From the IMG/VR virus record IMGVR_UViG_3300009038_000003, positions 1 to 41,050 of that record: DNA of 41,050 nt. One strand, given 5' to 3'. The position numbers and the translations under genes were made by a program. Shown here in pieces: positions 1-41,050 of the stretch. The number at the start of each line of letters is the position of its first letter. The first letter of the stretch is position 1. The notes under the pieces are model-generated. The model was not told the DNA's origin. It made no database searches and was given only the letters and a program-made list of their open reading frames with translations. The stretch comes from a virus.

Positions 1-63
1 TGACACAATTGATGGAGGTAGACAGAGGGACGTCAGATCTTTTATAGATTGAAAAATACGTGT
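1..63 (+). repeat. 63-bp inverted repeat, copy 1
   Basis: Bases 1-63 match the reverse complement of 37940-38002 at all 63 positions. After one mismatch at base 64, four more bases match. Relative to transcription both copies have the same orientation: this one points toward the rightward block starting at 399, the other toward the leftward operon starting at 37915. That arrangement suggests a shared leader, promoter or replication signal. The repeat starts exactly at the first base of the window, which may reflect a genome end or a break in the assembly graph. Confidence 0.9.
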
Positions 64-398
64 GGTGATCGTTTTACGAATGCTATCTACCGGTACATAG
101 CGTTATGTATTGTAGCAGATCGTAGTTTTAATTAAGGCAAACATTAAGGCGAATATGAACCACTTACGCTATGTGGTTATACCTGATCCGCCCTGACGGA
201 ATGTCTCCGGCAACACGTTGAAACTACTAGTTTATCTCATTTTCACAATATGTTTCAAAACAGAACGAAACCAGAATATACTATTTTCATGTATTCCAAT
301 CCTAAACTACTGGTTTATATTGGGGGTGTTCAAACGGCCCGTGCAGTGGATGCAATCACTGCAGCGGGCCTCACCATCAAAGGAAGTGGAGTTCCCTA
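64..398. other. Non-coding leader region rich in short repeats
   Basis: I see no convincing gene here. The stretch is AT-richer than its surroundings. It contains a hairpin-forming palindrome at 94-109 (TACATA-GCGT-TATGTA), the octamer ATTAAGGC twice at about 131-150, an inverted copy of ACATAGCGT at 166-174 inside a second hairpin (AACCAC 158-163 with GTGGTT 173-178), and two near-identical 15-mers at 221 and 304. This density of repeats suits an early promoter/operator region or a replication origin. No consensus sigma-70 promoter with good spacing stands out. Confidence 0.5.
221..318. promoter_or_regulatory. Two operator-like palindromes
   Basis: AAACTACTAGTTTAT at 221-235 and AAACTACTGGTTTAT at 304-318 are direct repeats with one difference. 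The first contains the palindrome AAACTA-C-TAGTTT. Two copies 83 bp apart upstream of the first rightward gene look like binding sites for a dimeric repressor, for which the XRE-family protein at 2378 is the obvious candidate. Related AAACTAGA and ACTAG elements occur at 40981-41013. The regulatory role is inferred from symmetry and position only. Confidence 0.45.
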
Positions 399-902
399 AT
401 GGCTATCACCAACATACACGCCCTGCCGACCCCCGCCAAGACCCGCACCCAGAAGGCCAAGCAGCAGGCCACGACCAAGCGGGCAGCCCAGACCATCGCC
501 GGCCAGTTCCGGCGCCAGCACGTTGCCGCGGCCGCTGTGGCCACCCTGGCCGGCTCGCTTACGTTCCTCAGTGTCCACCATCTCGCGTTCGGCTACCAGG
601 CGGTGACCGGGTGCGAACACTGGGAGGCCATCGTGAGCGCCGTCGGAATAGACGTCGGGTTCCTGCTGCTCGAACTCGCCCAGCTCGTTACGGTCCGCGA
701 CATCACACTGCGGACCGTCGCTCGGTGGGCCAACCCGGCGATTGCAGTTACCCTGTGCGGCTCGGCGGCGCTTAACAGCTTCGCCTTTATGCAGGGTGCG
801 TCTGGCCCTCTGGCGGTGGCTGCAGCCGCAGCCATGGGCTGCTTCTTGCCAGGCTTCATCTACGTGCTGACCCGCGTCAGCGCCCACTTGGCACACCACT
901 AG
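399..902 (+). CDS. Polytopic membrane protein (DUF2637-like)
   Basis: This 167-residue protein has a basic N-terminal tail of about 40 residues, followed by about four hydrophobic segments (roughly 43-62, 75-96, 108-128 and 132-156). The layout resembles DUF2637-type membrane proteins, but the match is by appearance only. The ATG at 399 is preceded by a purine-rich ribosome-binding sequence (AAGGAAGTGGAG, 380-391), and a strong terminator follows at 911-935, so it forms a single-gene unit just downstream of the operator-like repeats. A membrane protein expressed first could act in superinfection exclusion or host takeover, but the sequence does not show which. Confidence 0.7.
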   Translation: MAITNIHALPTPAKTRTQKAKQQATTKRAAQTIAGQFRRQHVAAAAVATLAGSLTFLSVHHLAFGYQAVTGCEHWEAIVSAVGIDVGFLLLELAQLVTVRDITLRTVARWANPAIAVTLCGSAALNSFAFMQGASGPLAVAAAAAMGCFLPGFIYVLTRVSAHLAHH

Positions 903-910
903 CAGCATCA

Positions 911-935
911 GCTCCGCTTCGGCGGGGCCTTTTTT
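911..935 (+). terminator. Rho-independent terminator
   Basis: GCTCCGC and GCGGGGC (one G-T wobble) form a 7-bp stem closed by a TTCG tetraloop at 911-928, followed by CTTTTTT. It lies 8 bases after the membrane-protein stop codon and separates that gene from the next rightward cluster. Confidence 0.9.
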
Positions 936-1028
936 CTGCATGTCAATCTGCATACCAGACATGCGTTTGCACCATTTACAGCCATCGAAACCAGTGGTTT
1001 GATACTGCATCAACCAAGGAGACCGCAA

Positions 1029-1211
1029 ATGACCATCCCCGCCGCCCTCTACACTTCAGCCCTGCTCGCCAGCATCGACGCCAGCATTGCCAACGCCAAG
1101 CGCGCCGGCTTCATGACGGATATCTGCCTGCTGCGCCTGAGCGACGATGACGAAATCACTTCGAACGCCTGCCGCCGCCTCGCGCACGTCGATGGCCTGG
1201 TGTGGTGCTGA
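1029..1211 (+). CDS. Small hypothetical protein
   Basis: This encodes a 60-residue protein of unknown function. The start at 1029 is chosen because AAGGAG (1017-1022) lies seven bases upstream. The protein is mostly helical in character, with an alanine-rich N-terminus and a short acidic stretch (SDDDE). The next gene starts two bases after its stop, so the two are probably co-transcribed and translationally coupled. I recognise no family. Confidence 0.55.
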   Translation: MTIPAALYTSALLASIDASIANAKRAGFMTDICLLRLSDDDEITSNACRRLAHVDGLVWC

Positions 1212-1212
1212 C

Positions 1213-1404
1213 ATGCGCAATATCGATCCGCGCGGCATCATGCGGGCTGTGGTCTCAGTTGAGGCCACGCCCGCGGCCAATCTCACCACATTAGATTGTG
1301 GACACGTCGCTAGCTTTGCAAGCCATTTTCGCCCGACACCAAAGGGCGAGATGGTCCATTGTTTTAAATGCGGAAAAATCGCACGCAGGGAGTTAACGCC
1401 ATGA
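1213..1404 (+). CDS. Small putative zinc-binding protein
   Basis: This 63-residue protein carries a CGH motif and a C-terminal CFKCGK (CxxC), a pattern typical of compact zinc-binding phage proteins. The ATG at 1213 follows the previous stop by one base. It lacks a strong ribosome-binding site and would rely on coupling. Its stop overlaps the next start as ATGA (1401-1404). The substrate or nucleic-acid target is unknown. Confidence 0.55.
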   Translation: MRNIDPRGIMRAVVSVEATPAANLTTLDCGHVASFASHFRPTPKGEMVHCFKCGKIARRELTP

Positions 1405-1661
1405 TGAACAACCACCGCCCCCACGCGCGTTTCTCCGTGATCGACGGCTGGGAGTGCCAACAATGTGGGCACAACAACAGCAACGCCGTGCACGTCTGCC
1501 AGGGCCGTATCTGCATCGACGCCCGGGAGCAGGTCGCCGTGATGGCCGCAGAGCGCCGCGTCGCCACGTCCCGCTACGCTGCGGCGAAGGGGATCAAACC
1601 GCTGCCGGCCGAGGAGCACGGCGATTGGCACGACTTTCTGCCGGAGGCGAGCGATGACTGA
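1401..1661 (+). CDS. Small zinc-ribbon-like protein
   Basis: This 86-residue protein has WECQQCGHNN followed by two further cysteines (VCQGRIC), resembling a zinc ribbon of the CxxC-CxxxxC type. The ATG at 1401 overlaps the preceding stop codon and has CAGGGAG about nine bases upstream. The C-terminal half is helical and charged. The run of small Cys-containing proteins suggests nucleic-acid-binding or host-takeover roles, but no specific function can be assigned. Confidence 0.6.
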   Translation: MMNNHRPHARFSVIDGWECQQCGHNNSNAVHVCQGRICIDAREQVAVMAAERRVATSRYAAAKGIKPLPAEEHGDWHDFLPEASDD

Positions 1662-1722
1662 TCCCGAAATCGGAGATTACGTGCTCGCCACGAAATACGA
1701 TGATGGCGATCCAGGCGATTAA
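1654..1722 (+). CDS. Tiny, possibly truncated ORF
   Basis: Twenty-two codons encode a peptide containing IGDYVLATKY and DGDPGD before a TAA. From memory, phage proteins with a similar GDxVLATK...DGDP start are longer, so this may be the N-terminal remnant of such a gene. It overlaps the preceding gene's end by 8 bases in a different frame. It could equally be an untranslated stretch. Confidence 0.3.
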   Translation: MTDPEIGDYVLATKYDDGDPGD

Positions 1723-1748
1723 ACAGCCTTACCGGAAGGAGAATGACT

Positions 1749-1964
1749 ATGAAATTTGGTGCCACTGGAAAGTTTCCACATGGAAAACTCGGTGACGATG
1801 ATGAGGGCGCGCTCAAGATGGCCATTAGTGGCCGTGACGGCAATGTCACCATAAATTTTGGCAAGCCTGTTGCGTGGCTAGCAATGCCACCTGACCAGGC
1901 CATCACATTCGCTTCACTTATCGTCGCGAAGGCAAACCTCCTGAAGCGAGGGTCTTGCGAGTAA
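1749..1964 (+). CDS. Small hypothetical protein
   Basis: This 71-residue protein was assigned from the ATG at 1749, seven bases after AAGGAG (1736-1741). An in-frame ATG at 1743 is too close to that site. It has a hydrophilic N-terminal half with GDDDEG and a hydrophobic stretch in the second half (AWLAMPPDQAITFASLIVAK). Its 3' end overlaps the convergent rusA gene by 47 bases. No family is recognised. Confidence 0.55.
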   Translation: MKFGATGKFPHGKLGDDDEGALKMAISGRDGNVTINFGKPVAWLAMPPDQAITFASLIVAKANLLKRGSCE

Positions 1965-2379
1965 CTTTGCGCTTTTGCGCGGCCTCGTACCGCGCGAACT
2001 CCCATTGATCCGCAAATGCAACCTCACCACGCAATGTCACGGTGCAATCATGGTCGATGACCGAATCCCATTCTATGGACGCTTTAGCGCAATAACGATC
2101 GTTAACGGTCAGATGGACGCGCTGGCACCAATCCGCGATAGCCTTCAACCGATTATCAACATCGGACGCGCGTTTGAATGCGTCGGACAGATGTACATCC
2201 AAGACATGACGACCCAGCACCGGGAAGCGTCCGAGTTTCTGAATCTGAGCGGCCGCATCAGCTTCCTGTTTCCACTTGATATAATCGGCCGAAAGGTGAG
2301 CCTTGCCGCGCGCGTATCGCCATATCCGATTTACCGACGGCGGGAACGGTAGCCAGAACGTGCAGGTAAATTCCGTCAT
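1918..2379 (-). CDS. rusA: RusA-family Holliday junction resolvase
   Basis: RusA enzymes are dimeric, Mg-dependent endonucleases that cut four-way DNA junctions. This 153-residue protein has the family opening (FWLPFPPSVNRIWR) and the conserved acidic segment SDVDNRLKAIAD, with D73, D75, N76 and K79, followed by VNDRY (D94) and AKASIEW. The length is near normal (about 120-150). It probably resolves recombination or replication intermediates together with the exonuclease and annealing protein further right. It is the only leftward gene inside the early block. Its ATG (2379) overlaps the oppositely oriented xre start within one CATG, so its promoter must lie inside xre. Confidence 0.85.
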   Translation of the reverse strand: MTEFTCTFWLPFPPSVNRIWRYARGKAHLSADYIKWKQEADAAAQIQKLGRFPVLGRHVLDVHLSDAFKRASDVDNRLKAIADWCQRVHLTVNDRYCAKASIEWDSVIDHDCTVTLRGEVAFADQWEFARYEAAQKRKVTRKTLASGGLPSRR

Positions 2380-2620
2380 GAGGAACAAACTCTCACTTCA
2401 CAGCGACGTCGTTGCAGCCGGCGGACGGCTGCACGAGGCTCGCACGAGGCTGGGTCTGAGTCGAGTACACCTAGGTATGCAGACCGGCATATCAGCCCAG
2501 CAAATTGGTAAATACGAACGCGGCGTCAACGTCCTTACTATCCACGCGCTGCAACGCATCTGCGGTGCGTTGAACATCAACCCATGCGAGATATGCGGGT
2601 GCTGCAATGAGCAACCTTAG
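2378..2620 (+). CDS. XRE-family helix-turn-helix regulator
   Basis: This 80-residue protein is essentially one Cro/C1-type HTH domain, about residues 15-70: RLHEARTRLGLSRVHLGMQT, then ISAQQIGKYERG and a final helix. Such proteins bind operator DNA as dimers and usually set the early or lysogenic state. A cysteine-rich tail (CEICGCC) could bind metal. The start at 2378 shares the CATG with the divergent rusA start. A TTG at 2303 would also be in frame but has no support. The palindromes at 221-318, 38031-38045 and 40952-40990 are possible operators (inference). Confidence 0.8.
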   Translation: MRNKLSLHSDVVAAGGRLHEARTRLGLSRVHLGMQTGISAQQIGKYERGVNVLTIHALQRICGALNINPCEICGCCNEQP

Positions 2621-2822
2621 CGACGTACGCATCGACGATCTTATCATATGGAACAGGGACAGAGCGACCACCGAACGGCTGCGCTACTTCGATGCGCCGG
2701 CCGGCGCCAAACGCGAGTGCCACGCCCGGGTGGCCGCCTATCACCAGGACACGGCGGATGCGTTGACTGAGCTGGCGGCAACGCGTGCCTACGAAAATGC
2801 GAGGGAGGACGAACATGGTTGA
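2607..2822 (+). CDS. Small hypothetical phage protein
   Basis: This 71-residue charged, helix-rich protein overlaps the end of xre by 14 bases and the next start by 8, so the three genes are tightly coupled. It has no Cys or hydrophobic segment and no recognisable motif. Position suggests membership of the early recombination operon. Its function is unknown. Confidence 0.55.
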   Translation: MSNLSDVRIDDLIIWNRDRATTERLRYFDAPAGAKRECHARVAAYHQDTADALTELAATRAYENAREDEHG

Positions 2823-3123
2823 CCAGCGCACACCCGGTCCTTGGACAGTCACGGAAAGCGATCCGGCCGAAGGTGCCCACGTCTTTTGGATCACAGCCCC
2901 GCAGGGTTGCGGCCCAAACAATGGCGAAGTGGACATCGTAAGCGTGCATGGCAATAAGGCGGCCAACGCCCGCCTGATCGCCGCCGCGCCGGAGATGTTG
3001 GAGGCGCTACGACTTTACGACCGCACGTACGCGTCTACACAAACCCACCCGACAGTGGCTGACGAAGCTGCGTGTATCGCCGCCGTTCGCGCCGCCATTG
3101 CTAAAGCTACGGGAGGAAAGTGA
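2815..3123 (+). CDS. Conserved small phage protein (NARLIAAAPEM motif)
   Basis: This 102-residue protein has a good ribosome-binding site (GAGGGAGG, 2801-2808). An N-terminal TPGPWTV and a central NARLIAAAPEMLEALR are a combination I recall from many uncharacterised phage early proteins. The first half looks like a small beta domain and the second is helical. Its stop overlaps the exonuclease start (TGATG), indicating coupled expression with the recombination genes. The biochemical role is unknown. Confidence 0.65.
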   Translation: MVDQRTPGPWTVTESDPAEGAHVFWITAPQGCGPNNGEVDIVSVHGNKAANARLIAAAPEMLEALRLYDRTYASTQTHPTVADEAACIAAVRAAIAKATGGK

Positions 3124-4052
3124 TGCCGGATCCTGACCACTGCACCATAAGCGCCACCGAAGTGTCGGCCCTCTTCAACGCCAGCCCCTATGTCACGCGC
3201 TGGATGCTGTACCACAAGTTCGCCAACGGTCTTGTGATGGACGACGCCGCCCCGAACGCGCGCATGGATTGGGGCAAGAAAATGCAGCCCCTCATCCTCG
3301 CGCAAGTCGACGCGGAGAAGGACATGAAGGTTATCCCAAATGCAGATGACACATATGTGCGCCGCGGACTTCTTGGTTGCACTCGTGATGCTACGATTAT
3401 TTGTCCTGATCGTGGTCCAGGTGCTTTGGAAATAAAGTGCGTGTTCGATTACGCCACGTGGATGGATAAATGGCACGGCGGCGCGTCGGTCCCGCGGCAT
3501 TACGAAATCCAACTGCAGACGCAGATGTATGTCGGGGACGATAACCCTGAATTCATAAACCCTTCTTATGGTTGGGGTCTGATCGCCGTGTGGGTATGCG
3601 CTGAAGTGCACTATTTCGAGCGGCAATCGATTCCAAAAATGTGGGACAGGCTCGACAGAGAAGCTTATGACTTCTTCGCCGACGTAAAGGCCGGCCGCGA
3701 ACCCGACGCGTACGGCGCCTCCGTCGAGGCCCCGTACGTCACCGCCATGTTTCCGACGCGGGAAGGCCAGGTGCTGGACCTCTCCGCGGACCCGGAACAC
3801 GTCACGACGTCGGAACTCGTATCGGCGCTCAAGGACTACCGCGACATTGCCGCGTCGCACGGTAAGCTTGCCGATGAAAGCCGGGTGAAGCTCCTGGCGC
3901 TCGCCCGCGATGCGGAGAAAGTGCTGCTACCGTGTGGTGTCAGCTACCGCGTCCGCAAGTCCGGCAAGGGCAAGACCATCGTGCCGTATGTACCAGAGCA
4001 GCCCACAGCACCGCCGCCGACGAAAGACAGGAGTGTTCTACATGCCGGATAA
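3123..4052 (+). CDS. YqaJ-like viral exonuclease (PD-(D/E)XK)
   Basis: This 309-residue protein is likely the 5'-3' dsDNA exonuclease partner of the annealing protein at 4254. The PD-(D/E)XK core is visible: DWGKKMQP, then GCTRDA (D89), ALEIKC (E103-x-K105) and IQLQTQMYV, the order expected in YqaJ/lambda-Exo nucleases. The length fits. ATG 3123 is used with GGGAGGA just upstream; GTG 3120 is an alternative. It overlaps the neighbours on both sides. It would resect DNA ends to give single strands for Bet-mediated annealing in replication, repair and exchange with related phages. Confidence 0.85.
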   Translation: MPDPDHCTISATEVSALFNASPYVTRWMLYHKFANGLVMDDAAPNARMDWGKKMQPLILAQVDAEKDMKVIPNADDTYVRRGLLGCTRDATIICPDRGPGALEIKCVFDYATWMDKWHGGASVPRHYEIQLQTQMYVGDDNPEFINPSYGWGLIAVWVCAEVHYFERQSIPKMWDRLDREAYDFFADVKAGREPDAYGASVEAPYVTAMFPTREGQVLDLSADPEHVTTSELVSALKDYRDIAASHGKLADESRVKLLALARDAEKVLLPCGVSYRVRKSGKGKTIVPYVPEQPTAPPPTKDRSVLHAG

Positions 4053-4257
4053 GGAAACGTACCTCGGAGACGGACTTTATGCGTCCTTCGACGGATACCA
4101 GATCAAGCTACGTGCGCCCCGTGAGGATGGCGACCATGAGGTTTACATGGAACCTGAAGTGTATACGGCGCTTCAGGCGTTCGTAGAGGTTTACATGGAA
4201 CCTGAAGTGTATACGGCGCTTCAGGCGTTCGTAACGAAGTTGAAGGAGCCGAAATGA
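4042..4257 (+). CDS. Small phage protein with internal 16-residue duplication
   Basis: This 71-residue protein is encoded between exonuclease and Bet, overlapping both (11 and 4 bases), with CAGGAG upstream. The N-terminus ([20 protein letters not shown]) resembles a small phage protein family I recall beside recombination genes. Residues 33-48 ([16 protein letters not shown]) are repeated exactly as 49-64 because of a perfect 48-bp duplication. The duplication extends the C-terminal helix without changing frame. Its function is unknown. Position suggests an accessory role in recombination. Confidence 0.7.
4138..4233 (+). repeat. Perfect 48-bp tandem duplication
   Basis: Bases 4138-4185 and 4186-4233 are identical and in frame (16 codons each). 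The absence of any synonymous difference points to a very recent duplication, or to an assembly duplication. Confidence 0.95.
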
Positions 4258-5225
4258 CCACCGAACTCGCAACGACCATTCCCCGTCGGATCGTCACGTT
4301 TAACCCGGATCAGATCGACCTTATCAAGCGCACGGTCTGCCGCGGTGCTACCGACGATGAACTCAAGCTGTTCATGTATCAGGCCGAACGCACCGGCCTC
4401 GATCCGCTGGCGCGGCAAATCTATGCGATGAAGCGATACGACGCGATGCAGAGCCGCGAGGTGATGAGTATCCAGACGTCGATCGACGGTTTCCGGCTCA
4501 TTGCCGAACGCACCGGCAAGTATGCCGGTCAGGTCGGCCCCTTCTGGTGCGGCAAAGACGGGGTCTGGGTTGACGTGTGGCTGGCCGACGAACCGCCGGC
4601 CGCATCCCGCGTCGGTGCTCTGCGGAGCGACTTCAAGGAGCCGTGCTGGGCCGTCGCTCGGTTTCGGACCTACGCGCAACGCAAACGGGACGGGACGATC
4701 ACACGCTCATGGTCAACCATGGCCGACCTCATGATCGCCAAGTGTGCCGAGGCGCTGGCACTCCGCAAGGCGTTCCCCCAGGAGCTTAGCGGCCTCTACA
4801 CGGGCGATGAGATGGCGCAGGCGACATTGGCCGCTCCGGGGGGCGACGACGAACCGGCGGTGCCTCCCAGGCGCGTGGCGGGGTCATCTGGTAGAAACGG
4901 CTCGATGCTCGCGGGCGGACAGGGTTGGAGCACTCCTGCGGACTTCCCGCATGACCCCGTGACCGGCGAAGTCGCCGACCCCGACCGAACACCGACCGCT
5001 GAGGAACTGATCAATCCGCCTGACCTGCACACAGAGGCCCGTATGGCGGCGGAGCGCGGCCGTGAGATGTTCGCTGCGTTCTGGAAGCGCCTGAATCCGG
5101 CACAGCGTGGACAGATTACCGATACCGAACTCGCTATCCTCAAGCAGAAAGTGGAAAGGGCGAAAAATGAAAACGCTCGCGACGAACCTCCCGAAACCGG
5201 ACTCGAAGAGTGGTCAGTGCGGTAG
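4254..5225 (+). CDS. bet: Phage recombination protein Bet (RecT family)
   Basis: Bet/RecT proteins form rings and filaments on single-stranded DNA and anneal complementary strands. This 323-residue protein shows the family core at about residues 15-190: [50 protein letters not shown], and [20 protein letters not shown] followed by [11 protein letters not shown]. The C-terminal 110 residues are acidic and low in complexity, as is common. It starts within ATGA overlapping the previous gene. With the exonuclease it makes a complete two-component recombination system. In a phage carrying guide-like inserts this could copy cassettes between co-infecting genomes (inference). Confidence 0.9.
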
Positions 5226-5475
5226 CTGCCACTGGTTCGAGCCGGAGCCAGGCGCTGCGCGGGTCGGCGACCCGGACAACCCGGTCGCCGTCGGTACCTG
5301 CTGCGCCAACCCGCCGATCATGGGCCAGGGCATGCAGGAAATACCAGGCTCGCGCCTGTCCACAAAGGGGGTGCAGTATCAACAGGTCCCGATGGGCATC
5401 AGGCCGCCGACCGCTGCCAATGGCCGGTGCGAGAAATGGACACCGCTGGGATCGTTTCCAGCGCTCAGACATTGA
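5167..5475 (+). CDS. Small Cys-rich phage protein
   Basis: This 102-residue protein starts inside the end of bet (59-base overlap), with AAAGGG upstream. It contains [11 protein letters not shown], a central CC and a late RCEKW, a cysteine spacing suited to a zinc-binding domain. I recall similar short proteins following bet in other phages. It probably belongs to the same operon. No enzymatic motif is visible. Confidence 0.6.
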
Positions 5476-5486
5476 GGTGTGATAAG

Positions 5487-5813
5487 ATGGTGACAGACGA
5501 AGCTTTTACGGAAGACTTTTGGCGCCATCATCTCCCATGCGCTGCATCGCATTACCTGTTTTACAGGCTTCTTGAGAACAAGAGAAAAGAGGATGAAATG
5601 AACAGACTTAGTCCAGATCAGGCCGCCGCTGTACGTGCAGCGGAACAAAATCAGGTCTCCAATTCAAATCGAGACATTGAAAAGGCAGTCGATCGGCAGC
5701 TGCGCCAGTGGTGCGTTGAACAAGCCATCAAGGCGCACGAAACTGAAGCAATTTCGATCGCGACCGAAGCCGCCTCGATCTATGATTTCATGTGCGGTAA
5801 GGGAGAGACATAA
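5487..5813 (+). CDS. Last gene of the rightward block, hypothetical
   Basis: This is a 108-residue protein if started at ATG 5487 (GAGGTG upstream). The internal ATG at 5598, giving 71 residues, has a better AAAAGAGGA site, so two products or a later true start are possible. The part shared by both (LSPDQAAAVRAAE ... RQLRQWCVEQAIKA ... IYDFMCG) is helical and resembles small conserved phage proteins. Its stop codon is immediately followed by the late-operon terminator read from the other strand. Confidence 0.55.
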   Translation: MVTDEAFTEDFWRHHLPCAASHYLFYRLLENKRKEDEMNRLSPDQAAAVRAAEQNQVSNSNRDIEKAVDRQLRQWCVEQAIKAHETEAISIATEAASIYDFMCGKGET

Positions 5814-5837
5814 AAAAGCAGCGCCGTGAGGCGCTGC
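5812..5837 (-). terminator. Terminator of the late (leftward) operon
   Basis: A perfect 8-bp stem (GCAGCGCC / GGCGCTGC, 5818-5837) with a 4-nt loop is followed on the minus strand by six T residues (5812-5817). It ends leftward transcription at the tail-to-tail junction with the early genes. Confidence 0.9.
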
Positions 5838-5873
5838 AGTCGTGGGAGGATGCCCATGGTGGTGGGCCTCGGA

Positions 5874-5896
5874 ACGGGGAGCATATTGCTCCCCGT
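5874..5896. other. Perfect 10-bp hairpin after the last late gene
   Basis: ACGGGGAGCA and TGCTCCCCGT pair around a 3-nt loop, two bases past the stop codon of the leftward gene ending at 5899. There is no T tract on either side, so it is more likely an RNA 3'-end stabiliser or pause element than an intrinsic terminator. The real terminator lies 40 bases further on. Confidence 0.7.
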
Positions 5897-5898
5897 AA

Positions 5899-6084
5899 TC
5901 AGTTGCAGGGGTTGCCGTTGCTGTGCGTGCCGATGTTCAGGTCAGTCGCAATGCACGGGGAAACTTTGATGTATGGGACCGGTGTGTAGCGGGCGGGCGG
6001 TGCGACGCTGCCGTAAGCGTCGATAGCAGGGGCCGGTGTGCAGGTTCCGAAGGTGCAGAGAACGGCAACAATCAACTCAATCAT
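5899..6084 (-). CDS. Small exported or membrane-anchored protein in lysis region
   Basis: This 61-residue protein has a short hydrophobic N-terminus (IELIVAVLCTFGTCTPAPA) and four Cys in all, then a proline-containing tail ending NGNPCN. A clear AGGAGA site precedes the ATG. It is the last gene of the late operon, downstream of holin and spanin-like genes. A small outer-membrane spanin subunit is conceivable, but the lipobox is poor, so I leave it unnamed. Confidence 0.55.
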   Translation of the reverse strand: MIELIVAVLCTFGTCTPAPAIDAYGSVAPPARYTPVPYIKVSPCIATDLNIGTHSNGNPCN

Positions 6085-6169
6085 GTATTTCTCCTGGTTT
6101 CGAGCAACGAGGTTTTATTATCACACGCTGGAAACCGTTGGTTTGCTAATATAACAACCCTGATATGCG

Positions 6170-6511
6170 TTATTGCTTGCGCTTTGCCGGCGCCACTCGT
6201 TCTTGGATCACCTGTTGCTGTTCCTTGACGTCGATCTTGGTCGATCGCACCTCATGCTCAAGCTCCTGCAGGCGGGTTTCCAGTGTCGTGATGCGCAGGT
6301 CGCGCAGCTGTAGATCACGGCGGGCGTCGTCGGCGCGGTAACGGTCGCTCATATTGCTCGCGACCGTCGCCGCAAGGATCTGGATGTCCGTCTTGACCTG
6401 AATCAAGGTCGCTCCCATCCACACCAGGATGGGGATAACCAACAGCATAGCGGCGCGTCCAACGAGTGCAAACCACACGTTGGACGCCATCTTTTCCGCC
6501 GCTTCCGTCAT
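6170..6511 (-). CDS. Single-span membrane protein with coiled coil (spanin-like)
   Basis: This 113-residue protein has one strong transmembrane helix at about residues 15-38 (VGRAAMLLVIPILVWMGATL). A long charged helix with heptad character runs from about 55 to the end (LQLRDLRITTLETRLQELEH). That topology suits an inner-membrane spanin or a holin-associated protein. It sits between a holin-like gene and the small exported protein. The ATG at 6511 is preferred over a GTG at 6520. The lysis role is inferred from neighbours. Confidence 0.65.
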   Translation of the reverse strand: MTEAAEKMASNVWFALVGRAAMLLVIPILVWMGATLIQVKTDIQILAATVASNMSDRYRADDARRDLQLRDLRITTLETRLQELEHEVRSTKIDVKEQQQVIQERVAPAKRKQ

Positions 6512-6545
6512 GGAAATCACGACACCTCAACGCAAGCGCCGTGGA

Positions 6546-6818
6546 TTAGCCCGTGGCCGCCTGATGGTCGGTCAGAGCCGGCGCATTGGGCTGGCCAGGT
6601 GTCAGGTGGTCCGCTACTGCGGTGATCGCCTCATGCACCGGCGCCCCGGTCGCCTGGCCGACGGTGTCCACAGCTTTCACGAGAACCGGAAGCAGCGGCA
6701 GGAACTTACTGAACAGCGCAAATTCCGGGAAGAACATCCCCAGCGCGCCGAACAGCGTCGGGAGGATTTCCTCGGCGACCTTCATGCCATTTTCGATTTC
6801 GCCTACGGTATCACCCAT
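6546..6818 (-). CDS. Holin-like membrane protein
   Basis: This 90-residue protein has an amphipathic N-terminus and a hydrophobic core at about residues 18-50 (ILPTLFGALGMFFPEFALFS, then KFLPLLPVLVKAV) with a polar tail. It lies directly after the endolysin gene, where holins normally are, and has AGGAGCG before the ATG. The 25 bases at 6683-6707 are duplicated exactly in the CRISPR-like insert upstream at 6862-6886. The holin call rests on position and hydrophobicity. Confidence 0.6.
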   Translation of the reverse strand: MGDTVGEIENGMKVAEEILPTLFGALGMFFPEFALFSKFLPLLPVLVKAVDTVGQATGAPVHEAITAVADHLTPGQPNAPALTDHQAATG

Positions 6819-6828
6819 TACTCGCTCC

Positions 6829-6920
6829 TATTCAAATGAGGCCGCAGCAGCGCGGAAAGTGGAACCGGAAGCAGCGGCAGGAACTTCGCGCTTCAATGAG
6901 GCCGCGCTACTGCGGAAAAT
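6829..6920 (-). CRISPR. CRISPR-like mini-unit with holin-derived insert
   Basis: Two about 31-base repeats with 60-base periodicity (ends at 6860 and 6920) flank a 29-base insert (6861-6889). Read on the plus strand, the complete copy (6890-6920) is GCTTCAATGAGG, then CCGC-N6-GCGG, then AAAAT. The other copy is degenerate, with TTCAAATGAGG. On the minus strand it ends in ATTGAAGC, like a crRNA 5' handle. Insert bases 6862-6886 are identical to 25 bases of the holin gene 179 bp downstream, while both insert ends differ. The stem cores (6842-6855 and 6902-6915) are reverse complements with one G-U wobble on the minus strand. The unit exactly fills the gap between the endolysin stop and the holin ribosome-binding site. 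Confidence 0.6.
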
Positions 6921-7606
6921 TACGCTACCGTTGAGCCAGCCCCCAGGTCAAGCCATGCCGTACGTAATTCATCGTCGCTACCATCGAAATAATTGACATC
7001 CTGCCGCATACCGATCCCAGGGACGTCGTGAGGACCAGGGCCTTCCCCGTCGCCGCTCCTCTGCCAAAGGGTCCAGTTCTGCCATGGCCGCGGAACCTTG
7101 GCGGCTGCCGAATACTCTGCCAGCCACAGCGGATATTGACTTAGCACGCGCCCAGGATCGCTGCGGTCGGTCTGCTCGCGCACCAGGAACCCGGAATACA
7201 GCCACGGGCGCTGGCCGGTTGCGGTGTGGATGATGCCGAGGAAAGCCTCGGCCTGCCACAGAGCAAGCTTGGGATCCTCGTAGTCGAGCGCGTAGCGCGT
7301 GTAGCCCGTCCCCTGGCCGGCGCCGGCCGCAGAGAGAAAGGTTGATGCTTGATTGCCCATGTCGCCCGGGCGGGCAAAGTGGTAAGCGCCCCACAGCATG
7401 CCAGCTGCCAGCGCTTTGGCGCGGCGCTCCGTGTAGAGCGGATCGCGAAAGTGCTCGCCCTCAGTGGCTTTGTGCAGCACACCGCGTATGCCCCACTTAT
7501 AGGCAGCTTCGAAATCCGCAGTGTCCACGATCGCGCCGCCTCGCTCGTGGGAAGCATCAGCGTGGTTCATGTCGATGACAACCGGGCGTCCTGTATGTGC
7601 AACCAT
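6920..7606 (-). CDS. Endolysin, GH25-family muramidase
   Basis: GH25 lysozymes cleave the MurNAc-GlcNAc bond of peptidoglycan. This 228-residue protein is a single catalytic domain: VIDMNHAD (D12), GVLHKATEG (E49), WGAYHFARP, and YALDYED (D108, E110), followed by PWLYSG and a C-terminal QNWTLWQ ... DVNYFDG, all in family order. No wall-binding domain is present, which fits a Gram-negative host. ATG 7606 has AGCAGG close by; a GTG at 7618 overlapping the previous stop is an alternative. It would be released by the holin-like protein encoded next. Confidence 0.9.
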   Translation of the reverse strand: MVAHTGRPVVIDMNHADASHERGGAIVDTADFEAAYKWGIRGVLHKATEGEHFRDPLYTERRAKALAAGMLWGAYHFARPGDMGNQASTFLSAAGAGQGTGYTRYALDYEDPKLALWQAEAFLGIIHTATGQRPWLYSGFLVREQTDRSDPGRVLSQYPLWLAEYSAAAKVPRPWQNWTLWQRSGDGEGPGPHDVPGIGMRQDVNYFDGSDDELRTAWLDLGAGSTVA

Positions 7607-7614
7607 TTTCCTGC

Positions 7615-8601
7615 TCACGAAATGATGAAACCAAAGGATCGTGCTCCGCCGCCGCCCGACGGAGTATACGCGATAGCGATCAGCCCCTGAAAGGCATTGC
7701 CGCCCGCACCGTTGACGGTGGCCCCCGGCCCGCCGCCACCACCACCACCACCGTATGAACCACCCCCGCCGCCGGCGCCGCCGGTGCTGCCTGTTGCCGT
7801 GCCGGCCCCGCCAGCCCCTCCCCCGCCAGAACCATGGGTCGCGTTAAACTGTGTACCGTTGGCCCCCGCTGCCGTGTTGCCAGCATCGCCGACGCCGCCA
7901 GCGCCGCCAGGAGCAGTCGTGGTGGTCACGGTGCCGTCGGCGCCATTGTTCCCAATCCCATGGGGCCCAGCAGCACCCCCGGCGCCTGCGCCCGTACCAT
8001 CGGATGAGGCGGAACACATACTGCCGGGAATGCCCGTCCCGCCCGTCCCGCCGCCACCACCTGAGAACTTGACTGTCCCAACACCGGATGAGGCAAGACC
8101 GCCACCCCCGCCAGCGCCACCCCCGCCAGCGCCCCCGTCAGCGCCAGCGCCCCCGGTCTTGGCAAGCAAGATAGCCGTCGTATCGAAAAACGTATCTCCC
8201 GCGCCAACCTGCACGTTGACGGTCTGGCCCGCGCTGTGACCCGCGTAGTTGACGATGGACGAAAACTCGCCGCCACCGCCACCACCACCACCACTTCCGC
8301 TGTCGGCGCCGCCACCGCCCGCGCCGGAGCCGATGGCATTGATCGTGTTCGACGCGGTGTTGAAATCGGACGGCAACACCGTGGTCGCGCCGGAGACCAC
8401 GAAGAAGTAGGTCAGCGCGATCTGGACGTCTTGCCGACCAAGGAATCTGCGCCACTGGTGCGGCGTCAACTGGTCCTCGGCGATGATATGCTCATTCGGA
8501 TGTAGAGGATTGCGTTGCGGGAATACTCCGTGCCATGCCAGCCACCCCAGCGCTCCGACGGTGAGCGCCAGAGAGGCGAAGCGGACGCCGTTACGGATCA
8601 T
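7615..8601 (-). CDS. Glycine-rich tail fibre-like protein
   Basis: This 328-residue protein has an N-terminal hydrophobic segment (about residues 7-25). A linker region (HQWRRFLGRQDVQIALTYFF) is followed by about 230 residues of glycine-rich repeats with runs of five to eight Gly. A C-terminal GGGGARSFGFIIS closes the chain. Gly-rich polyglycine-helix domains occur in phage fibres and adhesin tips, so receptor binding is plausible. The opposite strand reads as poly-proline, which is only a composition effect. The N-terminal membrane-like helix is unusual for a fibre. Confidence 0.6.
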   Translation of the reverse strand: MIRNGVRFASLALTVGALGWLAWHGVFPQRNPLHPNEHIIAEDQLTPHQWRRFLGRQDVQIALTYFFVVSGATTVLPSDFNTASNTINAIGSGAGGGGADSGSGGGGGGGGEFSSIVNYAGHSAGQTVNVQVGAGDTFFDTTAILLAKTGGAGADGGAGGGGAGGGGGLASSGVGTVKFSGGGGGTGGTGIPGSMCSASSDGTGAGAGGAAGPHGIGNNGADGTVTTTTAPGGAGGVGDAGNTAAGANGTQFNATHGSGGGGAGGAGTATGSTGGAGGGGGSYGGGGGGGGPGATVNGAGGNAFQGLIAIAYTPSGGGGARSFGFIIS

Positions 8602-8941
8602 GAGGAATCACCGTGCCGTCGTGCAGCATCACGCCGCCCTGACCGCTACTTTGGCCGGTATTGGTGGATACAGCGTAATCGCCCGCGATCATGTTGAGAA
8701 TGATCGTGCCGTCCATCGTAGCTGTAATCTCGTGATCGATATTGGCAGGAAGTTCCAGCGGCCTATCCTCGGGACCCATCACCTCGGCGGCGCGGCCATC
8801 GAACACCTCGACAAACACGGCGCCAATGATGACCTGAGTCGTATGCGTGACGCCATGGCGATGACGCGGACCCTTCTCGCCCTTATCGAGGTAGTAGACC
8901 GTCGCGGTGACACCGGCCCATGTGGTGCTGGTCGCTCTCAT
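8591..8941 (-). CDS. Cupin-fold protein
   Basis: This 116-residue protein carries cupin motif 1 (RHRHGVTHTTQVIIG, with the HxH pair) and motif 2 (LPANIDHEI). It therefore probably forms a small beta barrel that binds a metal. Its ATG overlaps the preceding stop (ATGA), and its end overlaps the Gly-rich fibre gene. In this fibre cluster it might modify or assemble glycan-binding proteins. A purely structural role is also possible, since the substrate cannot be read from sequence. Confidence 0.7.
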   Translation of the reverse strand: MRATSTTWAGVTATVYYLDKGEKGPRHRHGVTHTTQVIIGAVFVEVFDGRAAEVMGPEDRPLELPANIDHEITATMDGTIILNMIAGDYAVSTNTGQSSGQGGVMLHDGTVIPHDP

Positions 8942-9687
8942 GTCTTTGCCAGGAAAAGAGTGATCGTAACCTGCGTGACCGTCGTCACGCTGGCAACCGA
9001 AAAGCCGAGATAATCTTGCGCCACGAGAACCGTTGACGTCCACCCGGACGGCGCGGTGTTGCCCACGAACTGTGCCGTCGTCAGGGTCGGCTTGGTGCCG
9101 GCGCCGACAATCGACGTGACCGGGACCGCGTTGTTCAGGCGTAGGATGTCGATCGAGATAGAACCGCTCTGATCGGCGATGATCGACCAACCGGTGATCG
9201 TCGCACCGAACGGGATGGGCATGTAGCCCTTGACGCCGGTCGTGATCGCTGAGCCGCCGCCGGAGATGATAAAGGGGAGTTCAGCGATGTTGTTGTTAAC
9301 CCCGATCGCGTCCGCCACGAACCCGCCGAGGCCGCTGTTGAGCGCCAGGAGCGGGGTGAGCTTGTAGACGAGGCCGGCGACGATATCGCCCGACCCGCAC
9401 TGCGTGGAGCCGTTCCACTTGTATACATTACGGGCGCCGACCAGCGACACGTTCGCCGTGACCGCGCCGTTGGAAGTTTGCGCCGCCGCGAACACGAAGC
9501 TCGGAGCAAGGTCGGGGTAGCTCGTGATCGTCGGCGTGTTGGTGAACGGCGTTAGCGCGATTACGTTCTGACCGGCCGCAGCGCACGGGATACCGCCGAG
9601 AGCGGCCAGCGCATTGGATTGCGTATCCAGCAGCGAAAGCGGCTGGTTTCCACTCGCTAAAGTTGCGAAGACGACAGGAAGGGCCAA
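8938..9687 (-). CDS. Tail/fibre structural protein, hypothetical
   Basis: This 249-residue, beta-rich, Gly/Thr/Val-rich protein has no signal peptide. Its C-terminal half contains PFGATITGWSIIADQSGSIS, a pattern I recall from phage tail proteins and probable receptor-binding domains. It is encoded four bases after a small membrane protein and is coupled to the cupin gene. A virion surface role is inferred from composition and neighbours. Confidence 0.55.
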   Translation of the reverse strand: MALPVVFATLASGNQPLSLLDTQSNALAALGGIPCAAAGQNVIALTPFTNTPTITSYPDLAPSFVFAAAQTSNGAVTANVSLVGARNVYKWNGSTQCGSGDIVAGLVYKLTPLLALNSGLGGFVADAIGVNNNIAELPFIISGGGSAITTGVKGYMPIPFGATITGWSIIADQSGSISIDILRLNNAVPVTSIVGAGTKPTLTTAQFVGNTAPSGWTSTVLVAQDYLGFSVASVTTVTQVTITLFLAKT

Positions 9688-9690
9688 GAT

Positions 9691-9906
9691 TTATCCCGCG
9701 ATCCAAGCTGTGCCGTTGCAAACCACGATGACCGAGACCGCGCCAGCGCCCGCCACCGTGACGCCGATCGCCGGAGCGAGCGCGTCGGTCACATAGCGGA
9801 TCGTGCCGGCCAGTGCCGCCGTGCAGCTGGGAAGGGTCGCGACGGTCGATCCGATCGCCAGGAGCATGACGATCAACCCCAATATCGTAAGCGGTTCGCG
9901 GATCAT
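9691..9906 (-). CDS. Small membrane or secreted protein
   Basis: This 71-residue protein begins with a hydrophobic helix (LTILGLIVMLLAIGSTVATL) followed by PSC, which could be signal-anchor or lipoprotein-like. The rest is Ala/Val-rich and beta-like. Its ATG overlaps the previous stop (ATGA). The function is unknown. It belongs to a run of exported fibre-associated proteins. Confidence 0.5.
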   Translation of the reverse strand: MIREPLTILGLIVMLLAIGSTVATLPSCTAALAGTIRYVTDALAPAIGVTVAGAGAVSVIVVCNGTAWIAG

Positions 9907-11165
9907 TGGACCGTCCCATGGATGAAAGCTGTAGCTGCAGTAGTGTACGTGAAGCAATTTGTGGATGAAATTGCTGCTGTTATTCCAGCGGAAAACTGCT
10001 CATACGGACCGGGCGCATAGTTGAGCGATGCAAGGCCATTCGCCGCGGTGATGGGGATGCATTCCTGTAGATTATTAAGAGCTGTCCCACCTGTCGTTGG
10101 ATTGCCGCTCGTTGGCAGACCTGCCGTAGAGGTCGAATTGAATACCATCAGCCAACATGCAGCGGTGCACGTCGCGTAGAGCGATATCAGAGAACCGGGC
10201 GACGTTTTCAGCACCAAACTTCCAACACCGGTGCCGGAACCTGAGACGCTCGAAATGGCGCTCACCGGGTTGCCGGCGGTGTCGCCGACGGTCGATTGGT
10301 TCACGGTGATCGTGGATGAGACAGCCGGCGGTGTCGCTCCGGCGATCGCCAGATAGCTCAAAGCGAGCTGATTGACGTCCGGACCGGCGGCGCCGCGCGA
10401 CGTGTATGCGACGCGGCTGATCGTGCCATCCGTCGCCTCGGTGTACCAGTTGATGTTGTCGCCGCGGAAGTCGATCAGATACTTGTAGGACGCCGTATCC
10501 GGGGGCTGGGGAAGACACCCGCAGCCGGCGAGCCAGATGCCGGGGGAGATCTGCACCGGTTGGCCGCTCTGCTGCACGGAGAGGTCCGCGATCAGCGTCT
10601 TGCCGCCGCTGGCGCACGTAATCGCCTCCAGCTTGCCGAGCAGATTGAAGCCGAACGCCACCGCGTTGGTTGTAGCGCCGTTGCAGGGGGAGGCGCCGGT
10701 CGGTGTGCCGTTGAGGTTGGCAAATCCGAACAGGATGTACTGGCCGGTCGTGCCAGGAGCGGGCAGGTTGACGTTGGTCTGCAGGCGCAGGTAGCCCGGG
10801 TTCTTGTCCGGGAAGATCAACTGCGAACTCAGCTGCGAAAAGCCGCCGGCCACGGTGCCGGTGCCGAGCGTCGTTAAACCGACCGAACTGGTCGGCGCCG
10901 TCGCATTGCCGCCGCCGCCTGTGGTGTTGACGCCCCAGCGCGAGATGATGTTGAGCGTGCCGGTGCCGAAGTCGTCCACGAACAGCTGCTTGGGCTGCTG
11001 CATCGTATAGAATTGGCCGCCGTTAATGGCGGGGAACACCGCCAGCGGCATCTGCTGCTGCGCGCGGCCGCCGATAGTGCCCCAGATCGTCTCCGCGGCG
11101 ATCGCGGCTCCAGTGGCCGCGAGAACGGCGCCTACGGCCAGCGCGGCGAGTGTGCGGATCCTCAT
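9903..11165 (-). CDS. Exported fibre-like protein with lectin-like domain
   Basis: This 420-residue protein starts with a classical signal peptide (cleavage after about residue 23, ATGAAIAA), which is unusual for a virion protein. A segment around residues 60-280 (FVDDFGTGTLN ... YILFGFAN ... YKYLIDFRGDNINWYTEATDGTISR) resembles a concanavalin A-like sandwich. The C-terminal part is Ser/Thr-rich beta sequence. It may bind or modify surface glycans, either as a receptor-binding protein or as a secreted factor. The start overlaps the tiny basic ORF upstream. Confidence 0.55.
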   Translation of the reverse strand: MRIRTLAALAVGAVLAATGAAIAAETIWGTIGGRAQQQMPLAVFPAINGGQFYTMQQPKQLFVDDFGTGTLNIISRWGVNTTGGGGNATAPTSSVGLTTLGTGTVAGGFSQLSSQLIFPDKNPGYLRLQTNVNLPAPGTTGQYILFGFANLNGTPTGASPCNGATTNAVAFGFNLLGKLEAITCASGGKTLIADLSVQQSGQPVQISPGIWLAGCGCLPQPPDTASYKYLIDFRGDNINWYTEATDGTISRVAYTSRGAAGPDVNQLALSYLAIAGATPPAVSSTITVNQSTVGDTAGNPVSAISSVSGSGTGVGSLVLKTSPGSLISLYATCTAACWLMVFNSTSTAGLPTSGNPTTGGTALNNLQECIPITAANGLASLNYAPGPYEQFSAGITAAISSTNCFTYTTAATAFIHGTVQ

Positions 11166-11257
11166 CGGTGCCCCTTCCTGCTGCGGCGCTTGCGGTTATC
11201 GCCAGTGCTCCGCTTGCTGCGGCGTGACTTGCGCATCGGTCCCGGCATCTGGCGCAT
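11162..11257 (-). CDS. Tiny arginine/serine-rich basic protein
   Basis: Thirty-one codons encode a peptide with fourteen Arg or Lys residues (for example RKSRRSKRSTGDNRKRRSRK). Its ATG overlaps the upstream stop as TAATG, and its stop overlaps the downstream ATG as ATGA, so it fits tightly between two genes. Such a peptide could bind nucleic acid or act as a coupling ORF. No family is known to me. Confidence 0.5.
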   Translation of the reverse strand: MRQMPGPMRKSRRSKRSTGDNRKRRSRKGHR

Positions 11258-11670
11258 TAGAACCACTCCAGAACGGTGATTGTCACGTTGGACGCGGATC
11301 CGATCCCGTTCCATCCCGAAGTCGCAGCAATCGGCGCAGCTGCGGATGTTGGTGACGTAAAGCAAGTAGCCGCTGCCAACTGAACCCCGGTCCCAGTAGC
11401 GCCGGTCACAGGCGTGATGCCTAGCGGAGCAATTGCGATGGTGTTGGTGATGCTCGATCCATTGCAAATGGAGATGGCTTTGCGGCTCGGACTCGGGCCA
11501 ACGATCTGCGCCGACGTGGTGCCTACCGTTGTGCTGGTGGCAATCGGCGAAATGATCGTCACCTGCGCTTTTGCCGGCCGTAGGAACGACCCCACCAGCG
11601 CGGCGGTTGCGGCGACGCCGGCAACGATCAGACCTGCCGCGATCAGCCGGTTACCAAGAGACATTCTCAT
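11257..11670 (-). CDS. Exported hypothetical protein
   Basis: This 137-residue protein has a signal peptide or anchor (about residues 8-34, ending PAKAQ) followed by a Thr/Ala/Ile-rich beta domain (VTIISPIATSTTVGTTSAQI ... NVTITVLEWF). It is the second of several exported proteins in this part of the late operon. Its molecular role is unknown. A periplasmic or virion-surface role is likely from the signal sequence. Confidence 0.55.
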   Translation of the reverse strand: MRMSLGNRLIAAGLIVAGVAATAALVGSFLRPAKAQVTIISPIATSTTVGTTSAQIVGPSPSRKAISICNGSSITNTIAIAPLGITPVTGATGTGVQLAAATCFTSPTSAAAPIAATSGWNGIGSASNVTITVLEWF

Positions 11671-12077
11671 CAGCCCTCTCCGTTTTCATGAGTCAGTTGG
11701 CGCACGACGCGCGCTAGGAAGTCTGCATCAGCCTCACCACCCGGCGATGACTTATGCTCTGCGTCATTATGACGCTGTGATCCGGCGAACGGCGCCAGCG
11801 CGGCGCGGAGGCGCTGCAGCTCGCGTTCGTGCCACGCTATCCTGGCCGTGACCGCCCGCGCAACCGTCTCAGCGGCCTCGACAAGGACGTCTGAGGGCGT
11901 CTTGGCGGGCGGGGCCGGGCGCGGGGCGGCGGAATCGGGCCGTGGGCCGGCGGCCGCGCCCTTCGCCGCGTAGGCGCGCTTCTGCTCGTCCGGGTCGGCG
12001 CCGTTAGCTATCGGCAGCGGCACCTGCAGGTATTCCGGCCGGGCCGGCTTAGTCGGAGCCGAAGAAGCTTCCGCCAT
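11670..12077 (-). CDS. Pro/Ala-rich protein with helical C-terminus
   Basis: This 135-residue protein starts at ATG 12077, with AAGGA eight bases upstream (a TTG at 12092 is also in frame). Residues 1-60 are Pro/Ala-rich and disordered. From about 65 there is an amphipathic helix (VLVEAAETVARAVTARIAWH, then ERELQRLRAAL). The C-terminus is acidic. It may be a small virion or chaperone protein. No family is recognised. Confidence 0.5.
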   Translation of the reverse strand: MAEASSAPTKPARPEYLQVPLPIANGADPDEQKRAYAAKGAAAGPRPDSAAPRPAPPAKTPSDVLVEAAETVARAVTARIAWHERELQRLRAALAPFAGSQRHNDAEHKSSPGGEADADFLARVVRQLTHENGEG

Positions 12078-12279
12078 CGCTCGTTCCTTCAATCTTGTAT
12101 TTGATCGCCAAAAACTTGATTGCGTTGGCGAAAAGGGCGTTTCTGTCCTTGAAATCCAAAGGCTGGTCTAGCATCCATGACATGGATTTCTCCAGCTTGT
12201 CGATGAATGGATCACTTTCCACGGACGGCGGAGGCGGTTCCGGAGGGTCTTCCGGCTCGACTGCCTTTCTAGGAGGCAT
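12049..12279 (-). CDS. Small hypothetical protein, Pro-rich N-terminus
   Basis: This 76-residue protein has an N-terminal acidic/proline stretch (EPEDPPEPPPPS) and a helical domain (FIDKLEKSMSWMLDQPLDFK, DRNALFANAIKFLAIKYKIE). GGAG lies about ten bases before the ATG. It overlaps its neighbours by 29 and 11 bases. Its function is unknown. Confidence 0.5.
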   Translation of the reverse strand: MPPRKAVEPEDPPEPPPPSVESDPFIDKLEKSMSWMLDQPLDFKDRNALFANAIKFLAIKYKIEGTSDGGSFFGSD

Positions 12280-12751
12280 CCCGGTGCATCTCCGTGCGTG
12301 CGACAACATAGGCCGCGCAGGCGTCAAATACTCGCTGCGAAAGAAGACCCGTCGCCATCAGCACGGCGACGTTTTCCGGCAGATCACCCTGGTCGATCAG
12401 GTTGGCCGCCTCGATCGTATAGAGCACGGCGCGACGCTCTGACGGTAGGTACGCGCCCCACGGCCACTTGCTGCGGTTCATGGTGCAGAACTCGAAGACC
12501 AGTTCTTCCGCCTCCGCGCCGATTAGGCGCCGGATGATGTGACGGCCCTCAATCGGGAACGAGCAGTGCTTGAACTGGCTGGTGCCGTAGATCGAGTGAA
12601 ACAGGCCGGCGTCTTGAATGGCATCCGGTTGCCGCCACTTCCACAACAAGGCTTCTGTTCCTTTGAGATGCTCCCAAAGATTTCTATCGCCGTGGGGTAT
12701 GGATTCACACCCAAGTATGTCCACTAAGAACACCCTGTTGGTATCGGACAT
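12269..12751 (-). CDS. DUF6817-like protein
   Basis: This 160-residue protein carries a pattern I associate with DUF6817: HGDRNLWEHLKGTEALLWKW, then IQDAGLFHSIYGTSQF and IIRRLIGAEAEELVFEFC. The His residues in HL and FHSIYG suggest an HD-like or metal-binding site, but no enzymatic activity is established that I know of. Its start overlaps the oxygenase stop (TGATG); ATG 12757 is an alternative. It sits in a block of non-structural accessory genes inside the late operon. Confidence 0.6.
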   Translation of the reverse strand: MSDTNRVFLVDILGCESIPHGDRNLWEHLKGTEALLWKWRQPDAIQDAGLFHSIYGTSQFKHCSFPIEGRHIIRRLIGAEAEELVFEFCTMNRSKWPWGAYLPSERRAVLYTIEAANLIDQGDLPENVAVLMATGLLSQRVFDACAAYVVARTEMHRDAS

Positions 12752-13320
12752 CAGCATGCCATCGGCTCCGATTTGAACATCAGCGTGATCCTCATGACCG
12801 GACAGGAGCGCGATACGCCGCGGGCTACGTGCGGAATCTTGCCGTGGAAAATGATGACCCGCCCCGGCCTGGGATACGCGATGTCGGTGGTATCCGACAA
12901 GTCGGAGGTGAAAAACACTGTTTCGCCGCCCCAGTCAGGTGACCACTTCTCGTGCGGATAGAAGATTGTCGTCAGGCCAAGTGGATTGATCGTGTCGGTG
13001 TGCACGGTACCGTCGGTGCCGTAGGGGTAGCCGTTGGCATAGCAGCGGATCAGGTGATGCGACCTTAGACGCTCGCACTTGTCCTTCAGGGCGTCCCATA
13101 GCTCAACAAGCACCTGGTTCGCACCCAACAATTCCGATTCGCAGTCGTATGGCTTTACGCCTTCGTGGTCCGGCTTTTCGTGGCCGGCATAATGTTGGTG
13201 CAGAAATGAATACTGGTCCGTTGCGCGATTTGATTTCCAGCCATATTGCCATTTCCCAGCAGTCACCTGTCGGTAAATGCGGCTGCGCAGATCATCGTCA
13301 ATGTCATCAAGCATCAACAT
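12751..13320 (-). CDS. 2-oxoglutarate/Fe(II) oxygenase
   Basis: This 189-residue protein has the complete iron-binding triad of the prolyl-4-hydroxylase-like superfamily: HTD at 107-109 and H164 (KIPHVARGVS). Arg177 (MRITLMF) is positioned to bind 2-oxoglutarate. WGGETVFF and RPGRVIIFHG are typical family strands. Such enzymes hydroxylate protein or nucleic-acid side chains, and phage versions are common but mostly without known substrates. Its location beside virion genes suggests modification of a virion or host protein (inference). Confidence 0.85.
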   Translation of the reverse strand: MLMLDDIDDDLRSRIYRQVTAGKWQYGWKSNRATDQYSFLHQHYAGHEKPDHEGVKPYDCESELLGANQVLVELWDALKDKCERLRSHHLIRCYANGYPYGTDGTVHTDTINPLGLTTIFYPHEKWSPDWGGETVFFTSDLSDTTDIAYPRPGRVIIFHGKIPHVARGVSRSCPVMRITLMFKSEPMAC

Positions 13321-13321
13321 G

Positions 13322-13687
13322 TCATCGTCCCAATCTTATGCGCTGTTTCTTCGATCCTGCAAATTGCGTTGCAGCCTGCCCGCGGAAATGCTCGTTGTAG
13401 TGTCTGCCTGGGCTGTCCGAATTCACGAATTCCAGGACACTTGAAATTGACGTGTTGGGGTAGTCGTAGGTCGATCCGTCTGTGAACACTACGCCCAATG
13501 TTCCGGTTGCCAGGTTGTAGTTTAACTTCTCGATGCACGAGGAACTGACCGGTATGGTGATGCGCCCCCAGGCGTCGGCCAGCGCGAGCAGTTCGTTGAC
13601 GCGGATCGCGATGCCGGACGAAATCGCAACCAGCGCAGCCGCTGCCGTTGTGGCAAGATTGTCGTTCTGGTCATCATCGTCAGGCAT
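13322..13687 (-). CDS. KTSC-domain protein
   Basis: This 121-residue protein has an acidic N-terminus, a short hydrophobic stretch (about residues 11-35) and a KTSC domain at about 45-100: VSSSCIEKLNYN, LGVVFTDGSTYDYPN, then SPGRHYNEHFRG. KTSC domains are small modules with poorly defined function, found alone or fused in phages and in some lysyl-tRNA synthetase-related proteins. It ends directly before the oxygenase gene. Confidence 0.75.
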   Translation of the reverse strand: MPDDDDQNDNLATTAAAALVAISSGIAIRVNELLALADAWGRITIPVSSSCIEKLNYNLATGTLGVVFTDGSTYDYPNTSISSVLEFVNSDSPGRHYNEHFRGQAATQFAGSKKQRIRLGR

Positions 13688-13688
13688 A

Positions 13689-14324
13689 TCACTTCTTCAG
13701 CACATCATCTTTGTCCGCGAGCGGATCGCCGGCCGTCAGAGGATCATTTTTTGGCAAATCTTTGGCGTCCAGGTCGGCCTTGGAATATTCTTTCGGTCTG
13801 GTGTACTGCCCTGATTTTTCGGCTATGTCTGCAGCTTCCTGCCGTCCGACAAACCGGCCGGTTGACGTGGTAAATCCAATATCATGTTCGGGGATATGGT
13901 TGATTTCACGACCTAGCTGCGCCTCTATGTCATCGCTGATCGTCGCGTGAATTGGACCTTCGTATATCTTCCCGGCATATCTTATCGCGGCACCTTTGAC
14001 GCGCTCACCGCCACTGCCTCCCACCATGCCCACCATGAAGCCACCGGGATCGCGCACCAGCTGCCGCCCCATAGATTCGATATCGGATTTGAATCCTTCT
14101 CCCATCCCAACGGCCCATCGCGTAATGGGGCCTTCTTGGCGCTCACCGGGAACAGCCGAGCGGATCGTACGCTGCGCAGCCGCATCGCGGGCGTCCTGCG
14201 CCTGGTTCGCATCGGATGGCATCATCTGCGCGACCTGGTGCCCGATATCCGCCTCGGAGGTGCCATCCGGGACGCTCAATTTGTAGCTCTGGTCGTTCGG
14301 TCCCTTCAGCATGTAATCGGGCAT
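13689..14324 (-). CDS. Hypothetical virion-associated protein
   Basis: This 211-residue protein has an N-terminal element (YKLSVPDGTSEADIGHQVAQ) that recurs at the start of phage virion or head-tail proteins. A Gly-rich middle (PGGFMVGMVGGSGG) follows. A C-terminal module (GKIYEGPIHATISDDIEAQL ... GFTTSTGRFVGRQEAADIAE) is typical of phage-encoded proteins of unknown role. It follows the large coiled-coil protein by eight bases. Internal virion protein is a reasonable guess. Confidence 0.5.
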   Translation of the reverse strand: MPDYMLKGPNDQSYKLSVPDGTSEADIGHQVAQMMPSDANQAQDARDAAAQRTIRSAVPGERQEGPITRWAVGMGEGFKSDIESMGRQLVRDPGGFMVGMVGGSGGERVKGAAIRYAGKIYEGPIHATISDDIEAQLGREINHIPEHDIGFTTSTGRFVGRQEAADIAEKSGQYTRPKEYSKADLDAKDLPKNDPLTAGDPLADKDDVLKK

Positions 14325-14331
14325 GGCGTCC

Positions 14332-16116
14332 TCATGGCATCGGCGTGAGCGTCCAGCCTGGTGGAAGCGGCATATCAGGCGCTGACGTACCTGGGACGTA
14401 TCCCGGCTTTGCGCCAATCGCTGGCGGTGTATAGACTTTATTCCGCAGCCACTCCGGCGTCTGCAGCGCATTCGGCAGCAATTCTCGGGGCTGGAATTCT
14501 TCGGTATCTGACGCTCGCTCAAGAGTCTCTCCCGCGCCTTTCGCTGCCCCCATGCCGGTTCTGTCTGCGCGGCCGGCAAGCCGGTCGATCAGCGCCTTCA
14601 GTTCGTTGGGCGGATCGGGGATACCTTGCGTCGCCAGGCGCTGCAGTTCGGCTTTGGTGTGAGGACGTAGTTTATTGTCAAAATCGTTGCGTTTTGTTCC
14701 TTCCTCATATTGACCCTTCAGACCATCAAGCTGGCCCGCCATCAATCGCTTGTAGACCTCGATAATTCCCTTGATCTGCTCCGGCGAGCGGGCACTCGAA
14801 ATCTGCTCGGCTGCCTCACGCCGCTCCTGCATGCTACCGCCGTTGGCGACGACCGACTTGACGACCTCCTGCGCGATGATCTGCTTGGCGGCGTCGAAAT
14901 TCGTCGGCGCAGAACTGCCAGTTTCCTTCTCCAGCCAATTTTTCATGGAATTAATGGCGTTGATGTCACGGTTCTGCAGATGGTCTGCCAATTGCTGCAT
15001 CGCACCAAGATGATCGATGGCGACGTTGAGCGAACGCACCGAACGTGCCTCGGGGCCGACGTCGAAGGCAATGACCGTGCGCTGCGCCGCCCGCGCATCT
15101 GTGGCGCCGCGAACGACTTCTCCGGCCCGTGCGGCCCGGGCCGGCGTCTCCATGCCGATCTTGCCGACGCCGTAGTTGCGAGCGTCGTAGGCGGGATTTA
15201 TTTCCAGCACCTTGTCCATCAGGGCGACGTTGCGGGCGCCCTCAAAACCGGTGCGCTGCGATGTCGGCAGCGGCGGCAACCGGCCGACCGCGATCGCTGC
15301 GGCGCGCGCTGCGCCTTCCGGACTGCTCGCATACTGGTGCGCCATCGTCTCCATCTCGCGCTGCTTGGCCTCGGCGTGGGACGTGGCGAGACCTTGTGCG
15401 CTTTTCGTGAACTGCTCCAGCGACTGCGCCTGCTTGTCGTATAGCTGCGCGATCACCAGCGTGTTCTTGCTCTTCGCGGCCTCCGCCATCGCCTTGTCGT
15501 CGTACTGCGCTGCGGCCATCTGCAGTTCCATGGACATTTGGTCCAGATTCAGCTTCCGGTTCTGCAGCACCTCCGTGTAGTGGTCCATCGCCACCTTGTT
15601 GGCCTCGATCGTCTTCTTGTTCTCAGCGTCCCAGATCTTCATGTTCTGGTCGAACTTCTGGCGGCTCCCCTCCTGGTAGCCCTCGATCGCGCCCTGCATC
15701 GCCCCCAGCGCGTTCGTCATGTGCCGGCGCGTGAAGCCGCCCGCGAGCGCGCCAAGCAGCATCGCCGCCTGCAGCCAATCCTCGTCGTCAGAGCGGGAGT
15801 TGCGCTGCGGGACCGCGGGCGGCTGTTTCTGCTGCGGTGGCGACGGAAGCTTCTGGTTGGCGAGATCCATTTGCTTCTGGCGCAGCGGGGCAAGCGCTTT
15901 CGACCGGTCCTCGGCGATCTGGTCCTGACGGTCCGAAGACTGCTGCAGTCGGTCGATCATCTGATCCTGACGGTCGAGATTTCTCTGGTAGCGCTGCTGT
16001 ACCTGCTCGCCGGGCGTCGGCGGGACCGGGGCGGGCGCGCCTGCGTCCGGCGCCGCCACCATCGCGGAACCGGGGCCTACGGAAAACGGATCGTTGGGGG
16101 CGAGAACGTCAGGCAT
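14332..16116 (-). CDS. Large helical internal virion-like protein
   Basis: This 594-residue protein has a Pro-rich N-terminus, a Gln/Arg/Asp-rich coiled coil at about 38-80, a short hydrophobic patch near 118-130 (AAMLLGALAGGF), then long Ala/Gln-rich helices to about 560. In podoviruses, proteins of this kind next to tail genes are ejected with DNA and form a channel across the envelope. The order with the two Gly/Ala-rich proteins supports an ejection-protein set. The assignment is by architecture and position, not by a recognised domain. Confidence 0.6.
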   Translation of the reverse strand: MPDVLAPNDPFSVGPGSAMVAAPDAGAPAPVPPTPGEQVQQRYQRNLDRQDQMIDRLQQSSDRQDQIAEDRSKALAPLRQKQMDLANQKLPSPPQQKQPPAVPQRNSRSDDEDWLQAAMLLGALAGGFTRRHMTNALGAMQGAIEGYQEGSRQKFDQNMKIWDAENKKTIEANKVAMDHYTEVLQNRKLNLDQMSMELQMAAAQYDDKAMAEAAKSKNTLVIAQLYDKQAQSLEQFTKSAQGLATSHAEAKQREMETMAHQYASSPEGAARAAAIAVGRLPPLPTSQRTGFEGARNVALMDKVLEINPAYDARNYGVGKIGMETPARAARAGEVVRGATDARAAQRTVIAFDVGPEARSVRSLNVAIDHLGAMQQLADHLQNRDINAINSMKNWLEKETGSSAPTNFDAAKQIIAQEVVKSVVANGGSMQERREAAEQISSARSPEQIKGIIEVYKRLMAGQLDGLKGQYEEGTKRNDFDNKLRPHTKAELQRLATQGIPDPPNELKALIDRLAGRADRTGMGAAKGAGETLERASDTEEFQPRELLPNALQTPEWLRNKVYTPPAIGAKPGYVPGTSAPDMPLPPGWTLTPMP

Positions 16117-16282
16117 TTGCGGTTCCCAGTGGAACGATCTTGTAGCCAGACTTGGACAACTCGATCATGATTCGGCGCGCACCCTCTAGCAACAGCCAAT
16201 CCTCGCTGTAGAAATCATAAGGTTCTTGGATGTTACGGAGAACGTCCGCCAGTGCCTGCACCTCGGGAGGAACGTCAGGCAT
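16109..16282 (-). CDS. Small conserved phage protein
   Basis: Fifty-seven codons; the sequence includes LADVLRNIQEPYDFYSEDWL and LLEGARRIMIELSKSGY, a well-formed helical protein. TTGAGG lies seven bases upstream of the ATG, and its end overlaps the next gene by eight bases. I recall similar short ORFs next to podovirus internal-protein genes. Its function is unknown. Confidence 0.65.
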   Translation of the reverse strand: MPDVPPEVQALADVLRNIQEPYDFYSEDWLLLEGARRIMIELSKSGYKIVPLGTANA

Positions 16283-16291
16283 CGCATGGCC

Positions 16292-16444
16292 TCAAATATC
16301 GTCTGCGCACTCTGCTGCGCAATTATCACAGCATGTGCACAGAAATTTATCGTCATTACCGACGTTACTCTGGTATGGACATGTGTGAGGCGCAACTTGC
16401 GCCTCTTTCCCGCACCTGCAGTGCGTCAATTCATCCTCATCCAT
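16292..16444 (-). CDS. Small Cys-rich zinc-binding protein
   Basis: Fifty codons with ten Cys/His ligands in a tidy order: HCRCGK, HTCPYQSNV, then FLCTCCDNC and AAECADDI. This looks like a compact binuclear zinc knuckle. The ATG overlaps the upstream stop (TGATG), and the following gene begins nine bases after its stop. Phages carry close-looking proteins (recalled, not searched). Its binding partner is unknown. Confidence 0.7.
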   Translation of the reverse strand: MDEDELTHCRCGKEAQVAPHTCPYQSNVGNDDKFLCTCCDNCAAECADDI

Positions 16445-16656
16445 CAGCCGGATTCCTTGTCATCGCGTGGCACCACCTTGAATCCCTCGCGCCACAGGTC
16501 TTCAAGCCAATTATCTGCGATTCCGGATATGACGGAATTATTCGACACGAGTGGCAATGATCGTTGGATGATTCGCATCAGCGCCGCATGAGCGGGTGAT
16601 TTTTCACGAAGGCTATCCAAATCCGTGCGATGCTTGATGCTGAAAATCTTCGCCAT
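16444..16656 (-). CDS. Small hypothetical protein
   Basis: Seventy residues, with AAGGAA before the ATG. The N-terminal MAKIFSIKHRTDLDSLREKS and a central hydrophobic patch (RIIQRSLPLVSNNSVISGIA) end in a charged tail. It follows the Gly/Ala-rich protein gene by 11 bases. No motif is recognised. Confidence 0.55.
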   Translation of the reverse strand: MAKIFSIKHRTDLDSLREKSPAHAALMRIIQRSLPLVSNNSVISGIADNWLEDLWREGFKVVPRDDKESG

Positions 16657-16667
16657 GTCAGTATTCC

Positions 16668-17868
16668 TTACGTTATCGTCACAGTGCGTCCCGCGGACGA
16701 TCCGGCGGCAAGGCCCAACGACTTTGTCGCATTTATCAATGCATTTGTGAAATTCGTGTCTGCGGACATCTGCATCTGCGCAATCGAAGTGAGCGCCGAT
16801 GCCGCCTGGCCGGTTTCCGCCAGCGCGTTGGTGATGTTCTGTTGGATCAGCGCTGCGGTCTGCTGTGTCACCTGGGCGTCGATCTGCGCTGCGATCTGCG
16901 GCCAGCGCGCATCCTTGGTCGGGTCCTGGACGCCCTGATTGTACAGCGTCTGCAACCACTTATTCTTCAGGTCGGAGGACATCTGCGCCAGCTGTGCAGT
17001 CTGGCCGGCGTTGAGCGTGCCCGCGCGCGCGCTAGCAAGGTCGGTCAGGCCCTGCTGCTGCAGCGCGAGGGCCTGCCCCTGCAGCGCCTGGGCGCCCGCC
17101 GGCAGCTGCGTCTCGCCCATGCCGAGCGTCAGGGCGAGTGGGGCGGCGCCAAGGGCCAGTTTGGTCCACGGCGATGACAGGGTGCTCCCCAGCGTGCTGG
17201 TGAGACTGCTCCCGCCACCTGCTGCGGGATAGGACGGCAAACCACCACCACCCGCCCCGCCGATATCGGAAACCGTAGCGTTGGCCGGAAGTGCGGCACT
17301 ATCTGCGCCGACCGACGCACCTGCGCCTGAAGTGTCGCCCGTGGCCTGGAGAGCGTCTGACACTTGTGTCAGATCGGCCGATGTGATGTCCCCGCCCGCG
17401 GCCGCTATGCTCGGATCGGCAGCATTCAGCAGATCGCCGCCGAGGTACGACGCGATCGCCGGATCGGCGTTGAAGCTCGCGGCGCCACCCAGGTCGAAAG
17501 CGCCGGCTGCCGCGTCGCCACCAAGCGCAGCAGCGTCACCGCCGAGGGCGCTGACGTCCCCTAGGGCCGCGGAGGACAGGATATCGCCGCCAGCGAGCAC
17601 GTCCCCTCCCAGGCCCGCCACCGACGAGTCTACCGCGCCGGCGGCCAAGGCGGCATCAGCAGCGCCGGCGCTCGCGTCGATGGCACCGCCAAAGCCGGCT
17701 AGGCCGGCAAGCTCGGGGGCAAAGAACAGACCGCCCGCAAGCAGCGCAGCGCCGCCGGCAACCTCAGCGATTTCCTGGGGATGATTGGCAAGGGACGACG
17801 GGGCGTCGATGAGGTCGGTGCCCAGGTTGCTGAAATTGCCTTCAAAATAAATCTGAGAAGAACGACAT
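16668..17868 (-). CDS. Ala/Gly-rich internal virion protein, frame-interrupted near start
   Basis: About 400 residues: a hydrophobic segment (VAGGAALLAGGLFFAPELAG), a long Ala/Gly/Asp repeat region, then a helical Gln-rich C-terminus (DARWPQIAAQIDAQVTQQTA). The best start, ATG 17868 with AAGGAGG upstream, reads MSFFSDLF and then meets TGA (17842-17844) within TTATTTTGAA. The body continues in the +1 frame as EGNFSNLGTD. Either a T is an indel, or a UUU-UGA slip joins the frames, or translation begins elsewhere. The C-terminus resembles that of the next gene upstream (NDPRWNEVV), suggesting related proteins. Confidence 0.6.
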
Positions 17869-17892
17869 CTCAGGCCTCCTTCCTTTTGTTGC

Positions 17893-19428
17893 TCACTGCG
17901 CATCTCCCGTGCTGTTACCCTGTCCACCTATGGGTATCCCGCCGCCTGTCCCCACAGCCTGTCGCCCAAACAGCCACGGGAACCACTGTTGCACCTGGTT
18001 CTGGCCCCACACCTGCTGCTGCACGAACGTGACGACCTCGTTCCAGCGCGGATCATTCTGCGGGATAATCTGTCCCCATTGCTGCAGCAAGTCCTGTTCC
18101 TGTTGAGCCAAATTTCCGATTTGGCCCAGCTGATCGTGGCGATTGCCTAATGGGTCAGCGGTGTTTGTCGGCTCTGGCACCACCGTGCCGTCGGCCAGCT
18201 GGACGCCGCCCTCAGCGCCGGCCGGACCGAGCACACTGTTGCCGTGGCCGAGAATGCCGGTGCCGAGCGGATCGTTTACTCCGGTGCCGCCGCCCGATAC
18301 GCCGGTATCTCCGGCAAAGTTGGTTCCGGGACCACTGTCGAGGGTGAGGTTACCAAGGTTGAGACCACCAACGGTTTCGCCTTCGTCGGTGCTCGTGGGA
18401 GCGGCGGCGACATCTCCAGTATCATCGGACGCCCCCTTACCGGTGCCAGATGCGCTGGTTCCGGCCGCAGTATCTCCGGCACCCTTGCCAGTGCCGGCCG
18501 ACGCCGAAGCACCGGGCGCCCCTGTACCCTCCAGCGAGGACAGCCCTGCATCAGAGGCTGCCTCGGCGGCGGCGACCGTCGCTCCCATATCGCCTTCGCC
18601 GGCCGGGCCAACGCCTAGTCCTGCTGCGCCACCGAATGTTGCACCTGGTGCGCCTGTACCGGGCGCCCCTCCAAAACCAAAACTCTGACCGGCCGCACCC
18701 GCAAAAGCACCCGCGTCAAGCGAGCCGGGCGTACCAGACAAACCACCGAGACCAAAGCCCGGCGCACCGGTCTCCGACGCAGCTACTGCAGCCGAGACGG
18801 CCGAATCAACATCACCCAAACCAAGATCGCCAGCCATCCCCATACCGGCGATGTCGTTTGCGCCTGGTGCGCCAATCTCCCCAGGCGAGCCGAACGAAGC
18901 GCCGACTGACGTCGATGTCCCTTCGGCGGCAGCAGCCGCTGCTGCAGCATCAGAAGCATCGGTGGATGTAGATGTGGACGCACCCTCTGCGGCACCTTCG
19001 GCCGCGCCGATACCCCCGATTGATCCCGCAGCGGCTCCGCCCTCGCTTCCGGTGCCGAAACCCGATGCGCCGGCCGTGCCGCCGCCCGCCGTTGCTCCTG
19101 CGCCACTGGCGCCGCTATCAGCGCCTGTCGTTCCTTCCCCAGCCGCGCCCGCAGTATCACCGCCAGCCGCAGCGCCAGAAGAGTCGCCGCCTGCTGTACC
19201 GCCGCTATCGCCGCCCGCTGCCGCCCCACCAGAACTTCCGCCGTCAGCTCCCGCAGCACCATCACCGCCAGCAGCCCCATCGCCACCGGAACCGGAACTG
19301 CCGTCGCCGCCATCACCACCGCCGCCGTCTCCTCCTCCCCCACCATCACCGCCGCCCCCACCATCGCCACCGCCGAAGAAGTCGGCGTTGCGGAGCATTT
19401 TGAGGACCCATCGGGGGAAATCGCTCAT
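17893..19428 (-). CDS. Gly/Ala/Ser low-complexity virion protein
   Basis: This 511-residue protein opens with MSDFPRWVLKMLRNADFF, followed by about 400 residues of Gly/Ala/Ser/Thr low-complexity sequence with many GAPGA, GTGAG and GGDGA repeats. A folded-looking C-terminus is rich in Gln and Trp (QEQDLLQQWGQIIPQNDPRW, VQQWFPWLFGRQAV). Flexible repeats with an aromatic tail fit an internal or tail-tip protein. The two ends look conserved in character and the middle is probably variable in length between relatives. Confidence 0.55.
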   Translation of the reverse strand: MSDFPRWVLKMLRNADFFGGGDGGGGGDGGGGGDGGGGDGGDGSSGSGGDGAAGGDGAAGADGGSSGGAAAGGDSGGTAGGDSSGAAAGGDTAGAAGEGTTGADSGASGAGATAGGGTAGASGFGTGSEGGAAAGSIGGIGAAEGAAEGASTSTSTDASDAAAAAAAAEGTSTSVGASFGSPGEIGAPGANDIAGMGMAGDLGLGDVDSAVSAAVAASETGAPGFGLGGLSGTPGSLDAGAFAGAAGQSFGFGGAPGTGAPGATFGGAAGLGVGPAGEGDMGATVAAAEAASDAGLSSLEGTGAPGASASAGTGKGAGDTAAGTSASGTGKGASDDTGDVAAAPTSTDEGETVGGLNLGNLTLDSGPGTNFAGDTGVSGGGTGVNDPLGTGILGHGNSVLGPAGAEGGVQLADGTVVPEPTNTADPLGNRHDQLGQIGNLAQQEQDLLQQWGQIIPQNDPRWNEVVTFVQQQVWGQNQVQQWFPWLFGRQAVGTGGGIPIGGQGNSTGDAQ

Positions 19429-19566
19429 TTCAAAGGCTCCGAGACACGTAGATGCAGCGATGCAAGTTCTTATCGCCCCACAATCTTATGCCAACAGCGT
19501 AGCCGAAGGCGCGGAAACCCAACACCCAGCATGGCCGCCCTGGTCTGCTGAAATTTATGAGAGTGG

Positions 19567-20028
19567 TCATAGGGATTTCTTCCACCAGATACCGTGCGCC
19601 GTGTAGCCCAATTGGGTCATCAGGGCCGGATGCGTCCCGGCGTTGCGGATGAAATCGGAGGTTTCAAGCACGCCGATTGCACCAAGATGACTCAAGCCAA
19701 TTTCCTTCAGGTGTCTGCCCACACCATTTCCACGATGATCGGGCGACACAAACCATAGATCGTCCTGAGCAATCTTGTCGCCTTCAAAATGGAGAGACAG
19801 ATACCAGTAATGCCCAGAATAACCCACTGGGGTACCATCACCGGTGTTGCGAGCAACAATCCAGATCAGACGATTTTCTTCCTCAATGCGTCGATACCGA
19901 TACCAATTCAGACGAAATTTTGTTTCGCGCACCTCCATCGCATGAAGATCAAACAGTTTTTTGAACGATAAATCGTCACCAGTAGGAAATTTTTCCGCAG
20001 CATACTTATAGCGATGATCCGATTTCAT
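19567..20028 (-). CDS. GNAT-family acetyltransferase
   Basis: GNAT enzymes transfer acetyl from acetyl-CoA to amines. This 153-residue protein shows the acetyl-CoA loop LWFVSPDHRGNGVGRHLK (R99-G-N-G-V-G104), a preceding beta strand pair (LIWIVARN, GYSGHYWYLSL) and a final strand with LGYTAHGIWWKK. It is encoded between virion genes, where phage GNATs are often found. The target may be a virion, host or small-molecule amine. A 138-bp untranslated gap follows before the next leftward gene. Confidence 0.8.
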   Translation of the reverse strand: MKSDHRYKYAAEKFPTGDDLSFKKLFDLHAMEVRETKFRLNWYRYRRIEEENRLIWIVARNTGDGTPVGYSGHYWYLSLHFEGDKIAQDDLWFVSPDHRGNGVGRHLKEIGLSHLGAIGVLETSDFIRNAGTHPALMTQLGYTAHGIWWKKSL

Positions 20029-20037
20029 CGATACACC

Positions 20038-20053
20038 TAGGGGTGGGAGGCCG
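20038..20053. repeat. 16-bp intergenic motif, copy 1
   Basis: TAGGGGTGGGAGGCCG lies between a stop codon (20056) and the GNAT start (20028). The same 16 bases occur at 29693-29708, again in an intergenic gap of the late operon and in the same orientation, with ACCT immediately upstream of the match region in both. It may be a promoter, processing or regulatory element. Confidence 0.6.
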
Positions 20054-20055
20054 GG

Positions 20056-20640
20056 TTACGCCAAGCCAAATGCGAGGTCTAATTCTTCGTGTTCTTGGCC
20101 GTGTAAGCTCAACCACTGGTCGAATTGTTCTTGTTTGGACAGATCGACGTCGGCTAGATTGATCCCGGTCAGGTTGGCAAAGGGCCGGATGTCCTCGTGC
20201 CAGTTCTCATGCGAATCCAGCCACGACCGCATGCCGACCTTGCCGCCCTCCATCGTCAGGATCGGCTGAACCGCGATCAGCACCGGCTTGGTTAACGCTA
20301 CGGTTGCCGCAGCGCCGGTGCCGGGGCCGCCGAAGTTGACCGTAAGCACGTCGGTCGGAGAATAGCCGAAACCGCGGCCAGTCAGCACCAGCTGGTTGAC
20401 GGCGCCGCCGGATACGCCCGCCGACGCCGACGCGCCCGAACCGGAGCCGCCCGTGATCGACACTGCGGGCGCCGTGGTGTAGCCGGTACCGCCTGCCGTC
20501 AGCGTGATGGACGCCACGCTGACTTTGTTGGCTAGCGCGCTGTTGTAGTTGAGGTGCTGGCGATAATGCTTGACCAACCACTGGCCAAAGCCAGCGATGT
20601 CGCCGAAGACCACGATGTTCGGAGCAAACTCTGTGCTCAC
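20056..20640 (-). CDS. Tail protein with GxGY-type beta module
   Basis: This 194-residue protein starts at GTG 20640, which overlaps the previous stop as GTGA. The N-terminus (VFGDIAGFGQWLVKHYRQHL) and C-terminus (helical, His/Glu-rich) enclose a beta module, ITLTAGGTGYTTAPAVSITG and GRGFGYSPTDVLTVNFGG, that recurs in three other virion proteins here. Such modules probably form adhesive or decorative surface domains. A tail or head-tail junction location is inferred from the adjacent nozzle-like gene. Confidence 0.6.
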   Translation of the reverse strand: MSTEFAPNIVVFGDIAGFGQWLVKHYRQHLNYNSALANKVSVASITLTAGGTGYTTAPAVSITGGSGSGASASAGVSGGAVNQLVLTGRGFGYSPTDVLTVNFGGPGTGAAATVALTKPVLIAVQPILTMEGGKVGMRSWLDSHENWHEDIRPFANLTGINLADVDLSKQEQFDQWLSLHGQEHEELDLAFGLA

Positions 20641-22454
20641 GGTATTGTGCCCCACAGGTCGACGTCGTGGTATTCATCAATGATCGAGTTAATCGATAGG
20701 TTCATGACCGATCCGGTGACGGTGTTGCCGATGAATTTGCCGTATCCCTCCGTACTGGCGTAAGGGAAGCGGAAACCTCCCGCGATGAAATTTACGTTTC
20801 CGGGCGTGTTGTTCTGCCACTGCACGACGCCACCGGAATTGTTCACCCACGTTATGACGCCGGCGGCCAAGAAGTTGTAGGCGTTGCTCCCGTTTTCGGT
20901 GTCCACTGTCATCGTCACCGTTTGCGCGGTCTGCGTCGTGATCGCGATGCCAGAGCGAATGAGTTGCTTCGCCATAACGGGGTTGCCGTGCGAACTCAGC
21001 GCGGTGCGCAGAATGATCGGCACGTTGATGGCGGGGTTCTGCAGCAGCTGCGTGACGTCCGAGCCGCTCGATCCGAACGTCTCAACCTGCGTCGTCGATC
21101 CCAGCGGAATTGACGTGATAGCGAGCAGCGAACCCTGGCTGACGACGAACCATTTGTTTTGCTGGTAGGTGACAACGATCTGGCGCGCACCCGCCAGCGG
21201 ATCAAGGTATTTCAGCAGCAGCAGATAGCAGTGGATGTTGGACAGATCGTTCAGCGCCGCGGACGGCTGCAGCGTGAAATCCGTCAGCTGGAAAATGCCG
21301 TCTAGATCGTCGCTGATCTTCTGCACGGTGGCGCCGAAAATGCCGTAGACGCCCTGCTTGTTGGCGAACAGCACGAGCCGGTTGTAGGACAAAATCGTCA
21401 TCATGAAGCTGGTGCCGATGTCGGACGCCAGCGTCAGGATGGTGAACAGCGTGATCGACGACTGAATCGTGAGCGAGCCGATCTGCTTGATGCTCTGGTC
21501 GCCGAAAATGTAGAGGAAGTTGTTCAGCGCCCGAACGGCGGTGATGCTGTGCGCGAGGTCGGCGTCGGTGATCGTCGTCGATCCGGCAGCGTCGGCAGGG
21601 TTGATGTCGTCGTAGGTCACGCCGGTCGTTGCGCCTGTGCCGGTGAAGCTCAGGACGCGGCCGTTGGCAGTCCACACGCGACCGCCGAAGATCGCGATCG
21701 TGGTGCCAGAGATTTGCGGCCACACCACCACGGTTGCTGTTGCGGCCGAAGAGAAGCCGCCGCCGGTCAGCACAACCACGATGGCAGCAGTCGAGGCATT
21801 GCCGGTCCCCGCGTTGGTCACGTTGATGGCCACGACGGAGCCGCCGGCTATGGCCGCCGTCGCCGTCGCGCCGCCCGCGTTACCACCTGCACCGCCGGTG
21901 AATGTGACCGCGGGAGCCGTCGTATAGCCAGCCCCGCCGGATGTGATGTGGATGTTGGGGCTTATGCCGCCCGACTTGACCAGCAGCGTGCCGTCCCACG
22001 TCGCATAGCCACCGGTCGCGTCCATGATCAGCAAGCGCGAGGACGAGAACACCGTTATGTCCGGCGTCGCCGAGAACGTGGCCGCGGCCGCCACAACGGT
22101 CTGCGCGCCGTTGCCGGCGTTCACAGCGGTGATCGAGCCGTCGGTCGCGCAAAAGATGATGTAGTCGGTACCGCTCAGGTTGGCCTGGAACTTCCGCGAG
22201 ACCGTCTTTCCGGTCACTGTCGCCAGCGTCGTGGCCGCACCGGGAACCGTTTGCAGCGCATTCGGCGCAATCGGTTGCAGGTTCTCCATCCACGCAACTT
22301 GCTTTTCGGGCAAGTTCTGCCGCGCGACCTTGGTGTTCATCTTCTCGAATTCGAGAAACGGGATGAACTTGCTATCGCCTACTTGCGAAGACTGCTGGCG
22401 TTGCTGTGGCGCAGGAGGCACTATACTGACTCCACCCAATGCAGGTAAGGCCAT
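20637..22454 (-). CDS. Tail nozzle / DNA-stabilisation-like protein
   Basis: This 605-residue, strongly beta-rich protein has repeated strands typical of a propeller (YIIFCATDGSITAVNAG, DITVFSSSRLLIMDATGGYA, FLYIFGDQSIKQIGSLTI, RLVLFANKQGVYGIFG). Podovirus nozzle proteins (T7 gp12, P22 gp10 types) have this architecture and close the portal channel. One GxGYTTAPAVTFTGG module is inserted at about residue 160-245, a likely surface decoration. Placement after the adaptor gene supports the call. Confidence 0.65.
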   Translation of the reverse strand: MALPALGGVSIVPPAPQQRQQSSQVGDSKFIPFLEFEKMNTKVARQNLPEKQVAWMENLQPIAPNALQTVPGAATTLATVTGKTVSRKFQANLSGTDYIIFCATDGSITAVNAGNGAQTVVAAAATFSATPDITVFSSSRLLIMDATGGYATWDGTLLVKSGGISPNIHITSGGAGYTTAPAVTFTGGAGGNAGGATATAAIAGGSVVAINVTNAGTGNASTAAIVVVLTGGGFSSAATATVVVWPQISGTTIAIFGGRVWTANGRVLSFTGTGATTGVTYDDINPADAAGSTTITDADLAHSITAVRALNNFLYIFGDQSIKQIGSLTIQSSITLFTILTLASDIGTSFMMTILSYNRLVLFANKQGVYGIFGATVQKISDDLDGIFQLTDFTLQPSAALNDLSNIHCYLLLLKYLDPLAGARQIVVTYQQNKWFVVSQGSLLAITSIPLGSTTQVETFGSSGSDVTQLLQNPAINVPIILRTALSSHGNPVMAKQLIRSGIAITTQTAQTVTMTVDTENGSNAYNFLAAGVITWVNNSGGVVQWQNNTPGNVNFIAGGFRFPYASTEGYGKFIGNTVTGSVMNLSINSIIDEYHDVDLWGTIP

Positions 22455-22741
22455 GCTTTATCGCGGCGCAAAACAAGTCCCAGAGAGCGCATTGCACGGA
22501 CCATCTGATTGATTGTGACATCAATTATACGCAGATCAGTCGGGCTATCTACCGCATCATGCGAATAGATCACGTCGAATAGATGCATTCTTGTTGATGG
22601 CGCGGAAAGCATGAGATGACATAGCAAATCAAACCGGATGCAGCGCCCGCTCCCACGCACGCGCTTGAACTGAACACTCACGTTGCCGCGTTCGATGCGC
22701 AACTTCTTGCGATCAATCTCCAATCCACGCCATCTGATCAT
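22421..22741 (-). CDS. Winged-helix DNA-binding protein (OmpR C-terminal-like)
   Basis: This 106-residue protein has a pattern like the OmpR/PhoB effector domain: a start strand pair, a helix (RFDLLCHLMLSAPSTRMHLF), a recognition region (RIIDVTINQMVRAMRSLGL) and a terminal wing (DKAWPYLHWVESV). There is no receiver domain. It is encoded between adaptor and nozzle genes, overlapping both (ATGA with the former, 33 bases with the latter). It could regulate late transcription from within the operon. Confidence 0.6.
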   Translation of the reverse strand: MIRWRGLEIDRKKLRIERGNVSVQFKRVRGSGRCIRFDLLCHLMLSAPSTRMHLFDVIYSHDAVDSPTDLRIIDVTINQMVRAMRSLGLVLRRDKAWPYLHWVESV

Positions 22742-23655
22742 CGCATCACACGCCGCTGGAAATTGCGGTTGTACACGTTGGGAATGCGAATGCCACCGGT
22801 GGTCTGTATAATGTGCGGCACGAAGGCATCGTAGCGCTGTCCCATGTCGCGCACCTGCCCCATATTACGGAGTTTCATGAGCAGGTTTTCCGCGGCCCGG
22901 AACTGCACCGCGCGGGACCACGGATCGTTGATCTGCGTATCGACATCCGACATCGCAACCAGCGGCGACGGCATGAAGACGATGTCCCACTCGGATTGAT
23001 ACTGCTGGTCGGGCGGGGGCTGGATGTAGACTAGGCGCTGCTGCTGGTGCTCGGACCACACGCCGGGCGGTGCGTTGAAATTGTGCACCCACATTCTCGC
23101 ATAGGCATCAAAAAGTGTGAAGTTCAAGTATTTCATCTGCCTCCTTTCCCCATTCCAAATAAATGAAATCTTCGTGGTGGTGATCGGGTTGCCGACCTGC
23201 GTGCTGAGCGAATTGGCCTGGAACAGCACGACGGCGGTCGCCGCGGCGCCGCTGCCGCTACCGCCGACTGCAATGGTCGGGATCGACGTGTAGCCGGCAC
23301 CCCACTGCGTCATGTTGATGGCCGTAAGCGAGCCGCTGGTCAGCACGCCGGTCGCCAGCGCCTGAGTCCCGCCGGCCGGAGGCGCCGAGAACGCGATCGG
23401 AACCGATGCGCCGGCGCCGTAGTTCGATCCGGCGTTTGTGATCGTTGCCCCAGCGACCGCACCGTTCAGCGGGTAGATTTCGACGTTGGGGATAAGTTGG
23501 ACGCCGGTGACGTTCAGCCGGACGCAATGCATGTCGCGCGCGGCGTCAAGGCGGGCTTCGTTGATGCGCGAAATGACGCGCGTGAGTGGCCACACCGACG
23601 CGGTGCTGTCGTGCAATAATTCTTGGACGTCGTTGACATAATCCGATAGCTGCAT
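22738..23655 (-). CDS. Head-tail adaptor protein
   Basis: This 305-residue protein begins with a helix (LSDYVNDVQELLHDS) and has SRINEARLDAARDM, both typical of podovirus adaptor proteins (P22 gp4 / T7 gp11 role). A GxGYTSIPTIAVGGSGSG module is inserted at about residues 60-150. The remainder (YLNFTLFDAYARMWVHNF ... AAENLLMKLRN) continues the helical core. It would sit below the portal ring. Codons for DAYARMWVHNF are mirrored, with synonymous changes, by the CRISPR-like insert upstream at 23694-23729. Confidence 0.65.
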   Translation of the reverse strand: MQLSDYVNDVQELLHDSTASVWPLTRVISRINEARLDAARDMHCVRLNVTGVQLIPNVEIYPLNGAVAGATITNAGSNYGAGASVPIAFSAPPAGGTQALATGVLTSGSLTAINMTQWGAGYTSIPTIAVGGSGSGAAATAVVLFQANSLSTQVGNPITTTKISFIWNGERRQMKYLNFTLFDAYARMWVHNFNAPPGVWSEHQQQRLVYIQPPPDQQYQSEWDIVFMPSPLVAMSDVDTQINDPWSRAVQFRAAENLLMKLRNMGQVRDMGQRYDAFVPHIIQTTGGIRIPNVYNRNFQRRVMR

Positions 23656-23673
23656 TTCGGCGTCCTATGTCGG

Positions 23674-23757
23674 GCGCCGATGCCGCGGAAAATGTGGAAG
23701 TTGTGCACCCACATGCGCGCGTAGGCGTCGCTTCAATGAGGCCGCAGCATCGGCGTC
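23674..23757 (-). CRISPR. CRISPR-like mini-unit with adaptor-gene insert
   Basis: On the plus strand a repeat end (GCGGAAAAT, 23685-23693) is followed by a 36-base insert (23694-23729), then GCTTCAATGAGGCCGC (23730-23745). On the minus strand the insert reads DAYARMWVHNFH, matching 11 residues of the adjacent adaptor protein. Of the 33 bases encoding those residues, about five differ, and all changes are synonymous. The source is therefore a related phage gene, not a local copy. Arms 23675-23688 and 23742-23755 pair with one G-U wobble on the minus strand. The unit occupies the gap between the upstream stop (23769) and the adaptor start (23655). Confidence 0.6.
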
Positions 23758-23768
23758 GCTACAATGCC

Positions 23769-24299
23769 CTACCGCCGCGGCGAGCGCAATCTCACGTCAG
23801 CGGTGCTGGGTTCGTTGCGCGCCTTCCCCCTCGGCGCGCGCGCAGCCAGGCGCGCCGGCGTTTTCTTGCGGGTTCCGACCTTGGTGCCCGTGCTGTCGCC
23901 GCCGCCCGCCGTGGGTTCCGGCAGCCCGTCCTCATCATCGCCCTTGTCCGCCAGGATAGGATCATTGCGGTCCCGCCGTACGAGGTCGAAGTAGACCGGC
24001 TTGATCTGGATTTTCCGGGCCAGCTGCCGGTATTTCGGCTCGCGGTCGCCCTCTGCGATCAGGTAGTCGCGCCCCGACCAACCGTAGCGCTTGGCCATGT
24101 GCAAGGCGCGGTCCTTCTCCTCCCCCGGATAGCCGAAGCAGTGCAGTGCGACGTCAGCGCCGACGGTCACTGTCTCCGCGACCGGGAATTGGATCGGGAT
24201 CCCATCGAAGAAGTCTTCGATCGGGAAGTCGTTGAGGTTCGTCACCTCAAGTTGCATGATGCCGGCCGTGGGGCGGTCGTGCTCAGGGTCTTCGTCCAT
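23769..24299 (-). CDS. Conserved hypothetical head-module protein
   Basis: This 176-residue protein has an N-terminal beta/alpha region (LNDFPIEDFFDGIPIQFPVA ... DVALHCFGYPGEEKDRALHM ... WSGRDYLIAEG) that I recall as a conserved phage protein near capsid genes. It ends in a basic, disordered tail (KVGTRKKTPARLAARAPRGK). The start overlaps the previous stop (TGATG). Its role in head assembly is inferred from location only. Confidence 0.5.
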   Translation of the reverse strand: MDEDPEHDRPTAGIMQLEVTNLNDFPIEDFFDGIPIQFPVAETVTVGADVALHCFGYPGEEKDRALHMAKRYGWSGRDYLIAEGDREPKYRQLARKIQIKPVYFDLVRRDRNDPILADKGDDEDGLPEPTAGGGDSTGTKVGTRKKTPARLAARAPRGKARNEPSTADVRLRSPRR

Positions 24300-24568
24300 C
24301 ACGGCGCCCCCGCGGGCTTGGGGGCGGGCCGAGGCATCGCTCCCGCGGGCCGTGGGCCGGGTCGCGGCGCCGGGGGCGCCACTGGGGCCGGGGCCTCTTC
24401 GGCCTCCTCAGCCGGCGCATCAGCCTCGGGAGCGACCTCCTCGACGTCGTCTTCGGGGTGCTCCGCGATCCATGCTGACCACTCGGCGTTGGCCTGCGCG
24501 TAGCGGTGTTGCTCCGCTTCGGAGCGGGCCGGGCCGGGTTCGACGGGCTTCTCTGGCTTGTCGGTCAT
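24299..24568 (-). CDS. Acidic/Pro-rich disordered protein
   Basis: This 89-residue protein has a helical, charged N-terminal half (SEAEQHRYAQANAEWSAWIA), then a Glu/Ala block and a Pro/Arg/Gly tail. Composition indicates disorder. It is coupled on both sides through overlapping start and stop codons. Its function is unknown. Confidence 0.5.
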   Translation of the reverse strand: MTDKPEKPVEPGPARSEAEQHRYAQANAEWSAWIAEHPEDDVEEVAPEADAPAEEAEEAPAPVAPPAPRPGPRPAGAMPRPAPKPAGAP

Positions 24569-25761
24569 TACTGCACCATAGCCTGGAGGACGGAAGCGTC
24601 AGTCTTACCGCCGTACTGCGTGTTCGTCACGGTTGCTAGCGCCGTCATGTTCACACCACTGACAAACACAGTTCCGCCCTGAAGACCAAAACCAGGATCT
24701 TCAACGGTAAACGAACCCGCAGCTGCGGTCGTGACGCCACGAGCCGGGCGCGCGAAGAATTGGTTGTTGTTGTTGGTTTGTGCGATCATCCCAAGCGAGG
24801 TAACGGCAGGACCGTTGACGGTGCCGGCGCCGCCGGTTGCCGTGACAGTCGTCCCGGTTGCGCAAAACGACATGATCGCAGTCGCCGCCGCGGACGTGAT
24901 GGCGGTACCGCCGAATGTAATGGCGGGAACCGTATTGCCCGCATAACCGCTGCCGGCAAACGTCATGACGATCGCGGTCAGGGTGCCTGAGCCGGTCAGA
25001 GCGACACCGGTCAGCAGCGCGCCGGTCGTGCCAGTCTGAATGTTGGGCTGGTATGGTGAACCGGTCCACACGTTGGCCGGATTGATCAGGCCAGGCGGTG
25101 GCGGATAAGCGGGCGTTACGTCGCCGGGGTATCGGATGGCGCCCTGGTAGAACATTGGCTGTGGGATGATGTAGAACTGCGGGATCGACGTGTAGCCCGC
25201 ACCCGCAGTGAGCTGCGTTACGGTCGAGAGGACGCCGGCCGAGGTGATCGCACACGTAAACGTTGCCTGCACGCCACCGATCGGGGGCGGGTCACAAACG
25301 ATCATGGGAGGCACCAGAAAGCCGGAACCGCCCTGGGTAACCGTTGGGGCCGGTACGGAGCCGCCGACCACGACGTAGCCCTGCGCGGTTGCGGTAACGC
25401 CGCCGGCCGCGGGGGCGGCGAAGGTGACGGTGGAACCGGTCTGGACAGGGCCGATGCCGTTGGTGCCACCGGAACCCGCGTTGGTGATGTTGCCGCCCTG
25501 GACGACGCCAGACCAATTCACCAGGCGATAGTTCGCGCCGTCCGATGACAGCTGCTCGAACGAGGTCGGCCCCGACATGTTGCGCCAAAGAAAATTATCC
25601 GGGTCCCACCACTGGATAATGGTCTGCGACCCGGTCGTGACGGCCCACTCGCCGGCCGGAAGCACATAAACGCCGCCGGACGCAAGTGCTACGACGTTGG
25701 CCGATCCGGTCACCTGCGGACCGTTGAACGGAAGCGGGAAGAAACCGCGAATTTGTGCCAT
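24568..25761 (-). CDS. Virion surface protein with several GxGY modules
   Basis: This 397-residue protein has an N-terminal domain (GGVYVLPAGEWAVTTGSQTI, IQWWDPDNFLWRNMSG) followed by at least three copies of the Gly-rich beta module (TQGGSGFLVPPMIVCD, TAGAGYTSIPQFYI, TFAGSGYAGNTVPAITFGG). It lies two genes downstream of the capsid gene, so a decoration or head-fibre role is plausible. The modules are shared with the adaptor, nozzle and 20056 proteins. Confidence 0.6.
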   Translation of the reverse strand: MAQIRGFFPLPFNGPQVTGSANVVALASGGVYVLPAGEWAVTTGSQTIIQWWDPDNFLWRNMSGPTSFEQLSSDGANYRLVNWSGVVQGGNITNAGSGGTNGIGPVQTGSTVTFAAPAAGGVTATAQGYVVVGGSVPAPTVTQGGSGFLVPPMIVCDPPPIGGVQATFTCAITSAGVLSTVTQLTAGAGYTSIPQFYIIPQPMFYQGAIRYPGDVTPAYPPPPGLINPANVWTGSPYQPNIQTGTTGALLTGVALTGSGTLTAIVMTFAGSGYAGNTVPAITFGGTAITSAAATAIMSFCATGTTVTATGGAGTVNGPAVTSLGMIAQTNNNNQFFARPARGVTTAAAGSFTVEDPGFGLQGGTVFVSGVNMTALATVTNTQYGGKTDASVLQAMVQ

Positions 25762-25764
25762 TGA

Positions 25765-25974
25765 TCAGACCTCAACGCCGCATTGTTTGAAGGCTTCTTG
25801 CAGCCGTTTCCAAGTCTCCGGCCATTCAGCAAGAGCCTTTTCCTTGGCGTTGTGCAAAGCCGCGATCATGTTGACTTCGAATTCCCACTGCACCTTTTCG
25901 GATGACACCAGAATGTCGCCCGGCACTTTCACGGGGATGGGAATGAAGATGTAACCATCTCGGATGACGGCCAT
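25765..25974 (-). CDS. Small protein after the capsid gene
   Basis: Sixty-nine residues: a beta-like start (VIRDGYIFIPIPVKVPGDIL) and a helical C-terminus (EVNMIAALHNAKEKALAEWP). GAGGTG precedes the ATG at 25974; a GTG at 25983 is an alternative. It ends three bases before the surface-protein gene. Its function is unknown, possibly a minor head component. Confidence 0.55.
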   Translation of the reverse strand: MAVIRDGYIFIPIPVKVPGDILVSSEKVQWEFEVNMIAALHNAKEKALAEWPETWKRLQEAFKQCGVEV

Positions 25975-25984
25975 GTCGATCACC

Positions 25985-26998
25985 TCAGATCGGCAGGAAT
26001 TGAAGGCCCGCGAACTTGCCGTGGCACTTCGGTTTGACGTTCACAAGTTCCATCAGCGACAAAATTGCCGAAATCCAGCCGAACTGGTTGTTCGGCAGCG
26101 TGCTCTCGAAGCCGGAGAACGAGAACGCTGCACGCTCGTGCAGGAACAGGTTCAAGTAGTTGGTATTAATTAGATACACCGTCCCCTCGGGGCAGTAGAC
26201 GTCGGCGTAGAACGGGATGCCGGCGACGTCCAGCGCCTGGAAGCTCGAATGCCCCACGAAATTGCCGGAATCGAGCCGGTCGGACGGGTTGATGTTGTAG
26301 CGCTCCTGCGGCGTGAAGTCCTCGCATAGCAGCGCCCAGGTGCCGGCGCCCATGATCCCGATGGTCGGCATCTCGCCCGTGGTCTTGGTGACCTGGGCGA
26401 TATACTGGATCATCAGGTTTCGGGTCGGGATGACATTGCCGGTGTTGTTGACGAAGGTGGATTTCCAGAACGTATTTGTGAGGCGCGGAATGCCACCGTA
26501 GGCATTGAGGAAGGTTCCGTCGTCGATGGCGCCGGGCAATCCGACAAGTTGGGAAGTGTTAGCAATGTTGTTAAACAATGCTGTAGCAAATGCATCAATA
26601 CTGACATTCGTGGCATCGTTGAACCTCGCGTCGATCAGCGGCACCACACCGTAGTCGATCTGGACCAGCCCCTCAAAGCCCAAGAACGGGATCGGCGTCA
26701 CAAACGCTTTGAGGTTGAACTCGGCGTTCTGAATGCCCGGAATGACGCCCGGCTGTTGAAACGTGCCGCTGTAGTCGGTCCACTGCCCGGACACCATCGG
26801 GGTGCCCTGCACCGGCGCCGTGATCGGAGACAAGCCGCCGGATGCCACCTGGGCGCTGGACAGCAACGCCGCGATTAGCGGGGCACTTTTCCAAATTTGG
26901 ACATACACCCTGGGCATGAAAGCTCTTCTCACAACAGCACTTAGCTCTTGCGCTATCGGCCCCTGGGCCGGGATGATGCCACTGCCAAATTGCGGCAC
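25985..26998 (-). CDS. Major capsid protein
   Basis: This 337-residue protein starts at GTG 26998, with AGGAG nine bases upstream. The length, the location downstream of portal and scaffold-like genes, and the alternating helix/strand texture (IPFLGFEGLVQIDYGVVPLI, FATALFNNIANTSQLVGLPG, AAFSFSGFESTLPNNQFGW) agree with an HK97-fold capsid subunit. A single-copy strong ribosome-binding site suits high expression. Residues 26-37 (RAFMPRVYVQIW) are mirrored by the CRISPR-like insert upstream at 27071-27106. Confidence 0.75.
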   Translation of the reverse strand: MPQFGSGIIPAQGPIAQELSAVVRRAFMPRVYVQIWKSAPLIAALLSSAQVASGGLSPITAPVQGTPMVSGQWTDYSGTFQQPGVIPGIQNAEFNLKAFVTPIPFLGFEGLVQIDYGVVPLIDARFNDATNVSIDAFATALFNNIANTSQLVGLPGAIDDGTFLNAYGGIPRLTNTFWKSTFVNNTGNVIPTRNLMIQYIAQVTKTTGEMPTIGIMGAGTWALLCEDFTPQERYNINPSDRLDSGNFVGHSSFQALDVAGIPFYADVYCPEGTVYLINTNYLNLFLHERAAFSFSGFESTLPNNQFGWISAILSLMELVNVKPKCHGKFAGLQFLPI

Positions 26999-27042
26999 TT
27001 TGTCGCACTCCTAGTTAAAGTCCATTTGGACTAGTGTTTCGC

Positions 27043-27126
27043 CGCATCGTTATCGCGGCCTCATTGAAGCCAGATCTGCACTTAGACCCGCGGAATAAAC
27101 GCCCGCACTTCCGCGATAACGATGCG
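27043..27126 (+). CRISPR. CRISPR-like mini-unit with capsid-gene insert
   Basis: On the minus strand a repeat end (GCGGAAGT) is followed by a 36-base insert (27106-27071), then GCTTCAATGAGGCCGC (27070-27055). The handle-like ATTGAAGC therefore lies on the plus strand, opposite to the other two units. The insert reads RAFIPRV-stop-VQIW, matching RAFMPRVYVQIW of the capsid protein encoded 70 bases downstream, with many synonymous differences. Perfect 16-bp arms CGCATCGTTATCGCGG (27043-27058) and its complement (27111-27126) enclose it. It fills the gap between the scaffold-like gene and the capsid gene. Confidence 0.6.
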
Positions 27127-27130
27127 CTTC

Positions 27131-27703
27131 TCACGAGCCATGAAATGACGACGGCAAGCGCCCGCGCTTGAATTCCGTAATCATTTGAATGGCTGTGTTA
27201 TTCGAGTACTTTCGAGGATTCGCGACATAATCCTTGAAATTCAGCATCTTGCCATCCGGCCCCGGCACAGTCGGGAAATCCCATGTCGAACCGTCCAGGT
27301 ATTCCGGCGGCGGCTTCAGGGCGGGATTGTCGGGCGGGTTGCGCGTCGCGTAGATGTCGGCCGCGGCAATCCAGTCGGTCAGGCCGTACGCGGTCTGAAT
27401 CTTCTCCAGCTCCTGGACCTGCTCAGCGCTATAGCCGCGCTTCTTGATGACCTGCTGTTTCTGCGATTCGCGCGCGTTCTGGACGCCGGCCATCCGTTCC
27501 TGCAGCCGATCGTCGTTGAACTTCTGCATGAAGGCGGACAACTTGCGATCGACGGCGACGTCGCTGAACGCCTTGGCCGACTGCGGATCGACCTCTTCCA
27601 CGAGGCGCGCGAAATGGGCGCGGGTCTTCGGATTGTGCGCGAGGTCGTAGGAGAGCTTGGACAGCCGATCCATGTCGGCGGGAGAAAGCTTCGGCGTCGT
27701 CAC
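27131..27703 (-). CDS. Scaffolding-like head assembly protein
   Basis: This 190-residue, mostly helical and charged protein (KAFSDVAVDRKLSAFMQKFN, RMAGVQNARESQKQQVIKKR, YSAEQVQELEKIQTAYGLTD) is encoded immediately upstream of the capsid gene, the usual place for a scaffold. The GTG start at 27703 overlaps the previous stop (GTGA) and has AAAGGG upstream. The basic C-terminus (EFKRGRLPSSFHGS) could bind capsid subunits. The call is by position and composition. Confidence 0.6.
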   Translation of the reverse strand: MTTPKLSPADMDRLSKLSYDLAHNPKTRAHFARLVEEVDPQSAKAFSDVAVDRKLSAFMQKFNDDRLQERMAGVQNARESQKQQVIKKRGYSAEQVQELEKIQTAYGLTDWIAAADIYATRNPPDNPALKPPPEYLDGSTWDFPTVPGPDGKMLNFKDYVANPRKYSNNTAIQMITEFKRGRLPSSFHGS

Positions 27704-27966
27704 TTCAGCGGCCCTTTCATCGCGAGGCTTTCGCCCTCCATGCCGCGGCGCTTGCGCATCGCGGAGAACTCCTCTGAGGTGCGCGGCTCACCGCGCTCAC
27801 GCGAGCCGGGCGGCCATTTCGTGTCCTGGAGATGCGTGCGACCGAACGAGTGGACGCACTGCGCATGCTCGCTACCGGGCGGATTGATGAACATGCCCTT
27901 GCTGGTGCGACGTTCGTACATCTTCTCGTCGGTCTGTTTGACCGGCTCGGGAAACGGGTTGCTCAT
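27700..27966 (-). CDS. Small hypothetical head-module protein
   Basis: This 88-residue charged protein has no hydrophobic segment (PVKQTDEKMYERRTSKGMFI, HLQDTKWPPGSRERGEPRTS). It overlaps both neighbours by start/stop codons. It has an HxxxxxxHxxC-type segment (HAQCVHSFGRTH) that might bind metal. Its role is unknown. Confidence 0.5.
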   Translation of the reverse strand: MSNPFPEPVKQTDEKMYERRTSKGMFINPPGSEHAQCVHSFGRTHLQDTKWPPGSRERGEPRTSEEFSAMRKRRGMEGESLAMKGPLK

Positions 27967-28169
27967 TAGATTGGCCTTCCGCGTACCGACTGCGGGCCAC
28001 CCTTCTCCAACGTCATTTTGTTGCTCTCGAATTTGCCCTTGGCGGCCGAGGAAAAGCCTCCATAAGGCATATAAAATGGGGGATTCCTGAACTGTCCGTG
28101 CTCCATTTTCCTTCTATCCAGATCCGAGGTGTCCACGCCTTTCGGCCGGAGGAATTCGTTCTGCGCCAT
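27966..28169 (-). CDS. Small hypothetical protein
   Basis: Sixty-seven residues, basic, starting at ATG 28169 with AGGAG nine bases upstream. It contains PPFYMPYGGFSSAAKGKFES, which may be a structured loop, and no known motif. It is encoded right after the Gly/Pro-rich protein and is probably co-translated with the head genes. Confidence 0.5.
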   Translation of the reverse strand: MAQNEFLRPKGVDTSDLDRRKMEHGQFRNPPFYMPYGGFSSAAKGKFESNKMTLEKGGPQSVRGRPI

Positions 28170-28170
28170 C

Positions 28171-28635
28171 TCACATTTCTCCTGGAGGTTCGATCGGACC
28201 AGCGCCTCCCATAGCGCCGCCTGGGGGCATCCCGCCCGGGGGGCCGCCGGTCGGGGGCGCACCGAGGCCGCCCAGACCGCCGCCGGGAGCCGTCGGGGGG
28301 ACGGGGAGCGGTGTCTTGGGTGGCTCTGCCGGGGCTTCCTTGGTGGCGCCGTTGAGGCTCTTGATCGCCCCCACGATGCCGTTGAACTGGGGGGTGCCTG
28401 GCTGGAAGTCCTTGGCCAGCGCCATCAGGCTGTCCATGATCTTCTTGATCGACGCCAGCGCCCGGGCCTGCATGCCGGCGCCGGTGCCAGGCGAGACCAT
28501 CGGGGAGCCGCCTGGGCCGGCCGGACCGCCGATCGGCGACTTCGGCAGACCGATCCCGCCGCCGGGCGCGCCCGGGGCGCCGGGTCCACCGGGACCGGGC
28601 GGGCGCATCGGCATGGGGATCGGAGGGGTGGCCAT
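28171..28635 (-). CDS. Gly/Pro-rich (collagen-like) protein
   Basis: This 154-residue protein has collagen-like Gly-Pro-rich ends (PPGPGGPGAPGAPGGG; PPTGGPPGGMPPGG) around a short helical core (ARALASIKKIMDSLMALAKD, then FQPGTPQFNGIVGAIKSLNG). Such proteins occur between portal and scaffold genes in many podoviruses, probably as flexible head-assembly factors. Its promoter must lie downstream of the bidirectional terminator at 29426, or readthrough is needed. Confidence 0.55.
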   Translation of the reverse strand: MATPPIPMPMRPPGPGGPGAPGAPGGGIGLPKSPIGGPAGPGGSPMVSPGTGAGMQARALASIKKIMDSLMALAKDFQPGTPQFNGIVGAIKSLNGATKEAPAEPPKTPLPVPPTAPGGGLGGLGAPPTGGPPGGMPPGGAMGGAGPIEPPGEM

Positions 28636-28712
28636 GGAGCTACCTGATTATGCATGAGTGTTGTGCACAATTGGTAGGACTAAAGGTAGGCGTGGTCAAG
28701 TATACATCATCC

Positions 28713-29156
28713 ATGGATACGAAAACGCTAGAACAGCACTTCATTGACTGGGAAAACCACGTCATCGGCTACGGCTACGGGACGGGTGAAGGACACACGA
28801 TCGGAGCGCTGAGGGCGTTCTTCTCCGCCATTGGCGACGACCGCGGTCCCCATTGCTACAACTTTGCCAAGATAGAAAAAGCCGTTGGCCCCGCCGTATG
28901 CTGGCTGCTCATCAGCGCATTGTGCCGCGCTGATATCATCGAATATGGCACCTCTACGCGTTACGGATGGCTGACGGATAAAGGGAAGCGGCTGCAGGCG
29001 TTTCTTGCCGACCGTTCCGCTGAACAGCTTGCCGCGCTGTGCACCGGATACGGTGAAGAGTACACGCATTGCTATCCCGACGCCTGCAACTGCGGTCCTG
29101 ACGGCTATGAGAAAGGCCGCATTTGCCCCAATCCATTCTGGAGTAACAAGGCATGA
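28713..29156 (+). CDS. Moron gene 1, hypothetical cytoplasmic protein
   Basis: This 147-residue protein is encoded against the direction of the late operon, suggesting an independently expressed moron. The central part (ALRAFFSAIGDDRGPHCYNF, VCWLLISALCRADIIEYGTS) and a winged-helix-like LTDKGKRLQAFLA suggest a helical regulatory or binding protein. The C-terminus has five Cys (THCYPDACNCGPDGYEKGRI) and may bind zinc. The next gene overlaps its stop (ATGA). Host-interaction or exclusion functions are common for such insertions but unproven. Confidence 0.6.
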   Translation: MDTKTLEQHFIDWENHVIGYGYGTGEGHTIGALRAFFSAIGDDRGPHCYNFAKIEKAVGPAVCWLLISALCRADIIEYGTSTRYGWLTDKGKRLQAFLADRSAEQLAALCTGYGEEYTHCYPDACNCGPDGYEKGRICPNPFWSNKA

Positions 29157-29419
29157 CCCTACTCCCGCCGCCGCAATACGACGTTCCGCCGCCGATGCCA
29201 GTGATTGAGCACGTTCTCACGCATGCTGAGGTGAACGCCCTGTACAATCAGGCCTATGGTCCCGGGCAGGTCAACGGCTTTGCTTTCAGCCGCAGCGGAA
29301 CCTGCGTCATCATCAGGATCGATGATCCTATGGTCGCCCGCCATGAGCGCGCTCACTGCGCCGGCTGGCCGGCAGATCACCCGGGCGGATGGTACGACAT
29401 TTACACGAACCGGCGCTGA
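29153..29419 (+). CDS. Moron gene 2, small HExxH-containing protein
   Basis: This 88-residue protein has an N-terminal PPPQYDVPPPMPVIEHVLTH, a central strand region (TCVIIRIDDPMV) and RHERAHCAGWPADHPGG, a HExxH motif followed by a conserved-looking GWPxxHPGG. The motif suggests a zinc-dependent peptidase or a metal-bound fold, and I recall similar short phage proteins. It is translationally coupled to moron gene 1 and followed by a strong terminator. Confidence 0.65.
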   Translation: MTLLPPPQYDVPPPMPVIEHVLTHAEVNALYNQAYGPGQVNGFAFSRSGTCVIIRIDDPMVARHERAHCAGWPADHPGGWYDIYTNRR

Positions 29420-29425
29420 CATGAA

Positions 29426-29456
29426 AAAGGCCCCCGCCAAGCCGATGGGGGCCTTT
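29426..29456. terminator. Bidirectional terminator of the moron cassette
   Basis: A perfect 10-bp stem (AAAGGCCCCC / GGGGGCCTTT) with an 11-nt loop has T residues on the plus strand and five on the minus strand. It ends the rightward pair of genes. Read leftward it would also cut late transcripts coming from the portal gene, so the capsid genes likely need antitermination or another promoter. Confidence 0.9.
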
Positions 29457-29490
29457 CCGTTCCCCGCAAGGAACGATCACCGCCTGGTGA

Positions 29491-29547
29491 TTAGCGCCGG
29501 CCACGCCGCTTGTGACGACGACCGTGCGTGAGGATTACCTCGTTCAT
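29491..29547 (-). CDS. Tiny basic peptide
   Basis: Eighteen codons encode NEVILTHGRRHKRRGRR after the Met, with an excellent ribosome-binding site (TAAGGAG, six bases from ATG). It lies between the portal gene and the terminator. Its composition resembles the basic peptide at 11162-11257. It may bind RNA or DNA, or it may be a leader-type ORF. Confidence 0.5.
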   Translation of the reverse strand: MNEVILTHGRRHKRRGRR

Positions 29548-29692
29548 CTCGTGCTCCTTATGCTCTTGCTGCCCGTCCCCAAGGGATGCCGCGGGCGGGG
29601 GGTTTAAGCGCGGCTATTGTAGCAGCCCCGCCGGACCGGTCAAGAATAGGTAAGCACTGCTGTCTTTTTTGTTTCAGTTTTGTTCGTTACCT

Positions 29693-29708
29693 TAGGGGTG
29701 GGAGGCCG
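29693..29708. repeat. 16-bp intergenic motif, copy 2
   Basis: This is identical to 20038-20053 (TAGGGGTGGGAGGCCG) and again lies directly past the end of a leftward gene, here the portal. A short hairpin (AGCGGC-GAAC-GCCGCT, about 29714-29729) abuts it. The remaining gap (29548-29692) holds no gene I can support. Confidence 0.6.
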
Positions 29709-29727
29709 AGAGAAGCGGCGAACGCCG

Positions 29728-31464
29728 CTACTTCTTCTTTCCGCCGTGCTGCTGCAGCAGTTCGGGGTGCTCCTGCGCCATCTTCTTCTGCTGCTTCTCG
29801 CGCCGGCGGAGGTTGTGTAACAGCATGTCGCGGCCGGGCGGGTTCGTCGACCGGATCAGGTCTGCGTTGTCGATGGCGCCGAACTTACGCAGCGTGAGCG
29901 CCAACTCGCGGGATTCATCGCCGAACAGCGGGGAGTGTGAATGGCCGTCAACGCGCATCTTCACGTCATGGACGTCACACGCGTAGAATTCTTGCGACTT
30001 GCCATCCTCGCCGGCCGGAAGGCGCAATTTCTTGTCGTCATGCGCCATCTTCAGCTTAAGCCCGACATCGCCGAGCTTCGTGAGCGGGCTTTCGATCGCC
30101 AGTGCCGCCTTCTTGATGCGGCCGGATCCGCTCTTGTTCAACTGCTGCGCATGCTGATGGGACCGCACGCCCTGTTCGCTGCGGCCAGACATGACCTCCG
30201 TAAGCCCGGAAGCTTCCAGGAACATGTTCGTGATTTCGCGGAATTCGGCGAACATGTCGGGCGGCATTTCGGGTCGTAGCTCTTCGACCTTCGCGTTGGG
30301 AAGCTGATCAAACAGGTAAGTATCCGCACCCCCAAAGGCAGCCATCTTTTCTTCGGATAGGCCAAGAAAGCCGGATCCAACACGAGCCGGGTATGCCTGA
30401 CGTTCCATAATATCTGCAATCTGGTCGAGTCTTTCAAGCATCCACTCCTGCAGCGGAACCAACGCATCAAGGTGCGCTTTGCCCCAGAAATAATTGTATT
30501 TCCCGAACGGCTGTATTTTGACGAACGGATGTTCCAGCGGGAAGAACGGGTTGCACTGCGATGGCGTCTTGCCGATCTTCTCGATCTTGTTGAACAGCCA
30601 TTCTACGTTCCTGGTAGACTTCTTGTAAGCCTCGATCGTCTTGCGGCTATCGCCCACCAGGATGTCCGGTTCGAGCATATGGAAGATGCGATAATCCAGG
30701 TAGGTGTCATCCCACGCCCACAGTTCCGTGAAGCGCACAAGCGGCACTTCGGTCTTGGCCTGGTAGGTGGCGGATGGCGAGTAGTCGGGGTTGACCTGCC
30801 CGAAGATCGTGCCGGCAAGATTCGATCCCCCGGTCCCGGCGATGATCATGCGCTGCAGCATTTCGGGGAACGGAGAAATCGACGACGAATGCGTGACCTT
30901 CAGCCGCTGCAATTCGTCTTCCCGGCCCGCCAGGATCATCTTGCCGGCGGCGGTTTGGTAATTGAGGTGATAGGTGTGGCAGAAGCACTCCTGACTATCG
31001 AGGTCAGGTCGTTCTTCCTGGTAGACCCCGAAATTGTGCGGCGGCACCAGCTCGGCGAACCACTGACCGCGATCGCGGTTCCAGCCCTGCTTGATGAGCA
31101 TGGTGTCGTAGGTCAGTGACCACGGGATCGACGCCATCACGGCGTCCGAGATTCCGTCCGCCTGGAAGTCATCGTTGAAATCGTCCTGCAGCACGAGCGT
31201 CTTCTGGACCGTCGGCTCGTCTTCATTCTGGTCGGCGCTGATGTGATAGAAAGCGTGGTCCGGCGCGTACAGGAACGACGTCACCAGGTCGAGGTGGCTT
31301 TCCAGGCGGTTGTACTTGCTCTGCTCGTAGCCCTGCGTGCCGAACAAGTAGTACTTCTCGCGCCACTGATAGAGGCGGTCGCGCTCCTCGCGTGTCGAGA
31401 GGCACCGCTCGATCAGGTAACGGACACGGTCTTCAAGCTCGTCGTCATCGGTCGGGAAGATCAC
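29728..31464 (-). CDS. Portal protein
   Basis: The dodecameric portal forms the DNA entry channel and docks the terminase. This 578-residue protein has a typical order: N-terminal helices (VRYLIERCLSTREERDRLYQ), a wing (LVPPHNFGVYQEERPDL), a clip/stem region (LVPLQEWMLERLDQIADIME), and a C-terminal helix and tail (LLHNLRRREKQQKKMAQEHP). The length is within podovirus portal range. The GTG start overlaps the upstream stop (GTGA), with GGAG upstream. It lies three genes below the terminase, as expected. Confidence 0.8.
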   Translation of the reverse strand: MIFPTDDDELEDRVRYLIERCLSTREERDRLYQWREKYYLFGTQGYEQSKYNRLESHLDLVTSFLYAPDHAFYHISADQNEDEPTVQKTLVLQDDFNDDFQADGISDAVMASIPWSLTYDTMLIKQGWNRDRGQWFAELVPPHNFGVYQEERPDLDSQECFCHTYHLNYQTAAGKMILAGREDELQRLKVTHSSSISPFPEMLQRMIIAGTGGSNLAGTIFGQVNPDYSPSATYQAKTEVPLVRFTELWAWDDTYLDYRIFHMLEPDILVGDSRKTIEAYKKSTRNVEWLFNKIEKIGKTPSQCNPFFPLEHPFVKIQPFGKYNYFWGKAHLDALVPLQEWMLERLDQIADIMERQAYPARVGSGFLGLSEEKMAAFGGADTYLFDQLPNAKVEELRPEMPPDMFAEFREITNMFLEASGLTEVMSGRSEQGVRSHQHAQQLNKSGSGRIKKAALAIESPLTKLGDVGLKLKMAHDDKKLRLPAGEDGKSQEFYACDVHDVKMRVDGHSHSPLFGDESRELALTLRKFGAIDNADLIRSTNPPGRDMLLHNLRRREKQQKKMAQEHPELLQQHGGKKK

Positions 31465-31862
31465 TTGATGGTCTCCGCCTTCATTTCCCGGATGGAATTA
31501 GCCGCCGCCGTCCATCCGAGTTTTTCGATACGTGAAGCGCATTTCTCAACTGTTGCCACTTCGATGGCGTCGCGCTCGGCCTTGATGCGTACGTCGGCAA
31601 TCATCGAGCATGTTTCCGCTGTGGCTTTCCATTCGTCGCGTTCCGCCTCAAGCTCCTTGATGCGGGCGGCGGCTTGTTCCGTCACAGCAATCCAGTCGCC
31701 GAGACGTGGATTCTCAAGCCTCTCGATCAGGTCGTTCATTTGCTCTTGCTCTCCGGAGGTGAGGGAAGGGGTTGGAAATGGGTGGGATGCCAATTCACGA
31801 CGATCCACACGAGCCAGAAAGAGGGGCAGGAGGGTGAGGAGGGCGGCTAGGGGGAGTTTCAT
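31461..31862 (-). CDS. Membrane-anchored or signal-bearing coiled-coil protein
   Basis: This 133-residue protein starts at ATG 31862, overlapping the previous stop (ATGA). It has a hydrophobic N-terminus (MKLPLAALLTLLPLFLARVD), then a coiled coil (AVTEQAAARIKELEAERDEW) and a helical end. An internal ATG near 31740 would yield only the cytosolic coiled coil. It could be a spanin- or exclusion-type protein, but its function is not evident. Confidence 0.5.
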   Translation of the reverse strand: MKLPLAALLTLLPLFLARVDRRELASHPFPTPSLTSGEQEQMNDLIERLENPRLGDWIAVTEQAAARIKELEAERDEWKATAETCSMIADVRIKAERDAIEVATVEKCASRIEKLGWTAAANSIREMKAETIK

Positions 31863-32098
31863 GACTGCTTCCCGGCCTCAGCGACGGCCTTGCGTCCTTT
31901 ATCGGTAATGAAGCTCTGCTGATCCACATAGTTGTGGCGCCAGAGTGCCATCGCGACGTTGTAGTTCGTCCATAGCGGGAGGCGGCTGTTCGGGCTCTCC
32001 GTCGCCATCTGCAACGCGACGAGCTGCGGCGCTGTCAGCTTGGCTTTTCTCATCCCCCCCGCCTCACGCTCGTAAATGTAGTGCTTACACGGACTCAC
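31859..32098 (-). CDS. Small hypothetical protein
   Basis: Seventy-nine residues from GTG 32098 (GTGA overlap). An internal ATG at 32053 with GAGGCGGG nearby would give 64. The shared part (KLTAPQLVALQMATE ... WTNYNVAMALWRHNYVDQQS ... ITDKGRKAVAEAG) looks like a small winged-helix phage protein. DNA binding is possible but not shown. Confidence 0.55.
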   Translation of the reverse strand: MSPCKHYIYEREAGGMRKAKLTAPQLVALQMATESPNSRLPLWTNYNVAMALWRHNYVDQQSFITDKGRKAVAEAGKQS

Positions 32099-32577
32099 TT
32101 GATGGTCCTCTGCATGGTGCGGCCGGCGATGATCGCGTTGGCGCTAGGACCAGGGATGGAAGCTGACGCCTCACGGCGCGGCGCATTGGGGCCAACTACC
32201 ACCTTACCACGCAAGTTGACCGGAGACGATGACGGCACGCAGATCGCCCCGTGCGCGCTCACGGGGGCCGAGAAGCCCGGAGCGAACTGCCTGATGCCGA
32301 GTTCGGGGCTGATGGGGGGGACGTCCAGGCGCGGCGCCGCGCGGTTCAGCCGGCTCGGGGAGGCGGAATTCAAATTTGTCATGCCGTGTTGGTCAGCAAG
32401 GGAGCGCAGTCGAGCATCCATGCGCGGTGCAATAGAGCCAATGTGGCCCCCAGCAGGAACCCAATCAGTCCGTAGGCAGCCACACTGAGGGCACGGAGGA
32501 TCGACCTTTTCGAAGGTATGAAAATCATGTCCACACCGTGGGTTAAGACAACGAAGGTTGTGTGAAAGCATGCTCAT
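32095..32577 (-). CDS. Zinc-ribbon protein next to terminase
   Basis: This 160-residue protein has an N-terminal zinc ribbon (RCLNPRCGHDF ... PPCPQCGC) followed by a long basic, proline-rich, probably disordered tail. The ATG at 32577 overlaps the terminase stop (ATGA). A packaging or nucleic-acid-binding accessory role is inferred from its place between terminase and portal. Confidence 0.6.
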   Translation of the reverse strand: MSMLSHNLRCLNPRCGHDFHTFEKVDPPCPQCGCLRTDWVPAGGHIGSIAPRMDARLRSLADQHGMTNLNSASPSRLNRAAPRLDVPPISPELGIRQFAPGFSAPVSAHGAICVPSSSPVNLRGKVVVGPNAPRREASASIPGPSANAIIAGRTMQRTIK

Positions 32578-34454
32578 TGCGGAAGCTCTATGTTGCAACG
32601 CTTCAAATAATTCATCACCACCCGGCCCACAGGAAGTTCCCCGCCGCGCTCTTCAACGCTCGCGGAATAGGCCCGCGTCAACCCCTCCCCGCGCAGCTTG
32701 GCCCACAACCATTTGCGCCAGCACTCCGCGGCCAAGGCTGCGGTCATCACACGATCGTCGTTCTTGCCGCCGTCTGCCGCAATCGAGCCGTCGGTGTTCA
32801 CCAGGGTGCGCATCTCTTCTACCAACCCCAGCGACCGCACCTGGATGCGGTTGAGTTCCACACCGTCCTTGAACCGCGCCATGAGCATGCGCTTGATGTC
32901 GTCGGTTGTCACCATGTGGTAGGCAAGGTCGGAACCGCCCACCGTATCGATGCGTGTGTAGTAGAAATACCTCAAGTTGTTGAGGCAGTTACGAACCTCG
33001 AAAGTGTCCTCTCCGGCCGGTATCTCGCGGACGTACTCGCGGGTGCGCTCGAGTTCGGAGAACACGGCCTTACCGGGACCGTTGATTTCGATGATGACCC
33101 GACAGTCGCGCTTGCCGTAGAAGCCGGCCAAGTGCGCGATGACCCACGCGACTTGATAGGTCGCATAGTCACGCGAGCAGAACTCGGCAACCTGCACCAT
33201 GCACTCGGCGTAGCAGCGCCAGACCTGGATGCAGGTGTTGTCGGCCTGATCACTCGACCCATAGGCCGGATCGCAGGACACGACATACACACCGAACTTG
33301 GAGGCGTGCTCCCAGATCTTCAGTTCGGCGCGCGGATCACTCAGCGGCCCCTGCACGACCGTGTCGTCCCACCGGCGCGTCATACGGTAGCGGTACGCCT
33401 GCATCGGGTGGCGCCGCGCCTCGCGCATGACCTCCGTCAGGACCGGCGACGTGAAGTACTTGGCGCCGGTCGATTGGAACGCGTCTTCTTCCGTGAACGG
33501 GAACTCGGCGTCCATGGTGCACTGGTCGCCGGATTTCTCGTTGTCTAGATGGAAGCGGTACCAGGCCATTTGTTGCATGCTTACATCAAAGTCATACAGC
33601 TCCTTAACAGCACGGACCCGTCCTCGTTCAAGACGAGATAATCGATCCCGCCCGTAATGTCCGAAACGTCCATCGTCAACGTGGAACTGACGGCGTTCAT
33701 CTCGCCACCACCCAGAGAAGATTGCGCGGCTAGCAGGAGACGTCTTTGCCAATTGATACTGATCATAGAAATGGTTGAAGCCATTGGCGGTGGTCTCCCA
33801 AATTTGCAGGCGGTGTTCATAGATCGACGACACCGACGACTTGAACGCCTTGATGTCGTCCTCATTTCCGTAGAACGCGCACTCAGTTCCGTGGACGTAG
33901 TTTGAAGACTGGGATCGACCAAGACCGCCGGACCTTTCTTCTTGTGTACCGGCGATCAAATACGCAAACATCGACTCGTTGCTGAACAGCAGAATGTCTC
34001 GGTTGTGCTTTTCGACCTTCGGTTTGAACTTAGTCCTCTTGCCGCCGACTGTGATCTGATTCGGCATGGTCTCCAGAAAGATATCGATCGTCGCCCGCCA
34101 TTTTGCCAGCGCCTTCTCTTCGTGCAGGATGAACGTGCCGAGCAGGCCCCCGTACTCGAACGCGTAGAACATGTCGATCGCGATGAAGAGCGTCGTCGCT
34201 CCTTGCTGCCGACCCTTCAAAACAACGAAGGTTGTTATGCCTTCAGCGATCCCTTTCTCAACCTCATCGAGAATATACAGCTGGCTCCCAAGCAGCTTGA
34301 AAGGCTGCCGGCCGTAATCGCTCGATTGAACCTTCAAATAAGAAATGAACGTCTCGAACTTCGCGCGCGGGAACGGCGCTACCGACGACGCGCGTGGCAA
34401 CTGAAACGTGACGGTATCCGTCTTGGACGGCGAACCACTCTTTGAGACGTTCAT
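32574..34454 (-). CDS. terL: Terminase large subunit
   Basis: The ATP-driven packaging motor and nuclease. This 626-residue protein has a Walker A-like VLKGRQQGATTL at about residues 78-89, and Walker B-like strand elements follow. The RNase H-fold nuclease is visible as VVSCDPAYGSSDQAD, VIIEINGPG and NDDRVMTAALA, which supply the acidic triad. The length is normal to slightly long. No small-subunit gene was recognised with confidence. The 5' 191 bases overlap the membrane-protein gene in another frame. Confidence 0.9.
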   Translation of the reverse strand: MNVSKSGSPSKTDTVTFQLPRASSVAPFPRAKFETFISYLKVQSSDYGRQPFKLLGSQLYILDEVEKGIAEGITTFVVLKGRQQGATTLFIAIDMFYAFEYGGLLGTFILHEEKALAKWRATIDIFLETMPNQITVGGKRTKFKPKVEKHNRDILLFSNESMFAYLIAGTQEERSGGLGRSQSSNYVHGTECAFYGNEDDIKAFKSSVSSIYEHRLQIWETTANGFNHFYDQYQLAKTSPASRAIFSGWWRDERRQFHVDDGRFGHYGRDRLSRLERGRVRAVKELYDFDVSMQQMAWYRFHLDNEKSGDQCTMDAEFPFTEEDAFQSTGAKYFTSPVLTEVMREARRHPMQAYRYRMTRRWDDTVVQGPLSDPRAELKIWEHASKFGVYVVSCDPAYGSSDQADNTCIQVWRCYAECMVQVAEFCSRDYATYQVAWVIAHLAGFYGKRDCRVIIEINGPGKAVFSELERTREYVREIPAGEDTFEVRNCLNNLRYFYYTRIDTVGGSDLAYHMVTTDDIKRMLMARFKDGVELNRIQVRSLGLVEEMRTLVNTDGSIAADGGKNDDRVMTAALAAECWRKWLWAKLRGEGLTRAYSASVEERGGELPVGRVVMNYLKRCNIELPQ

Positions 34455-34833
34455 TCAGGACTCGTTTTTCCCGCAGTTCCATGGCGGTGCGCATCAGGGC
34501 GCTGGACGCATTCTCGCACTCTATGCGGGCCGCGCGCAACTTCAGTCCTTCTTGCCATCCCGGCCCTTTGAGGAGCGCCGCAATTCGGTCTACCGCTCCA
34601 GACGCCGCGGAGGCGGCTCTGGAGCGCACCTCCACCCTTCCGCCCCTCAGATGGTAGCAGCCGTTTCCCGGTCCCGGCGACCACCGCACGGAGACCTTAG
34701 CCCCATGCTGCGCCCGGACGGCATGGACGGACGGCAGGCACTCCGCAGCGTCGGCCAGAGTCATCCATGCGATCATGATAACGATGATGGCAGCGGCAAT
34801 GATCCACAGCCAGTCAAATACTCTTTCGATCAT
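34264..34833 (-). CDS. Membrane-anchored protein overlapping terL
   Basis: This 189-residue protein has an N-terminal transmembrane helix (WLWIIAAAIIVIMIAWMTLA), a possible beta region (VSVRWSPGPGNGCYHLRGG) and a helical segment (RAARIECENASSALMRTAME, LREKRVLNERLKEW). The last 63 codons overlap the start of terL in a different frame. Those codons may be a readthrough tail added by loss of an earlier stop or by a frameshift. Its function is unknown. Membrane localisation is clear. Confidence 0.55.
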   Translation of the reverse strand: MIERVFDWLWIIAAAIIVIMIAWMTLADAAECLPSVHAVRAQHGAKVSVRWSPGPGNGCYHLRGGRVEVRSRAASAASGAVDRIAALLKGPGWQEGLKLRAARIECENASSALMRTAMELREKRVLNERLKEWFAVQDGYRHVSVATRVVGSAVPAREVRDVHFLFEGSIERLRPAAFQAAWEPAVYSR

Positions 34834-35252
34834 GGCTTAAATACCTTCGCCACATAGTCACTGCTGGAAGTACGGTTCCGGATCATGCGGTCCATCGCCA
34901 TCGTGAGGGCATCTCTGGGAGCGTTTTCGAGGCGAATGTTGTACTTTGCCAGCACTTCGGTAATGCGGTTGCCTATTTCTGTGAGCCGCATGAGTTCGTC
35001 TTGGTCGTGTCCGCTAACGTCTGTCTCAACGTGGTGCGGCAATCCAAAAGTCGCCGCGCCAACGAAATCATCCCAATGCCTGATGCGCTTGAGCGCCTTC
35101 GCCGCCGCCATCAGGGCGTCGTACTGGGATCGGGGGATGAGCACAAACCCCCTTCGCTCCAGGTTCGTGACGATCGCGGACATCTGCGCAAGGGCGCTGT
35201 CTTCAGCACCAATGCCGGCGATGATAGCGTCTCCGATTGCGGGGTCGCTCAT
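34830..35252 (-). CDS. Hypothetical helical protein
   Basis: This 140-residue protein starts at ATG 35252 with GGGGTG upstream. It has helix-rich segments (SQYDALMAAAKALKRIRHWD, LMRLTEIGNRITEVLAKYNI) and a basic C-terminus (MIRNRTSSSDYVAKVFKP). By position, just upstream of terL and the membrane protein, a small-terminase role is conceivable, but no family signature supports it. Confidence 0.5.
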   Translation of the reverse strand: MSDPAIGDAIIAGIGAEDSALAQMSAIVTNLERRGFVLIPRSQYDALMAAAKALKRIRHWDDFVGAATFGLPHHVETDVSGHDQDELMRLTEIGNRITEVLAKYNIRLENAPRDALTMAMDRMIRNRTSSSDYVAKVFKP

Positions 35253-35256
35253 TGCA

Positions 35257-35691
35257 TCACCCCACCACCGCATGCACGATGTGCCGCCAGAGTCGTGCCT
35301 TCATCTGCTGCGGGAAGCTCAGTTGATCGAAATCCACCATGTTCGGATGCGTCATCGCGGCGCCGTTCTTCGTCTCGCCGTAGCTCCACCCATCCATCGC
35401 CATGCGGCCGCGCCAGTAGTCATGTTGCACGCGCACCGATACGGTCGGATGTTCCAGGATGTAGCGGACGCCATCGCAGATATCGTTCTGCTGGGCAGGC
35501 GTCAAAACATGCCATGTCGGCTTTGGTTGCTCGCCGATGATGCTCTCCCACTCGCGATGCGCCTGCCATCCGAGCTGCGCGATGTTCTCGATGGTCACCA
35601 GATCGTCGCGAGATAAGTTGTTCTCGTCGATCGGTGAGGGAGCGCCGGGGACAAGGTCTACCTGCTCACCGCGATCATTCACGAACGGCAT
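35257..35691 (-). CDS. RyR-domain protein
   Basis: This 144-residue protein has a C-terminal RyR domain at about 90-140: HDYWRGRMAMDGWSYGETKN, then HPNMVDFDQLSFPQQMKARL and IVHAVV. RyR domains, first seen in ryanodine receptors, occur in phage and bacterial proteins linked to nucleotide-ligand binding. The N-terminal half (LVTIENIAQLGWQAHREWES) is a helical region. In this operon it may sense a nucleotide-derived signal (inference). Confidence 0.8.
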   Translation of the reverse strand: MPFVNDRGEQVDLVPGAPSPIDENNLSRDDLVTIENIAQLGWQAHREWESIIGEQPKPTWHVLTPAQQNDICDGVRYILEHPTVSVRVQHDYWRGRMAMDGWSYGETKNGAAMTHPNMVDFDQLSFPQQMKARLWRHIVHAVVG

Positions 35692-35891
35692 TATTTCTCC
35701 TCCTTTGCAAACGGCATCGGCTTGGTATCGGGTTCCCCGCGCTCGCGCCGCATGACCATCTCCATGAGTTGAGACCGGTCCTGCAGCTCGCGGGCATAGC
35801 GCATCAGCTGGCGCTCGGCGCGCTGCTGCTTGCGCTCGATCGGGTTCGGCGCGATACCAGCCATCATCTGCAGAATTCTGCGGTTGCGCAT
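35691..35891 (-). CDS. Small basic helical protein
   Basis: Sixty-six residues, starting at ATG 35891, which overlaps the previous stop (TGATG). A long helix (IERKQQRAERQLMRYARELQ) dominates. It ends at the first base of the RyR gene's start, so the two are co-translated. Its function is unknown. Confidence 0.55.
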   Translation of the reverse strand: MRNRRILQMMAGIAPNPIERKQQRAERQLMRYARELQDRSQLMEMVMRRERGEPDTKPMPFAKEEK

Positions 35892-36241
35892 CACCAAGGT
35901 CCCTTCATCTGTTCCGGCCAAGGTATGGGATCTTCCTTATCATAAGGAGCTTTGAATGGAGGATGCGGAAGTTTGTATATCGGCCGCGAGCGCCGGTATC
36001 GTCCATCTGAAAACTGGATCAATCCTATCGATTTCGCCGCTCTTAGCCACACTCTCCATTCTCTCCTGTCCTCATGATGCCACGACTGTTCCGGGTAGTG
36101 CATCCTCTCGATGAGAAAATCTATGTCTTCGAATCTCAAACCATCGCGTGGTAGGGCGCAGGCTATCCGTTCAAGCCAATGCTTAAGAACAGGACAACCT
36201 CCAACGTTGATGTAAGCTGGATCGTTTTCCCACCAACTCAT
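35891..36241 (-). CDS. Hypothetical protein
   Basis: This 116-residue, Trp- and His-rich protein (CPVLKHWLERIACALPRDGL, MHYPEQSWHHEDRREWRVWL) ends in a Pro-rich tail (YKLPHPPFKAPYDKEDPIPW). It is the first gene of a leftward run beginning opposite the rightward pair at 36298, with a 56-bp divergent gap that contains GTTGAC/GTCAAC inverted repeats. No family is recognised. Confidence 0.5.
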   Translation of the reverse strand: MSWWENDPAYINVGGCPVLKHWLERIACALPRDGLRFEDIDFLIERMHYPEQSWHHEDRREWRVWLRAAKSIGLIQFSDGRYRRSRPIYKLPHPPFKAPYDKEDPIPWPEQMKGPW

Positions 36242-36297
36242 GTTGACTATTTCCTGCGCTGTTATACGCTACGCATACTTGAACTGAGGGTCAACTC

Positions 36298-36552
36298 ATG
36301 GCACTTGGAAATCAAAATTTAACCCATACCTCCAGAGAGCAGCAGATGACCGCTCCCGGCATGGCTCACTTCGCCGGAACCGGGCCGCGCGGAGAAACGT
36401 GCGGGCGATGTGCGTTCCTGAAAACAAAGACCGACGTCTTCGCGTCAGGGCGTTGCGAGAAATACAGAAAACTCACCAGCAAAGTCGGACCTGAAATCAA
36501 AGCAAACCTTGCTGCTTGTAAGTATTTCGAACCATGCCGAAGCACGACATAG
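36298..36552 (+). CDS. Small Cys-rich protein, rightward
   Basis: Eighty-four residues with GAGGG eight bases before the ATG. The conserved-looking core is HFAGTGPRGETCGRCAF, then GRCEKYRKLTSKVGPEI and ACKYFEP, a four-Cys arrangement that may bind zinc or an iron-sulfur cluster. I recall this layout from small phage proteins. It runs against the late operon, with the next short ORF overlapping its end. Its function is unknown. Confidence 0.65.
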   Translation: MALGNQNLTHTSREQQMTAPGMAHFAGTGPRGETCGRCAFLKTKTDVFASGRCEKYRKLTSKVGPEIKANLAACKYFEPCRSTT

Positions 36553-36755
36553 ATCTTACTCATCCGCCTCTCGTCATCCGCGGCTACGAGAAGCTGATGA
36601 TCGTTGACGTACTTCGGCAACGTCGCAACGGTAAGTTCCTGCGCGTCGCGAAGTTTGTGCACGTATCGTTACCGTTATTGAGTTTCATGGATAACGTTTG
36701 CTCTATTACTGTAACTCTCCACAAAACTAAAATCCGCACGTGCAATTTGGTTTAG
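36534..36755 (+). CDS. Possible small hypothetical protein
   Basis: Seventy-three residues overlapping the preceding gene by 19 bases and the convergent leftward ORF at 36727. It begins with KHDIDLTHPPLVIRGYEKLM and has no motif. The second half is poorly ordered in composition, so the protein may not be real, or may end earlier in relatives. Confidence 0.35.
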   Translation: MPKHDIDLTHPPLVIRGYEKLMIVDVLRQRRNGKFLRVAKFVHVSLPLLSFMDNVCSITVTLHKTKIRTCNLV

Positions 36756-36918
36756 TGCATTTCTCCAAAAACGTAACGCGAGGGAGCGTTACAGGTTTCA
36801 CTGCGACTTGCCCGATAGCCTGACCTTGATGCGCGCTGATCCAATCGGCGATTTCATCGTCCGCGGTGACGGCCTTCTCACGGCGCGAATGCTTCGTCTT
36901 GTATTCCGCTACTCTCAT
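36727..36918 (-). CDS. Small hypothetical protein
   Basis: Sixty-three residues from ATG 36918, with a basic N-terminus (EYKTKHSRREKAVTADDEIA) and a C-terminal CTKPNCTCGF that could bind metal. It overlaps the end of the rightward ORF at 36755. It lies 67 bases below the zinc-ribbon gene. Evidence is length, frame and Cys cluster only. Confidence 0.4.
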   Translation of the reverse strand: MRVAEYKTKHSRREKAVTADDEIADWISAHQGQAIGQVAVKPVTLPRVTFLEKCTKPNCTCGF

Positions 36919-36985
36919 GATGGGTCCATGGCGGTACGGGGACGGGGAGGGGAGGGAGACAGGCTCCCCTCGATTTTCCAAAAAA

Positions 36986-37102
36986 TCACAGCGGGCTGCC
37001 GCAGTGTGGGCACTTCTTAGGCTTGGTGCCCTCGTAATATACTCTCTGGTCACAGCTTTTGCAGATGACCGTATGGTTGGTCGTCACCAACGGATGCCTC
37101 AT
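36986..37102 (-). CDS. Tiny zinc-ribbon protein
   Basis: Thirty-eight codons with VICKSCDQRVYYEG and KKCPHCGSPL, that is two CxxC knuckles in classic zinc-ribbon order. The ATG overlaps the stop of the upstream gene (ATGA, 37099-37102), strong support for translation. Such rubredoxin-like mini-proteins often act as adaptors in nucleic-acid complexes. Confidence 0.7.
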   Translation of the reverse strand: MRHPLVTTNHTVICKSCDQRVYYEGTKPKKCPHCGSPL

Positions 37103-37368
37103 CGTTTTATCCTCCTCAGAATGAAATCATTGGCCGGGACATCCGCAACATCACCGCGATCTACTGCGGATTTATGTTGCGCAATTTCCTGATCGCGCAC
37201 CATGCGGACCAGCGCTGACGACGCAACACCTTGCCGGATCAATCGGACGCCACTCCAGGTATCCCACATGTCATGCAGGGATTCCCGGATAGCTTTCCGC
37301 ACGTTTGCGGGAAGGGCATCGTATCCCTCCATGCGGACGCGGCTGTCGTGGTTCGGCTCATTCACCAT
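37099..37368 (-). CDS. Small hypothetical protein
   Basis: Eighty-nine residues from ATG 37368, with GAGGTG seven bases upstream; a longer start at 37407 lacks such support. It has an N-terminal acidic/basic mix and helices (LPANVRKAIRESLHDMWDTW, ALVRMVRDQEIAQHKSAV). I recall similar short ORFs from phage late-early junctions. Its function is unknown. Confidence 0.55.
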   Translation of the reverse strand: MVNEPNHDSRVRMEGYDALPANVRKAIRESLHDMWDTWSGVRLIRQGVASSALVRMVRDQEIAQHKSAVDRGDVADVPANDFILRRIKR

Positions 37369-37419
37369 GATGGCCACCTCTGGATGATATGCGGCCTCAC
37401 AACCCATTCAAAACGGATA

Positions 37420-37473
37420 GGTAATGGCGGCGACACCGGTGTGTCACCATAGCGGATAATCGCCACCGTTATC
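37420..37473. other. Imperfect inverted repeat between leftward genes
   Basis: GGTAATGGCGGCG (37421-37433) and CGCCACCGTTATC (37461-37473) pair at 10 of 13 positions and enclose the smaller palindrome GACACCGGTGTGTC. It lies in the 124-bp gap between leftward genes. It may be an operator or a structured leader for the gene starting at 37368. Confidence 0.4.
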
Positions 37474-37531
37474 TTCCAGTGGTAATGGATTTTCCAACTC
37501 CACAACCACCTGACCGGATCAAGAAATCTCA

Positions 37532-37915
37532 TCATACCCTCAGCGAGAGGTGCTTGCCGTTCTTGGCGATGCCGCGCCGGGCGTCCTCGAACGACCGACG
37601 GAGCGCCTTGACGCCCATTTCGAGCGCGTCGAACAGGGTTGCCTCCTGGGCTTCGTCCCAGACGTACTGGGTGGGGTTAGCGAGATGCCCGAGCAGTCGC
37701 ATGGCGTCCATCGCCGCGCTCGCCCTTGAGCTTGCCAGGCGCGAGAACGCGGCACGCTTCTCGGCATCACCCCGCTTCTTCGATGAGGTCTCGACCGGAG
37801 CAGTGGTCTCCTCGACCGGCTGACTTACGTCAGGCCACACCACCCCCGGACCCGCCTCAGCATCTTCCTCGTAGTACTCATCAGTCTCTACAACCTCGTG
37901 TGGATGCGTACCCAT
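37532..37915 (-). CDS. First gene of the late (leftward) operon
   Basis: This 127-residue protein has an acidic, disordered first half (VETDEYYEEDAEAGPG) and a helical second half (AAFSRLASSRASAAMDAMRL, DALEMGVKALRRSFEDARRG). GGAG lies about ten bases before the ATG, and the 63-bp repeat copy lies 25 bases upstream. Position alone could suit a late regulator or small terminase-like protein. No family is recognised. Confidence 0.55.
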   Translation of the reverse strand: MGTHPHEVVETDEYYEEDAEAGPGVVWPDVSQPVEETTAPVETSSKKRGDAEKRAAFSRLASSRASAAMDAMRLLGHLANPTQYVWDEAQEATLFDALEMGVKALRRSFEDARRGIAKNGKHLSLRV

Positions 37916-37939
37916 TACAAAATACTCCGTTTCTCACGA

Positions 37940-38002
37940 CACGTATTTTTCAATCTATAAAAGATCTGACGTCCCTCTGTCTACCTCCATCAATTGTGTC
38001 AG
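37940..38002 (-). repeat. 63-bp inverted repeat, copy 2
   Basis: This is the reverse complement of bases 1-63. It lies in the leader of the leftward operon, oriented with transcription. Conservation without any difference over 63 bases, ending at different sequence, argues for recent duplication or strong functional constraint. Confidence 0.9.
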
Positions 38003-38030
38003 GAATAGGATTGGAATAGTATTCAGTCAT

Positions 38031-38045
38031 TCGGGATTCCCGAAC
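38031..38045. promoter_or_regulatory. Operator-like palindrome
   Basis: TTCGGGA-T-TCCCGAA has two 7-bp arms around a single central base, in the divergent promoter region 29 bases beyond the 63-bp repeat. The size and symmetry suit a dimeric repressor site. The binding protein is unknown. Confidence 0.45.
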
Positions 38046-38356
38046 AGCTCATGGGTGCTACGTAGCGTTAGATAGCAGTCAGCCAGCGCGAGAGCTGAAG
38101 CTACCCGGATACCGCTTGGCGCCAAGGTCCAGGACCGCCGTAAACGTCCCGCTGATGGTCCGGATCAGATCGGCCACCGTGGGGGGCTAGACCGCGATCG
38201 ACGCCCCACGGGGCGCCGACCGGGCGCCTGGTGGCCAAGGACGCGCGCATGGGCGCACTTCGTCGATGGGGGTTGAGCAAGAATGTTGCGTGCCCCCCAC
38301 TCGGTCCTATTATTTTTTTTCTGGCCTTGCCCCACATTTCGTATTATGTAGACGTC

Positions 38357-38974
38357 ATGACAGGTGGACACAATTTCATCAGCATGCGCGGGCGCCGCTT
38401 CGGCAGCTTGGTGGTCATATCCGAGGTCAGGCGCCGGACTGGCCGCGGCAATGTCGTATGGCGGTGCCAGTGCGACTGTGGGCTGGAGACGGAGGTCCGC
38501 GGGTATCATCTGCGCGGCGGTCAAGTGGAAACGTGTGGCGCCATCGTGCATCGGAGCCAGATCGGTATATCGAAGTCGGCGGAGTACCGTTCCTGGCAGG
38601 CCATGAAGACGAGGTGCCTGAATCGCAACGCTACCAAGTTCGCGAGCTATGGTGGGCGCGGCATTCTGATATGGGCGCCGTGGGATGACTTTATGGTGTT
38701 CCTTGCGGACATGGGACCGCGGCCTGACGGTACGACGCTGGAACGCATCGACAACGACGGCCACTACGAGCCAGGGAACTGCCGGTGGGCGACGCGTGGC
38801 GAACAGGCACGCAACACACGGCGATCGCTGTACGTCGAGCACGAAGGACGCGCAGTTCTACTGTGCGACCTCTGCAGTGATCTGGGGCTGCCATACGCGG
38901 TGATTCATGGCCGCATTAGAATCGGGTGGACGCTGGACAGGGCCTTAACGGTTCCGGTAAAGTCTCATCGGTGA
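38357..38974 (+). CDS. HNH homing-type endonuclease
   Basis: This 205-residue protein has an N-terminal zinc-ribbon-like region (FGSLVVISEVRRR ... WRCQCDCGLETEV ... GGQVETCG). An HNH-type core follows (YRSWQAMKTRCLNRNATKF, YGGRGI, GTTLERIDNDGHYEPGNCRW, TRGEQARNTRR). The C-terminal segment (LLCDLCSDLGLPYAVIHGRI) resembles a modular DNA-binding helix-turn-helix. Free-standing phage HNH enzymes cut relatives that lack them and spread by recombination. ATG 38357 is chosen; ATG 38384 is possible. It opens the rightward block. Confidence 0.8.
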   Translation: MTGGHNFISMRGRRFGSLVVISEVRRRTGRGNVVWRCQCDCGLETEVRGYHLRGGQVETCGAIVHRSQIGISKSAEYRSWQAMKTRCLNRNATKFASYGGRGILIWAPWDDFMVFLADMGPRPDGTTLERIDNDGHYEPGNCRWATRGEQARNTRRSLYVEHEGRAVLLCDLCSDLGLPYAVIHGRIRIGWTLDRALTVPVKSHR

Positions 38975-39447
38975 GACGTCGCGACGATGCAGGTTCGACC
39001 CCTGCCCACCGCGAGGTGTGTGTGAGAGTGGTAATTCATGGCGGCGCCTCACTTCTCCGTCTCACCGGGAATATGCTATGGTCACCTTGCTCCGCCCGGG
39101 TCAGGAGGCGTGCCATGCGTGAGTCCAAAGGGCTGTGACACGGCCAGCCACGCGCCTGGAACCACACGCGCCCACAAGTCCTTGGCGGGGCACCAATCAG
39201 AAAAAAATAGCAGCTTGCGCCATGCGGGGTGGGCAATTCGCGTGATCGCGCTATGGTATTGGTGGTCCCGCGGGCTGGCGTGAGGCCATTGTTCACGCGC
39301 GCCGCCGACGTCAACGAAGGAGCGCCCGGCCGGAGACCGGGCCGCACGCGGTCCACCAGATCAGCAGAGAGAGGGGAAGGGACCGCAGCCGTTTGGAAGG
39401 GGGGCGGGGTGGTGGCGGCTACGGTCCCGCATTCGGGAGATGAGTGA
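38975..39447. other. Non-coding region with tRNA T-arm-like element
   Basis: I see no convincing gene over about 470 bases. At 38989-39005 GCAGG-TTCGACC-CCTGC is a textbook T-arm, followed by CCACCGC like the 3' side of an acceptor stem, but no matching complete tRNA lies upstream. GTCTCA/TGAGAC at 38962-38977 forms a hairpin over the HNH stop. An AGGAGG-led 7-codon ORF (39115-39138) could be a leader peptide. A hairpin occurs near 39330-39350. Confidence 0.4.
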
Positions 39448-39798
39448 ATGCATGGACATCATAGCGCCGGGTTCCCCCCGGTCAAGCTCGCTGCGCGCAC
39501 GCTGCCGCAGCGATGCTTTCTGTGCCACCGGACCGGTGGGATCGAGGCCATCGGCGGGCACTCGCTGCGCTGCACCAACTGCCATTCGATCTGGCCGGCC
39601 AACATGGTCGACGTGTTGCCGACGCCGGTGCTCAATGGCTGGCAGGATGATGCCACGCTGGCGCTGCTGCGGCGCCGGGCGATCAGGCTGCCGGCGCCGC
39701 CGGCCGGCAAGCGGGTGAAGCACCTGGTACGCACCTGGCCGATGAAGTGCACACAGCAGAAGCGCGGTCCTGGCGGGCGGTTCGTGAAAGCAGATTGA
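39448..39798 (+). CDS. Zinc-ribbon protein
   Basis: This 116-residue protein has a central zinc ribbon (RCFLCHRTGG ... LRCTNCHSIWP) and a basic C-terminal region (CTQQKRGPGGRFVKAD). GGGAGA lies about eight bases before the ATG. It forms a single-gene unit ended by a strong terminator at 39811. Nucleic-acid binding is likely. The target is unknown. Confidence 0.65.
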   Translation: MHGHHSAGFPPVKLAARTLPQRCFLCHRTGGIEAIGGHSLRCTNCHSIWPANMVDVLPTPVLNGWQDDATLALLRRRAIRLPAPPAGKRVKHLVRTWPMKCTQQKRGPGGRFVKAD

Positions 39799-39810
39799 CG
39801 GCGGCACGAA

Positions 39811-39843
39811 AAAGCCGGAGCGTGTGGAGGACGCTCCGGCTTT
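39811..39843. terminator. Bidirectional terminator
   Basis: A perfect 12-bp stem (AAAGCCGGAGCG / CGCTCCGGCTTT) with a 9-nt loop lies 13 bases after the zinc-ribbon stop. T residues follow on both strands. The 150 bases that follow, to 39997, hold no gene I can support. Confidence 0.9.
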
Positions 39844-39997
39844 GACATACTCAACGCATGAAAACCACGCACGCCAGTGACCAGCCGGCGCCATCGCAAC
39901 CCAAACCATCAGAAAGCGTGTGCTGCCATGCCGATATATGCGAAATCCCCCCATGACGTCAAGGTGCCCCTCCCTCTCTCGCCGGGAGAGCTGACGC

Positions 39998-40663
39998 GTG
40001 GGTAATAAAATCCTGGACGATATGATCCTGCGCGGCTGTGACAGCGACAACATCATCGCGGTTGCCGAGCTGATTGCAGAGTCCTCGATGCTCAACAAAC
40101 GCCGGGCCAGAAACCGCGAACAGATGGCAGCCTCCAGGTTGCGCAAGAAAGATGTGTCAACACGTGTTAACACAGGTGTACACATCGAAACACAGCCCGA
40201 ATGTGCGCCTCTACTCTTCTTAACTCCTCTTCCTGATAGTAGTATTATTGTAGGGGAGAGTAACTCTGTAGAGGCTGACATTGTGTCGAAGGACATCCGC
40301 GGGCGCGCAACCAGAGGTACGCGACTTCCGGAAGATTGGAATCCTTCCAAAGAAGACGTATCGTTTGCCGAAGGACGCGGCTGGGGCGGATCTGATCTGC
40401 AGGATGAGGTGTTGAAATTTAAGAACTATTGGTGCTCAAAGACCGGCAAGGATGCCACCAAGAAGAGCTGGTCCAGGACGTGGCAGAACTGGATCCTCAA
40501 CGCCCGCAAACAGAACGGAAGCAAGGTCAATGGAAGACTCGTTCAAGCCGCTGAGGGTCCTGGCAGGGCGTCAGGTGGAAGCGCTGCGCAGTTCGCCCGC
40601 CGGCGGGCAGAGCAGCTCGCTGAGCTGCGTAGACGCCGAGAAGAAGAGGGAAGTAGCGGTTGA
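39998..40663 (+). CDS. Replication initiation/helicase-loader-like protein
   Basis: This 221-residue protein starts at GTG 39998 with GGAGAG upstream. A basic helical N-terminus and a low-complexity linker precede a conserved block, LPEDWNPSKEDVSFAEGRGW, EVLKFKNYWCSKTGKDATKK and SWSRTWQNWILNARK. This is the C-terminal signature of many phage replication proteins that load DNA helicase. No ATPase motif is present. An AT-rich repeat region at 40926-41050 could be the origin it serves (inference). Confidence 0.65.
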   Translation: MGNKILDDMILRGCDSDNIIAVAELIAESSMLNKRRARNREQMAASRLRKKDVSTRVNTGVHIETQPECAPLLFLTPLPDSSIIVGESNSVEADIVSKDIRGRATRGTRLPEDWNPSKEDVSFAEGRGWGGSDLQDEVLKFKNYWCSKTGKDATKKSWSRTWQNWILNARKQNGSKVNGRLVQAAEGPGRASGGSAAQFARRRAEQLAELRRRREEEGSSG

Positions 40664-40925
40664 GCGGGCAGCGCTCCTGCTCGGCTCCTTTCGCAAGAGC
40701 GAGGCCGACGAGCCTGAAATCTTCAGTCGCGCTCTTGAGCACGTCCTGAGCAAGTATGACATTGTCATACAGATTGACGTGACGGAGCCAGGGATGTGGA
40801 AATATCCGCCGAGCGCTTTCGAGCTGCGTGAAGCATGCGAAAAGATTGCCAACAAAATGGCGCGGGATAGATTGGTCGAAGACCAGATTCGGGACCAGCT
40901 CGCGGCGCGAAGAGAACGACAGTGA
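40530..40925 (+). CDS. Replication-associated hypothetical protein
   Basis: This 131-residue protein starts at ATG 40530 (AAGG close upstream), overlapping the previous gene by 134 bases in another frame. The body (ERAALLLGSFRKSEADEPEI, FSRALEHVLSKYDIVIQIDV, YPPSAFELREACE) resembles small phage proteins that follow replication genes. The end is a charged helix. If the true start is later, the overlap would shrink. Confidence 0.55.
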   Translation: MEDSFKPLRVLAGRQVEALRSSPAGGQSSSLSCVDAEKKREVAVERAALLLGSFRKSEADEPEIFSRALEHVLSKYDIVIQIDVTEPGMWKYPPSAFELREACEKIANKMARDRLVEDQIRDQLAARRERQ

Positions 40926-41050
40926 CGATTTGTCGCGAAACTAAATTCATAATAGTTATACTAAAGTATAAACTATTTTGATACTAGTATATAAACTAGA
41001 AGTTGAAACTAGATACCCCACCAACTAAGTAGACTAAAGACCCCTTGACA
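40926..41050. promoter_or_regulatory. AT-rich repeat region, possible origin or operator cluster
   Basis: This 125-bp stretch is far more AT-rich than the rest. It holds a nearly perfect inverted repeat (ATAGTTATACT 40952-40962 with AGTATAAACTAT 40965-40976), the palindrome ATACTAGTAT (40981-40990) and two AAACTAGA copies (40993, 41006). These echo the AAACTA...TAGTTT sites at 221-318, which would be about 250-350 bp away if the molecule is circular. A TTGACA at the very end could be a -35 box. Confidence 0.5.

Follow-up and report, generated by a model that had tools for sequence, protein, structure and literature searches.

Three repeat-edged units in a viral genome

The window analysed here is a stretch of 41,050 nucleotides of viral DNA (IMG/VR record IMGVR_UViG_3300009038_000003), in which three short units share the edge sequence CTTCAATGAGGCC (Table 1). 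This edge is found exactly three times in the window, at 6891 and 23731 on the plus strand and at 27069–27057 on the minus strand; when up to two mismatches are allowed there are four matches, a number reached by none of 100 shuffles. Unit 3, with which an earlier sequence-only reading was concerned, is situated between the 190-aa upstream gene and the major capsid gene. It is ordered as a left half-stem, a GCGGAA handle end, the spacer, a GCTTCAATGAGGCCGC edge and a right half-stem; the minus strand from 27126 to 27043 reads as a 16-nt arm ending in GCGG, then AA, a 36-nt spacer, GCTTCAATGAGGCCGC and the complementary arm. The perfect 16-bp inverted arms at 27043–27058 and 27111–27126, the spacer peptide and the shared edge are all as that reading had described them. 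RNA of the minus strand is predicted to fold at −46.2 kcal/mol (z = −3.8 against shuffled controls). In its loop, RAFIPRV*VQIW aligns to RAFMPRVYVQIW of the major capsid protein and scores higher than each of the 856 windows taken as controls from other viral contigs. The fragment of the capsid gene is real; the distance of 70 bases given for it needs a small correction, the edge of the unit and the start codon of the capsid gene being about 45 bases apart. A short ORF (MAREKRIVIAEVRAFIPRV*) at 27141–27082 on the minus strand contains the 5' half of the unit, overlaps the end of the upstream gene and has the spacer TAA as its stop; it may be a chance occurrence.

Table 1. Coordinates of the units and associated genes, in the window unless another locus is named
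Feature	Coordinates	Strand	Remarks
Small gene, 90 aa, adjoining unit 1	6546–6818	−	
Unit 1, repeat-spacer-repeat form	6832–6918	+	both repeats full but degenerate
Structural/connector-like gene adjoining unit 2	22738–23655	−	matching site ~23074–23110 (DAYARMWVHNFN)
Unit 2, permuted hairpin	23674–23756	+	
Spacer 2	~23693–23728		reverse strand encodes DAYARMWVHNFH
Major capsid gene (phrog_9953), next downstream from unit 3	25985–26998	−	matching codons ~26891–26923
Unit 3, permuted hairpin resembling a type I-G crRNA	27043–27126	−	
3' arm of unit 3, starts CCGC	27043–27058	−	
Conserved repeat edge of unit 3, GCTTCAATGAGGCCGC	27055–27070	−	
Spacer 3, 36 nt	27071–27106	−	encodes RAFIPRV*VQIW, diverged copy of capsid-gene segment
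5' arm of unit 3 (minus-strand reading), ends GCGG	27111–27126	−	perfect 16-bp complement of 27043–27058
Gene upstream of unit 3, 190 aa	27131–27703	−	scaffold-like by position
Candidate guide units in L113	1265–1325 and 6165–6224		one beside terminase large, one beside portal, each matching that gene
HNH_3 endonuclease ORFs, free-standing	L260 5234–5974; L269 5373–5996; L275 4130–4627; L282 5273–5956		

The crRNA-like strand is the plus strand for units 1 and 2 and the minus strand for unit 3; the sequence-only reading was correct that unit 3 is opposed to the other two, although it had placed the handle-like end of unit 3 on the plus strand. The inner repeat halves of unit 1 pair across its spacer in the fold, if weakly (z = −2.0), and positions 6683–6707, within the 90-aa gene, match spacer 1 exactly over 25 nt. 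The scanned surroundings of units 2 and 3 contain no sigma-70-like promoter site, as judged by a consensus that may not be that of the host. PADLOC finds no defence or cas genes among ten large ORFs of the window, and a search of Rfam returned nothing. Elsewhere, positions 4138–4233 are a perfect head-to-tail duplication of 48 bases (GAGGTTTACATGGAACC...), and a 68-nt inverted repeat (positions 1–68 and 37934–38001, with arms that are 99% complementary), which has one of its arms at an end of the contig, may be either an assembly artefact or a genome-end feature.

Repeat identity and architecture of the units

In a scan that covered one genome per prokaryote species, GCGGAA...TTCAATGAGGCCGC occurs in CRISPR arrays with a period of 72–73, which among the matches listed come from Acidobacteria, Proteobacteria, Planctomycetes and others. 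The array repeat has the form RCTTCAATGAGGCCGC-stem/loop-GCGGAANN(N), with a stem and loop that vary between arrays. The arrays are adjoined by cas4g/cas1g (NF049935) in L173, L191, L209, L213 and L218 and by cas3g (TIGR02621) in L209, L218 and L248, and because of these neighbours we assign them to subtype I-G. The conserved edges of the viral units, GCGGAA...GCTTCAATGAGGCCGC, are identical to type I-G repeats and correspond to the two halves of one such repeat; on sequence grounds the unit edges belong to subtype I-G repeats. This subtype targets dsDNA, with a TTN PAM and a 36-nt repeat, and the Csb2 protein of T. sulfidiphilus recognises and cuts the repeat to leave an 8-nt 5' handle (PMC9638904). 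A reading of the units as RNA-targeting (type III) was dropped as the neighbouring cas genes ruled against it. The suggestion that DNA rather than RNA is targeted, drawn earlier from the orientation of unit 3, is supported on stronger grounds than orientation alone, because the edges are those of dsDNA-targeting subtype I-G arrays and crRNA sense is mixed across the family.

The two-edge pattern is found in 27 viral stretches, a lower bound on the size of the family since the pattern demands exact conserved edges, and the gap between the edges is 39–43 nt in nearly all of them though 26–50 nt was allowed. All of the sequences that carry a unit are IMG/VR virus contigs, metagenomic or other. 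A control pattern with a compensatory stem base (GTGG...CCAC) has no matches in the viral contigs. A search of these contigs with a 14-mer edge gave mostly chance matches, and the two-edge pattern was used instead.

Most of the units are permuted: they lack the outer halves of the repeats, and neither flank of the spacer bears a full repeat. In units 2 and 3 a single half-repeat stands on each side instead of two full flanking direct repeats. Trimming of the outer halves from a normal repeat-spacer-repeat gives this permuted form, whose stem encloses the spacer. Each unit has arms of its own sequence, which nevertheless pair across the spacer at 105 of 132 pairs, compared with 54.6 ± 5.4 and a maximum of 76 in 2000 shuffles. 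Folds of the permuted units have z values from −2.6 to −6.0, and the stems extend some 20 pairs beyond the conserved base in one L131 unit and in L132.

Homology between spacers and neighbouring genes

After removal of duplicates there are 27 distinct viral units, the three of the window among them, and the peptide of each spacer was compared with the 900 bases on either side of its unit, with 856 windows from 107 viral contigs lacking a unit as controls. For 16 of the 27 the spacer encodes a diverged peptide of the adjoining gene, a score attained by none of the 856 controls, and the remaining 11 resemble the controls and have no neighbour match. The matched gene adjoins the unit either upstream or downstream. 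Those that could be named encode the major capsid protein (the window, L131 and L135), the terminase large subunit (L113 and L130) and the portal or head-tail connector (L113 and L006), and several are unnamed. There are two units in L113 and three in L131, each beside its own matching gene. The sense of the crRNA relative to the target gene is mixed in both of the scorings that we made.

Differences between spacer and neighbour are distributed over the three codon positions as 28, 6 and 96, of 172 each; the codon frame was picked by peptide score, which favours this pattern, and ungapped nucleotide alignments agree with it. Because the differences are concentrated at third codon positions, spacer and neighbour are, by this measure, homologous coding sequence and not a fresh copy, with the exception of the exact 25-nt core of spacer 1.

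A close capsid-gene match to spacer 3, whose absence the sequence-only reading had said would count against it, was not found among the alleles sampled. The interpretation given in that reading is to that extent only partly borne out, the fragment, edge and orientation being real and DNA targeting being supported. The half-repeat architecture, the wider family and the HNH gene that relatives have at this site had escaped it. Spacer 3 matches the carrier's own capsid gene at 24/39 nt and relatives lacking the unit at 25–29/39, so that the best relatives reach 29/39. Among 24 capsid relatives, units 2 and 3 are carried only by the near-identical contig 3300027846_000016. The codons ATT and TAA of spacer 3 are in no sampled capsid allele. 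When AFIPRVxVQIW, the isoleucine form of the capsid peptide, was sought with a degenerate pattern, only unit 3 itself was returned, which places the source allele of this spacer outside the sampled sequences. For spacer 2 the closest relative, L260, matches at 32/37 and the own gene at 30/37. Avoidance of self, measured by overall identity, does not hold throughout: the own gene matches better than any other in the set for L135, is the best available for the scaffold-side spacer of L131 and is near the top of the ranking for the capsid spacer of L131, and the exact 25-nt core of spacer 1 is likewise a match to the carrier's own gene.

For none of the spacers did we find an exact protospacer in any phage other than the carrier. 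The spacers of 19 units have no match among the INPHARED phages, and spacers of type I-G arrays match the viral loci at chance level only. Nearly all self sites lack a TTN PAM, as would be expected by chance, and the relatives are inconsistent in this respect. A pattern of mismatches at every sixth (flipped-out) spacer position was considered and dropped, as it fits some of the mismatches only and depends on the assumed spacer start. L052 has a canonical repeat-spacer-repeat at 7919–8019 with an exact 38-nt match at 5948–5985, about 2 kb away on the same contig, as well as two 23-nt partial copies; it is an exception to self-avoidance and possibly not a phage.

At the scaffold-capsid junction, exactly where unit 3 sits, four relatives (the closest included) have a free-standing HNH_3 ORF in the space that separates the upstream gene from the capsid gene. 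The guide unit and a nuclease gene share one niche in this sense. The only further members that a profile of the four HNH proteins found in the viral loci are in L284 and L286, overlapping loci that come from the same contigs. Clustering of homing endonucleases, HNH and others, beside terminase and capsid genes is known (PMC10448857), and the 16 matched units likewise adjoin the gene that they match. At the site of unit 2 in the closest relative (L284, ~5870–5980) there is a tRNA-like sequence (GGTTCGATTCCCGCC...); a tRNA was suspected here, but ARAGORN does not call one.

Possible functions of the units

The units combine type I-G repeat edges, a spacer between them, covarying arms and homology to the neighbouring gene. 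Because of this combination we think it probable that they are phage-borne, single-spacer guides with which a host type I-G Cas system attacks the homologous gene of rival phages, each guide being linked to the carrier's own diverged allele. Units 1–3 would be minimal single-spacer crRNA genes, compatible with a host type I-G effector. Going by the known biochemistry of I-G systems, the stem, bordered by GCTTCAATGAGG at one side and by AAAC-like bases at the opposite one, would be the recognition site of a normal repeat, and as the variable arms are complementary, the stem that is normally contained within one repeat would be formed across the spacer. The host Cas5-Cas6 fusion (Csb2) is expected to bind the stem and its flanks and to cut upstream of the spacer, such that one stem and one cut would release one complete crRNA. 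By the usual logic of targeting, host Cascade-Cas3 might then attack the capsid gene of co-infecting related phages, from which the carrier's own capsid gene should escape given its differences from spacer 3. The pair would spread if the linked segment of guide and allele took the place of the rival allele. The position of each unit beside its matching gene would follow from the need for guide and immune allele to stay linked through recombination, since recombination that separated them would yield self-attacking genomes.

Homing-like gain of the guide-allele pair is plausible. We put forward more tentatively the idea of an RNA-guided homing or 'cleave-and-rescue' element, in which the hairpin borrows the host type I-G nuclease to cut an essential gene of the rival, and repair or selection favours recombinants having both the guide and the immune allele. 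The units are like the free-standing HNH homing endonucleases of phages (Barth et al. 2023, PMC10448857) in occupying a niche beside essential terminase and capsid genes, but differ from them in supplying a guide RNA and no protein nuclease, and the HNH_3 genes of the relatives are themselves homing candidates only.

Isolated repeat-like elements of phages outside a cas locus are already known as RNA anti-CRISPRs, or Racrs (Camara-Wilpert et al. 2023, PMC10651486), and the long, stable stem of the units, together with the several that are without a recognisable spacer match, could be accommodated by a decoy that mimics the type I-G repeat, ties up Csb2/Cas7 and so protects the phage, with the spacer incidental. 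The known Racrs are solitary repeats, however, whereas the present units keep an insert of normal spacer length (39–43 nt between the edges) within permuted repeat halves, and in 16 of 27 this insert encodes a peptide of the neighbour, for which a decoy has no need; we regard this explanation as unlikely. Much the same can be said of an inert remnant, that is, a host mini-array that was trimmed, was carried near homologous genes by recombination and has no present function. The codons of spacer 3 absent from sampled alleles, the degenerate repeats of unit 1 and the failure to find a promoter near units 2 and 3 would fit such decay, but it is improbable that arms of a remnant would stay complementary while differing between units, that edges would be identical and spacer lengths uniform across unrelated phages, or that L113, L131 and the window would have two to three units apiece, all of them next to the particular gene that they match. 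That direct adjacency, which holds for every matched unit, might instead reflect a cis-acting or antisense RNA controlling the carrier's adjacent gene. We consider this very improbable given the mixed sense and antisense orientations, the differences at most third codon positions, which would make for poor pairing with the carrier's own transcript (24/39 for unit 3), and the type I-G repeat-half edges, which a regulator would not need.

The closest precedent for guides that a virus directs against its relatives is found in the archaeal portogloboviruses SPV1 and SPV2, whose mini-CRISPR arrays (Medvedeva et al. 2019, PMC6858448) similarly have no cas genes, one or two spacers and a host-type repeat. 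The spacers of those arrays match a homologous region of related viruses, with the own site diverged; for the present units a homologous gene was found in relatives and the own site is diverged, but no exact protospacer was found. The targets of SPV1 and SPV2 lie close to the arrays, a feature noted once in that study, where the reason was called unclear. Those arrays are archaeal and have full repeats and a leader with a promoter, whereas the present units are from bacterial viruses, are of subtype I-G, consist mostly of permuted half-repeats with unit-specific stems, have no recognised leader and lie directly beside the matching gene. They resemble type I-G arrays (NAR 2022, PMC9638904) in repeat edges, spacer length and stem position, but the latter are chromosomal, with full repeats next to cas genes, and the phage units have neither. 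Viral mini-arrays were known before; of permuted half-repeat crRNA units, as we read them, we found no earlier account in the open-access literature searched.

If our reading of the units as guides is correct, a permuted crRNA made of a single hairpin would amount to a new and very compact guide format, and one that could escape array finders, since these seek direct repeats. The closeness of guide and target recurs in many unrelated phages, beside capsid, terminase and portal genes, and this recurrence, together with the one site at which relatives have an HNH gene, opens the linkage of guide and immune allele to a direct test. Should the homing reading hold, guide RNAs would fill the niche of homing endonucleases in these phages.
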